From contig BCIK01000001.1 in assembly GCA_039545295.1 (NCBI GenBank), positions 372,001-436,000 of the forward strand: 64,000 bases of DNA, given 5' to 3'. Positions 1 through 64,000 of the stretch are shown one piece after another; position 1 is the first letter of the stretch; every line of letters starts with the position of its first letter. A program made the translations under genes and the position numbers. The DNA is from Udeniomyces pyricola. Its lineage: Eukaryota > Basidiomycota > Tremellomycetes > Cystofilobasidiales > Mrakiaceae. The notes beneath the pieces are model-generated. The model was not told the DNA's origin and searched no databases. It saw only the letters and a list, made by a program, of their open reading frames with translations.

Positions 1-2568
1 GCCTACAGGTAAGGCCACGTTGTGGTTCAAGCTCATGAGCTCACGCTCATGTCGCTCTGCAGAGATCGCTTCTTTCACTCACATCTGACTGGCCGTGAGC
101 CTTTGCCCTTGTTACCCGTCAGGGAATCCGTCTTTGAGATGGGCTCCTTCATGGCGTCCGAGCTCGAGGCCCTCGGCTGTCACGACATTGAAAAAGTCGA
201 GCTGGGCGAGCAAGTGCTCGAGGGACAAACGCTCAAGCTCCCACCGGCCATTCTGGCATCGTATGGTGCGTGTGCAAAGAGATTGCCATCTTCGGCGAGA
301 GCCGGTGACTTCTTCAAATGCCCACACTCCTACCCTCGGTCCATCTCTCATCCATTCAGGCAACGACCCAAAGAAGAAGACCATCCTCGTCTACGGTCCG
401 TACATATAGCTCAACTCCTATACTCATGATCTACCACTCGAGTCTTCACAGAACCTGACGGATGGTTATCTTCGTTCACCCCTGCCTTCACTCCTCCCCA
501 CCCTCCTCTTCCGCAGGACACTATGGTTAGTTTGCGGCCGTTCTCCCCGAGCTTACCGCTCGCATTGTCAACCGCATATCTCACTGACACCCCTGATTAT
601 ATACTCAGATGTTCAACCTGCCCTCAAGTCTGATGGCTGGGATACCGATCCCTTCGTCCTGACCCCGCTGCCAGATGGAAAGCTCGTCGGTCGAGGCAGG
701 TGAGCCGTCGGTCAAGTGGCCAGTACACCAACGCAGCAGAGGGAATGCTCAACTGATATTTCAAATTCATTGGGTTGCCTTCGCTTCATGTAGCTCTGAC
801 GACAAGGGTCCCGTGCGTTTTTTTTTTTGTAGCTCTGGCGGCACGCTGACAGCCTTTATAAAGACGGCTAAGCATGCATCTCATCTCCCTCCCCTACCCC
901 CTAATGTTTTCATAGATTCTTGGCTGGTTGAACGTCATCGAGGCCCACAAGTCTCTCGGCCTTGAGTTCCCCGTCAACCTCAAGATGTGCTTTGAGGGTA
1001 TGGAGGAGTCCGGATCGGAGGGTCTTGACGAGATGATCGAGGATCAAAAGTCTAAATACTTCAAGGACGTAGACGCTGTTTGCATCTCGTGAGTGATTCT
1101 CGACCGCTTGGATACTCTAGTCAGTTGGGCTCGCTGACACGATGCTCACTTTGGGGTTTTTATGGTCTCTGTGGTCTTTAGGGACAACTACTGGGTTGGT
1201 TTCGGTTTTTCTTGAGTTATTTAGTTGTCAAACCTGAACGCGTCTTTGGTTGGTCTGACCGTTTCCGACCTCAACATGTGTGCAGCTCAACACCTCTACC
1301 CCTTGCCTCACGTACGGCCTCCGAGGCATTGCCTACTTTGGCCTCAAGATCTCGGGACCGGCTAAGGATCTCCACTCGGGTGTCTTCGGAGGTGTCATCC
1401 ACGAGCCGAGTAAGGAATTCAAAGACTGCTTGTTCGAAGCACTGCTCCTGGAACTGTCCTGAGGTTCATTCGTTATGGATGCTTTGCTGATCCCCCTTCC
1501 CCGCTCGCGCTTCTTTCCCCTCGTCTGGGTTCTTACCATAGTGACTGACTTGATTCAGGTTCTCGCGACTCTCGTCCGACCCGACGGCAAGATTCTCATT
1601 CCTGGTCTCTCTGACCTTGTCGCGCCCTTGACCCCCGAAGAGCGAGCCCGATACGAGAAAATTAACTTCTCTGTCGCCGACATTGACGCCTCCACCGATT
1701 CTAAGAGTACTATCAGCGAAGACAAAGTGGACATCCTCATGGCCAAGATGCGCGAACCAAGTTTGAGCTTGCACGGCATTGAGGGTGCCTTTTACGCGCC
1801 AGGCTCCAAGACCGTCATTCCAGCGAGCGTCGTGGGCAAGTTTTCGATCCGACTCGTTCCCGACATGATGCCAGATCAGATCCAAGCTCTCGTCGAGAAG
1901 CACGTCAACGCCGAGTTTGCCAAGCTTGGCTCCAAGAACAAGGTACGTGAGGTGTTTGTATCGTTGGTTGCGGACAGCAAGCTGAGACGAGCTGACCCTC
2001 TCTTCTTCCTTCGGTTGTTCGCTGAGTGCAGATGTCGATTGAGATGGGTGTAAGTTCTGACTGTCACTGCGGCCCTGCAGCTTTCTCTATGAGAGATGTC
2101 TTCGTCAAGCTGTCGATTGACGCTTCAATCGAACTCTATTGGTTTATTTCTTTCTTTCTTGTTTCTCTATATCCACCTTTGTCCTCTACAGCACGGAGGA
2201 AAGCCTTGGGTCGCTGACCCCGAGCACTGGAACTACCGAGCTGCGGCTAAGGCGACTCAGGCTGTCTACAAGGTCGAGCCGGACCTCACGCGAGAGGGAG
2301 GATCAATTCCCGTCACACTCAGCTTTGCCGAGGCCCTTGGTGTCAACGTGCTGCTCCTGCCCATGGGGCGAGGAGATGACGGTCAGTTCTTTTCCTCGTC
2401 TTTTGACCTGCCACGAGTTTCGCTTCGAGACAAGAAATCTGTAACGCTCCTCTTTTGTCCTTCTCAGGTGCTCACTCAATTAACGAGAAGCTCGACAAGA
2501 GCAACTACATCAACGGTATCAAGATGCTGGGTGCCTATCTGTACGAGGTGGCTGCTCTCTCGGAATAG
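1..2568 (+). CDS. DUG1: Cys-Gly metallodipeptidase, M20 family (DUG1/CNDP2-like), 5' partial
   Basis: Zinc-dependent M20 peptidase that in yeast cleaves Cys-Gly dipeptides during glutathione turnover in the cytosol. The N-terminus lies before the window. Positions 1-8 are the end of an exon reading A-Y-R, followed by a GTAAGG donor. Visible motifs are GHYDVQP (metal ligand His/Asp), SSDDKGP (bridging Asp), a [12 protein letters not shown] stretch (catalytic/metal Glu), DLHSGVFGG, and a C-terminal [11 protein letters not shown]. The gene is cut by at least nine introns and several exons are tiny: 517-525 (9 nt), 794-812 (19 nt), 1182-1194 (13 nt) and 2032-2049 (18 nt). One intron splits the Met codon of the HEPMTDLIQ segment. 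The stop is TAG at 2566-2568. Family assignment is firm; individual splice sites were read by eye and rest on keeping conserved residues in frame. Confidence 0.93.
517..525 (+). other. 9-nt microexon of DUG1 (metal-ligand His)
   Basis: The sequence GACACTATG sits between an acceptor CCGCAG and a donor GTTAGT. It joins an upstream exon ending TAC-G (395) to a downstream exon starting AT-GTT (609), giving V-Y-G-H-Y-D-V-Q-P. The His of this M20 signature is a zinc ligand, so skipping the exon should inactivate the enzyme. Flanking introns are 121 nt and 83 nt. Confidence 0.85.
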
Positions 2569-3024
2569 TGATGGATGTTGTCGGATTCCTCCTGGATAGG
2601 CCTTAGAGCGTGTGATTTGGGTACCTGCTTTGTGAGGGACGGCCGGAGGGGATCGGAGATCATCATGATATTCTTTACTTTCGTTTTTTGTTGATGATGG
2701 GACGTGGCAAGTACTTGATGTACACTGTCAGTGCCTTGTGTACGCCACGGTCCAAGCGAAAAGCAATCGAGAGACAGACAACAACGATGATCAAGTAGCG
2801 CATTGATATTGATATTAGAGGAAACGCCTTTACTCTCAAGTCAGACCTAGGACGCAAGATTAAGGTTACTGTGACAGCGAGGTGCACGTATGTTAGATTG
2901 GAAAGTGATGTGAGGACAAGAAGCCCGCAGCTAGAGATGCAACCATGAAGTCTGTCTCTCAACAGAAACGAACTGCTCATCCTTATAACCCCCACCCACC
3001 CTTGCACTTCATTCTCTACCCCAC
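2569..3024. other. Intergenic: DUG1 3' region / CAP promoter
   Basis: I see no gene here. It holds the 3' untranslated region of the dipeptidase gene and the upstream region of the CAP gene. Confidence 0.7.
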
Positions 3025-5411
3025 ATGACTTCTCTCAGCAACCAAGGTTCGTTCCTTGTCCCATCCACACCAAGTACCTTGTCTCAGTGGCTCATACCCT
3101 ATACATCCCATCTCATCGTTCCAGGGCTCAACTCGCTCACTACCATCATCAAGCGGCTCGAGGCAGCAACGTCGCGTCTCGAAGATCTCAGCGTGTTCGT
3201 GCTCCAGTCTTGCCCTTTTCACGCGCAACTTGCTTCACCCTTCTCTTGCTCGACTAGTCACGCTCGGCTGACAACTTCTGCATGTACTTCTCTTTCCTAC
3301 TAGTGCCTCCGCTTCCCAGCTCCAGAGCTCGACCGCTCGCATCGGCGAGACGATCGGTCCCCACGTCGCCCCCCCACAGGCACAGGCCGCTCCTGCGTCT
3401 ACCACTTCGACTGCTCCTGCTCCTACCGCTTCCGCTGCAGTGACGGAGGAAGTCTCGGCGAGCGTCAAGGCCTTTGACGAGTGGATCGAGACAAGCTTGA
3501 GGCCCTACGTCGTGGCAAGCGACCAAATTGGTGGGCTTGTTCAGGAGCAAGTAGGTCCTCCTTGGCCTCCCATCTCATCTACTATCGCTCGTAGCCGACA
3601 ATAGCTGACGTATCGCTCCTGGCACCGGTCGCCCTCTATTCTTACCCTCGCTTCAGGCCACTCTTGTCGAATCCCTCTTCGTCGCCCAGCGAAGCTTCAT
3701 TCTTCTCGCCTCCAAGTGCGCTAAGCCGGCTGAGGCGAAGCTCCCCGGTCTTCTCGCTGAGATGGTCGCTCTCCTGGGCAAGATCTCGGCCGTCAAGGAC
3801 ACGAACCGACGAGCTAAGGAATACAACGCTTTGAGCACTGTCTCTGAAGGTGTCCCCGCTGCTGGATGGGTCGCGTTGGTACGTCGGTTTCCACGCGCGC
3901 CGTTCACTTCGTTCCGGCAGGAGAATTACTGCTGATGCGATCCGCTCATCTTACTATATGCATCGCGCGAAGCAGGGAGAGAAGCCCGGACCATTCGTTG
4001 GCGACATGAAGGAGTCTGCCAACTTTTATGGCAACCGAGTCATTAAGGAGTTTAAGGACACGTTCGTTGTTCTCTGAACCAATCTCGCCGCCCTGCTTGC
4101 ACTTGATCTTGCGAATGGTCTTGCTGATCTGCTGATCGATTTCCTGCTCCTTACTTCAGTGACAAGACCCAAGTCGAATGGGTTAGATCTTTCATCGGGG
4201 CCCTTGAGGATCTCCGAAAATACATTATGCAGCACCATGCAACTGGCTTGACTTGGAACCCCAAGGTATGACTTCAACTTCCCGACGGGGCTTGCTCCGA
4301 ACTCAATCTGATACTTACTCAACTTTCTGCTTTACATTCTCAGGGCCAGGACGCTGTTACTTACTTCTCAAATGCTTCCACGGAGACGGCTACTCCCGCC
4401 GCTTCAGCGCCGGCAACCCCTGCTCCTTCCGGTGATGCAGCCCAACTAGCTCGCCCCAAAGGTCTCTTCTCGGAGCTCGGGCCTGACGTTACCAAGGGAC
4501 TGAAGAAAGTCGACAAGAGTGAGATGACTCACAAGAATCCTGAGCTCCGTGCGAGCAGCGTGGTCCCAGAGACCGGTACGTCAGCAGCTTAACTGGTAGC
4601 GAGGCAAGACCTGTCGTTTTTACTAAACATGCCCGTATGGCCTTACAGGTGCTCCCCTTAAGCGACCGGCTCGACCTACTAAGCCACCTTCGCTTGTTGG
4701 CAAGAAGCCTGCCAAGACGGAATTGAAGGGTAACAAGTGGGAAATTGTGCGTTCTATGCATCTAGGTGTCACTTTGTTGCATTTTGAACTTTGCGGCTGA
4801 CTTAAGCTTGTCTTTACCATACCGTCCCTGCACTTTTCCTATCTTCTCTTACTGTGCTTTATCCGGTAGGAGTACCACGAGAACAATTCGGAAATCGTTC
4901 TCGACAATGTCGAGATCAATCAGGTTGTCAACATCTACAACTGCAAGAACTCTGTGATCCAGATCAAGGGCAAAGTCAACGCCATCAACCTCAGTATGTA
5001 GCCCAATTGGATCCCCTCTTGTTGAATCAGAATTAAGATCTTTCTTTTCGCCGCGCTGAGCTCTTCGTGGTTTCCGTGCTAGTCTCCTCTTCGAAGACTT
5101 CAATTCTTCTCGACTCGGTTGTCTCTTCACTTTCCATTACCTCCTCGCCCTCGTTCACTATCCAGATCCTCGGCAACACTCCAACTATCACCGTCGACTC
5201 GACTGATTCGGGCAATCTTTACCTCTCCAAGGACTGCATCGACGGCAAGACCGAGATTATCACGGCTAAGTCGTCGGCAATTAACGTCTCATTGCCCGAC
5301 CCTGACACGGACGAGCAGGGCGTCTTTGTCGAGCGGGCCGTACCAGAGCAGCTCAAGACTGTTGTGAAGGGAGGCAAACTTGAGACGACCATTGTCGAGC
5401 ACTCGGGTTAG
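3025..5411 (+). CDS. SRV2: Adenylyl cyclase-associated protein (CAP/Srv2)
   Basis: Actin-monomer recycling protein that in yeasts also binds adenylyl cyclase, acting in the cytosol and at actin patches. The first coding exon is only 22 nt (3025-3046, MTSLSNQ plus one base) and splices into LNSLTTIIKRLEAATSRLEDLS, the typical N-terminal coiled segment. A helical-folded domain follows (DEWIETSLRPYV, GPFVGDMKESANFYGNRV, YIMQHHATGLTWNPKG), then a Pro-rich stretch with K-R-P-A-R-P-T-K-P-P, then the CARP beta-helix domain (GNKWEIEYHENNSEIVL to GGKLETTIVEHSG). The C-terminal dimer strand is present and the stop is at 5409-5411. It lies in tandem after DUG1. About eight introns can be placed; the junction before TSILLDSV uses a GTGCTAG acceptor and is the least certain. 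Confidence 0.93.
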
Positions 5412-5873
5412 GGTGGGTGATGAGATGGATGGTATTGCTGTTTCCTGACAGACCGCACTTGCCTTCTTTGTGTTTGATACTTGATGTCTTCCGTTCTTTG
5501 GAACTGGTCACGAGCTTATCTTGATACACCTTGAGTAGCTTTACTGTTCATCACGCTGACGTTGAGGCTGACGTTGTGGCGCACCGGTCCGAAGCCGAAT
5601 CGCCTCAAGCCTCCTCTTCTTCTACCTCATGCGCTTCGCCCCTCTATGTCACATTTCTTCTGACCTGATCTATCTAACATCCACTCCCATCCATATCATT
5701 CACACACAAACTATCGAGCTGGCTCTCGAAAACTTACCTCCTCATCATCAAATACCTGAACTCACAATCCTTTTCCCTCGGCCCCCTCTAGCTCTCCATC
5801 CAAACTCTGCCATTTACACCACACTTGCCGCTACCCAAGCAACCTTCACACTCCCCTGCTCCCTCCTTCTACC
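5412..5873. other. Intergenic: CAP 3' region / RhoGAP promoter
   Basis: I see no gene. The last 200 bases are C/T-rich on the plus strand, as in most promoters of this window, and probably form the 5' leader of the next gene. Confidence 0.6.
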
Positions 5874-8800
5874 ATGGTCCATTCTCATATCCCTCACAGA
5901 TCTGCCGGCAAACACACAGCAGTCGAGCCCGCGCCGCCACCAGTCCAAGAATCTCACTTTCGTCTGACGAACCCCTTTGATCCTAACGCCGCAGCCCTCG
6001 CTGGACTCGAGTCATTTGCCACCAAGGAGTCTGGTCACACAGCAAGACCCCACGCTGGCGGCGTCCATCGCAAGACCCAGTCGGCATCCGTGCCAAGAAA
6101 GCCGAGTCAGTACGATCCGACGGAGATGATCTGGGACGAACAAGAGCCGGTTCTCTACCATCAACAGCAGCAGCCTGGCTTACGGGAGGTTTCTCTACAG
6201 CAGCCCGTCCCGCATTACCCCCAAACAACGGCAGGATGCACTTTCCCTCAACCACAGACCCAGATCCAGCGTCCAGTGATCATCCCACGTCCATCAGCAC
6301 CCCCTCCTCGCTCTCAACTACCTCATTCCACCGCAACTCCCCAGCGACCGACGCCGCACCGACAGATGACAGCCGATCAAATACCTCTATCGTCTCGCAT
6401 CCCACAACCTACCTCACCTGGATCTTCATATCCTTCTAACCTCAACTTCAATCAAATGCACCAAATGATGACCCCCTCCCACCAGATGATCGCAAATCAA
6501 CCCCTCCACGAGCCCGAGCCGCCGGTAGCCGCAAATGCACCCCCAGTCTTGGCTTCAGCCATTCCCAAGGCTCGGCAGTACAGTGTCCATGCGCCTCCTC
6601 AGTCTGCACCCCGACGGCATACCCGGACACTCTCAGCTCGATTCGAGCCCGATCCTATCGATCCGCCCGTTCAAGCCTCCTCACCAGTGTCACCTCCAAT
6701 CACGGCTCAACAACCCGGCCGACCTCGAGCTCGATCCTGCCTCAGGGCCGCTGCATCCCCATCAGTCATCGCTCCATCACTCGTCAATCCGATGTTATCC
6801 ACTGCGGGTTCTTCGATCCTTCCGACGGCTACTGAGGTGGTTCTGGGCGACGTCCGAGCCGATATAGAAGTTCCCCGCAGGAAGTCGGCGCCGCCGCCTA
6901 CTCCCGGCTCGCTGCGTACGCCGACGCAAATGCTACAAAGGCTCGACGTTCTTCTCGGCTTTGGGCCGGAGTTCCTCGAAGAATATCTCGACCTTCCAGC
7001 GATCCTCGATCCAGCTCGAGGTTATGCAATTCAGCAGGAACTGCCGGAAAAGAAGGGACTTAAGACAGTCGCGAAAGCGGTGGGGGTTAAGAAGGGTACC
7101 AAAGAGAAAGGTGTGTGCTTTGATGTGCTTTTGAGGGGACTTCATATCGTCCGTGCTGATCCTGATCCTCATTTGGGTCGGAAGCTTTCCGAATCCCTCT
7201 CGACCAAGCTCCGCCGACTTCCTTCTGCGAAACTATCATCGGACGAGTGAAGCACAAGCTACCTTTTGTTGTCTTCAGCATCGTCGAAGAAATCTACCGT
7301 CGAGGCAAGTCTCATTTAGCCTTGATTATGAACTGTCTCTTGAATTGAGACTGAAACCTGTTGCATCTCTCCCTTCCTCTCCAGGCATGAAGATTCCTGG
7401 CATCTTCCGTCTCTCAGGTGACACTTCTCGATGCATGGACCTGTTCGCGGCGTTCGACTGCGGGCCAACGTATGGCGCCCATCTCAGCCTTGGCGACGAA
7501 TCAATCCACAACCTCTCCGGCGTACTCAAGCTCTACCTTCGAGAGATGCCAGAGGCTCTGATTCACCCCTCAATCTGGAAGGCAATGTTGGCCTTTTGTG
7601 TCGACCCAAGCCCGAAGCGGCTGCTGACCCCTATGGCCACGAGGATTGCAACAGCTCAACTCCTCCTAAGGTTGCTTCCACCCAGGTCATTTAGTTTGCT
7701 CGTGTAAGTTCAAGTCGCGTTGATCCCCGGTCCCGCTACCTCCATTGGACGGATTGACATGATGAGGCAGCTGACATAGCTTGTGCTTTCCTCTTGCTTG
7801 GCTAGCTACTTGCTCGCCTTCCTGACCGAGGTTCCCAAATACGACAACCGGATCACATCGACTTCTGTCTCCATCATTTTTGGCCCCATGATCTGCGCTC
7901 CTCGTGGCTTTGGGATCCCCGCCATCGGACCAGCTAATCAGCCTCTCCGGATCCAAGTGCATAATGCCCGGGCCGAAGGAGGAGGTCCCATCTCGCCTCG
8001 GGCGTCTCAAGACTACTCTCATCTGGTCTCACAAAGCCAGGACATCCTGCTCTGGCTCACTCAGAACTGGGTCGATATTTCGACTGGGCTCTTTGACGTC
8101 GACCTCGACTTGGGCGGCGTCGAGGATGCTCAGGCACAGCTAATCATTCCCCGAGCTCATTCTGCACCAGTTGCCGAGAAGATGGATGAACCGGCTGTGC
8201 TTGTACGACGCAGCGTTGTTCTCCACACCCCCACGATCGAGACTCCTCCTGCTGCTGCTACTCATCAAGCGCAGGTTCCAGTCATAGCTACAGCGTCTGC
8301 GTTGCCCATGTCTACCACTGCATCAACCCTGCAACTCGAACCCGTCATTGTAAAGTCCTCAGCAGCTCTAGCTCCACCTCTCGAAGACTTCTACGCTCTG
8401 ACCCCAGTAACCGTTGTCAAGCCTACCAGGGCCCGTGCCGCCTCTTCGCCACCCATACCCTGTGATCATCCCGGTCGACGATTGGAGCGCAAGGATTCAG
8501 ACGCAGAATCGACGTCGACGTTGGCTGGAGAGGAGGCTGATGGAAAAGATGTCTTTTCGGAACCAAATGATCTCAAGCCCAAGGGTACGTCCGTCGCTTC
8601 TACGTTAGACGGTGTCGAGTGTTGATGCATAATGCTTACTATCCTCCTTGTTCGACTTGTTTACTTTGTAGACCCATTCATGTTTGCGCAACTCCGTATG
8701 TGTGCCATTGTATTTTATTTCGTCTTTCTCGTTTGAGACCGGCGATATATACTGTCTGTATAGTCCTGATCCATTGCATTTCCTTGAAATCCCCAGACAA

Positions 8801-9369
8801 AGGTACCGATGTCGTTTCTCTCCTCGCTTCTCTCGCCTCTGCCATCCAGGCCAAAGATACCGATGCGTCCATCATTAAGCACGCGGCCGAGCTGCGAGAA
8901 GACAAGCTCCTGGCTCAAGTCGAAAAGCTATCGAAGGCGCTCGAGGCATACAAACAGGCAGATCGCGAGGCGGACGGAGGCGACGATGGTAGTGATAGTA
9001 GTGGTTCTGGGATTAAGATTGGGGAGATGACGGAGAGGATTCGAGTGCTCGAGAGCGAGAAGCGAGTTCAGGCAGGACGTTACAAAGTCCTCCTCGCGGC
9101 AGAAAGGCAAAAAGTAAGCGCTTGCTTTTCTCTCTCTCTCTTTTTCTCTGCTTTGTGCTTGCGAGACTTTCTGTTGTTGTGGTCATTCAGAATTCATGTT
9201 GCATTCAACTCACTAGATCTTCTCCCGCCTCTTCCTTGCTCTCCTTGATTTCCGTCTCGGACCGACCCCGACCCAGGTCGCTGATCTCTCGCTCGCTCTA
9301 GCAGCAATCGCATCGACCTCCTCTCGTTCATCCGACGAACTGCCTACGGCCAGCACAGCAACTCTCTAG
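5874..9369 (+). CDS. Rho GTPase-activating protein with disordered N-terminus and C-terminal coiled coil
   Basis: Predicted to stimulate GTP hydrolysis by Rho-family GTPases. The first exon (5874-7110) encodes about 410 residues of Pro/Ser/Gln-rich, low-complexity sequence. The RhoGAP domain runs from about 7209 to 8110: YRRGMKIPGIFRLSG carries the arginine-finger Arg, followed by NLSGVLKLYLREMPEALI (the KxYLRELPxPL equivalent) and the RITSTSVSIIFGP segment. A Ser/Pro linker and a coiled coil (HAAELREDKLLAQVEKLSK and onward) end at TAG 9367-9369. The exon 1/2 junction is inferred: splicing 7110 to 7209 restores frame. The next intron (7305-7384) has a GCAAGT donor, a GC-AG intron. A 24-nt exon encodes DPFMFAQL. 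Cdc42 lies about 23 kb away and is a possible but unproven target. Confidence 0.85.
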
Positions 9370-9836
9370 CCCAACTTGGCCCAACATATCTCCTGTTGTA
9401 TTTTCTTCTCCGTCGAGCTTGGGTTGGGACTGATGATGGCTATATTTCTCCTCTCAAAGAATGTTATGGCGAGGGAGTGGGAATTGGTTTTCGAGTATTT
9501 CATGAAAGAGTCTACAATATGCTACCCATACATCAGAAACCATGCCCAGCATGGTATGAAACCTACCCGTACAGCGAACAAGAGAGAAAGGGGGACAGAA
9601 GAGAGAGAGGCGGAAACAAGAACCTAGAGAGAGAGGATGGAAGGATCGAAGAGGCAGGAAGGGGGAAAGCTCTATGGGCAAAAAGGAAGAAACCAACAAA
9701 TAAAGAAAGGAAAAGAAAGCACTAAGAAAAAGAAAGAAAGAAAAAAAAGCATCAAGCTGTTCAGAGTGATCAACACTCTCTACGACGTTTAACTACCCCT
9801 CCCACCCACCCCTACCATCTCGACGGAAAATCTCAC
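9370..9836. other. Intergenic between convergent genes
   Basis: It holds the two 3' ends of the RhoGAP gene (+) and the secreted-protein gene (-). There is a purine-rich tract of GAAAGAAA type at about 9590-9750 and no gene that I recognise. Confidence 0.6.
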
Positions 9837-10894
9837 TCAAAGCAAGACAATCTCCTTTGAAACCTTGGCCATCCATCGCTCCATTGCCAAGAGTTCCTCC
9901 TCATCCTCATCGAAGTCCTCCCTCTCTTCCTCCTCCATGCAGTCGTCGCTCATAATCGACGACTTCACGGAGCCAACGGGCCGGCGGGTGATGGACTCCT
10001 CGCGACCGTAAGCATCGAGCATAGCGAGTCGCACGCCTCGCTCGTACTCTGGTTCGTCGCTTCCGCTCGAGCGGACCGAGTCCAACTGGACGACACGAAG
10101 CTGGGCCGAAGAGGAAGAAGGTCGGTTACCGAATGGTCGACTGATGATGGCTCGTTTCTGAAGTCGACCGGGGACGCGGCCTCCGCTTCGACGTTCAGGA
10201 GCGTGTCGTGCTTGACGGCGGTGGTTGATGACAGGGGCAGTAGGTGCGATGATGACGGGTGCAACGGGTGCGACCTTGAGTTTTGGGTCGAGATCAATGC
10301 AAGACAAAAGGAGAAGGGCGGAGGGAAGGGGGGGGGGGGCGAAGACAGTTTCTCAGCAGATACTCGGAGGATTGTGGGGCGCGGGTCGGTGCGTTGATAT
10401 CATGGGGAGGTGACATACAGGAGCAGTAGGGGCGATAATGACAGGTGCCACCTAAATGCGTCGAAACAGAAGGGAAGATGATCGGGTTCAAAGAAGAAGT
10501 CAGTAGGAAGACAAAACAAACAAAAGGACCAGAGAAGGGCATAATGTATAGGGTTTTTTTTGGGGGGGGGGAGAATCAAGCGAGAGAAGCTTCTCATCTG
10601 TGCGGGAAGGTGGACGAGTGCACGTACAGGTGCCGTAGGGGGGACGATCACAGGTGCAACAGGAGCGACAGGAGGTGTGTTGATGGGCAGTGCGGGAGGT
10701 TCAATTGGAGCCGCTCTGGAAGGAGGGTAGAAGTTGGTGGCTGGACGGTAGACCGGGTATGGGTAATTGTTGTTGCTTCCACCGACGTCGAGGAGGCCGG
10801 GCAGAGGTGCGGGCGTAGGAGCTGCCGCGACCAGGACGACGGTGAGGACGAGGGTCGGGAGGAGGTTGATGAGGGAGGGAAGGAAGAAGAACAT
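9837..10894 (-). CDS. Secreted protein with exon-encoded APV repeats
   Basis: Not a family I recognise. The start at 10894 gives a clear signal peptide (MFFFLPSLINLLPTLVLTVV, ending near VAAAPTPAP). A Pro-rich region follows, then the repeat V-A-P-V-I-(I/V)-(A/P)-P-T-A-P three times: at the end of exon 1 (10894-10628), alone in a 33-nt exon 2 (10451-10419), and at the start of exon 3 (10274-9837). Both introns (10627-10452, 10418-10275) are phase 0 and fall between the Pro and Val of the repeat. The C-terminal part is basic (RR, KR and RRQAR sites that a Kex2-like protease could cut) and then acidic (a run of E/D near DDCMEEEEREDFDEDEEE). Predicted length is 245 residues. It may be a cell-wall or processed secreted peptide precursor; function is unknown. 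Confidence 0.7.
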
Positions 10895-11751
10895 GGTCGA
10901 AAAAGGAAAGGAATAAGGGATTTCTAACAAAAGGAACGTGAGAAAGAACGGTTGTCACAAGAGAAATCAGCCAATGTTGCCTCTTCGCGGGCAGGGACCG
11001 GTATCATATAGAGAGATAATACTTACCTCGGGAGGTGCAAGTAGAAGTTCAAAGGCGAAAGGTTTAACAAGGGAAACAGGGCAGGCGGTACGATTGGACG
11101 TGGAAATAGCAGAAAGAAAGGTTTCGGGTGAGGAGGATGTATGTTGTCGGGCGAGCCAAGTACTGTAGAGCAAGTAGGACAATCAGGCGATGGATGGTGT
11201 ACAAGAGGGAAGTGGGGTCCGACAACAAGAGCAAAGGTGAGATGGTAGTCGAAAGCGTCAACAATGGAAAGTCATCAATCAATACGACAGTCGGAAGGAA
11301 AGAGACAGGGGCTGCCGTCCCGATTCGGGTCTTGACTGAGCGGGCCATGTTGTTTGCGGGGGAAGAAGTCGACAGGCGTCCGGCACCATCAAGGGCCGAT
11401 ACTGATTGTTCCTTTTATTGGACCTTCAATCAAGACTGAGTCTGAGTAAAAGGGAGGAAAGAGGTGCGAGAGGGCTTGCTTGCGGAAAGAATAATCATGG
11501 GCGTAGCCGCGCAAGGTTTACTTATTGGTCTCGGATTGGTTTCGGTTTTGCGTGTCTTTTGCGTGTTCTGGTTATTCTCATTTTTTTTTTCTCAAGCTGA
11601 CACACAAAGCCGGATAAAAGTCTCGTCACTAACAACCATCGATACAAAGACAGCCAATCGACAACTCAGCTAAGAGCTAAAGACCAAGCCGCCACGACCG
11701 ACAAGAACGGGCGAAGGAACGAAGCAAAGACGTAACGACTCAGAGAGACGC
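10895..11751. other. Intergenic: upstream of the secreted-protein gene, 3' of RPS2
   Basis: I see no supported gene. An open frame on the minus strand at 11348-11064 has no recognisable domain. A 10-base T run lies at 11581-11590. Confidence 0.55.
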
Positions 11752-13009
11752 TTAGTAGTTGGACTTCTTGGTGGTGGCCTGGAGGTGAGCGCTGTACTCG
11801 TCGTAAGGGGTCTTTCCAGGGGCGATGTCCCTCCAGAGGTCGGGGGTGAGGAGCTGGTAAGACTTGGCGATCTGATGATGGCAAGAAGGGGCAAGAGGAC
11901 GAGAATCAGCAACCAATCGAATGGGGTGTGACGGGTCGAGCTCAAAACGAGAATGTGAAATGCAAACGTACGGCGACGAAGGTAGCCTTCAAGAAGTTAC
12001 CAGTGGTGGCGGTCGATCCCTTGGACTGGGTGTAGCAGTCCGAAACACCGGCCTAGAGAAACAACAAGCAGAGAATCGTCGTCAGCAAAACCAAATCTTC
12101 AAGCAACACATCTTGAGAGAAACAAGATTTACGCACCATCTGCAAGAGCCTCTTGGAGGCAGGGGCAGCGACGATACCGGTTCCTCGGGGAGCCGGGATA
12201 AGTCGGCACATGACCGATCCGGTCTTACCGGAGACCTTGCAAGGGATGGTGTGAGGCTCAGCGATGTGGGCACCCCAGTATCCTCGTCGGACGGGGATGA
12301 TGGAGAGCTTGGCGGCGATGATGGCACCTCGGATGGCGGTGGCGACCTCCTTGGCGCACTTGACACCGAGACCGACGTGTCCGTCAAAGTCACCGACGGC
12401 AACGAAAGCCTTGAATCGGGTTCGCTGACCGGCCGAAGTCTGCTTCTGGACGGGGGTGATGTTCATGACCTCGTCCTTAAGACCGGGAAGGAAGAAGTCG
12501 ATGATCTGGTACTCCTTGATGGGGAGCGAGAAGAGGTAGATCTCCTCGAGGGACTTGATCTTGCCGTCCTTGACCAATCGGCCGAGCTTGGTGACGGGAA
12601 CCCTATTGAGAGAGAAAGAGACGAGCAGCAACAGGTTAGCCTAGATCGACCGGATGAAGCTTCCTTGAAATCTGAGCATTCCCTTCTTGAGCCTGGCCAC
12701 TGCAGGACGTACCACTCCTTGTCCTCGTCCTTTCGTCCACCTCGTCGGGGACCCCTTCGTCCTCGGTCACCACCTCGTCCTCCTCGGTCACCTCGTCCAG
12801 CGGCGGCACCAGCACCACCTCGGCCTGCAGGACAAAAAAAGTGGAGGGGAAGAAAGAACAGCCATAGCAGCCCGTACTCATGTCAGTATAGTGGTCGCGT
12901 TTTTTTCTTTCTTTCCTTCCTATCGTCGTATTTAGAGAGGACTGTATACACAGCGGCCTGAAGAGGGAAAACACGAACCGAAGCCTCCTCGTCCTCGAGC
13001 GTCAGACAT
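11752..13009 (-). CDS. RPS2: 40S ribosomal protein S2 (uS5)
   Basis: Small-subunit ribosomal protein near the mRNA entry channel, involved in decoding accuracy. The first coding exon is 31 nt (13009-12979, [10 protein letters not shown]). A GRG/RGG-rich exon follows ([18 protein letters not shown], ending KDEDKEW). The conserved S5 core then begins [21 protein letters not shown] and includes [40 protein letters not shown] and [20 protein letters not shown]. Later exons give [20 protein letters not shown] and a C-terminus of TTKKSNY. The stop is at 11754-11752. All major eukaryotic uS5 blocks are present. Its 5' end faces the antizyme gene across 481 bases. Confidence 0.96.
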
Positions 13010-13490
13010 ATTTGCTTGTAAGGGTTGAAGTTAGGAAGGTTGGGAAGTAGGTCTCGTGCTCGGGGCGACCTGCTAAGTTCTGGAGAACGTATAGACAGAG
13101 GGGCGTGTGAGTCAAAGGGTATGTATGATACAGGTAGACAGGTACGCATACGAGAGCCATAGAAGGCTGACGGATGTGGGCATATGAGTATGCATATAGA
13201 GCACCGAGGGGGAAGCAAAGCGTACCTTTCTAAAGATGAAGGAGAAGAGGGAATCGAGCGCTCGCCGATTTTCTTCGACCTCGTCGAACGGCCAAGGAAG
13301 CTTCACAGCCAGAGGCAGAGGCAGAGGCAGATCGAGCGACCGAGGGCGAAGGGGAACGAACCTACCTAACCATCAACCCGCACCACACCAACTCACTCAC
13401 TTACTCGCTCGCCTCTCGACGCTCCTCTCCCAGCTCACTCACCCCTTCGCCTTCTCCCAACTCAACCCAACACCATCCTTCATTCTCACA
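13010..13490. other. Divergent promoter region, RPS2 (-) and antizyme (+)
   Basis: A shared upstream region for two divergently transcribed genes. It contains an AGAGGC tandem (about 13310-13331) and a C/T-rich leader (13370-13490) just before the antizyme ATG. I cannot assign specific factor sites. Confidence 0.55.
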
Positions 13491-15019
13491 ATGATGTCAA
13501 AACAGAATTTCAATCAGACGTTTAATCTTGCCCCTGCGTGAGCCCACTCTCTGTCTTGCCTTCCGCCCCACTGCTATCGCTATCGCTATCGTCCCTGCTC
13601 CGCCCCCGCCTCGCTCCGTCCAACATGCGCTGACGACTTCCATTACCTTGTTGCTGCATCTCGCTCGGCCTTCATCATCAGCGGCGCGTTGACTTGCGCC
13701 GGGAACAGGTAAAGCTCTTAACCCATGGCTTCTCCTATGTGTCCATGAGAGGTCCACGTTCCACCGACGACGACTCATCCTCTTCCGCACCGTTCCTCCG
13801 ATCCCACCCCTTTCTGCCTTGACTCTGCACCCCTGTGCCTCTTGCTTCTTTCCTGTCTGCCTCACTTCGCCACTCAACTACAGGGACAACTCTTCAACCG
13901 CTGCTGTGGCCGACATCGGAGCTCGATCCTTCACTTACGAGGGGGGTCCGCCCAAGGTCCGTATGCATCCCCTGAGCCCCTTGCACCGCCCCCGCTCTAT
14001 CCTCAGCTCTATCAGTCTTGGTCATCGAGACGCACGTGGGCTAACCATCTCGTCCAACAACTGCTTCCCTTCTTGCTCTTCCTTTCACTTTTCTGACACG
14101 GCGCCTGATCAACCATGTCCTCCTGCCTGGTTTCGCCGACATCTAATTGTTCGCCGATAGTGTTGGGTTTGAGGGCGGCAGGCGTAAATGCGACTCGTCT
14201 AACCACGAGTCGTCTCAGCAGCGCGTGAGAGGCGCAGCTGGGCGTGATGTCTCCTTCCCCTTCCCTTCCCCTTCCCCTCTTCTATCCCCACCTCTTTCAA
14301 CTACCCAACTTCCTTCTACCTTCGCTCCTTCTTCTCATCGAGGCTCGGCGTCGTCGACTTATCAGGACGTCGTTCCGCCCTTGACGCCCAGCTCCACTCC
14401 GCCCGATGAATCGTTCATCGCTGCTGCCGCGGTTACGAGCCAGGCGAGGCTCGTCGGTTTGTCTTCATCATCATCGTCGTTCCTCCAGGCGCTCTTCCCC
14501 AAGCACCACCTTGCGGCTAGCTTAGTCTCACAACCAGTCCGTATCAGTTCGCCGGGCGCCGACGAAGCTTGGTCTGGGGCATTGCTCGACGCGGCCCAGG
14601 TTCCGGGCTCGCCTACGCTCCTCATCGGTGTGCCTTCAGGTGAAGGTGTCGAAATTCGGGAGCACGTTGAAATCTTGGTGAGCGTTGTGTTTTGTCTGAA
14701 TCTCGTCAACTATTCAGTTCAGGATGACGCGTGACTGACGTATGGGACTTCATTTCTCCCTTTTTGTACTTCGTTTTCTTTGATTAACCCTCCCCCCCCC
14801 CCTCTTTTCCCTCTCACTCGCTCGATCCAGTTTGATCTCGCGGCCGACTCGCTTGATTGCAAGTCGGTGATATTTGTGCTCGACAAGGCGAGCCCAGATC
14901 TGCGGGAGCTGCTTCATGGCTTGCTCTTCATCGGCGGCGAGATTCTTCGCACCGACATCCGAAGCGGATGGGGCTGGGAGGTCAGCAAGAACAAGGTCCT
15001 CGTCGGTATGGAGGTTTGA
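13491..15019 (+). CDS. OAZ1: Ornithine decarboxylase antizyme (programmed +1 frameshift)
   Basis: Antizyme binds ornithine decarboxylase monomers, blocks them and delivers them to the proteasome; polyamines raise its synthesis by promoting a +1 frameshift. ORF1 is 43 codons: exon 1 13491-13537 (MMSKQNFNQTFNLAP), exon 2 13884-13956, and TGT-TGG-GTT at 14161-14169, closed by TGA at 14170-14172. Reading resumes one base later in ORF2 (GAG GGC GGC AGG CGT). The C-terminal half has the family hallmarks: SPTLLIGVPSGEG, REHVEILFDLAADSLDCKSV, FVLDKASPDLRELLHGLLF, IGGEILR and a final VLVGMEV. Exon 3 ends at 14677 and exon 4 is 14831-15019. A 141-nt in-frame segment (14225-14365) looks like an intron; the protein is about 227 residues if it is removed and 274 if kept. 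Family and need for recoding are firm; the exact shift site is strongly favoured by splice phase. Confidence 0.88.
14161..14185 (+). promoter_or_regulatory. Programmed +1 ribosomal frameshift site (GTT TGA)
   Basis: Exon 3 opens right after the acceptor CGATAG with TGT TGG GTT TGA GGG. Exon 2 ends in phase 0 (AAG at 13956), so ORF1 enters in this frame and meets TGA at 14170-14172. The downstream antizyme frame is exactly +1 (skip T14170, read GAG at 14171). A CTAAT branch site lies 13-17 nt before the acceptor. Antizyme genes shift at a slow UGA stop codon; the stimulatory element was not identified here. Confidence 0.75.
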
Positions 15020-16007
15020 GCTTTGAGCCGGCGTCGGGCGTCAGGCTCTGGTACGGAGGATTCGAGCAATGCTCGGGGCTGAGACGGTTTATACGATGGC
15101 CTTATGTTTCAAAGTCTGCGGGCGACTGGATCGAAGTTACAAGTTGAGTGTTGGGGCCTGCACTGGGAGACTAATGGGCCTCAGGGGTCATGGGGTTGAT
15201 TCTTTGCTCCGTTGAGGACCTCGGGCCTCGGAGCTTGGTCGATTGGTCGATTGGTCGGTTGGTCGATGGTCGTTGTGAAGGACGAGTTTGACGAGTCTAG
15301 GTCTGGCGGTCTGGCCTGGCCGTGAAGCTGGAAGGGTTGCCGAAGCCCTGGCCAAGGGGCTGCCACGCCGCCGGCTACGGCTGCCGGCCGGCTGAGCGAT
15401 CGAATGTATGATTGGTGGCGGAAGCGAAGGCAAGCTTACTGTCCTGAGATTAAATATTCATGGGATACGGATTAGAGGGGCGAAGAGTTGACATATGCCG
15501 CAGGGAGGGGTACAACGTATAAATATTAAATGGCGTGCAGGCGTGACAGGCATGAGAAATGAAAGGAATTAACAGGGGGGCGCGGAGGGATCGGACCTAA
15601 CCGAAAGAGGAGCTGGCGGTGGCGGCACAGCCCAAGATGTAAGACAGCTTGTAAACGGTAGTTGCAGCCGAGATTGTTGGAGAATACCGCACGGACTAAT
15701 ATGATATTTGAGGCGAAAGAGGGCCTTGAAAGAGTCAAAGATTGAGAAAGGGAAAGCCCATGCATGCATACGCCCGCGCGTGGCATTGATGGCCCAGTCC
15801 ATGATCGACTCAATTACACCCACTGATCACGAATCGATCACGTCTACCTTTCCTTCCCACGGCCAACTCCTTCGAGTCCCTTTCCTACCTGTATCCTCAT
15901 TCTTCTTCCGCTGCCTACTTTCACTTCCTTTCTCTAGTCGTTCCGTCTTTGTTCGCCCTTCCATCTCCTGCTCCCTCACCCGTACCTCTCGTCCTCATCC
16001 TTCCGTC
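15020..16007. repeat. Intergenic with short direct repeats
   Basis: No gene is recognised. A short tandem of the form GGTCGATT with variants occupies about 15236-15275. The last 170 bases are C/T-rich and probably form the leader of the next gene. Confidence 0.5.
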
Positions 16008-17695
16008 ATGGCAAAGCCCGAGTCCCCCCGGTCCTCGCCCGAATCGAATCTCGCTCGTCGTCGGGCAACCCATCCCGAGGCCTCAGCAAGAGTTGACCCA
16101 GCCACTCGCCATGCGCTCCGTTTCCATTCCTTCTCCGACGACAAGGCTACCTCCTCGTCCAACCAACATGTCTACGGACCCATCTCATCCTCTCGTCAAG
16201 GCTCGTCCTCTGCGAGTGCTGCCTGGCCGAGCTCCGACCGCAAACGCAAGGAGCGCGACGACGACGAACAAGGGGAAGAAGGTCGCCCAGCCGAGGACTC
16301 GAGCACCGGCTGCGACCGTTCTCGCATATTGTCTCCCCGTCTGACGGGCGAGCGGGCAAAGGCCGACCGTTCAGAGACCATTACCCACGACGTCAAGCGA
16401 CTCAGAGAGTTCTGTGCAGAAAGCATGGCTGTGAGTACTTGGCTCGTTTCGTCATCTGTCGTACGGGTCTCGTCCCTTTCTTGCTCCCAGCGGAGACCGC
16501 GTCCGGCACCTGGCTGGCCTCGAGGTCGCGATGGCCAGGTCCGGCTGGGCCTAGGGCCTTTTGCTTGTCTCGACCTTTCTTCCCGTTGATCGTTCGTCGC
16601 TGACGTATATCATTGTCTCCCCTCGCCTGTCCGCCCCTGACCCCGTGTGTCCTTTTGTCTGATTCACCCTTGCTTGGATGATCAAACCCCCTTGCATTCA
16701 AACCCGAATCTCGTTCAACCGCTTGTGCCGTATCTATTCCCCCCCTCCCGTGTCATTCGCTTCAGTGGTCATCGACACTTCGGTCCGTTGTTTCGACTAC
16801 TTCAATCGACCCCTTACGGCGCATGTCCAAAACAGAACTGCCGAGCATGGTCGCTTCACCCGCAAGCAACACAGCAAGCCCCCTGACTCGCCTCGAAGAT
16901 TCTTCAGCCGGCTCCTACTTTCCCCGTTCCCCCTTAGGCTCAAGCTCAAATTCCCCGTTCTCCTCATTTGAGCCCCCTGCGAGCCGCCGTGGTGCTCCCC
17001 CAAGAGATTCCATTCATTCGGCTGCGACAGCCCTAGCATCCCTCTCCCGCTCTCCCATCACGTACCCTACAATACTCGAACCGACAACGAGATTACCTCC
17101 GATCTCATCCTTCTCTCTCGCGCGCTCCGACCTGCACTCGTCTCGCCCCTCTGCATCCATCTCGCAACCGCCTTCGCCGACTTCGACGTCAGCAAGTCGA
17201 CGGGCCTCGATTTTCTCCATTCGTCCGCTTTCAGAAACCGGCTCCCATCCTCCTCCTTTGTATTCGCCCTCGCATATCTTAAGTCACGAACCCATCACGC
17301 TGCCACCAATACAGGATCATCTTTCCAGATCGAATTCTGATCTGACTACCATGCATAGTCCCCCGAGCCTTGCGTTGCCGACGTTCCGAAATCTCGATCG
17401 TTCGGTCGCGTCGGCTTCGCCCTCACTGCCTCCCCCTCTTCTTCCCACCTCGCCGCCCTCTGCTACTCATCTGCTCAACCAACTTCGTCGTCGTTCAATC
17501 ACCAACAACTCTCAGCACCTCACTTCCGAGGACCAGGCCGAGGGTGGGGCGCTGGATGCTGACTCACTCATGCGTCGTTACTCGTCGATGCTGAAAGAAA
17601 GCCTCGATAGCTGGGAGGGCCTGCGAGATCTCGTCAAAGATGCCGAAGAGGTTCAATGTCGGTGGGAAGGCGTTCGTCAATCCTTTTCGGGATAA
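16008..17695 (+). CDS. Hypothetical Ser/Pro-rich protein
   Basis: I do not recognise a family. Exon 1 (16008-16430, 141 codons) starts MAKPESPRSSPESN and has an acidic/basic mix (KRKERDDDEQGEEGR) ending RLREFCAESMA. A GTGAGT donor follows. Joining to 16766 (acceptor CTTCAG) keeps phase 0 and enters a long exon to the stop at 17695. That exon is rich in Ser, Pro and Leu and ends in a short charged helix (LKESLDSWEGLRDLVKDAEE). Total is about 450 residues. It looks like a disordered nuclear or regulatory protein, but this is only composition. The 335-nt intron is long for the region, so a small extra exon inside it is possible. Confidence 0.55.
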
Positions 17696-18652
17696 GTCGA
17701 GGCGGGCAAGGGAAGGAAATACTGATAGGTTCGGGGGTGCAGATAGATAGACGGATCGAACATTGTCGCTTCTCCATTGCTTTTTTTATTTCGTCGTTGG
17801 ACTCCCCACCTGTTTTTTTTATTCCGGTCTCATGCCTCTTCGCACTGTCTTGTCATACTCAGTCCTTGTTACTGCGCCATCTTAGTCATCCCTCCACCTA
17901 TCTTCCTACCCTAACCCATCTCCCATGCTCTCACTTATCGCTCCATCCCCGTTGCTCGTTCTCGCTTTATATTCTACTTAGTTGTCTGTTTGCGTGTCTT
18001 CTCGTCCTGAACTTCACTCTGCCGTCATTGCGGCTGCTTGTATAAATGGACGTTGATCTTGATTCGGTCAAAAATTCGGTGATCAATGAGTAGTATGCGT
18101 TCAGATGCGTCGATATTCGATATTCAATGCTCGCCAGGGGATACGAGACTTGTCTGATGTCTAGCTTGTATACGTTGTATACGTTGTATACGCTTAATCG
18201 ATCGTTTGATGCCGATATCGGCCGAGGCCGACATTCGTAAGCTCGGCGGAGCGTCTGCTCCGTCTGACGATCTGACGTCTGATTTGCAGCTTGACGTCCA
18301 GGCCGATGACGAGAACGACGAATTGATACGTATACGTCGCTCGCGGAGGAATGCTTGGTGAGCTGATGGCTGAATACTAGTGCTATTTTGAATGTTGATT
18401 TCTAAAGAAAAGTTGAAGCATTTCTCAGACACGATACACACAAGATTTCGTATGGGAAAACAAGGGAAAGTCTGCTGCACCCTGACGAGTATTTACATCC
18501 ACGACGATTCTGGCGACTTATAATCATATCAATGTATACACGTCACATTTGGCGATGATCACCTCCAAATCGATTGATCGCGACGTATCCTGTTTACAAT
18601 GCCACCATCCACCTACGCGCGTCTCAACTGATTGCCCCACTCCTCTCATACG
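17696..18652. repeat. Intergenic with short tandem TGTATACGT repeat
   Basis: No gene is seen. Three copies of a TGTATACGT-like unit lie at about 18167-18192, and GACGTCTGAC-type short repeats lie near 18250-18300. The 17760-18040 part is pyrimidine-rich on the plus strand and may be the 3' region of the upstream gene. Confidence 0.5.
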
Positions 18653-20438
18653 ATGCCCGCTAATATCTCTATCCGTCTCCGGCACCCTCAGGGACAATCC
18701 ACCATCCAAGTCGATCCTTCGGAATCCATCGCGTCCCTCCTCGACGCGATCGCCACGAAAACCGAGATCCCAACCGCCTCCCTAGAGCGTGCGTTCCTCC
18801 GCTCGGTTACATGCAATCGAGATACGACGTTGAATGCCAAGCTGATGAGTATGAATATTACTTCAAACGTGTCGATGAACTCGAACAGTCAAGTCCGGCT
18901 ACCCTCCCAAGGCGTTTAGCTACGCCTCACCCGCTCAGCCCATCTCATCACTTAACCTCTCCCGAAACGAGCAGATCACTGTTGCGTCTTCTCCTATTAG
19001 ATCTGGCTCGATATCGGCTGGATCCAAACAAAAGACCGATTCCGTCTCTGTTCCTAGCTCGACGTCCGTGTCTGCTACGGCTGCCGCGCCGGTCACGAGG
19101 TCAAGTCCACCATCGATAGGAGGCCTGTTTGGCGGCCCATCTATATCCGTCCCGTCAACGTCAAACTCTACGCCTTCAGCAACCTCCGCAAGCCCACCTT
19201 CTGACAGACAGCATGGACCTAGGGCGAGTGGAAGAAGCGAACCTGATGCGGTTCGAACCGAAAATGGCTACCTTGCTCTCCATGTAGTTCCGGACGACAA
19301 CGCATGCTTGTTTTCTGCGGTGGGCGCCGTCTTTGAAAGCGGAGACAGGTCCAAGAATTCGGCGTTGCGTCAGAGTACGTACGAGATGTCTTGAACGGTT
19401 TTGTGTGAGTCAAAGGAAAGCATAGATCCTGATAGACACATCTCATTATTAATAGTCGTCGCCAAAGCCATTCGGGATGATCCGTTTACTTACAGCGACG
19501 CTTTCCTGGGGTATGTTGAAATCTTCCCAGAGAACGTATTTGATCGTAAATCATAAGGCTGATCTAGTATCCTTCTGGGCGTATCAGTCAGCCGTCTGAC
19601 AGCTACATCTCGACCATCCTCAAACCGACCTCCTGGGGAGGTGCCATCGAGCTTTCCATCTTCGCTGAGCATTTCCGCACCGAGATTGCTAGCATTGACG
19701 TGGCCTCAGGGCGGATAGATCGGTTTGGTGAGGGCAAGTTTGATGAGAGGTGAGCATGTTGAGCAGTACTGGTCTGACCTGTCCAGGATTAAGGACTCAG
19801 GGATTCGCTTACTTACGTCTATGTCTATTTGTCGTATGGCTTGGTTTACAGATGTGTGCTCGTGTACTCTGGTTTGTCCTTATGTTTGCCCTTCTCAGTC
19901 GGCTTCACCCTTTGCACGCCACTCGCAGTTAGCATCCTTATATTCCTTGTGACCCGTCCCTTGCCTTTCTCCTGGTGCAGGAATTCACTACGACGCTGCT
20001 CTCCTCTCCCAATCGCCCACCATCGAGCACGTCGCATTCTGCGAAACTCGGTTCCCAGCATCCGACAGCCTGATCCTCAAATCCGCTTCCGAGCTTGCAG
20101 CCAAGCTCAAGTCGCGTCATTATTACACAGACACGGCAACATTTGATCTGCGATGCTCCGTATGCAAGGTAAAGTGCAGGGAAAGCCTATTCCCAATGGG
20201 TTGTTTGCGTGACTTGCTGACTAGATCGGCCGGTTGTCTGGGTTGTTTTCTCGGTTGTTTTCTCAGATTGGTCTCAAAGGCGAGAAGGGGGCGACCGAGC
20301 ACGCCAAGGCTACGGGACACGTCGAATTTGGGTACGTTGTTTCTGTACAGAGGTACGGTACGTGATAAGCAAGCGGAAAGGCAACAACTGATCCTATTGT
20401 GCTCTCTTTATGATCGCTTGCATTGCAGAGAGTATTGA
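18653..20438 (+). CDS. OTU1: Ubiquitin thioesterase OTU1 (YOD1-like)
   Basis: Deubiquitinase that works with Cdc48/p97 in protein quality control. The N-terminal UBX-like fold is seen in MPANISIRLRHPQGQSTIQV and, after the first intron, KSGYPPKAF. A Ser-rich linker leads to the OTU catalytic core: VPDDNACLFSAVGAVF carries the catalytic Asp and Cys, WGGAIELSIFAEHF is the next conserved block, and YSGIHYDAA carries the catalytic His. The C-terminus has a C2H2 zinc finger (C-S-V-C, then H-A-K-A-T-G-H). The terminal coding exon is only 10 nt (20429-20438, finishing G-E-Y-stop). Domain order matches yeast Otu1 and human YOD1. Confidence 0.92.
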
Positions 20439-20773
20439 AAGAGATGGACGTATGTCATTCGGATTGTTACCACTTGAGTTATTGTATGCAACAACAGGGT
20501 TACCAAAACAGAGAAACATACACCCATGACCAGTCTGAGAGTAGGAAAGAAAACAGAAGCTGCCAGTGCGCAACTATGGGCGGATCTAGTTTGCATGGTT
20601 AAACCAAGTCAAACTGGCTTGAATTGAATCGACTCTGAGTTGCTCGAAGCTCGAAACATCTCCTATCGCATGTGGCCGGCTCCTTGCCGCCCTCCTCCTT
20701 CATCTCCTACCTCTTGACCGACCACGCCTCTCCTTCATCCGATTCCTCTTGTATCGATATCCAGCCGAGACGG
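20439..20773. other. Intergenic downstream of OTU1
   Basis: The frame of the next gene is open back to 20639 but has no ATG before 20774, so part of this stretch may be coding if a small 5' exon exists. Otherwise nothing is recognised. Confidence 0.45.
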
Positions 20774-22103
20774 ATGGACGATCACTCGGGGTTGATCTCG
20801 GTTGATCTTGAACATCCATTGTCCGACCAGCTAGTTCGTCTTGGGTTTGCAAACCAAGCTTCTTCCTTCATGTGCTTTTGCACTTGATGCTTGTAGGCTA
20901 ATGACAGCTTGACATACCGGCCATTCTCCCCGGCCTCCACAGGGCATACGCTCTGAGCTCGTCTCTTTCACAGGAATCCCTACCATTGCGGGCCTAATGA
21001 CACCCAGTATATCATCGACGTCGAAGCCAACCCTGCAGAAAACCCCTGAGCTTCCATCCCTTCCACTGCCGACGCTTCAATTACCCCCTTTTCATCCGGC
21101 GTCAACAACTTCATCGTCGTCGTCATCGTTGGCACTTTCATTGTCTACCGCCTCTTTACCATCTTCGAGTATTACCCTTCCCAAACCCTCACAAATCTCC
21201 CAGAAACAGCACAAACACCTCTATAGACGCGGAAAATCGCGCTCAGATGACGACCCTTTGGCTAGGGACGAACAGTCCATGCCTCGTCAGGTTCCCGCTC
21301 GATACCCAGCTTTACCCCCGTCATCTCCCTCGACCCAGCTCAGAAACTTTGATGCTCTCTTCTCTTTGGATTCCGAGTACCTCCAACCTGTGGAGCGACC
21401 TCTCGACACCTCGGCCAAGGCCGGGACGGGCGGAGACGTCAACGGACCTGGCGATGAACGGCTGACTGGCTCACGAATGCTACCGAAACTTGGAGGGACG
21501 TTTGGCAAGAACGATGGAAAAGGAATGACGGATGGAGCGGGAAAGGTTTCAGAGCCTGGTGGGGTAGCCCTGGAGCTCGGACGTCAGTACTCAGTTACTG
21601 AGGAAGAGTTTCCGTTCTTGCATTCCGCAGTCGACCGCTCGTTTGGCTGATTCGAATCTCTCCTTCTAATGTCTTGACGACTCACGTCCATCAGCCCTGT
21701 ACGTCTTCTTCTGATTTCTTATGGAACCAAGAAGTTACGTTGTTCTCAGACTAACCAGTCGTTCATCATCTGGTCTCTCAGGGACGCATATCTTCCGCAA
21801 GCAGGCCCGAATGCCTTCTACAACCAGGCGTACCTTCCCCATGCCGGCATGCACGTGTTCGAGCCATACAAGCCGGACGAAGGTGACTACAAGCGGGTCG
21901 GTGGCAAGTCTGGTCTGGGATGCATCGCCTGCTGTGCTGGTTTCTGCCTCTTTACTTGCACGGGTGAGTGATGTGCTGTACGAGGACAGGCGCTTGCCAG
22001 GACCATGATGCAGCTGATTAACCCAGTTGTCAGCCGCGTTGATGCGGGTTTTGCTCCTTGCTTTGTTTTCGTTTTTGTAGATTGCTGTTGTTGTTGCTGC
22101 TAG
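20774..22103 (+). CDS. Ser/Pro-rich protein with CYSTM-like cysteine-rich C-terminal tail (tentative model)
   Basis: The first supported Met is at 20774 (MDDHSGLISVDLEHPLSDQL), and an intron joins it to GIRSELVSFTGIPTIAG. A long Ser/Pro-rich exon follows. Read straight through it stops at 21650. Downstream, 21782-21963 plus 22081-22103 encode DAYLPQAGPNAFYNQAY, YKRVGGKSGLGCIACCAGF, CLFTCTD and six Cys before TAG, the look of the CYSTM (cysteine-rich transmembrane) module. These exons lack their own ATG-bearing first exon. A consistent model splices 21582 (donor GTCAGT) to a 4-nt exon CCCT (21695-21698) to 21782, keeping frame. In that case the residues read from 21583 to 21650 are intron. CYSTM proteins are linked to the membrane and to stress tolerance. 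The tail is fairly sure, its attachment is not, and the true N-terminus may lie upstream. Confidence 0.5.
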
Positions 22104-22676
22104 CCGAAGCCATCGGCACGATGAAGGCACGATGAAGACATGCGCTGTGTCCCTTTTTCTTGTGGTCAGCCGGATTGCAGGGCTGATGGAACGTAGCTGG
22201 ATGAGATGTCACTGCACTCTGCACGTGTCGCGTATCTTGATGATGATGATGATGATGACCGTTGGGGATTGCACGTGAAAGGTGATTGTGAAGATATATA
22301 TATATATATATATAATATACCATGTGTTCTTTAATTGTTGGATGGATAACGTGCGTAGCTTATCACGTTGTATGATCTATGGTATGAATTTTGCCGATAT
22401 ATATGTATATATATCGATGTATCTGCAAGCAACCGCACTGCCCTTGGGCGCTTTGACGTGCTTTTGACAGCTGGAGCTCTGAAGCCTGCTGGAGCAGAAG
22501 CGGTCACGACATCGCTGGCTCGCGCGGGCGCGGCAAGCCGAAGGGGAGGAGTAGGACAGTCCAATCTCGGACGCCTCTTCTTCCTCATCCCCCGTTCCCC
22601 CGTTCCCCCCTCGCCCACCATTCAAGCTACGCAGAGGCTCACCCAAACCCTCCGACACTTCACCGCATCCCCAGCT
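22104..22676. other. Intergenic; promoter of pyrophosphatase
   Basis: No gene is seen. It includes the AT repeat listed separately, a TGATGATGATG tract near 22238-22258, and a C/T-rich leader before 22677. Confidence 0.55.
22294..22314. repeat. (AT)n microsatellite
   Basis: A perfect alternating AT run of 21 bases in the intergenic region before the pyrophosphatase gene. Confidence 0.95.
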
Positions 22677-24480
22677 ATGGCTTACTCTACCCGGCTCATC
22701 GGAGTGCGCCCAACTCACTACGAGTCCCTTACATCTTCCCCGCCTGTCGCTTGTGCTCATTCCCTTCTCTCCCCTTTCCCTCTCGACGCTTCCTTTCCCC
22801 GGCTCTCTTTTCCCCTGCAATCTATCAGGCCCCCAACACCCTCGGTTCGTTGTCTCCCCTCACCCTTACGTCCAGCATGGCTTCTCCCATACTTATCTTT
22901 CCAATCCATATGTTCCTTCTCCCATAGAGCACCGAGTCTTCATTGAGAAGGAGGGCAAGGTTGTCTCTCCTTTCCAGTGAGTTCCTTTCCTTCTCACCCC
23001 GCTTTTTTCCCTTGCTCGCCGCCATCTCATCCAAACTCGCGCTGACCTCTTGTCGCTTGCCTGCGCTTTAGCGACATCCCTCTCTTCGCTGATGAGTCCA
23101 AGACCATCCTCAACATGATCGTCGAGGTTCCCCGATGGACCAACGTGCGTTGACGACCTTCACAACCGGACTCGTGCCTTGGGTTGTCCTCCTTTGAGGT
23201 GTGATGGAGCTTCGCGCGCTAATCATGCTCTCATTCGTGTTTGATGCGTTCGTTTTTGGGTTCACAGGCCAAGATGGAGATCTCCAAGGAGGAGTCTTTC
23301 AACCCCATCAAGCAGGATATCAAGAAGGTTGGTTCCCTAAACCAGCAGTCGTGTTTGATGGCCTGTGGTCACTGACCACCAACCAACACCTCATCCTCTC
23401 GGATTTGATGCTAAATGACCGTGCGCTTTGTTCTCTGCTCGACTTCTTTTTTAGGGCAAGCTTCGATTTGTCCGAAACTGCTTCCCCCACCACGGTTACA
23501 TCTGGAACTACGGTGCCTTCCCCCAGACTTGGGAGGACCCCTCGCAGATCCACCCCGAGACCAAGGCCGCTGGTGACAACGACCCTCTCGATGTTTGCGA
23601 GATCGGAGAGCAGGTCGGCTACGTCGGACAGGTCAAGCAGGTCAAGGTCCTCGGTATCATGTACGTCCACCTGTCCGGATCCCGTTGGTGGAGAAAACCA
23701 CCGCTCAGCTGCTGATGAAATTCCTCTTTGTGTCGATTTCGTGCCTTTCTGCAGGGCCCTCCTTGACGAGGGAGAGACCGACTGGAAGGTCATTGTCGTT
23801 GACGTCAACGACCCCCTCGCTTCCAAGCTCAACGACATTGAGGATGTCGAGCGACACCTTCCTGGCCTCGTCCGAGCCACCAACGAGTGGTTCCGAATCT
23901 ACAAGATTCCCGATGGCAAGCCCGAGGTTTGTCCCACCCATCCTCCTCTCTTTCTCTTAGTCAGGGTCGCTTCCGAAACGGCATGGCGTACTAATCGGGT
24001 CCATCCTTTGCCGCTCTTTGATCTCGCTTTACAGAACGTCTTTGCCTTCTCCGGAGAGGCCAAGTCGAAGAAGTACGCCGTTGAGATCATCCACGAGTGC
24101 AACGAGGCTTGGAGGAAGCTCATCGGAGGTGAGAGCCCCGCCAAGACCAAGGATTACGATCTTTCCATGTGAGTCTTTTGCTCGGAATCCGACTCTTTAT
24201 GTTTCTTGTACCATAATCGGGTCACTCGCTGACTTTGAATCGATCCCTCGGCACAGTGCCAACTCGACCGTCGAGTCTTCGCCCGGCTTCACCACCCCTA
24301 ACGTCCCCGCTGAGTCTGGGGCCCCCGCTGCCCCTATCGACCCTTCGAGTGAGTGCAGCGATCCCTCCTTTGCGTGCCAACTCTATCTTGGTAGTTCAGC
24401 TGTTGATGTCATTTGGCGTTTTCGTCTGATTTGAACTTACAGTCTCCAAGTGGTTCTACATCAGCTCGGCTTCTGCTTGA
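22677..24480 (+). CDS. IPP1: Inorganic pyrophosphatase (family I)
   Basis: Hydrolyses pyrophosphate to phosphate, which pulls biosynthetic reactions forward; a soluble cytosolic enzyme in fungi. The first coding exon is 27 nt (22677-22703, MAYSTRLIG) and joins [20 protein letters not shown]. The family signature is clear: [16 protein letters not shown], then [12 protein letters not shown] with the metal-binding Asp residues, [16 protein letters not shown], and [14 protein letters not shown]. The C-terminal [14 protein letters not shown] and [11 protein letters not shown] match the fungal tail, with the stop at 24478-24480. Seven or so introns, all short. Confidence 0.95.
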
Positions 24481-25412
24481 AGACTCGCGTCTCGTTTGTA
24501 ATATCGTTGGAAAGCAGGATTGCAGCGTTTTGGATAGCCATGAAATTTGTTTGATTGAAGATTTGCGCAAACGTGAGGCGTCAGCGAAGCGTCCAGGCTG
24601 GCTACCGCATGAGAAAGAAAACATGTATGAAGAAAACATGGACGATCCGCAGGCGTCGAGCGATGAGCAGGCAGCCGAGAGGATTGTATGTGATGTACGA
24701 GATGATTGTGACGTAGATCTACATTTGTACATTTAAAAAAAAAAAAAAAAAAAGAAGGAAAGCAAAAGGAAGCTCGCGACTGTGTCTTCCATCTCTTTCG
24801 CCGTCGTCACTCTTGCTTTCGTTGCTTTCTCTTGATCTTCCTTTTCCTCAGCTTGTCAGCCCATCACATCCTCACCCGTTACCTATCCCTTCCTCCCCTT
24901 GATCGTTATCCACACAACTTACCACCATCGACAGCTTCTCTGGACTTAGGGTTCAACTCTGTTCTACCGACCGTGAGTGCCTTTCTTCCCCTTGCGAGTC
25001 GTCAGTTATCGATGATCGAGGGCTTGCGTCAAACCCCTTTCTGGTTCACACAATACGTTGGCCCCTTGGCTATACGCTCAACTCTGACGTCCTTGATTTC
25101 GTTCGCCTGACTTCTCACCTGAACTCGCATTCCATCTCACTTGACTGTTCTCTTTACACGTCAGTTTGCTTCCTCTGTGATCTGGGTACTCCATTTCTGC
25201 CCCTGAGCTCAACTGTGAGCATACGACTCCTCAGATCCGGTGAGCTCCATCGCTCGCCCCGTCATCGGTCTCCCCCTTCCTTCCCTCTGCCTCTCTCTCT
25301 TTCTCTCTCCCACTATCTACTTCCTCTGAGGGACTCAGCTTACACTCAAGCATTGGCCCATACCTTTCAACTTAGAATACCACGTCGCATCGCATTTCAT
25401 CTTCATCGCATC
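24481..25412. other. Intergenic with poly-A run
   Basis: No gene is recognised. An A run interrupted by a single G lies at about 24735-24757. The right half is C/T-rich and likely includes the 5' leader of the RNA-binding protein gene. Confidence 0.55.
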
Positions 25413-28400
25413 ATGTCGTTCGTGCCGCCTCCTGGCGAAGGACCTACGCCCAAAACTCGCTCTGGCATGACACCGCCTCCTCTACCTCCGCCCGCGCCCT
25501 CGGCTCTGTTTGCGAGGAGGTAAGTCCCATTTTCTGCTCGATGATCCGCTGTCAGATAAGAAACCAGATCAGAGATGAACTTGGATTAGTCTCTGGCACG
25601 AACTGACCATCGATCCTGCATCTTCCCTGACCCTTTATTCCGTCTCCCTTCGTTGATTTCTATTCAGAACCCGCGAGCTTCAAAATGAAAGCCAGCCGTA
25701 CAGGCCGCCTGCCCTTCGAAACGCACCGGTCGAAGGCGAAGGATCTGGTGAGGCTGATCCTCACTCAGCCACGTATGGGAGCTCGTACCGGCGAGCTCGA
25801 GCCGGGTGAGTCAGCGATCTAAGGAGGCTTCCCTCATGCGGGCGGAAGCCGATGGGCGGAAGCTAGTGGTGTTCGTTCAACCGTGTAGACGCTCATCGTC
25901 ATCCTTCTTCTTTGCTCTCTTTCTTCTTTATCTACCTCCAGGACTCTTCCCTCGAATCTAGCTGCTGCTGCCCAGAGATACACAACCTCAACCAACCCTA
26001 CTTCTGGTATTAACACCCCCATCGAGGCCGGGGAAGTTCCCCCTGTGCCCAGCTCAACCCAGAACACGATGACGCCAGCAATGCGACAACTCCTTGCGTC
26101 TGCAGCCAACCAAGGAAGAGGTCGGTCGGGTTCTCTCACCCTCGCTAGCCCCAGCTCGGGTCTTCAGAACGCATTTGGGGCGGGTATATTGTCTTGGCAG
26201 GCGTCTCCGCTCGGTGATCAGCAGCAACGTGGCTACGACGAGATGACGCCTCTTTACTCCAACGACTCGATTGGTGCCGACGACCACTCCGCAGGCGTCC
26301 TTGACTACCTTGGCCTTGCAGAGTCGCCAGCGTCTAAAAACTCTTTCGTTCCGGCGACGCTCTCAGAACTCCGAGCTCAAGCACAGCAGCAGATCCAGAA
26401 TTCTAGGAGCCGGGCAAGCACCATCTCGAATCCATACCGTAGTCGAGGAGGCCTTCCTGGCGCTTTCCTACCGATATCAGGACGAGGGGACGACCTCGAG
26501 CTCGAACTAGACGCGGAAGCCTTGAACGCTCAGGCCCAAGCCGCCTATGAAGCTCTGAGTTACGCCAACAGCCAGGCTAACGCTTATGCTCTTCCCAACC
26601 CGCTCAAGAACGCAACTCACCTTCTTCCTCCCTCCGCCAACCGTCCCCGAGCGACTAGCGTGGGCATTCTTGAGTCACCTACGACCCGCCACGTCTCTTC
26701 CTTTGCCCCATCTCCTTATGATCCAGTACCCCTTCACAACATTCCTCCCTCTGTTGGAACCTTGATGCCCTCGGATCCTGCCTTTGACCCTCACCATCCC
26801 GACCATGCTGCTTTGGCCCAAATTCTCTCCTCAGCTTCTGCCCTGAAGCGTCCAACGGCTGGTTTCCAGGAGAGACATCACTCCGATATCGACCTTTCCC
26901 ATCTCCACCAACCAGTCCAATCGAGCAATCTTCGACCTCCTCTGAACATGCACTCCACTGCCAATACCCCTCGAGCTCGCACCCCTGAAGGAGCTCTTTC
27001 CCAGTATGCGCCTCACCTCAACGCTAGCAATGGCAACAGTAGTGGCGCCCCGAGCGCAGGCGCAAACGGCCAGGTTCCGACTCGCAGTCTTTGGCTGGGG
27101 AACCTCGATCCAGAAATCACCACTCAGGAGCTCATGCACATCTTCCATGCCTATGGTGCGATTGAAAGCCTCCGCCTGCTACCGGACAAGGAGTGTGGAT
27201 TTGTCAATTTTGTTGAGAAAAGCGACGCCATCCGAGCTATGGAGGATGTCCGCAACCGGCTTGGAGGCCAAATCTCTCAAACCGGAGGAGGTGCCCCTGT
27301 GCGCGTTGGTTTCGGCAAGATCGATAGCGTTCCACTGGGACCGAGTGATTCTAGCTCGTCGGGACCCACTGGGGGAACGGCTTCGTACGCTGGTCCCGGC
27401 GGGGAGAGTCAAACCTCCCCGACTCGGGCTCTCTGGGTCGGAGCAATCCCGAGTACAACAACCCCAGCAAAGTTGCTCACTCTTTTCTCGCCTTACGGAC
27501 CCATCGAGAGCGTCAGGGTTTTGACACACAAGAACTGTGGATTTGTACGTCCCTTGCCGTTTCTCCTAGTTGATGCCAGCTCTGAGCCTGACAACCTGCT
27601 TTCGATTTTTGCATTTGATTTTGCCCCACACCCGCTCAGATCAACTTTGAGAGACTCGATTCGGCAATCGTCGCGAGAAAGAGCCTAAACGGTCGAGACA
27701 TTCTTGGTCCAGAGGTTGGAGCCATTAGGATTGGATTGTACGTTGTTCAAATTTTACTTTGTCCCAATGCAGAAGAAAAGTGGGCCAACATCTCACACAT
27801 GTTTGATTCTGGGTATTCTCTTATTCAGCGCTCGTGTGCCCGTTAAGGTCGCACCTGGGACCGCTCCTGACGTACAGCCTGCCAGCTTAGGCGGCGCCGG
27901 CGACGTAGCCTCTGGAGCCCCCGCCCATGCTATCCGTCAGATGAAGGGTCAGGTTGAGACTTTTGCCGAGCAGCAAGTCTTGATTAACTCGATGGAAGAC
28001 CGCAGAAGTAACTCTGCTGCGGATGTTGGTGCGGGTGAGAATCTCAGGGAAGCAGCCAGCTCAGCCACGTGGGGAGCGTCTGCCTCTGAACAACAGGTGT
28101 GTGAATCTTCATCTGACTCTCTTGTGTTCTTTGATATTCAAATTGACTAATCCATTTCTGCTGATTTTGCCTCAGATTATCATGAGAATTCTCAGTGGCA
28201 ACGAGACCAGCACGGACGCCGACGTCCTCTCGATGACGAGTGAGTCATGTCATCAAGTTCTGTGCCGACATACATGCCGACTGATGAGTGGCTTTTGGTC
28301 CATAATTGCACGACAGACTTCTCGCCTCCCGCTTCTTATTACAGCGCGATCCCTGTCATCAACGATCGGGCACAGACTCGTCGGTTCGACGCTGCCAAGC

Positions 28401-30821
28401 TCCGCGAGATCAAGAAGCGACTTGATAGCCCACTCGCTACTTCCGCCGATTTTGACGAGGTGGCAACCGACGTCATGGAGGAATGTGTCGATCTCTCCAG
28501 CGATCGTGAGTTGTTTCGTATCTATGCACAACGAGTTATCTGAGTTCATAGTGGTGCTAAGCAAGTCTTGTCATTCGAATCTCGTTTACCTCAGACGTTG
28601 GCAACACGGTTATTCAAAAAGTTTACGAACGATGTTCTCCCGGGCTTAAGCTCTTGCTCCTTGAGCGAATCGCTCCGTTCCTTGCCATGATTGGTATCCA
28701 CAAAAACGGTGCGTCCGGTCGCCGCATCGAGACGTTTTGCAAGGAGATTTTCCAAAGAGTCAGACAGAGACTCACTCGTGTCTCGGCTTGATACTTTGTT
28801 CGTCGGTGTAGGCACCTGGGCTGCCCAAAAGATCATTGATTGCTCCACATCTTCAGAGGAAATTACTATCATCGCACAAAGTCTCCGAGCGTATACCCCG
28901 CCGCTACTGCTGGATCAGTTTGGCAACTACGTTGTATCGTGAGCAAAGTCCTTGATATCTCATAGTACTCTGTGTCCGTGTTATCCTTCTGACTTGGATG
29001 GCTTACACGATGCTGGTTGCCCGTACAGGATTTGCATGCGGTTCGGGTCTCCAACTAACGATTGTACGTACTGAGAGTCCCGTAGTTTTCGCGACTCTTA
29101 ATCCCTGACTAATCGTGCCGTCATGTCTATCCAGTCATCTTTGACGCCATCTGCGACCGATTGCTTGAGATTGGCCAGGGCCGCTTCGGAGCCCGAAGCT
29201 TGAGAACTTGCCTCGAAAGTCCACATGCGACACTTCTTCAAAAGGTACGATCATCGAACGTTCAGAGGGAGGATGTTTGCAACGTAGGGCTCGCAGTTAT
29301 CTGACCGGTCGATTCCTTTTCTTGGTCCAGACACGAGTCGCCACAGCTGTCGTCTTGAACTCGATACCGCTTGCTACCTCTCCCAATGGAGCGCTTCTGG
29401 TTACTTGGCTCGTAGTAAGGATCTCTTTTCTTCGCCTGCGTTGGCTTCTTTGACGGAAGTCGATGACCTGACTTGCATTGCCTCCCTTCTTTGGTCTCTT
29501 CTCACGCCTGTCAGGATGCAAGTTCTTTGCCTGGACGATTCCGCCTCCTGGCACCTCGATTCGCTCCTCATCTCGCTCACCTCTGCACCCATAAGCTCGC
29601 TAGTGTTGCCGTTTTGCGAATCATCAATCAACGGTCCGACCTCAATGCTTCGCGGACTATTCTCTCGGCGCTCTTTTCATCACCACACGACCAGGTCCTG
29701 ACTGATGTTCTCAGTGATCGTACGTGATGCGCTCTGATTTCGCCTTGGAGTTACACTGTGGGCGGGCCACCTCTGACACGATGCCCATTTTGTCGACTGT
29801 CCACGTATAGAAGTCCACGGTGTCAACGTCATTCAAAAAATCCTCGCATCGACTGCTCTGGACGTCGCCGAAAAAGCGCCACTCGTCGAGAACACGAGAA
29901 AGGTCCTTCAGATATTGCAGGTTTCCAGCAACCAGGCCTACCGTCGCCTTCTTGAGGTGCGTTTAATCGAATAAAGTAGAACTGTCTGCGAAGACGGCCT
30001 CTAGTCGAGCTCGAGCTCGTTTTCTTTATATACATATATATATCGAATTACCTCTTCTCTTACTGATCTGTTCCCTTCTCTATCTTTTGATATGCTCAGG
30101 ATGTTGGATTATCATACGTATCTCCGCCTCCAGGCTCTTTCCAGGCGCCTCGGTCCGGTCCTCAGTATGGCTATAGTCCATACGCCAACAACACTTCCGT
30201 ACGTGACTTAGACTTGAAGGATAAAGTCGGCGGTTCCAATATGCTGATTCAAATCCTTAATCGGTTCCTCTTACTCATGGTCAGAGTCCTTATGACTCTT
30301 CACTCGCGTCTGGCATGGCCAGCATGTCACTTGCAGCCTGGGACGGACTTCCAGCCGGACTTAGTCCGCTTCTGGTCCAACCGCCAGCATTTAGCCAGAA
30401 CACGAATGACTACGGACTCGTTACCCCGACGTTCTCGCCGACGAGTGGTAAGTCTCGAGTTATCTTTGTCTTTTTCAGTCGAGCCGAGTATATGCTCACG
30501 TTCGGTTTCCGCTTTGACGATTAGATCCCTTCAACCCGTTCGCCTCGCCTCCCCGTACGGAACGCCAGCTCTCTGGCAACTTTCGACGCAGTTCGGGCAA
30601 CCCTGGCAGCTCGGGCCGGAACACCCCTCAGGTAAACTTTGCCTCGGCTTTTGAAGGCGGGCATCCCCACCAGCATCTCGATTGGCAGCGCAGGAAAAAT
30701 GTGAGTCCTGTTTGATCTTTGTAACCATCTTCGGTCGGGCTGCGATTGACATCTCTTTCTCATGCCCTTTCCACTCGCTCGCCCCGCCCAGTACGTTGAC
30801 AATTACGGATACTCTCAATGA
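25413..30821 (+). CDS. RNA-binding protein with two RRMs and a Pumilio (PUF) domain, Puf1/Jsn1-like
   Basis: Post-transcriptional regulator expected to bind 3' UTRs. The N-terminus is Pro-rich (MSFVPPPGEGPTPKTRSG), with a long Ser/Ala/Gln-rich region to about 27080. RRM1 starts RSLWLGNLDPEITTQELM and contains KECGFVNFV; RRM2 starts RALWVGAIPSTTTPAKLL and contains NCGFINFE across an intron. PUF repeats follow from about 28350 (AKLREIKKRLDS, HVGNTVIQKVYERC, TWAAQKIIDC, LLDQFGNYVVSICMRFG, GRFGARSLRTCLES, HGVNVIQKILAS). The RRM-plus-PUF layout is that of yeast Jsn1/Puf1 and Puf2, which act at mitochondria-linked and membrane-protein mRNAs. The C-terminus is Pro/Ser/Gly-rich; the last exon (30792-30821) reads YVDNYGYSQ then TGA. 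There are about 14 introns, and I placed several only approximately. Confidence 0.88.
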
Positions 30822-32349
30822 GCTCGTACAAATGTTCTCTCTTGTTGTCTCCCGTGCCATGCACCTCCCCTTATATAGCCTCACGTTATCGCGCCCGTCC
30901 GATTGCGGTGGCATTTTCCTCTATTCATTCCTTCTTCTTCTTCTTCTACTACTTATTTTTCTTCTCCTTTCTGTCTCGTCACTTGCATGCACACGGACAT
31001 TATGTTTCATTCCCATTCTTTGTCTGTCATTTCACTCTCTTATCTGGAACTCAATGTCATCACCAATAACGTTGTCTTTTACTTCTTTGATCATCACTCC
31101 TCGCATCTTCACTTCGCTTTGCTCCCCCCTTCCCCACTCAAGTTTTCTTTCTTCTTTCTGCTTTCCTCATGTCAACGCAATGGTCCGATGGTTTGTTGCG
31201 TGATCTGCCGTCTAAAATTCTCACGCCCTTGTTTCTATTGTTTCTTTCTTTCTTTTTTTTCTTCTTTACGTTTGTCCTCATTTTCTTGGTCTCTTTGCTT
31301 CGACACATATAAAGCATACGTTCTCGGTCGATTTGGCATGCAGTGGTGGGGAGGCATGATGGGCGAGGCGCTTGGAGGATGAAGACAAGGGAGATATGTG
31401 GTGTAGTGAGGATTGAATGATGTATAGATATATGTGTGTATGTGAATATGTATATATGTATGGGTTCGAGGATGTGAAGCGACGAACCGAAACGCGGAGT
31501 TGGACCGCGGACGAAATGAAGGGTGAGATGGAGGTGTTGTGTGGGTCCTAGATTATGCTCAGCCTGTTCTGGCCTCTCGTCAACTCTCCCAACCCCCCCC
31601 TCCCCCCCCCCTCTCTCTCTCTGTCTCCTTCCTCACCCCCTCCCATCCATCCTCCCCCCNNNNNNNNNNNNNNNNNNNNNNNNNNNNNNNNNNNNNNNNN
31701 NNNNNNNNNNNNNNNNNNNNNNNNNNNNNNNNNNNCGTAGAATTTACTTTTCAACTGATCTCTGTCAACCCCATCCATCCTCCCCCCCCCCCCCTCTCCT
31801 CGCTACCCTTTCGCATATCCTTCACTTCTCGTCATCTCGCCACCCCGCTCCCTTGCTTCAGCACTCCACAACCACACCCGTCAGTCCGCCGTTCTCTCCG
31901 ACGTTGCATGCGCCCAGGGTGCGCATGAGAGGGAGGAAAGGGGGAAAGAACGCCGTGCGAGGCGGAGGGGGCAAGACATAGAGGGTGGGAATACAGAGCG
32001 CGAGCGCAGTCTCAGAGATAGGGTAACCTCCCTCGCCCAAAGGTCGTTAGACCACGTGGGCCCGTCGGAAGGTTATCCAGTGCGAACTCTCCGATCGTCA
32101 GCCCTATCTTGGGTCGGTGCAAGCGAGGGAGACGGATGACACCGTCGACGATACCCGAGCGTTTGGGGCGAGGGGCGAGACAAGGGGGGGAGGGGGGGGG
32201 GGGAAGGAGAAGGAGAACGAGGGGTCCAGCGTCTCGTTTCTCTTCTTGAGTCCACTCGTTCTGCACTCTGGCCTTGTCTGTTTGGATCTAACGGTGTATC
32301 GCTTCTACTCGGCTGTTGTCCATGTTGTCATCTATAGATCTCCACCAAT
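30822..32349. other. Intergenic region with assembly gap
   Basis: It holds the 3' end of the PUF gene and the promoter of CDC42. Poly-pyrimidine sequence dominates 30900-31270. A gap of 76 N lies at 31660-31735 between two C-rich blocks. I see no supported gene. Confidence 0.6.
31660..31735. other. Assembly gap (76 N)
   Basis: A run of N flanked on both sides by almost the same C-rich sequence (CCCATCCATCCTCCCCCC). True length is unknown. Confidence 0.98.
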
Positions 32350-33813
32350 ATGCAGACCATCAAATGCGTGCGTCTTTTCGATTCTCATCTGTCGCCTTTG
32401 CGCGTGCCCGCCGCCTTCTGCCTTGCTTCCTCCTCCCCCCNCTCTCCNCCCCCCCCCCCCTTTTCGTCTGAACTGACCCAATCCCCTGGCCGCGCCTTGT
32501 CCTTTCCCCCTTCCCCCTCCTTCCATTGCACTTCGTCCCACTAGGTCGTCGTGAGTTTATCATGCCCTGTTGAATACAGAGTTGCACCCCAGACGAAATA
32601 TTCACGTTGATTCATCGTTGTGCATCACGCATCTTATCTCGCATCGTTAGGTCGGCGATGGAGCCGTCGGAAAGGTGAGAGCAACAACTCCCCCAGCCTG
32701 TCTCGTGGCTTGCTCCCTCTTGCTTTCTCTTCCTCCCTCTTATGGAAGCCGTACCGCTCACACGATCGCTCGCTATCATCTCCTTTACCTATAGACCTGC
32801 CTCCTTATCTCCTACACCACCAACGTAAGTCATTCCCTATGTCTCGTTAAGCATCAAAACCCCCATTGGTGTGTCTCGCGACTGACGACCGATCCTCGCT
32901 TGCATCTCCCGCTTCACAGAAAGTCAGTTCCCGCCGTTCCGGCAAGGCGTGCGAGCGCGAGCGATTGCGTTCAACACGTCCCTCTTCCTGCATCTTCATC
33001 CTCGCTGCTGTCTGCCTCTCCCCCCTCCATCCTGTCGACATACAACTGACCTCATGACAACTCTCTTAGTTCCCGAGCGAATACGTCCCGACCGTCTTTG
33101 ATAACTGTGCGTCGAACACTCTGCGCGATCATCGTCACATGCCCCATCTGATCGTGTTCAAAGCTCTGACTCTTTGATACTCTTGGGTCGGTCTTGACGC
33201 TTGTTCCCTAGATGCCGTCACCGTCATGATTGGAGAGGACCCATATACCCTTGGTCTTTTCGACACTGCTGGTTCGTCAATTGCTCGACGCGTTTCTGTT
33301 ATTTCAGAAGACGTCCGCTCAACTCCCGCTTCTGTTTCTCTTCCTCCTCCCTTCACTTTCCTACTCGGCGCACCTCTTTTCTTAATTCCGTCCCTTCCGT
33401 CTCGTTCTCACTCAACAGGACAAGAAGATTATGACCGACTCCGACCTCTCTCGTACCCCCAGACGGATGTCTTCCTTGTCTGCTTCTCGGTCACCTCGCC
33501 CGCGTCGTTTGAGAACGTCAAGGAGAAGTGGTTCCCTGAGGTTCACCACCACTGCCCGGGCGTGCCCTGCCTCATTGTCGGTACCCAGGTCGATTTGCGG
33601 GACGATCCGGCTGTGACCGAGAAGTTGGCCAAGCAGAAGCAGCGGCCCGTTCAGCACGACATGGGAGAGAAGCTGGCGAGGGAGCTCGGAGCCGTCAAGT
33701 ACGTCGAGTGCTCAGCCCTGACCCAGAAGGGTCTCAAGAATGTCTTTGACGAGGCCATCGTCGCTGCCCTGGAGCCGCCCGTGGTCAAGAAGAAGAAGTA
33801 AGTTTTTTTTATG

Positions 33814-33850
<37 letters not shown>

Positions 33851-33978
33851 TTCGTTTCTTCTCTCCTTTCGTTTTCGCTTTCGTCGAACGTCGCAAGCGA
33901 TCTGCTGCTAATCATTTGCTACTTGCACCTTGATCTCATTCCGTTTCTTCGCTCTTTAGGGGATGCATGATTCTGTAG
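32350..33978 (+). CDS. CDC42: Rho-family GTPase Cdc42
   Basis: Master polarity GTPase at the plasma membrane that controls actin, septins and morphogenesis. Nine exons: 32350-32367, 32545-32550 (6 nt), 32651-32674, 32795-32824, 32920-32922 (3 nt), 33070-33106, 33212-33271, 33419-33797 and 33960-33978. They sum to 576 nt, 191 residues plus stop, the canonical Cdc42 length. Visible elements: P-loop GDGAVGK then TCLLIS; switch [20 protein letters not shown]; switch [45 protein letters not shown]; polybasic KKKK; and a CMIL prenylation box. Two residues of the first beta strand and the switch-adjacent Lys depend on the microexons. The last intron starts with a poly-T run. The only uncertainty is whether the two tiny exons are always included. 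Confidence 0.96.
32545..32550 (+). other. 6-nt microexon of CDC42
   Basis: GTCGTC lies between acceptor CACTAG and donor GTGAGT. It supplies the two Val of M-Q-T-I-K-C-V-V-V-G-D-G. Without it the first beta strand leading to the P-loop loses two residues. Confidence 0.85.
32920..32922 (+). other. 3-nt microexon of CDC42 (single Lys codon)
   Basis: AAA lies between acceptor TTCACAG and donor GTCAGT. It inserts the Lys of T-T-N-K-F-P-S-E-Y, a position filled by Lys or Gln in Cdc42 proteins I know. Flanking introns would be 95 nt and 147 nt. Skipping it keeps frame but leaves a 190-residue protein. Confidence 0.75.
33816..33847 (+). repeat. Poly-T run in the last CDC42 intron
   Basis: A run of 32 T starts about 18 bases after the GTAAGT donor. 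Homopolymer length may be imprecise. Confidence 0.9.
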
Positions 33979-35134
33979 AGGACCAGGCCGTCCGAACCGA
34001 TCGCCTTCGTCCGCCCTACCATCCGGCTTCCATGTTCTGTCCACTTGACTTTTCTTTGTTGTCAATAGTTCTTCCCCACAAGTGGTCGATGCCGGGGGGG
34101 GGGGGTCCGGACTCCTTTTTTTCGTTTCTTTTTCTTTGTTCTTTCTGGTCCCCATTTCACGACATGCGCGTCTGGTTTCCTTTGTTCCTTTTCTTTTTGT
34201 TCTTAATTCGATACCTCGTCGGTGGTCTCCGCCTTTTGTCTCCCCCCCCCCCCCCCCCTTCCTCTTTTCTTCCCCTTCCTCATCACCTCTTTCCTCCCCT
34301 TTATCATTGCACTCGGCTCTCGTCCGTCATCTTGCTTCTCTCTCTCGCCACACTTACACCCCCTCTCTCCTCTCCTCTCCTCCCCCTCCGGCGCTTTTTT
34401 TTGTTTTCCAAATGTATACGGAGATCTCGAACCCAAAAGAAAGAAAGAAAGAAAAAAAACCACATGCTCTGTTCGATTCAAAAAGAAAGAGAAAATCCAC
34501 CCTGACTTGGGAACATCCAAAACGCAACGGATCGAGAGTAATAGGGCGAGAGTACGTAGCATACATAAGCTACAAGATAGATGAAAGAACATGCCGACGC
34601 AGGGATCGACGATCAAGAAAGTTTGATCCATTTGTCATCAAATGCTTAGTACATATATTATCGTCCTGTTCCGGGGGCCGACCTGCATGACGAAGAGAAC
34701 GTACAGACGATACAGGCTCATGAGTGGTTCGTCAAGGGCCGCATGCATACATGTATCAACGTCGGCGGATCATGAGAACGTAACACAAGACTGGAAAACG
34801 AAAGAGAGAGAAGGAGAGAAAGACAGGGAAGAGGCAGTGGAGAGGAGAGACAAAGCAAGAAGCAGAAAAAGGCAAGCTGAAGGACGGAAATGAAACCGAG
34901 CCTTGGGAAGGAGGGAAGGGGGGGGGGGGAGGAGAAGGATTCGATGGGAAAGGAGCGAAAAAGAAGACACGAAAAGCTAGGCAGATGGACCAACAGAACG
35001 ATCCGTAAAAGATCCGTATGACCAAACTTCCAAAGGACAAATCTCCCACATCATACGTCATCATGCATCAATGGGTGGGATCAAAGAGGAACAACAGGTT
35101 GGAATGGAATGGAAAGGAGGGGGGGGGAGATCCA
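33979..35134. other. Intergenic between convergent genes
   Basis: It holds the 3' ends of CDC42 (+) and the membrane-protein gene (-). It contains G and C homopolymers (34094-34105, 34243-34258, 34920-34929) and a purine-rich half (34430-35130). No gene is recognised. Confidence 0.6.
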
Positions 35135-36295
35135 TCAATCCTGATTGGTTAACGGACCGACGACCGAACCGGGTGATGATGACGACGATGGCACATCAAC
35201 GGTGTTGATGACAAGTGACTCTTGCTCTGCCGATGACAGCACCCTGAGGACGGTATCTCCAGCAGCGATAACTGGGCCAATCGTCGAAGCGGATACTGGT
35301 GCAGAGGACGATGGCGATGATGGCGGCTGATCGTACCGAGTGACGCGAGGAGGAGGGTAAGGTCGATGACGTTCTCGATCATCCCTCATATCTTCGATCC
35401 CACCTCCAAACATCGCACTGAACCATGTACCACACACGAATGTACATAACAGACGAACGAACCCAGGAGTGTGTACACAAGCAGGGAAAGCAAGGAAGGG
35501 AAGGAGGACATGACGGTTAGTTGTTTTGGATTGTCTTTGTTTTGGGAAGCGAGAGGCGACAGGAAACTAAACTCCAGTTCCAGTGTGACCCCGACCAATG
35601 ACATAGAACACAACATAGAACACGAGAGAGAAAGAGTTGACAAGGAGGGAAAGAACGAGAAAAAAAACTTGATGGCCTGCAGAGTGACTCACCCAAGGGC
35701 GACCCAGAGGAACCAACCGACGAGGAACGCCTTGAAGAAGCGCGACCGGGCGTTGGCCCGAGCGACGGCGGGCGACGGAGGCGTGAACGGTTCGGCCCGG
35801 GGCGGGGGGCGGAACGTCGGGAGACCTTGATAAGGACTCGCAGTGTCTGGTGGAATGAGTCGAGTTCCGATGGGACGGAAAGGAGTTTGGGGAAGGATGA
35901 AACGGAGAGGGGTAATTGTCGGTTGCACAGGGATGATGACGTCGAGGAAGGAGATGACGGTGTCGCCGGTCGATGATGCAAGGGCGGTTGAGGTGGGATG
36001 GATGATGATGATGACGGAGCCATGAATGCAGAGGAACGATGAATAAGGAGTTGAGGTGGAGAGGAGCGGGATCGAGTCGTCAGCAAGGTACAAGTGTATC
36101 TAGTCAATCCAAGCAATGGTTTATGTATGCATGTGGGATAGTGAGTGAGTGGGTGGAGGCGAGCTGCAGGGCCGTCGACGCACACGCGGGAGGGGATTCT
36201 CCAACCATAGGGGGTGCATTGTGTTCGCTTGAGGGACCCCCGAGAAGACGAGTATCCTGAGTGGGTGGAGGCACGAGGGCTTGCTTGTTGGTCAT
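35135..36295 (-). CDS. Probable single-pass membrane protein, unknown function
   Basis: I do not recognise a named family. The likely first exon starts at 36295 (MTNKQALVPPPTQDTRLLGG), a Pro-rich N-terminus. A middle exon ends at the GTGAGTC donor near 35692 and encodes PTSTALASSTGDTVISF, ITPLRFILPQTPFRPIG and then a basic patch before a hydrophobic helix, NARSRFFKAFLVGWFLWVALG. The last exon continues AMFGGGIEDMRDDRERHRP and ends in Ser/Val-rich sequence (VVGPLTNQD) at the stop 35137-35135. The exon 1 to exon 2 junction is unresolved: no donor/acceptor pair with good consensus fits perfectly. The single hydrophobic stretch suggests a one-pass membrane anchor. Confidence 0.5.
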
Positions 36296-36318
36296 GATGA
36301 TGATCAAAGGGCGGTGAG

Positions 36319-36349
<31 letters not shown>

Positions 36350-36682
36350 GGATAAATGATATCAAAGTGGGTGATTGATAGCTAGTGGCGGGGGCGCTAC
36401 GATCAATTGCTATCGGACGGGGACGTGGACGAGGACGAAACGAGGAAGGGAAACATGTGCTGTGCCGGCTTAATTCTTTCTTCGTTCGCTGCTCACCGTC
36501 CAGCACCCTCACCCTCCTATGAAATATAATTATCTCATCATACATCATCAACCTATGTTGTTCTAAGCTTTCCTTTTTCTCTCAGTCTTCTCAGGTCTTG
36601 CTTTTGAACGCCAACACACACACACACACAACACTCCCAAGACGTAGGCTCAAGACATTCATGAATAACATCAAGCGAACAC
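36296..36682. repeat. Intergenic with short tandem repeats
   Basis: Upstream of the membrane-protein gene and downstream of RPL8. It holds a GTTGAGA tandem (36321-36349, four copies) and a (CA)n run (36612-36631). No gene is seen. Confidence 0.7.
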
Positions 36683-38192
36683 TTAAAGAGTTCGGGAAAC
36701 GGTCTTGGTGTCCTGTCCGAGGGCCTTAGCTCGCTTGGTGAGCTTGGCGATGGACTTGTTGCCTCGGACTCCTCCTCCCCAGGTCTTTCGGGCCTCCTCG
36801 TACTTGTCGGTGAAGTTGGCCTTGGCGGCCGAGACAAGGGTAGCAAGGGCAGCCGAGTCCTCGGATCGGACGTCCTGGATGGCGAGGACGGACGAGGTCT
36901 TCTTGTGGACGGCCGTACCGAGTCGGGCCTTGTTCTTGACAATGACGTAGGGGACTCCCATCTTCCTGCAGAGAGCGGGAAGGAAGACGACGAGCTATCG
37001 ACGCAGCAAGGAAAAGAAAACATGCAATGTCAGCGAGACAGTTTACGAGAATCAAGGAATACAGGTTTCAACAGCGCAAGGTAGGGTGGATAGGTCCTCA
37101 GTCCCGAAAGATGGTATATTTATGGACATCATAGCCGTGCAAGGCTAGTCATAAATCGTCGAAGATGACGGTTTCGATCATTGGATAAATGGGGGCTATG
37201 CCGGTGCGCTGCAGCCCTGATCGACATGCGCCTGCTCAAGGACTGCGTAGCCTCGACAGAGTAGGAAGACAGAGCAAGGGAAGAGACTGAAAGCTCACCT
37301 CAATGGGGTCGACATCGTCGGCAATGACGACGAGGTTGGCCTTCTTGGCCTCGACAAGGGCGACGACGTGGTTAAGACCGTACTTGACGAAGAGGGGCTT
37401 CTTGTCGTCCTTCTTGTCGGCAGCCTTCTCGGCAACCTTGTTCTCGGCCTCCTTGAGGAGTCGGGCCTTCTTCTCCTGCTTGGACTCAGGCTTGTACTTG
37501 TTGATAAGCTGGAAGAGCTGGGTGGCAGTGTTCTTGTCCAAGGTGTGCTGGAACTGGGCAATGGCAGGGGGGACCTGTGAAGAGAATGGATAAATTTCCA
37601 TGAGCACAATGAGTTCAACAGCACAGAATGACATGCAAAAAGATGAGAAAGTCGACAACATACCTTCAACCTCTGGTTGAGGATGACCTTCTGCCTCTGG
37701 AGTCGAACGTACTCGGGCCACTTGACGAATCGAGTAAGGTCGGTCTTGGGGGGGAGGTCACCTCCTGCACAGAGAAGGCGGAAGCAGAGGATTGGTCAGC
37801 GCGAGAAGGCTAAGCGAGGAGACATGGACAAAGTCGCATATGAAAAGCAAGCGCACCAATGCCGAACGATCGGGTCCTCTTCTCGAAGAGAGGGTTCTTA
37901 GCCTCCTTCTTTCCACCCTTGGAGTCTGAGAAATAAGAAGAAGCAAGGCACACAATCAGCATGAGAGTTCTCAAATGTCAGATGATATCATAGAAAAAAC
38001 TTTGAATATGATAAGCAACTCACAAGGGGCGGGAGCGACCTTCTTTCCTTTGGCGACGGCTTTAGGCTATGGTCATTGAGTTACAGACAGAAGCAAGAGA
38101 AAGTGTAAGCGTCCCAGTCCACACGGAACATGAAAGCGCTTGCCACCGACACTCGCTCCCCCGTTCGCTCTAATACAGACGCTCCTCGCCAT
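36683..38192 (-). CDS. RPL8: 60S ribosomal protein L8 (eL8, L7a family)
   Basis: Large-subunit ribosomal protein of the L7Ae/L30e RNA-binding fold. The first coding exon appears to be 12 nt (38192-38181, M-A-R-S), spliced with a GTCTGT donor to [14 protein letters not shown]. Conserved blocks follow: [103 protein letters not shown] and [18 protein letters not shown]. The C-terminus is [11 protein letters not shown] with the stop at 36685-36683. About six introns split the gene. Identity is certain. The 12-nt initiator exon is inferred because no other ATG reaches the PKAVAKGKK exon in frame. Confidence 0.95.
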
Positions 38193-39508
38193 GGTCCCAG
38201 CGTGACATGCACGAAGGAATGAATGGGTCGTCAGAACGAATGCTGCCTGTCAGGGATCGGAGCCATGCGGTGCTGACGACGTCGGAACGATCAGGAGGGA
38301 TCGAGACAGAAGGAACGATCGAAAACGGAAAGAGGCGACAGGTACGGGACGAGGCAAGGAGACGTGGAGACCAAAAAGGGACTAGGCGGCATTCAAAGAG
38401 TAGGCACGCTCAAGGGAAAGGAGGGCGGACCTCTCCTTCTCAGTAGCGAGTACGGCAAGGGAACTATGAAGGGCAGGGCGTCCGTCGTCATGCACCGAGC
38501 AAAGCTGCGACGAAAGACGGCGAACGGCACGCGCCAGCACGGAAGCCAGACCTAGACTCGACCAAGAGGGAAAAATCGCAAGCCGACCAGACTCTGAGAC
38601 GCACCCCCTCTGTTCTGCACGACCACTAATTCGGCCAAGACACGCTCGACTCAACCTCGACCTGAGCCCACCAACTCTCTCCGAAGACCTAACCGACGAC
38701 TAGACGAATCCTCCGTCATCTCGAGGGCGACCCAGACGCTGACCGACTTGAGGTGGCAAGGGGAAATCTTGTTGGCAAGAGGGCTCCGATGTGGTTCGCA
38801 CGCTGCCTGTTCCTGGTTGAAGAGGGACGGGAAACGGCGCCCTGGCTGTGTCGCAGAGAGAGGAGGGGAGGAGAAGAGGGAGGGAGGGAGAAAAGTGAGG
38901 TGGCGAAGAAGAAGGTCTTTTTTAACGAACCATACTTGAAGATGAGTCGAGGTGGTGAGGGACGAAGGGAGAGGGCACTGTTCGAGCCAAAGCCGACGCA
39001 AAACCTGACCCTTCCCATTTCGCGCCCAGCCAGACAAAGGTCACGTTTCGCCCGCGCCCCTTTCGATTTCGACTGTCACGCAGGCGAAACCACCACATCC
39101 GATCCAGCAGCTGTTTCTGATATACATATACATATATAAATATATATGTCTGTGCGTATACCATCATCCCATCCATACATTGACAGCTATGCATATCCAA
39201 TCGCATCCTCTCTTTCCTCTTGCCTTTCTCTACATCCATGACCTCCTATATACTGACAATGTTTTCTGCGCTCCTCATCGTATTCATGCACGCTCAATGC
39301 TACGCAGATGCAATACTGCCAACATTAATATCATCGCATCCACGCATATATATATATATATGTACATGACATGTACAAACCTAGGCTATACGTCATTGGT
39401 CACATTTCAGTTCATAATCCCAAGCTCAATTTTTGCTGTCATGATTGAGAAGAAGAAATCTAGCCATGTTCGTGAAAGCGTGCTGCATTATGTGCTTCAT
39501 CATTGTCA
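38193..39508. other. RPL8 upstream region / TTC27 3' region
   Basis: No gene is supported. A purine-rich tract lies at 38850-38940 and TA-rich sequence at 39118-39150 and 39346-39361. Several open frames are present but lack domains and introns like those of real genes nearby. Confidence 0.55.
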
Positions 39509-42500
39509 TCAAGCATTCTTCACATCGTCCAACATCTCCTTCAACGAATCCCACTCTGGCTCGTCCTCGAACGCATCCTTCGTGCGACCTAACGAAAGAA
39601 AAATTCACCAGCGTCGTCAGCAATCTAACCCTCCAGCTGGAACCCATGTGGAAATATAAAAGTATATAGATATGGATATGAACAAAAGAACAGCGATGGA
39701 ACTCACCCATAAAGGATCGAACGATACTCCTCGCCTGGAACTTCCAGTCCTTCCACGTGCTCTTCTCGCCAGCCTCGAGCGTCTTTTCTTCCTCGTCGAC
39801 CGCCTTGGGTCCAAGCGCAATGAGAGTGTCGACGACATCCCTCGTCTCTTCAACAGCTTCCCTCCATCGGTCCTTCTTCCTCTCAACGAGTTCGTCGTTG
39901 ACGACGCTCGCCCGATACGCCTTGACGTTGGCGTCAAGGGCGTCGGCGAATCGACCCTCCCAAAGAAGCAGTCGCGCCTGGGACTTGTAAATCCTCGACG
40001 AATCAGACAATCGGGGGAGGATGACCTGGTTGAACAGCCTCGTGAGTGGATGATGAAGTCCGATACCAGCGTTGGGAGAATGCGCCTCGTCCTTGGCGGC
40101 TTCCGAGCCAGGGGGCGGTCGGTTCGTAACGGCGCCGACGAGTCGATCAAGAACCTCCATGTCAATGCAATCTTCACCGTCCTTGGAGGCTCGCATCTCC
40201 ACTACCCGAGTCAACGCACGGCATGCCTCAGAGTTCTCGCCAAGATCGATGCAGACGAGAAGGTAATTGGACCACATTCGCCAATTCTCGTGGCCGTATT
40301 TGAGACCAATCTTGAGCGCTCGGTGAGCGAGAATCTTGTTTGCGTGCGGGATTCGGGGCGCTTCAGTGAGAGCAGGAGGAGCCTAAGGTAACAAAACAGG
40401 GTCAAGGACGTCAGCAATGAGGGATCGTCAGAACAGGCCGTCACGTGATAGATCGTACACACCTCCTCTTCTTTGGTGTCGGTGTGGGTCTCCTCCTCCT
40501 CCACATCGAGGCCGTCGTCTTCAATGGCACCAGCAGCTTCCTTCTTGAGTCCGTCCTATATGTAAAATAAAAAAGCATACAAAATGCACCAATATACAGG
40601 GGTCATATGAACATCTAGTTCCTGACCTTGCCGTCAAACTGACACGCAACAACAAGCATGCTCACTAGTCCACCAACGTCTCCCATACGAAGATAGCAGC
40701 TTGCGAGGTTGGCCCAGCCCTCAGCGTCGTCTTCCTCGATGGCGACGACTCGTCTGAAGCATCGAACGGCGTCCTTCCACTCCTCGCGCTTGACGTAGGC
40801 ACAGCCGAGAATGAACCAGGAGCGAGAGAAGAGCGGATTGATGGCGAGAGCGGCCTCGAAAAAGGGAATCGATTCGGCAAATTGAGAAGTCGCAAAGAGG
40901 GTTCCCGCAATCGATCGAGCCGCTCGGGAGGAGGTCTTGTTGGACTCTGTACAAAGAAGGGAAAGAGTTTGAACGTTGAAGTAAGCTTGTGGGGTTTGGT
41001 CTTGCTCAGAGAAGTCAACATGACGCAAGAACGCATCGAACATACCTTCCCAAGCCTGAGTGTAGAGCTCGAGCTTTCTGTCCTGCAACAGGTCACCGAG
41101 CATGCAGAGCAGGTTCGACTTTCGGGCGACCGACATTCTTGTACGGTGTCGCTCTGAAGGAGCAGCGGGACCGGTTCGAGCGAGGGTGATGACACGTGCC
41201 TCTTCGACAAGCTTGCCGTCGAGAAGCGAGTTGACAATACCGAGAGCTTTTTCGGGTTGTTCGAGTTGCTGCAGAGAGGGAAAGGCGGAAGGGGAAGGGG
41301 GGGGGGGATCAGGGGGACAAGAAGAAGAAGGAAGTTGCCAACGTATCAGCTGCTTGAATCCAAGTAGATATTCTGAAGCGAGTAAATTACTCGTCACAGA
41401 CAAAGAAGCCGATGACTCACTTGGTAGCATGAGACGACCTGATTCCACATCTCGAGCCTCTCGTATATTTCGAGAGCGCTTCTCAGGACACCGATGCTAA
41501 CAAGACGCTCGGCAAGCTCCTTCTCAAGGTCCCACTTGCTTGGGACGACCAAGCTCCAAAAGAAGCGAAGTCGCTCCTGGGCATTGGCGATGCCCTTGGC
41601 GTTGCTGTCTTCGTTGAGCGGAATTTGATCGACGAGCGCCTGGAGCTGAAGGACGGATCGCTCGACAGTTCGCGTTCGATTCGCCTCGCCACGCGATCGA
41701 AGAAGGAGAGCGGTCGTGTGAATCGACCAGTTTTGAGGTGAGGAGAGGACGAGAGCCGTGAAAGGGGTCGTCTGGGAGGTCGAGATGACCGAGGTTGGAA
41801 GGTTGGCTTGAATGAGGGGGAAAGAAAGGAGGTGAGTCTGATCGAGCGGATGAAGGGGAGGATGGTTTGCCGGATCGATGGTCTGGAGCAGAGAGGTAGC
41901 CGGAGTAGTCGGGTGAGGGGTACCAGATGAAGTGTAAAGAGTCTGCTCAAGCAATGTGTCGTCGTTGAGGGCCAACGTCTCGGGGACCTGGGCGGTGGAC
42001 GGAGCTGCGGCGGCGATCTCGCTGCTGCTGGACTTCTCTTCACTACCTCCTTCGATGCCGACCTCTTCGGAAGACGTGGCCGGAACCCAACCTTCTCGCT
42101 CACGGCCTCGGGCGACGACAACGAGCTGGCCAATGTCATTCTGCTGGAATTTGGTCCTCCTGCCCATGGCTCCCGTAAGCTCCCACTCTAGCTCCGATTC
42201 GTTCTTGGCCGCTTTGATGAACCAAGCACTAGCCTCCTTGTCCGATCCGAGGAGAAGATGATAGCTGAGACCAATCTCAAGGGAGAGCTTGGCTCGAAGA
42301 TCTCGCTGGCTCGCGTCGTTTGGGAGCAGGCGCGACGAGGAAAGAAGCTCGATGGCCGCTGGCAGGGCCGACTCCGGAAGGGGTAGTGGCGCAGTGAGGA
42401 TGAGAACTTGGTGATGAGCTCGGATCGCTCGGAGCGTCCACCAGGGGACAGACTCGAGGTTTTTAAACGAGGCAAGCGAGCGGAAGAGGATGAGAGCAAG

Positions 42501-43001
42501 TCGAAGGAAAGTCGGGTTCTGGGCGAGGTGATACGCGGGCTCGCCGAGGTAGGAGAGGGCCGAGTTGGACGAGTTGTCAAGGTCAAGCGCAGTAACTTCC
42601 GAGCCAAATGACTGAGTGGATGAAGAGAAGAGGTCAAGCGAGGTGAGGGGGATGCTGGGACCGGTCCAGTTGAGCTGAACGAACGACTGGAGAAGGGCAA
42701 TGGCGACCGAGAGCACGGCGAGCTCCCATTCCGTTTGGTTGAGTTGGCTCTCGGCTGGAACTGCGGACGGGACAGCAAGCCGACTCTCTAAATCGAATTG
42801 GGCATCGTCCGAGTCATCTGACGCGGGCTGAAGGGTAAGAACAGTGCGAGCAAGGGGCGAGGAGAGGACGTCGAGATAGCGGGCTTGGGCGGCGTGATCG
42901 GCGAGGGTGTAGGCCGTGGACTCGGTGTTGTAGGTGATGGATTGAGAAGAGAGAAGGGATCGCTCTGCTTGGATCAAGAGAGATGAAGGATCGGCAGTCA
43001 T
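39509..43001 (-). CDS. TTC27: TPR protein of the TTC27/Emw1 family
   Basis: Yeast Emw1 is an essential TPR protein needed for cell-wall integrity; human TTC27 is the counterpart. The start at 43001 gives MTADPSSLLIQAERSLLSSQ. The N-terminal helical region contains ELAVLSVAIALLQSFVQLNW, WWTLRAIRAHHQ and GLSYHLLLGSDKEASAWFIK. TPR repeats lie towards the C-terminus, e.g. FFEAALAINPLFSRSWFILG, CAYVKREEWKDAVRCFRR and EGWANLASCYLRMGD, then NYLLVCIDLGENSEACRALT. The final exon (RTKDAFEDEPEWDSLKEML, ending DDVKNA) stops at 39511-39509. The frame stays open upstream of 43001, so a longer N-terminus cannot be excluded, but the Met chosen agrees with the family start. It is divergent from the acidic-protein gene. 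Confidence 0.88.
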
Positions 43002-43362
43002 GGTGTTGACGGAGCCGATGGATGAAGGTAAAGGTGGTCGTTGGGGGGGTGGGAGGGGAGCAAAGGGAGCAGGGGCAGGAAGTCCAAAGACAAAAGACTG
43101 ATGGAACCTGGAGCTTGGAGGATGGAAACTCGTGAATAATCGATAATCTTGGTCAGCGCCTTCGGCCTCACGCGACTCGCCTGGTTCCTCACAAAGCTGT
43201 GCTTTCGTGCCATTGCTGTACATGATCATCCAGACAGATCCAGCTTCCATCGACGTCCAGCCTTGCTTGCTATCACTCCTTACCACAGTATCACCCTCAT
43301 CTCATCCACACGTTTTCTTTCCCTCACACTTCCCCGAACGTCATTCGACCCAACCATCGACA
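43002..43362. promoter_or_regulatory. Divergent promoter, TTC27 (-) and acidic protein (+)
   Basis: A 361-base shared upstream region. I see no specific motif that I can name. Confidence 0.5.
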
Positions 43363-43938
43363 ATGCCTCCACCATCAGCGACTGCTAGCGATGATGACGC
43401 GTTTGACCTCTCCCTCGTCGCCCAGTCAATGAGCTACATGTCCCAACCTCCCCCTCTCCACGACCCCTCGTCCGCCTCATCACCACCTTCGTCCACTCCC
43501 TCTCTGACATCCTCCTCCGACTCCAACTCTTCCGATCCCCTGGCCAACATCGATCTCTCCTCCCTAACCCCCCAGGATCTCGCCCTTCTTCAACCTCTGC
43601 TCAACCTCCTTCAAGCGGATGAGGCCGAACCTGAGACCGACGCCGAGACGGCAGAGGTCGAGAGGAGACTCAACGAGGCCAGTGCCGTGGCAGATGGGCT
43701 TGAGAACATGCTAGATGGCCTACTCTCGAGACTGGGAGGTATGATCACCGACGTTGGCGGTCTTGAAGAGGCGTTTGAGGACGAGGAGGAAGACGAATTA
43801 GAAGAAGAGGGCGATGGCGTCGACGATGAGGATGGTCAAGTCAAGTCTGGGACGGATTCCTCTGAACCGCACGTCGACTCAACCGGGAGCGCGGAAGAAA
43901 AGGGAATATCGCATGGGATATCGGAAGGCAACGAGTAA
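43363..43938 (+). CDS. Small acidic hypothetical protein
   Basis: Intronless reading frame of 191 residues with no family I recognise. It starts MPPPSATASDDDAFDLSLVA, has a Ser/Pro-rich segment, a helical LTPQDLALLQPLLNLLQADE block, a second helix (VADGLENMLDGLLSRLGGMI), and a strongly acidic tail (EDEEEDELEEEGDGVDDEDG). The two amphipathic Leu-rich helices suggest a small protein-binding module. It shares an upstream region with the TTC27 gene. The composition and codon use match neighbouring genes, which supports it being real. Confidence 0.65.
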   Translation: MPPPSATASDDDAFDLSLVAQSMSYMSQPPPLHDPSSASSPPSSTPSLTSSSDSNSSDPLANIDLSSLTPQDLALLQPLLNLLQADEAEPETDAETAEVERRLNEASAVADGLENMLDGLLSRLGGMITDVGGLEEAFEDEEEDELEEEGDGVDDEDGQVKSGTDSSEPHVDSTGSAEEKGISHGISEGNE

Positions 43939-44802
43939 TCAGGCGGAGTCATGCTACCGGTCCAGCGAGAAATAAATAGAACGGGGTTGAGCCAGATGGC
44001 CCAAAGAAATCGCACCCATGCATCATTGAACGACAAGCCTGTGAGTCGATGGGTGTCTTGACATCTGTGATGCGTCGGGCCATACGACTACTGATTTGCG
44101 ATTGACACGATGAATTGATTGTGCTCAACTCCAGATATCTATCTGATGGTGATGAGTGCCATTTGCACTTGGAGGGAGGGCGTGTATATTCAAGGGGCAT
44201 GGATCGATCGATTGATGGATATATCATGACTTGATTTGCCGATCGATAGATGTGTGTAGATTATAGACCTGGACGGACTGCATGCATAGATATGATTCCG
44301 TTGGATTAGCTGGGGGCGATGTTCTCGACATGACCGCATAGTTACTTGAAAGAGGGGCCGGGTACACGTCAACTATACATCGTAAGTAATTACTATCGTA
44401 AGTAATCAGTACCGTGGTTGTGATGATGATGAGCATCGAGTCATTCCCCCGGCCTGGAGTAACCCAGGCTAAACCCGACAGCCACCCTGACACGTTCTCC
44501 GCCTCATAACCCCAACCCCCCCCCCCCTTCCCCCCCCCCTCCCTGCACTTTTCTTGGGCCACCAACATCTCATTCTGACCAACCACGTATACCTCAGTCA
44601 TCCTACTAGATAGTATACTTCCCTCCCGTCCCGGCCTCCAACAGCGGCATGATCCTGCGCATACACTGATCCAGCCAAACAGACACAGGTCGGTTTCTCA
44701 CCTCGATCGACTTGCCGCCACCTTTCTGTCGTGTGTGCACTGACATCTTGCCTATAGACTCAATACAACGCCAGCAAGCACGACTACTCTCCCTCTCCAT
44801 TC
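43939..44802. other. Intergenic
   Basis: No gene is seen. Poly-C runs occur at 44517-44526 and 44531-44539, and GATCGATCGATTGATGG-like sequence lies near 44203-44219. Confidence 0.55.
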
Positions 44803-47088
44803 ATGTTCGGCGAAGAGCCCTCCGAATCGCCCAAAGCTCCTTCTCCCTGGTCAACGACCACCTCGACAACGCCCCGAGCCGTCGCCCAATCTAACCTCGC
44901 CTTCTCCCTCACTCAGACAGATTCTCTCCTCGCCAACTTATCCCTTTCCACATCACATTCGTCCTCGCCATCGACTCATCCGACCGCTTCTGACTCGTCC
45001 GATCCAGCCGAAGGTGAAGTCGAGTTTGGCTTTCTCGATGAGCTCGGCCACCTCGGCTCGTCTTCCGGCTTCAGCTCGGGACCTGACGGTGCAAGGGGCA
45101 GCAGTGTGGAAATATATGCCGGAGGAGGACTTAAGAGGATAGCCGGAGAGGTCGATGCTCATGGCTTCATTGAGTACAAGGTTCGTCAGATCTCAGCGGT
45201 CGAAGGAAGCATTGCGCGGTGGAGGACTTGAACTTGGACAGGTAACCGGGACTGATGACGACACCGTCCCACTCCACCCTCTTTGCCAGCTGCAACTCTT
45301 GGCTCCCACCCAGAATCGATTCAATCGACTCGTGACTCAACTCAAGTGGAGGTTACTTGAAGGAGGCGGAGAGGGTGAGTAATTCTTTGGATACTCATCT
45401 GTTCGACGCTTCGCTCGCAAGCACTGACCCATCATCTGAACTTGTCTCTATCGACTTTCTTAGCCATTTATGAAATTGGAGTATTGGGTTGGTTTTCACC
45501 AGAATAAAGACGATCCGAGTCTTTCGCAAGCATCTAAATGCTGACGACGGACACTTTGCTTCTTTCAACTGTCATGGTAGATGATGGTACCCTCGTCGGC
45601 CTCTGCAGACGCGAACTTCTCGACTCACTACGAACTCTCGAGCGGATGGCAGACGAGCTGGGCGCGACGGTCATTGTCCTGAAAGAGATCCGTCTCGAGC
45701 CTGTCGGAGAGGATACGGGCAAGCGGGGCAAGTGGGAGAGGTGGAAGGCTCAAGTCTCGGATCTCAAGGAGAAAGAGAAGCTTCAGCAGCAGCAGCAGCA
45801 GCAGCAACAGCAATATCCGCATTCTCATTTGTCTCAGTCCACAGTACCCAAGGCCGGAAATTTTGTGGCGAGAAAAGCTACGCGCTCGGCCTTGATCAAC
45901 CGACGAGCTGGGCCAAGTTCAAATCCAGTCGTCCCACCTGCTCATTCGTCCTCCTCTACCAGCAACGGCTCGACCTCCCACTCTCGTCACAGTCATCATC
46001 CCTTTACTCATCTCGCTCCGACCAAGCCAAACGACATCCGAAACGCTTATGAATCCTCCCTTACGTCGTGCCCTGACACGATTGCTGCTCCTATCACGAC
46101 TGAATCGCTCGCCCTCTCGCTTCCTCGCTTCGCCGACCGGTCGCTTCGAAAGAAGAAGCCGGCCGATCTTCTCGACTGTGATAAACTCGATCGGCATCGG
46201 TTATCAAATCATCATCAACCTACCTCAAGAAAGTGGAGGCATCACCGCGCACACCCGACCGTCGCCTCCCACCCCCACGGAGGAGACGATGCCGACGAGG
46301 AGGACGACCTTGGCATCTTCTCTGTCTTTGAGTTGGAGTTAGGTCCCATTGCGCTGGAGCCGAATTTGGCCGATAGCTCGACGTCAGGTTCCCATCGCTT
46401 ACATCCTCCATCTCAGCAGCCTGCATTCTCTAACCGATTCAACGCCGTATCGGCGAAAAAGGCAAAGGAGGACGAGAGGGCTGCCAAGCGGCGACGGAAG
46501 AAACAGCTTCAGTTCGAGCGGGAGCGTGAGGTTCAGGCCGTCGCCAATGGTGATGAAAGGGCGCTGGGACTTGCGCCCAGGGCTGGGAAAGAGGAGGAGC
46601 AGGAGGAGGAAGAGGAAGAGGGCTGGATTGGCCAGAGCCTCGATGCATGGGATGACTCGCCTGGGACGATTGTTGATCCTGCGACGCCAGTCCCTCCAAC
46701 CGCCTGTCATCTCCCTAGTTCCCTTCCCGACATCGAGGCTAGCCAGGCTGAGCTAGACGACTCATCGGTTAGGAGAGAGCCATCGCACTGCTCTGACTCG
46801 TCCCCCTCATGTCTGTCTACGACGTCGCCTACAAAGACACCGTCACCCATCCTTTCCCCTCTGTACCGACCGCCGACGTCACTGTTGAGTACGACGCCTC
46901 GAGCGGCGTTCCCTCCTGAGCAATTGCCTTTGATTCCTTTGATTGACGACGACGATCTCAAGGAGGACGACGATGGGACGGAGCGGATCTGTGTGGAAGC
47001 GTTGGTGGTGCGAAAGGAGATGGCGGGTCACATCGATTTTGACGACCTCGGGCGGTGGATGAACGGGGAGGGGTTGTTAGCTACATAA
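44803..47088 (+). CDS. GTPBP1/2-like N-module protein without a visible GTPase domain
   Basis: Exons join to give EYKLQLLAPTQNRFNRLVTQ, LKWRLLEGGGEAIYEIGVLD, DGTLVGLCRRELLDSLRTLE and RMADELGATVIVLKEIRLEP, which resembles the N-terminal module of GTPBP1 and GTPBP2. An 11-Gln run with His follows (45784-45815). In GTPBP1/2 a translational-type G domain comes next, but here I find no P-loop (GxxxxGKS/T) or DxxG motif. Instead there is a long Ser/Pro, His and acidic region (KAKEDERAAKRRRKKQLQFE; EEEQEEEEEEGW) ending MNGEGLLAT at 47088. The first exon starts at 44803 (MFGEEPSESPKAPSPW). Introns: 45181-45290, about 45377-45464, and 45490-45580. A function in mRNA or ribosome quality control would be by analogy only. 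Confidence 0.75.
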
Positions 47089-47462
47089 CAGTGTACTTGG
47101 TATACGTAATATTAGTACTGAAGCTGGCATATGAAATCGTCCTGTTGTGTTATGTGGTTGGGGTTGGATTTGTTGTTTTAGTTGTGGATTGTAGTGTGTA
47201 TGATGATGTCGTTGTTGATGACAATGAGGAAGCGGTTGTAGAGGTATATATATATATATATATACAGTTGACCGAGTAATACTGGTGAGTTATGAGATGA
47301 GGGCAATTAAATATATATAAAAAGCCAAACAACAATTCCAACGGGTGAGCGGAATGGACGGTTCAACTTGCACGCTTGCTGGCTCACATCGTTCCTATCG
47401 TCCACCACCAAGCTCTCGTTCCCCATCACCCCCCCCCTCCTCGCCCCCTCGCCTCTCTCACC
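47089..47462. repeat. Intergenic with (TA)n microsatellite
   Basis: A TA run lies at 47245-47264. The right end is C-rich and leads into the QCR8 start. No gene is seen. Confidence 0.75.
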
Positions 47463-48827
47463 ATGCAGCCCACCGCCCGACTCAACTTCCGACCCTCTGC
47501 CTCGCTCTCGAGCGGCATGCCCTCTGGTTCGTCCCGCTCGATCCGAAGCGTGGTACCGAGTGCGGTAGACGACGAAAGGATGGCTATCGAGATGACCGAC
47601 CTCTGATTCGCTCCTTTTCTTCTCGTCCGTTGGGCCTTCGCTCTTCCTCGCTCCGTCTCGTTCCCCTTTACCTCTTCTGCCCTCTCCCCTTGTATGCTGT
47701 GCACTCTGTCTTGTCCTAAAACCTCGCCATTAATCGCAACGTTTTCAGGCAAGAAATACGTACGTTGCTTGTCTGGCATGCTCTCTGTTGCGCGTTGAGC
47801 GTGGATGTCGAGGCGCGACAAGGCTGGCTGGCTGGCTGGCTGACTGACGCTCACTGTCCCTCTCACTCTCTCACTCTCTCCCCGTGCCGTTGTCGGTTCT
47901 CTCGTTCAGCTTGGCTGGTGGGGTGCTTTCGGTGGTGAGAAGCAGAGGGGTGTCATCTCTTACAGTACGTCCCGATATTGGTCATGTTGACTGTCGTCCT
48001 GGATCGTTTGCGTTGCGACTTGACTGGATGGGGTGGCTAGACGGCCCTGTTCGTCGTTGCGTCGAATGCGCCTTCCCCCTTCGTGCGCGCTTTTAACGCT
48101 GTTCCTCCCCTCTTCCCCTTCCCTTTCCCTTCCCTTTCCCTCCCCTCCCTCTTCTCTTTTTGCCCTCTCACTGCTCGTTCATCCAGCCATCTCCCAGAAC
48201 GAGGGTTCCGCCATGAAGGGCGCCCTCGAGGGTTACGTCGTCCACGGTACCCGAAGGCTCGCGGCCCAGGCTCCTTACTGGCTTCCTCCTATGGCCATCG
48301 GTGAGTTGGACCCGTCCTTAACTCTCACCCAACGCAACGTCCACACACCTCGCGCGCCCCGCGTCTCCATGTCCCCACCCTCGACAAATAAGATGAGGTG
48401 GAGAGTGATGGAGGCTGCAAGGCATCCATCGCTCGTGTTTACCTGCGTTGGCTCTTCTTGCTCTCGGCGACGGACGAAAAGACGTGGGCGTGCCAGTCGT
48501 GTGCTACCGTCGTCATCATCGAGACTCGAGTCACTAAGCATCTTTCCTGACGTTCTGACCGTTGTTGTCTGCGTTAGGCTACGGAATCTTCGTCTGGTGC
48601 AACAACTACTACGACGTAAGCTACCGCCCTCTTTCCTTTTCCTTTTTGCTCGCGTCGGCCGGTGGAAGTCGCCTGCCTACTCGTCTATTCTCTTTGTCAT
48701 CTTCTTCATCTTTCCTGGCTGACGTTCTTTTGACCGTTCCTATCCTCGCGCACAGTACCTCAACTCGAAGGAGGGTCACCACCTGACCATGCTCGCCGAG
48801 GCCGAGGCCGAGGCGAAGGGTCACTAA
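47463..48827 (+). CDS. QCR8: Cytochrome b-c1 complex subunit 8
   Basis: Small subunit of mitochondrial respiratory complex III, bound near cytochrome b at the inner membrane. Exon 1 (47463-47526) encodes MQPTARLNFRPSASLSSGMP and part of Gly. An 11-nt exon (47749-47759, GCAAGAAATAC) gives the rest of G-K-K-Y, and the next exon (from 47910) gives LGWWGAFGGEKQRGVISYT. ISQNEGSAMKGALEGYVVHG follows, then RRLAAQAPYWLPPMAIGYGI and the membrane segment FVWCNNYYDYLNSKEGHH, ending EAEAKGH at 48827. The WWG, KQ-GV-YT and Y-LNSK-G pattern matches Qcr8. Six exons in under 1.4 kb. Confidence 0.9.
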
Positions 48828-50795
48828 ACGAGTTCCAATCGCTAAACCTCTTGTAGAGGAAGGAGAAAGAAGAAGGGAGCCAGAGAGGAATGGAAGAAGG
48901 AAAAAGGATCGTTTCTATAAATGCGGGTCTTGATAGTTCCTTTCACTAAGCTAACTTGGTCAACCAATCTGCCCTGACTCGCCGTACAATCGAATCCTAT
49001 TGACATTATCATGACTGCTAGCCTCATCCAAGGCAAGCCGTTGACTCAATCAGCTCTGGATCGATCGATCGACCAATATTCCTCTAGACTTCCTCGTTCT
49101 GTCGCGTCGTACTCACCTGGTGCGCGATGGGTGGATCCCGGCGAGCTACAGAGTACATCGGCCGGCCCGCGATCGGGTACTGTCTGTCTGTCCATCCATC
49201 CATTCGTTCACCTTTCCCATCGACTCCTCATCAAACCAATTCACCCAAAGATCTCCCCCTCCACGTTCCATTTGCAATTCTGCATGATCCAAGTCCTGTC
49301 AGCTTCCTTTTTTTTTTTTTTTTTTTTTCATCATGCCCCAATAACTCTGATGGTAACACTCCCCCTTTCTGGGCTTAACTCAATCCTTCCTTTCTCGTCT
49401 TCCCCCCCCCCCTTCCCCCCCTCCTCCCTTCCTCCCTCCCCTTGCCCTTTCGTTCCCAGCAGCTACTACTGATAGTCCCCCCTCGTTTCTCTTTTTGGTC
49501 GCCTCGGTCCTGATATTTCCTAATCCCAACCCCCTTCCGCCCAGCCAGCCCCTTTGCATTCCTTTGTGGCTTCGTCGTCTACCCCTATTCCATCCGTCTC
49601 CCATGTATCTATCCTCCCAGCCCGAGGACCAGGAGACCCGATCCTCCTATCAAGCGACTCACACACATATATATATATATATATATCATGAATGCTTGGG
49701 TGGCATGATGTCCACACATGAACGCAGATGGCTACGTACGAACTTGACTAGCTAGCTACCTCATTAATACTTTATCCGCCGATCGCGCAAAGGGAAATGA
49801 TATGGAGAAGCGCTTTGAAATCGATTCAGTGGCCAGTAAGAGTCTTTGTATTCCATGCTGCAAGGAATCCAACCCATGTAGATACGAATCGCAAGAATGA
49901 TTATATTTATTTTTGCCTTATCCTTTTTTTTTTTTTTCTTTTTTTCTTTTTTTTTTTTCTTTTTTCTTCTTTTTTCTTCTCTTACTGCGTTTCAACTCAT
50001 TTGCTGATGCGCCCTCTCTCTCCTTCTCCTGCTTCTTCACCCCCCCCCCCAAATGTGAGCCCAGCTTGACGGTGAAAAAAGGAATGATATAACACTAACG
50101 ACTAGCAAGCAGTAGTACGTAGTAGTGGTGGTGGTGGTGATAATGGCAGTAGAAGTAATAGCAGCGAACGTGAAGGAACGGGATCGGAGCTGGAGGGTGT
50201 TGTACGTGGGGTTTTTGGATACTACTAGATAGAGAACGGAGACTGAGATACGCTGTGCGAGGAAGGGTAAAGGGAGGAAAGAGGGGGGGGAGGAGCAGAC
50301 AGGGAAAGAAAGCTGAAGGGGACGGGACTTTGCTGTCATGCGCCGAGCTGCAAAAAAAAAAAAACAAGGCAAGCCCGAACGGATGGACTCGAGGCGGAAT
50401 AGGAAGGGAGACAGGCGGGTATGCGAGGAAGAAGCAAAAGGTGGAATGAACGACGGAACGACACAAAGGAAACAGAGGCAATGGGCAGAAAAAGAAAGAA
50501 GTAGAGAAGAAAAAGAAAAAGAAAGAGGTGCTGATGGAATTAGAACGATGCAAGTGACGGAAAACTGGGTTGAAAGATGGGTGTGGGTTGTGGAGGAAGA
50601 GGGAGAGAGAAGAAGCGAAGCGAGGCGAGAGACATGGCAACATGTAGGAACGAGAAAGAATGATACGTTGGGCAAGGAGGAGCCATAGAGGCGCAAGTAA
50701 GCTGAGCAAACAGAGGCTTGGAGAACGAAGAGAAAGAAAGAGCAGAAAGAAAGAAAAAGAAAAAGAAAAAAAGAGGCAAAAATGCGGGTTCCTTT
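48828..50795. other. Long intergenic region, low complexity
   Basis: It separates the convergent QCR8 (+) and CDC25 (-) genes. It holds T runs at 49311-49329 and 49926-49985, C runs near 49404-49420 and 50041-50050, an (AT)n run at 49667-49686, and purine-rich sequence 50250-50780 that is probably the CDC25 3' region. I see no gene. Confidence 0.6.
49667..49686. repeat. (AT)n microsatellite
   Basis: A 20-base AT run directly following a short CA run. Confidence 0.9.
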
Positions 50796-53700
50796 TTAGA
50801 TGCGAGCCAACGACCCGGTACTCGGGCCTGCTCCTAGTGAAAGGAAGGGCGACGTTTGAGCTCGATCCATATGCATCAGTCTTGGTCGGAGAGGTTTGGC
50901 CGCAGTGATGGTTGCATGGGCGTCTGCAAGCGATCGAGGACAGGGGCTTCCGCCTTCTCCCAAGCCGCCGTCGGAGCTGCTGGCAAAAGAAGTATCGGCG
51001 TGGTCGTCTTCCTCCGATTCCGCAATGGTCAACCCTCTACCTCGCTTGACTTGAGCAACAGAGGCAGCGGCAAAAGCGAGAGGCGGAAGGTTGGTCGAGG
51101 ACGGACGGGGCGGGGGGACGACGTTGGCGTTAGAGAAAAAGGCCTTGGAGGTGATAGAGGGCCCATCTCCTTGCCAGGACTGAGCACGAGCAAACTTGCC
51201 CTTCCGGAATGAGTTGAGGTCGGTCGATCGCTTTTCGAGGTGAGCAGGATCATCCATGGCAACGTAAGCCCGAGGGTTACAGCAGTCCTAATGGGAGCAA
51301 GGGTAAACACAGGAGATGTCGGGGCGTCAGCACGAGCGACCGAAGCCAACACGCCAACGTATGCATGGACTCGAACACGTTACGGCTAGGTACTGACAGG
51401 TTTCTTCTCCCAGAAATTCTTGTAGCCACCTTCGAGGACATAGACTTCCGGGTAATGCAAAGCCGGGTAAAACGACTGGTTGACGGCTCGGTCATTTTTC
51501 CTCAGGACTTTGGCGCTGCAAAGACAAAGAAGGGAGGAGGAAGAAAACAGAAAGAAAAAGAAAAAGCGATCCAAGCGGTCAGCCTCATAGCACGGGATAG
51601 GGACTGGGTAAGGCCTGCATCTCTAGAGACAAGCAAACGTACATCTCAGGGCCTCTTTTGAGCGAAAACTCGCAGTGGAAGACGAGGACCGTCTTGCCTT
51701 CCGTTGCGCCCTCCGCCGGTTTAGTGCTGGTGCTCGGCTTGGGAAGAGCCGAGCCGTCCGAGTGGATGCCCTGGCCGGGCGTCAAAAGGTACGCAAAGAG
51801 GTCCTGCTCGTTCCCAATGTTGACAGCGCCGTCGATATGGCCCCCGGCGTACTCATAAGCGAATCGGCAGTCGATGATCTGGTACCGGGTGATTTGAGAC
51901 GAGTATTGCCCGTTGATGAGGTTCTCGAGCTGAACATGAGAGTTGAGCGAAACACGAAGAGATGAACGAAAAAGAACACGTTAGTAAATCGATGGACCAA
52001 ATGCAACCACGACCATCGTGGATAGAAACGAAACATACAGTGTCAGGGTTGATTCTCATGAGACCGTCCTCCTTGACTTTGTAGCAAGGCAACACCTTGC
52101 CGTCTTTCTCCTCAGCTCCAAACCCACCCATCCCGGGAACCGACTTGACGTCTCCTTTTTTGACACTCTTCTTCCTCGCCAGCATAACCTCCGTTCCCTT
52201 CCTCATCCTCGAGACGTCCTTGCTCGCTAAAGCGACGCGTACGCTCGGCGATCCGTTGGCTGCCGGGCCATTCTGGCCCAGGATACGACGGGCGTGACCG
52301 CCAACGTTATGGGCGCCGGCTCCCTGCGAAGGTGAGTCTTCAAAGCACGATGCGTCCGAGTCCTCATCGCCAGATGGCGTCGTGAGACCATCGCCAAACA
52401 GCGGCTGGCACGTCGAAAAGGCCCGTCGGATCGGGGGTTGAGCGCGAGGAAAGGTTGGGCCAGTGAATGTCGAGGCCGATGATTCGGGCCGGACGCGGAC
52501 TGGGTTTGATCCAGCATCGTCGGTAGGGAGAGACTGGAAGGCGGCGAGCATCGGGCGTTGGTAAGGTTTTTGGCGAGCAGCAACGGTGCTTGCTCTGCCC
52601 GAGTTGAAGAGAAGGCTTGGGGCTGTCGAAAAGGAGCGATCAAAGGCATTGAGGTTCAGGCTGGGATTGTGGCTACGAGAGGCGGCCAAACCACCCGAGA
52701 TGCGCCGAGAGGAAGGCGATGATGGAGGAGAGCCAAACGTGGTCTTGTGAGCAGGAGCAGTGGATGGGGAAGCGCCAAAGAACTCGGAAATGTCACCCTC
52801 GCCGTCGAGACCGAAGCCGAGAGGGGAGGCAGGGATGCTGGCAAGTCCAGTGACGGCAGTAAGAGGCTCGTCAGGTTCGGTGTCGGTATCGACATCCATG
52901 TCCAGAGCGGCGGAGAAGTCAATGGTGGATGGTCGCTCGTTGGCAAGGGCAGCCTTGGTTCCGGCCGAAAACACGGGCTCAGACTGAAGCCGAAAAGAGA
53001 GAGAAAAAATTCGTGCAAAAGTGTCAGTAGGGATCACGATAATCAATCACGGAGATGATACGCAAGTCTCATGGGTGATGTCCTGGAAATGGTACTGACC
53101 TCCCGGCGAGGATTTGGTGGGGCAAAGAGGGACCCTCCTGGGTTTCGGTCCGATTTTCCTGTCAGCTTGACCGTTGGCCATGGTAGCGTCGCTTTTGTTC
53201 TCTTGCCCGCGTCCGGCTTCTTGCTCTTGCCTGGTGAGGTGGCGCTTGGCAGTGCTGGCGGGCCCATGAGGCCGGCAGTGCTCTTGCCTGCGCTGGGGCC
53301 GGCCATTCGCGAGGGCGAGTCGAGGTTCGCACAGAGCTCGGCGCCAAACGTACGACGACCCTGAGGGAGAGCGGCCGCCTGGGCTGTTCGTTTTGAGGAA
53401 GACGAGGACGAAGACGAGTACGAGCTTTCCCTAGTACTCCGGATAAAGGACGGGCGCGGAGGAGCTGTCGGGCGCCGGTTGATCGATGACGACGAGGACG
53501 ATGAAGACGACGCCGAGATGCTGGACGAGCCTAATGTCGACGCCAACGTCGGTGGTGGTGGTGGTGGTGGTGGATGTGATGGGACAACAAACCGAGGCTG
53601 CGGCATTGGCTGGCGCATCGAGAAGGCGGGCGACATGTCCATTGGCGAAGCCGTCTGGCGTGGGGGGAAGTAGGGCGATCTGGGCGAGACGCTCGGCGAT

Positions 53701-53906
53701 TGGTAGGTTGCAGCATTATGTTGCTCATGAGACGAGGTGATTGACATGGACGAAGCGAATGAGGCATCGACATCGAGATCCTCGTCGCCAGGGGTGAAAG
53801 GGGATGATGGTAGATCGCATTCGTCTGCGAAGCTTCTTGAGCTGGCGTAGCTTTCGGGATTGGGCGAGGACGAGTAGTGAGGGTGATGTGAGTAGACCTC
53901 GGTCAT
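50796..53906 (-). CDS. cdc25: M-phase inducer phosphatase (Cdc25/Mih1)
   Basis: Dual-specificity phosphatase that removes inhibitory phosphates from Cdk1 and triggers mitosis. The N-terminus (from 53906, [19 protein letters not shown]) is long, Ser/Pro-rich and has a run of eight Pro encoded by a GGT-type repeat (about 53549-53572). The rhodanese-like catalytic domain begins [20 protein letters not shown] then [18 protein letters not shown]. The active-site loop is [12 protein letters not shown], the HC-x5-R signature. It continues [20 protein letters not shown] and [15 protein letters not shown], matching Cdc25. A C-terminal extension ends [10 protein letters not shown] at 50796. Many Ser-Pro sites in the N-terminus fit Cdk/14-3-3 type control, as known in the family. 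Confidence 0.93.
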
Positions 53907-55064
53907 GACAGAAGAAGGGGGGGGGGACAGAGTGCGTGATAGAAGAACTGAACGTGATTAGGTCAGAGGGTATAGCGAGATTTGAGGTACGAAGTATATG
54001 AAGGGAAGCAGAACGGCCGAATTGGCAAGGGTGCGGAAGATTAAAACCAGACGATAGGTCAGCGCAGCCCTCAGCATACGAGGTCAAGCTCGGTGAAAGC
54101 GTTAGTATGGCGGGCCATGTGGAGACGAAATGGCTGTGGACGTAGTGAGAGAGGCGAAGCGGGCAAGATGGAGAGAGGTGAGGCCGTCGAGGTTTCGGCC
54201 TCTGGGGGATTACCGTCCGAAGAGGCACGAAGGAGAGAGAGAGAGCTTTGAGAACGTCACTTTGACTCACGAGAGGGAAAGGGGTTGGGAGGGACGAGTC
54301 GTCGACGACACGAGAGGACAGAAGCGACCAGGTGCGCTACTGAGGAGGAAGCTCGACAGGCGAGTTGATGTGAGAGACCAACGGGCGGACGGGAGGGAGA
54401 TCAGATGGGATGGCGAGAGAGAGAGAGAGAGAGGAAGCGGAAGTAGAGGAGAGGGTGGAAGGGCGGAAGGGCGCAAGAGAGAGACAGAGGGCGAGTTGGT
54501 CGAGCGTGCTTTTGGGTCAAAGTCGGGCGCGTTGAGAGGGGGGAGGGGAGGGAAAGCAACCGAGTGACTAGTGTGTGTTGGTTCAACGATGCTAATAAGG
54601 CCTCCGAGGGGTGTCAAACGAGTGTCGGAACGATGGCTAGTCGAGTACTAAGTGAGCGTGGTTCTGTTCATCACCAGCACAAGTTCAACCAGACATCACA
54701 ACAACAGACGTAGAGAGTTAAGTCCAACGCGTACATCGAGAACAACGCAGACAGAAACGACAACGGAGGGAAACCCAGACAGAGGCTGCTAGGTGCCATG
54801 ATCCATGTCGACTCATCGTCCACCTCTCGACACGCCCGGCGACGCATGCTTCGCTCACTCACCTCGATGAAGAGTATGTGTTCTGGAGATAAGGACGATA
54901 CCAGCGAGGGTAGACGCGATACGGGATAGAAAGAAAAGCAGGAGAAAAAAAAGGAAGGAAAGTTGGGAGGATGAGCGTGTCGTTGTTGGGAAAGGCCGAA
55001 CGAGAGTGAGCAGCAAACGATGACATCGTCAGGATCTCTTGCGGTGCCCCTCACTTGAGTCGTG

Positions 55065-55103
<39 letters not shown>

Positions 55104-56985
55104 GCGCGTTCGGCTTGCCTCGCCTTCCTCGCGACTTGTTGCCGTCGCGTCAATATTCACGTCACTGGTTCCGTCCGACGTCTGCTGTTCGCGGACCAAT
55201 AGATACGTACATGACGAGTTTGACTGCGATATGCGGTGAACGCCTATAGGTCGTGTGGATTCAGTGTTTGCTATCCCCGTCGATATCAAGGGGGTGGCCG
55301 TTTGCAGCAGAGTCAGAGAGCTCAGAGTAAGAGTGGGCGCGACGAGGGGCCGGAAGGGCGAGAACTATGATGATGGACATGTATATAATACTCCTAAGGA
55401 AAATCGTTGGCCGTCTGCCGCGTAAAGTCCAGCCCTCGCAGTCGACAAAGGAATCTAGTCGCCCCCTCCAAGATCATCATCGCTCATCCCAACGCCTCAA
55501 CGGCCTCCTCCCACCCCCTCTCCCCTTAAGCCTTGCTGGAATCCTATCCCGTTCCAAGCATCATCACTCAGAGCGCGTGACCACGCCTCCTCTTTCTTTC
55601 GCCCTCTGTCAAAAGATCAGGGCGTGGGAGAAGCGACGATCCCATCAGCCGGATTGATCTGCTTTCCCAGTGCGCGCACAAGCTACAGCTAGCTGGACCG
55701 GCCTCCCTTCCGCACAATACACAACCAACCGGCCCTCTCCTCGATCGCGCGTCGAATGTTTTTGAGGGTACAGACGACGCTTGGGCTTTGTTCTCTCGAG
55801 CAAGAGGGCGGCGACCCACCCGCCAGGCCAGAAATACAGCCAACCTTGGCAAAGACCGATGCACAGAGAATCGAAGAAAGGGAAATGTATGGACCGGCCG
55901 GTGCATGTGTCTGGCAGGATCGGATGCATGTGCCAAATCGGTGTTCGATGTGCAATCATGAGCATCAGCCTCGACCTGAAATTTGTCGCTTGAAGCTTGA
56001 GACACATGTCCAACCTGACAGGCGCTCAAAGGAAACCGATTGAGAACAACGATAGTGTTCATACAAGGAGAAACGTGAAACGTCGAACGTCGATTAACAG
56101 CGTGGTCGACAGAGAACAACGAATATACAACGAACAACGCGCGACGTCGACGCGTCAACTTGCCACCAGTCAAACAATCAAGATTGATATTCAATAGAGG
56201 CCGATGTCGTCACGCCAGTACAGCTCGAGCTCGATCGCTTGGGCTGCTGACCGCTTTGGCGATCGACCGGTATTTCTTGCCTGGTTTCGCCTCGAGGATT
56301 CAACCATTTCAATTACTGTCAGAAGTCGATAACGCGGTAACTTCGCTCACCGGCCTCGTACCTCCAGCCGCGGCCAACGCTGGACGCGTGCAGATCTGCA
56401 GATCCATCTAGCTTGTTACCAGACCCGGTCACGGTTGAGTCTCATCTATATAACCCTGATGGCCTAGACCCAAAAACCGTGCGCCCTCTCGGAGTCGCGT
56501 GAACCAGCGGCGCGATGGGTTCGAAGCTTGATTAGGATCGAATAGCTGATGCATATATTTATAAAGGAAGAAGACCAGGACTAGCGGACTACTATGTGGC
56601 CAATCTGCAACATACGGAAGTTTGGAGACATCACATATCTGGAACGACTGATCATCACCCGGTCCGGTGAGATGAAGAAACCCATCGGCTCCGACAATCG
56701 CTGCACTAAGCATTGAAGAGAGAAGAAAGAATAACTAGCGCGAAACGAAGTATTTTGCATGGAGCAAAAGCGAATCAAGATGATACAGCAAGAAGGATCA
56801 GAGGGACAGAACACCAGGCAAGCGACAGGCCTACAAGACAAGGGAAGGGAAGGGAGAAAGCGAACGGAGACTAGAAAGTATCAAGAGATGAGGAAACCAT
56901 TCGACACACGAGCGTGAAAGCTGGAGGATCAGACCCATACCATTCCAGTCCGAACTAGTGATATCGAGCTTCGTATCGTAAGTTT
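53907..56985. other. 3-kb gene-free region with repeats
   Basis: It lies upstream of CDC25 and downstream of the DUF1776 gene. Contents: GA-rich sequence with a (GA)n run at 54415-54433, a (CA)n(CG)n run at 55067-55108, and otherwise unstructured sequence. A 208-codon open frame on the minus strand (56194-55568) has no domain and is not accepted. A long regulatory leader for CDC25 is possible. Confidence 0.55.
55067..55108. repeat. (CA)n followed by (CG)4
   Basis: About 17 CA units run directly into CGCGCGCG. Alternating purine-pyrimidine sequence of this kind can adopt Z-DNA. Confidence 0.92.
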
Positions 56986-59311
56986 TCAGGCCTGAACCCA
57001 GCTCCCGTCCATGCCGTTGTAGCTAGAGGTGTCCTCGCTGGGAGAGCTGTCGGTGTCGACGTCACCCTCATCAGATGATTCGCCAGCGTCCACCACAGGG
57101 ACCGTGTTTTGTGTCGCGGCTGGCTTGGGCAATTTCTGAGATGCAACGACCTGGGCCTCTTTCTGGCGAGCAGCCGCGGCTTCTCCAGCAGCTTGAGCGG
57201 CAGGAGACTTGACAGGTGATCGAGATGCGACCTTAGCAGGGGTCGAATGAGGGAGTTGGTCTTTGGTCGAAGAAAGGATACGGCTAAGGAGAGCCGATGG
57301 AATAAGTGGTCGGATGTAGGCGTATGTCCAAGCTGAAACGTCGTACGGAGAAGAGCAAGACATGATGCGAATGGATGGAAGGAAAGGAATTCATGTCGAT
57401 AACAGTGTCAATAAGACTGCAGCACAATATGACCCAACTCATGAAAATGATGAGATGAAATACGTACATCCGGCTCCAACGCGTGAGGTACTGAGGGTAC
57501 CCATCCAGTTTCCTCTCGTGACAGCCCCGTATACGTTCCTCTCAAGCACCTCAAACCCACTGGGCTTCCTTGATCCGTACACCCAGCTCAAGAACCAGTC
57601 GATGATTCGAACGCCGGCGACTTTGATCGCCTCAAAGTTTCTAGGCAAAGACCTCTTGACAGGCGATATGAGACCAACTTCCATCATCTGTACCTCGATA
57701 CGGGCTGCGGCGTCGCCCTTGGTCTTACGGGTATCGTCAATTTCTTGGGCCAACGCAGCGAATGCCGTTCGGACCGTCTTAGATGACACATGGTTCGCCG
57801 AGAGCCCAGGAGGAGAGATGTTGCCGGTCGATGGAACCATGACGATGATTTTTTTAGTGACGGATGAGGTGGTATATCTATGCCTCTTGGCTGCAAGCGC
57901 GCTCGAGCGTAGCGAACTAGGGACGAAAGACGCCGGAAGCGGATCGGAGAGAACTGGCAGCAGCTGTGTGATGATGGAAAGTGGCGTCTTGAGCGCGATT
58001 TGAACATCATTGGAGGTATGAGTTGCAGGCGAGGGGATGGGAAGGGAGAGCAAGGAGATGATTGAGCAGATGATTGGTTGAATTGACGATGGAGATGCAA
58101 ATGGATCGCCTGGTTAGATCAGGAAGGGGTAAGAGGCGGTGTTAGGGTCGGATCGTCAACCTCATAGATGATTTCAGTGTTCTCGGAAAGACGTTGCTTA
58201 CCCGCCGAGTGAAAGGGGACTCGGAGAGTCAGCGTGTCGCGCAATGTCCGAACAAAGGAATCAATGCCGTTTGCCTACCGAACGCCAATTCAATCGAGAC
58301 TGGTCAGAACAGGACGTCATAAAGGAGAGGACGTTGCTCCATAAATACACTCACATTCTCTGGATCCAAAACAAGTGCCTTGATAAAGCCACCCTTAGAT
58401 TGTTCTTCGAGCGAGGCAGCCGCCTTCTTGGACGAGACGGACGCAAAGACGATGAAGCCGGCCGACTCACTGCAAGGATAGCCCATAGAACCGAGCAAAT
58501 AACGCGAACGCCAGTCAGCATGACGCTTGTCAAATCTCCCCAGCGGATGGACTTCAGGATCTTACAGATAAAGAGCCAAAGGGAAACCAAGGGGTGTAGC
58601 ATCCGCCCCGAGAAGTACTACAGAGAGAAGGGGCAACGGTTAAGAGAAGGATCAGCTGCCCATCCTTCGGACCCAACCGGGACGTACCCGGAGACCTTTG
58701 CTTGGCTGCTAACGCACCGATGACTTCAACCCGATGGCCATCTCGCATAAGGGGTCTACTGAGAGATCGATTCATCTCCTTTGTGTCCCGGATGGCCTGA
58801 AGCGCTCTGTCGGAGACGAGCGATTGTCCTTGGGCGATCTTAGACCAAACCCGTCTGCGCTGCTCGGGCCCGATAGTGATAGCGCCAATGCCAATCGCAG
58901 CGATAGCGAGAGCAGGTCCGCCGACGGTGTACGGATGTTGTCGAACGAACGATTCAGACCGGGCGTAGAGGTCTGAGGCGTAGGCCATTGACGTCACAGG
59001 GGGAGGAGGTGGTGGCGGGGGCGGAGGTAGGTTGGCGGTAGTCGGAAGATCCTTAATGTAGATACGGACAAGCTCGCCTAAGAAGGTATACACCAGGGAT
59101 GAATGCATATGATGAACATGATGAGTTGATTTCATGTATACTTGCGACCAGGTGGGACACTTGGACAAGACGATATGAAGGGGGCAGGAGAAGTATGCGA
59201 ACGGATAGAAGAGGTCGATTCCTCGACTTGATCGTAAAGTAGGTACGCGAACGATGTGGCCTCGTGAGGGAGGGCTGAGATGTGAGCGGCGACGTCGTCG
59301 AGGAGAGGCAT
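56986..59311 (-). CDS. DUF1776-family protein (Rossmann-like, probable membrane anchor)
   Basis: Fungal family of unknown function related to short-chain dehydrogenases. The start at 59311 gives MPLLDDVAAHISALPHEATS, then RELVRIYIKDLPTTANL and a Pro run (P10). A hydrophobic helix follows (YTVGGPALAIAAIGIGAITI), so membrane anchoring is likely. The Rossmann-like part is HRVEVIVLLGADATPLGFPL, ALYLESAGFIVFASVSSKKA and SKGGFIKALVLDPEN. Later blocks include KKIIVMVPSTGNISPPGLS and KTVRTAFAALAQEID (like the SDR Ser and helix region), EVQMMEVGLISPVKRSLP, and a low-complexity acidic C-terminus ending GMDGSWVQA at 56986. No intact YxxxK catalytic pair is obvious. Many small exons, one about 45 nt. A mitochondrial site is my recollection for the yeast relative, not shown here. 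Confidence 0.8.
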
Positions 59312-61840
59312 GGCCGATGGGTTGGTTCGCGTTGAGGTTGACTGTGGAGATGAGGACACGAGGGCAAGAGGTGGTGGGTGCGTCGTGATGATGATGGTGG
59401 AAGAGAGTCCCGCCTATAAGGCTATATGTAAGCTTATCCCCGCAGCTGCAGTCAATCTGCTGGTGATCTCGCATCACAAGCCATCGACACCACCCCCGCA
59501 TACCCTTTTGCCTGAACCGAAGACGGTCTGACGTCTGATAGATCTGAGATCTGACTTCTCATACTGTGTCGACACCCTTCAACTTGTCCTCCATTCCATT
59601 TCCACTATCGTGACCCTGGCGCAACCCACTGACATCTAGCCTCAACTGGCCTGGAACATAGTCCCTGACATCAAACGCATAATCAACTAGTGCTCAGCCT
59701 CGAGAAACGATTATCTAATCGCTTCCTAGCTGATGTCCCATGTCAACCTGCCGTACTCCGACGCGCGCAACATCCACTCACGACGCATCAGTACAGCAGC
59801 TCGCCTGTCCGCTTCGTTCCTGCAGGTCTGAAATCTTCCGCGTCTGGATGGCATACTGCCAAAGTGATTACTACCGAGTCCTACACATCACATAGCGCAA
59901 GTACAAGGTGACCTAGCGGATCATCGGAGCGCCCACGTACTGGCCGGATCGGACAGCTACCATATTCTTCATACGTATTGGATCTTGCCAGCTGGCATTT
60001 GGCGGCGACCTGTTTCGATCATCCTCCGTTAGGCTGTCAGATAGGTCAACGACTACTTGGTGTTCGAAATTCGATCCGCTTTGCTTGGAACCGCCTTGAT
60101 TGTTCAATCCTCGTTTTGCATGTATGCATGTACGTCGAAATTTGAAGTTGACATCGCCACACCGGCCGGCACACATGCGCATACATGTACTGTATATTAG
60201 GCAGGGAGGCCTGAGGCCTGTCGAGGCCGTCCACACGTTCACACGTTTGTGCATTCGTACGCCTGAAACATGATGCCCGGCGATAGTGTTTGCAGGTATA
60301 TGAAAGGCGGGTAGTGAACGTACAAACTCGGGTCGCAACTTTCATCTCATGACGATCCGTAGACATAAACTCACACTTAGCATTTGAGCTTTGCCAATTA
60401 GATCAGCTTCATGGCAATAAATGGCAGCCAGGCACCAAGGCTTAAGACCCTCAATAGAGGCTGAACAAGGCTGAACAAGCGTTAGACAAGCCTCAGTCGA
60501 GCATTGGTCAAGCCTCACCTAGCGTTGGTCGACAAGGCTGAAAGAGACTCGAAAAGTCTTGGTGCTTGGTGCCTGGCTGCCATTTCTTGTCATGTTTGAC
60601 GTTTGACGCTTGACCTTCAGATCCCAGTAATTAACCACTAGAAAGTGCAGTAACGCGTGGTACAGTGCTAACTGTTTGTGGACGGTTATAGTCCGCCCTG
60701 CGCGCGCGGCTCTTCGAACTCCCGGCTTAATGCAGTAATTTCCTGTTGATCTCGTCAGAACTGAGTAATGAGTACGGTGTACCAAGTACTGAATGCTGCC
60801 AGGAGTTTGTCGGTTGTCTCGTACCGACGTCACGCGGCTCGCTCCTCCGGCGTCCATGCATCCATGCACAATGGTTGATGGCCCTCTGCACGATCTGTAC
60901 AACGTACACGTACAAAGCTCCATATTCCATGTCGCCATGCCAGGAGCGGGTCCGATCTATCCGATCATATTACGTCGTCGCGTATGTTACACGTTAGCCT
61001 TTGGGATATGGAGCTTTGGGACTTTGGCGCTCTGACGTATATGTTACTGACGTGGGAGATCGATATGCGATGAGATCTGAATGACGTCTGACGTTTGACG
61101 ATCGCTTTCAGCTCGACAGATGCGCCATCCAACCGGCAGTTCCTCGCCACTCTCTTTCCGCCTCAAAGCAACTCATATTATTGGCGAAGTACGGCTCTCG
61201 TTGCGGTGGTTTGGGTGAGTCCCCCTTATAAGCGGATGTAGCTTGTAGCGCGGTGTCAGTCAACCGTCAGATCTACTAATATCTCAGATATCAGACAACG
61301 CTCCCGATTCGATGGACGTGGAAGAATCGAGTCCAGGCTCCGAGCTCCGGGGTCGGAAAGATCGATGATCGGCGGTCCGCGCTTGGCGTACGCCGCTTCC
61401 CCAGCTTCTCCGGCTGCTTTCGAGACTCTTGGGGCGCCCCAACGGCAACCGTTCTGGAAGCATGCGAAGCCGCGAAGCTCCAGGATCAAAGTGCTGGAAC
61501 CACTCCTGAGCAACGTGGAGAAAAGGGGTGCTCGACATTTGCCGATCGGTCGCCTCCCCTCTAAAGGCCACTCTCGAGCACCCCAATTCTTGTAGACTTT
61601 GTTGAAAATGAGAAGGTGTCCCATCAGCTTTTTTGCTCCTTGACTCTCATCTCCTCTACTCTTTCCTTCCCTTCCTTCTCTGCCCCTTTCCACTTGTGAG
61701 CGTTGCCTTCATCTATCCAGTCGCCAGATTCTCAGATTGCTTCGTTGCGTTCGCGTCATTGACATTTTCGCTTCATCTCACTCTTCCCTCATCCAGCCTT
61801 TTCCTTCCCCTTCCCCTTACAACACTTCCATCTTTTCAGT
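59312..61840. other. 2.5-kb gene-free region
   Basis: It lies between divergent genes (DUF1776 on minus, secreted protein on plus). It contains the long inverted repeat listed separately. The last 200 bases are C/T-rich and fit a 5' leader. I find no supported coding region or tRNA. Confidence 0.55.
60419..60585. repeat. Foldback element with 21-bp perfect inverted arms
   Basis: Left arm 60419-60439 and right arm 60565-60585 are exact reverse complements over 21 bases (core GGCAGCCAGGCACCAAG). The 125-base centre contains short repeats around CAAGGCTGAACAAG and GTTGGTC/ATTGGTC. The RNA from either strand could form a long hairpin. No coding capacity. Confidence 0.85.
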
Positions 61841-62832
61841 ATGATCTCCACCGCTCCCTTCGTTGCTCTTGCCCTCTCCCTCGCCGCTGCCACCTCGGCT
61901 TCGCCTATCGTTGCTCGAGGATACTCCGGTTCCTCCGCTGGTCTTGAGGACTGTTCGTTCATCTCTTTTCCGGCTGCTACTTTTTGCTGCGGTCGGTTTC
62001 GCTGATCTCGTCATCTCTATTCTTGTTTCTTCTCCCTTCTCAAACTGCTCCGTTTTCCAGACGACACCTGTGAGTATCCGCTTTCAAGCTCAAAAGTTAT
62101 TTCTTAAGACTTCGTACTCGATTGATCGCAGCAGCTGACATCAAATACGCACTTCCCCTTGATCTTCTTTTTCTCAGACCACTCCCGTTACCAGGCTCTC
62201 GGCTGCTCCAGCCACCACGGAGACTCGTTCTTTGAATCGTGCTGCCACCCCCTCTCGTCGGGAAGCTCCCCTTCTTCCGACTGCACTCCTTCGGGATGGA
62301 CTTCGACCGCTGTCTCCAACGTCGCTACTTCCAGCTCTTCTGACGTTAACTCCGACGCGCACGCCACCTACTTCTGGCAGAACGGAAACCCCGGTGGTTC
62401 GTCATATATTACGGATTATTGTTCGGCATTTGGACGGGAACATTGTAATTGACCTTTTTCTTGTTCTCATCTCGTGCTTTTGCTTGACAGCTTGCGGAAA
62501 CTACAACTCGGACTCGACCCCTCTTGTCGCTGTTCCTTACAAGTGGTGGGGAACTTCTGACTCCCAGAAGTCCTCCCTCTGTGGCAAGAACGTCCAGATC
62601 ACCCGATCTTCGGACGGTCGAACTGTCGACGCTGTTATTGCTGAGTGAGTGCTCAATCTTCTACCATGCTCCAAAATTGAGATCAACTGACTGACTCATT
62701 GCCATTGTATTTCGTTTAGTCTCTGCCCTACCTGCACCACCGACAACTCTCTTGACCTCTCGTGGGGAGCGTTCTCCCAGATTGCCTCTGCCGCGGAGGG
62801 TCAGGTCGACATCACATGGTCCTTCATTTAAA
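61841..62832 (+). CDS. Secreted double-psi beta-barrel (barwin/expansin/RlpA-like) protein
   Basis: The start at 61841 gives a signal peptide (MISTAPFVALALSLAAATSA, then SPIVARGYSG). Exon 1 (61841-61952) joins a 9-nt exon (62061-62069) and then 62178, giving SAGLEDYDTYHSRYQALGC. A Cys- and Ser-rich segment follows (CSSHHGDSFFESCCHPLSSG). The barrel domain starts DAHATYFWQNGNPGACGNYN and has CGKNVQITRSS, VDAVIADLCPTC and SLDLSWGAFSQIA, ending VDITWSFI at 62832. This fold occurs in fungal barwin-like, expansin-like and some plant-interaction proteins. The conserved Asp of D-L-C-P-T-C is present. No cellulose-binding domain is visible, so cell-wall interaction is likely but activity is unproven. 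Confidence 0.86.
62061..62069 (+). other. 9-nt microexon of the double-psi-barrel gene
   Basis: ACGACACCT lies between acceptor TTTCCAG and donor GTGAGT. With phase-1 flanks it yields Y-D-T-Y and keeps the cysteine-rich downstream frame. Confidence 0.75.
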
Positions 62833-64000
62833 GGCCTTCCCAACCCCTAGATCTCTGTTGCTTGACCGTTTTGCTTGCCGCTAGTCGGCCCAATCCTTGC
62901 TTCTTTTACCTTTGCTTTCAAGTCTCGTCGTTTGCTGTGCAACTTCTGTGATCCCCCCCTTTTTTTTTCTTTGTCCCCTTTCCTATTTGGTTCCTTCCCC
63001 CTCCTAGTGAGGGAGACAGGCTGGACCGGTGACACTTTCTTACTTTGATCTCGACGCAGTTTTTCCGCTAGTTTTTTTTCCTCATGTTTGTGCTCTACTG
63101 TGTCTTTTAGCTACATCATTTCTTCTATATCTTTTTTTTTCTCTAATTTTTCGATCGGTAGACCCTAGAGGCCTACACCCCAACTACATCCCAAAATGTC
63201 AATCACTTGTGATCTTCCGATTTCTTGGTTCTGGCACTTATGAGTTGCATCCTGCAGTTCAATGTTCAACGTTTAACGGTCCATGTTCTTCAGCTCGACT
63301 CGACACTTCGTGCAGAAATATCTGGTGAACCATAGAAACTTACATATGGACCACGTCGCGCAGACGAGTACGTACAGTAATGCAAGTCCTTTCCGATACA
63401 GTATGCATGAATATTCATGTATGTTAGAGATGGATGACCCTCTTGTGACGACGTTTCGACACCGCCTTCTCGGAGCCTGCCTAAGTTGTATGACCCTTGA
63501 AGTTAAAAGTTTGATGCTGATTTCAAGCTGATTCATACCGAACTTCTCTCGCCTCGGTCAATCGGCAATCCGTCGTGCAGATCGTACACACAAAATGAGG
63601 GTCATGAGAGACTAGAGACGTCGCATGTCGCACGTCGCACAATTCGACCGGCCGGCCGGCCGGACAAATGCTAATGAAGCCGACGTGAGACGTGGGCCGC
63701 TTTCGAGTACATGACAATCGACAAACTACCGAATTTATGATTACGATCACCAAACGTACCGGACATTGGACATCTCGACGATGATCGATGACCATCTCGG
63801 TGAAGAAATTAGAAACCGAGTACTCCGGCGAGGGAGCAGATAGAAGATCGACCGCAAGCTAGACGGACGTGGGCCATTCACTTGATGACAGCGCCTGCCT
63901 ATAGCACAAGATTCACGATTCAAGACTTGCTCTGGTTCTGCACGATCGGCTCGCCAAAGCTCGTACGAGGTCCGACCGGCGACCGGCGTTCACATGTTCA
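62833..64000. other. Right-end intergenic region
   Basis: No gene is seen up to the window end. A 16-base CCGG palindrome (63648-63663) and T runs at 62961-62969 and 63130-63138 are present. Confidence 0.55.

Follow-up and report, generated by a model that had tools for sequence, protein, structure and literature searches.

A probable three-nucleotide CDC42 exon in Udeniomyces pyricola, a fungus with many predicted tiny exons

Judged from the sequence, the trinucleotide AAA at positions 32920–32922 is very probably a genuine, constitutive coding exon of CDC42 that is handled by the ordinary spliceosome, intron by intron. The window, that is the whole 64,000 nt stretch of Udeniomyces pyricola DNA analysed, belongs to an assembly of 25.0 Mb in 38 contigs. 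Within it, CDC42 occupies 32350–33978 on the + strand in nine exons, with 576 nt of coding sequence including the stop, and yields 191 residues with a C-terminal CMIL. The earlier note on this DNA had proposed a nine-exon model that reaches 191 residues only with AAA as an exon, and the same model was re-derived by translation and spliced alignment. Beyond that note, CDC42 exon 2 is only 6 nt long, and tiny exons recur in the genome.

All nine exons lie on the + strand. Exon 1 (32350–32367; 18 nt coding, MQTIKC) was placed by translation and spliced alignment, and exon 2 (32545–32550) is the 6-nt microexon GTCGTC, encoding Val-Val, for which translation, spliced alignment, enumeration of readings and shuffles were all used. 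Exon 3 (32651–32674) encodes VGDGAVGK, the P-loop, and is followed by the 30 nt of exon 4 (32795–32824). Exon 5 is the 3-nt microexon AAA, encoding Lys27, placed by alignment, enumeration and shuffles. Exon 6 (33070–33106) carries switch I as 12 residues plus a T; like exon 3, exon 7 (33212–33271) and exon 8 (33419–33797; 379 nt), it was read by spliced translation. Exon 9 (33960–33978) holds the end of the CAAX tail and the TAG stop. The spliced aligner was a protein-to-genome program written for the purpose, and the query was the Cdc42 of Ceraceosorus guamensis (P0002), to which the protein is 94 % identical. Identical sets of nine exons were returned at intron penalties of −3, −6, −9 and −12; at −15 the 3-nt exon and exon 9 are omitted, and at −20 exons 1 and 2 are omitted as well.

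By closest sequence, the predicted protein is Cdc42, not Rac or Rho. The best solved chains are those of Cdc42 (1grn_A, E 1.5e-107, residues 1–191), with the best Rac1 chain at E 8.1e-91, and the NCBIfam match is TIGR00231 small_GTP (E 3.5e-39). Guanine-nucleotide motifs and the Rho-family switch I are present in the spliced translation. The CMIL completed by exon 9 is a CAAX box. A run of Ns at 31660–31735 lies upstream of the gene, and single Ns occur at 32441 and 32448 (intron 1), beside C-rich stretches. Elsewhere in the window, a TTC27-like gene lies on the minus strand (reading frame 41394–43286); its protein matches a Logan protein (100 % over 82 %) and a JGI metagenome protein (79 %), and in the 120 matches listed, those that carry a name come from basidiomycete fungi, at about 41–48 % identity.

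The AAA exon is bounded on the 5′ side by the acceptor CTTCACAG, the sequence before it reading ...CTCCCGCTTCACAG, and on the 3′ side by the donor GTCAGT. Ranked against 86 training introns, intron 4 (32825–32919, + strand; 95 nt, GTAAGT...CACAG) has its donor at the 81st percentile and its acceptor at the 50th, and intron 5 (32923–33069, + strand; 147 nt, GTCAGT...CTTAG) has its donor at the 67th and its acceptor at the 26th. Splice-site weights were taken from 86 self-modelled introns (<600 nt, flanking exons of at least 20 nt), leaving out the sites under test. The two sites that touch AAA, at the 50th and 67th percentiles, are thus of ordinary strength for this genome, as strong as its normal sites; GTCAGT itself opens 8 of the 86 training introns. 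The commonest 5-mer near the 3′ ends of the training introns is CTGAC (26/86), and introns 4 and 5 contain one such branch-point-like motif each, at 32882–32886 and 33046–33050, both on the + strand; the A of the first, at 32885, lies 34 nt ahead of its AG, and that of the second, at 33049, lies 20 nt ahead. The description of the flanking sites as acceptable in the earlier note is therefore borne out by their strength, by the recovery of the same exons in alignment and by the shuffles described below.

One- and two-intron readings of the stretch between exons 4 and 6 were enumerated, allowing GT or GC as the donor, a minimum intron length of 50 nt, a middle exon of at most 30 nt and exact flanks. 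AAA is the sole reading that gives Lys, with a summed site score of 27.2; a different site supplying the Lys, which the earlier note had considered, was not found among these readings. Obtaining Lys27 from a longer exon 4 or a longer exon 6 is impossible, the former reading GTA (Val) and the latter TAG (stop). The other two-intron readings give Val-Ser (14.4) and Ser (14.3), and the skipped one-intron reading, which is in frame, scores 13.4 as a sum of two sites only. The Ser reading corresponds to an overlapping exon TCA at 32924–32926, with acceptor AAAG and donor GTTCCC, and is allowed by the sequence and in frame. Nevertheless, its score is about half that of AAA, the G at +5 and T at +6 found in the donor consensus of this genome are missing from its donor, and Ser occupies position 27 in none of 199 homologues, which makes it scarcely credible as the source of the residue. 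For exon 2, the 6-nt reading has the top score among five two-intron readings.

A closely spaced AG and GT also recalls recursive splicing, in which 32920 would be not an exon but a ratchet point (a zero-length exon), and removal in two steps is expected in any case. In a recursive site, however, the AG must abut the GT, and here the three bases AAA lie between them. Recursive sites are described in long introns, and the present stretch of only 245 nt is far from that; the chance that 32920 is such a point is negligible.

The AAA exon was also compared with chance. Not one of 20000 dinucleotide shuffles of 32825–33069 contained an AG-Lys-GT exon whose two sites matched those of AAA in strength, and an equally good 3-nt exon with any codon occurred at a fraction of 0.0003. 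A scan of 324,040 strand-bases (the window plus loci L017–L036, both strands) returned one equally good site of any codon, which is the AAA exon itself since the window contains it. No such site was present, even at 10th-percentile site strength, in the 28,075 bases of 102 further modelled introns (each at least 113 nt long, leaving out L019 and the two introns under test). In a second set of shuffles, a Lys exon of any strength appeared in 22/5000, one as good in 0/5000 and an equally good exon for any residue in 5/5000. Because a Lys exon of any strength turns up in 22 of 5000, codon and frame alone are the weaker evidence and site strength carries the case. Taken together, frame and residue fit the conserved protein beyond chance. 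For exon 2, neither an exact match of any strength nor an equally good exon with any residue was seen in 5000 shuffles.

Position 27 is filled in 199/199 fetched homologues: K in 154, Q in 40, A in 2, and V, R and T in 1 each. The suggestion in the earlier note that AAA restores a conserved residue is in keeping with this count. What these homologues show to be conserved is the encoded residue, as read from proteins. The 199 distinct homologues are the overlapping best 120 of 6147 and best 120 of 6474 matches, the latter from a search with the Lys-less (exon-skipped) protein, a query that should favour Lys-less proteins. No Lys-less Cdc42 was found among the best 120 of those 6474 matches. The database consists of 90 % clusters, so a copy from the same species, if any, would be hidden. 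Scans for related fungal CDC42 DNA gave no match in viral contigs and, in genome contigs, 8 loci under bacterial titles with no related fungal DNA. Seven of these (L009–L015), on contigs titled as Robiginitomaculum, Maricaulis or Marinicaulis MAGs, are uninterrupted Rac/Cdc42-like genes, 50–59 % identical to the Cdc42 studied here, with no CAAX tail found within 30 residues beyond the end of the match; they may represent transfer from a eukaryote, or contamination. The other (L016, 5001–5715, contig titled Verrucomicrobiaceae MAG) is a Rac gene with four modelled introns of 38–40 nt and a CSIL tail, and is probably eukaryotic contamination of that MAG.

Two RAC paralogues in the same genome, RAC-A (L026) and RAC-B (L033), have introns at the same places as both borders of CDC42 exon 4, within GK|T and at N26|27. 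The exon following the N26|27 intron is 9 nt long and encodes Ala-Phe-Pro in both RACs, and encodes Lys alone in CDC42. The next CDC42 intron, K27|F28, is absent from the four other Rho-family genes modelled. From these positions, the N26|27 intron may be older than the CDC42/RAC split, or may have been gained in parallel.

These observations bear on an alternative reading, that there is no exon at 32920 and that 32825–33069 is one 245-nt intron, leaving a 190-residue Cdc42 that lacks Lys27. A single GT-AG intron is possible there and is in frame. Against it, residue 27 is present in every homologue fetched, no equally good Lys exon arose in the 20000 shuffles, the stretch contains two branch-point-like motifs, and its left boundary is an intron position found in both RACs, where a tiny exon likewise follows. 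A single intron is accordingly a highly improbable reading.

Even smaller exons are predicted among the paralogues. Two candidate 2-nt exons were modelled in RAC-B (L033; G000:C15:526000-531000, minus strand): GT, which falls within the Cys6 codon, and AT, which falls within the Asp codon of TKLD. In each case no one-intron reading fits, and only one two-intron reading keeps the conserved protein. Of the introns flanking the GT exon, one lies at the position of the first RAC-A intron and the other at that of the first CDC42 intron. The donors around the two exons are weak (6th to 17th percentile), and these are the least sure of the tiny exons modelled. In the model of a RHO1-like gene (L025; G000:C4:782500-787000, minus strand), two phase-1 introns immediately ahead of the P-loop enclose a 3-nt exon, TCG. 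Its skipping would also be in frame, and the intron upstream of it is weak (donor 21st, acceptor 19th percentile).

Further tiny exons were modelled in RAB11 (5 nt), cyclophilin (5 nt) and RAN (7 nt). The RAB11-like gene (L019; G000:C1:289000-294000, minus strand) has the 5-nt exon CAACC. The first spliced-alignment result for this gene, a 1-nt exon with weak donors (5th percentile), was dropped. When all exons of 1–14 nt were scanned in this stretch, 20 readings were obtained, of which one, CAACC with donor GTAAGT, scores best in the enumeration and gives the KSNLL of Rab11.

The second set of shuffles, 5000 each, also covered these cases. An equally good exact match arose once for each RAC-B 2-nt exon and once for the RHO1 exon, and not at all for RAB11, for any of the three 9-nt exons (two in RAC-A, one in RAC-B) or for either CDC42 microexon. 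Exact matches of any strength numbered 159 and 47 for the RAC-B 2-nt exons, 92 for RHO1, 27 for RAB11, 1 for RAC-A exon 2, 1 for the RAC-B 9-nt exon and 0 for RAC-A exon 5. Exons of the same strength with any residue numbered 47 and 9 for the RAC-B 2-nt exons, 19 for the RAC-B 9-nt exon, 5 for RHO1, 43 for RAB11 and 60 and 3 for RAC-A. Given these any-residue counts, support for the RAC-B and RAB11 exons and for exon 2 of RAC-A depends on frame and on the residues that are expected there.

The density of introns was estimated from a census of conserved genes. From 68 modelled loci plus CDC42, 10 repeats of the same gene were removed by hand, and genes with <100 aligned residues or <50 % identity to the query were then removed, leaving 20. 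The models of the other loci are self-made and uncurated, from human or fungal queries. Over their 11.0 kb of coding sequence the 20 genes have 126 introns, or 11.5 per kb, and 10 of their 106 internal exons are at most 9 nt, 17 at most 15 nt and 38 at most 30 nt. RAB11 was removed by the census rule and its 5-nt exon stands outside the 10 of 106. Median intron length is 162.5 (140 modelled introns). The actin gene (L037; G000:C8, around 57161–57727) has 14 introns and internal exons down to 11 nt. Present-day mean densities per kb given in a published survey (PMC8476143) are 3.93 for Chytridiomycota, 3.28 for Agaricomycotina and 2.80 for Pucciniomycotina; the value found here exceeds the highest group means for fungi in that survey about threefold, although the gene sets differ and the comparison is a pointer rather than a measurement. 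On balance we lean towards a broader view, in which nuclear exons of 2–9 nt are routine in the conserved genes of this genome, the two 2-nt exons of RAC-B and the 3-nt exon of RHO1 are the smallest fungal spliceosomal exons known to us and among the smallest anywhere, and intron density is roughly threefold that of the highest fungal group means.

Whether AAA is always included is a separate matter from whether it is an exon. The earlier note had suggested that skipping would leave the protein in frame, and that inclusion could therefore be a regulated choice. The first part stands, and the limits on the case should be read with it: the downstream acceptor is at the 26th percentile, and the skipped mRNA is in frame, so frame does not force inclusion. 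If the exon were real but alternative, the cell would use an in-frame Cdc42 without Lys27, joined through the outer sites GTAAGT and CTTAG. The next residue, F28, contacts the guanine base, so that a Cdc42 one residue shorter might be unstable or show rapid nucleotide exchange. A literature search on Cdc42/Rac specificity at residues 27 and 30 turned up no report. RAC1 F28L is described as fast-cycling (PMC9029563, in the portion cited), so the place is sensitive, and Ras H27G is described as raising nucleotide release (PMC5538825, likewise in part), Ras 27 corresponding to Cdc42 27 by sequence reading. An alternative 3-nt exon is described in Drosophila hth in the cited part of PMC7392893. 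Regulation of the CDC42 exon, the second part of the suggestion, is nonetheless unsupported: no fetched homologue lacks residue 27, the search with the skipped protein returned no such form in its best 120 of 6474 matches, and the inner sites score like ordinary ones. Tiny size alone is no sign of regulation either, given that five modelled tiny exons (2, 2, 5, 5 and 7 nt) break the frame if skipped. An alternative exon is on these grounds very unlikely. Constitutive inclusion of AAA is probable since its sites are ordinary, the residue is kept in all fetched homologues and five other tiny exons are frame-breaking if skipped.

The constitutive exon would arise from two ordinary GT-AG introns, 95 and 147 nt long, that lie three bases apart, and would supply Lys27 at the start of switch I. 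Splicing would proceed by intron definition, one intron and then the other, which seems likeliest because 3 nt gives no room for the machineries of the 3′ and 5′ sites together. Removal of the first intron would make AAA part of a longer exon, after which the other intron could be spliced normally. The exon would be one of many of 2–9 nt here, with probably no role beyond coding.

The 3-nt exon of NCAM is an alternative exon. Drosophila homothorax micro-Ex8 (PMC7392893) and NCAM (PMC8042270), in the portions of those reports cited, resemble the CDC42 exon in being three bases, the length of one codon, between two introns, whereas gene, kingdom and site in the protein differ. The hth exon is described as alternative in the cited part of PMC7392893; in CDC42 nothing points to regulation. 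The earlier note took three bases to be at the lower limit for spliceosomes, which is contradicted by the constitutive 1-nt exon of Arabidopsis APC11, for which intron definition combined with stepwise removal is suggested in PMC4674806, and sits poorly with the candidate 2-nt exons of RAC-B. Like CDC42, APC11 and the plant microexons of 1–15 nt involve tiny exons in conserved genes; the plant ones are usually included and often missed by annotation (PMC4674806, PMC8831610, both cited in part). Those plant exons have RNA-seq and RT-PCR support, whereas the CDC42 exon is predicted from the logic of the sequence.

Among fungi, the P450 genes of Phanerochaete chrysosporium share with CDC42 a basidiomycete host and very short coding exons, the shortest being 6 bp in the cited portion of PMC1184071; the exons described here are shorter, at 3 nt (candidate 2 nt), and lie in small GTPases and other conserved genes. 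The Xlr2 gene of Trichoderma virens likewise has a fungal microexon, yet there inclusion accompanies low glucose and yields a DNA-binding domain (PMC11121469), and no such regulation is seen for CDC42. Fungal mitochondrial exons of 1 nt and 3 bp (PMC12308204, cited portion) are alike in that 1–3 nt lie between neighbouring introns, but the mitochondrial 1-nt exon is flanked by group II introns according to that portion, whereas the CDC42 introns are nuclear GT-AG introns. Among the top matches of a microexon literature search, drawn mostly from outside subscription journals, no report of a nuclear fungal exon of <6 nt was found. The kind of exon is thus known, at 3 nt in animals, 1 nt in plants and 6 bp in a basidiomycete; what looks new is where this one lies and how many of them a single fungus has.

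A 3-nt exon in a highly conserved protein offers a clean test of how the spliceosome deals with exons too short for exon definition. With cases of 2, 3, 5, 6 and 7 nt in one genome, the order of intron removal and the sequence needs become directly comparable. Gene predictors with a minimum exon length would delete Lys27 from CDC42 or break the frame of other genes, and such genomes may be mis-annotated, as the cited part of PMC8831610 describes for plant microexons. A one-residue exon beside switch I is also an easy way to ask whether Lys27 is ever left out. If skipping occurred, it would give a Cdc42 product without the residue beside F28, possibly an over-active or unstable switch. The AAA exon probably reflects the normal splicing of a fungus very rich in introns, and not a dedicated regulatory device.
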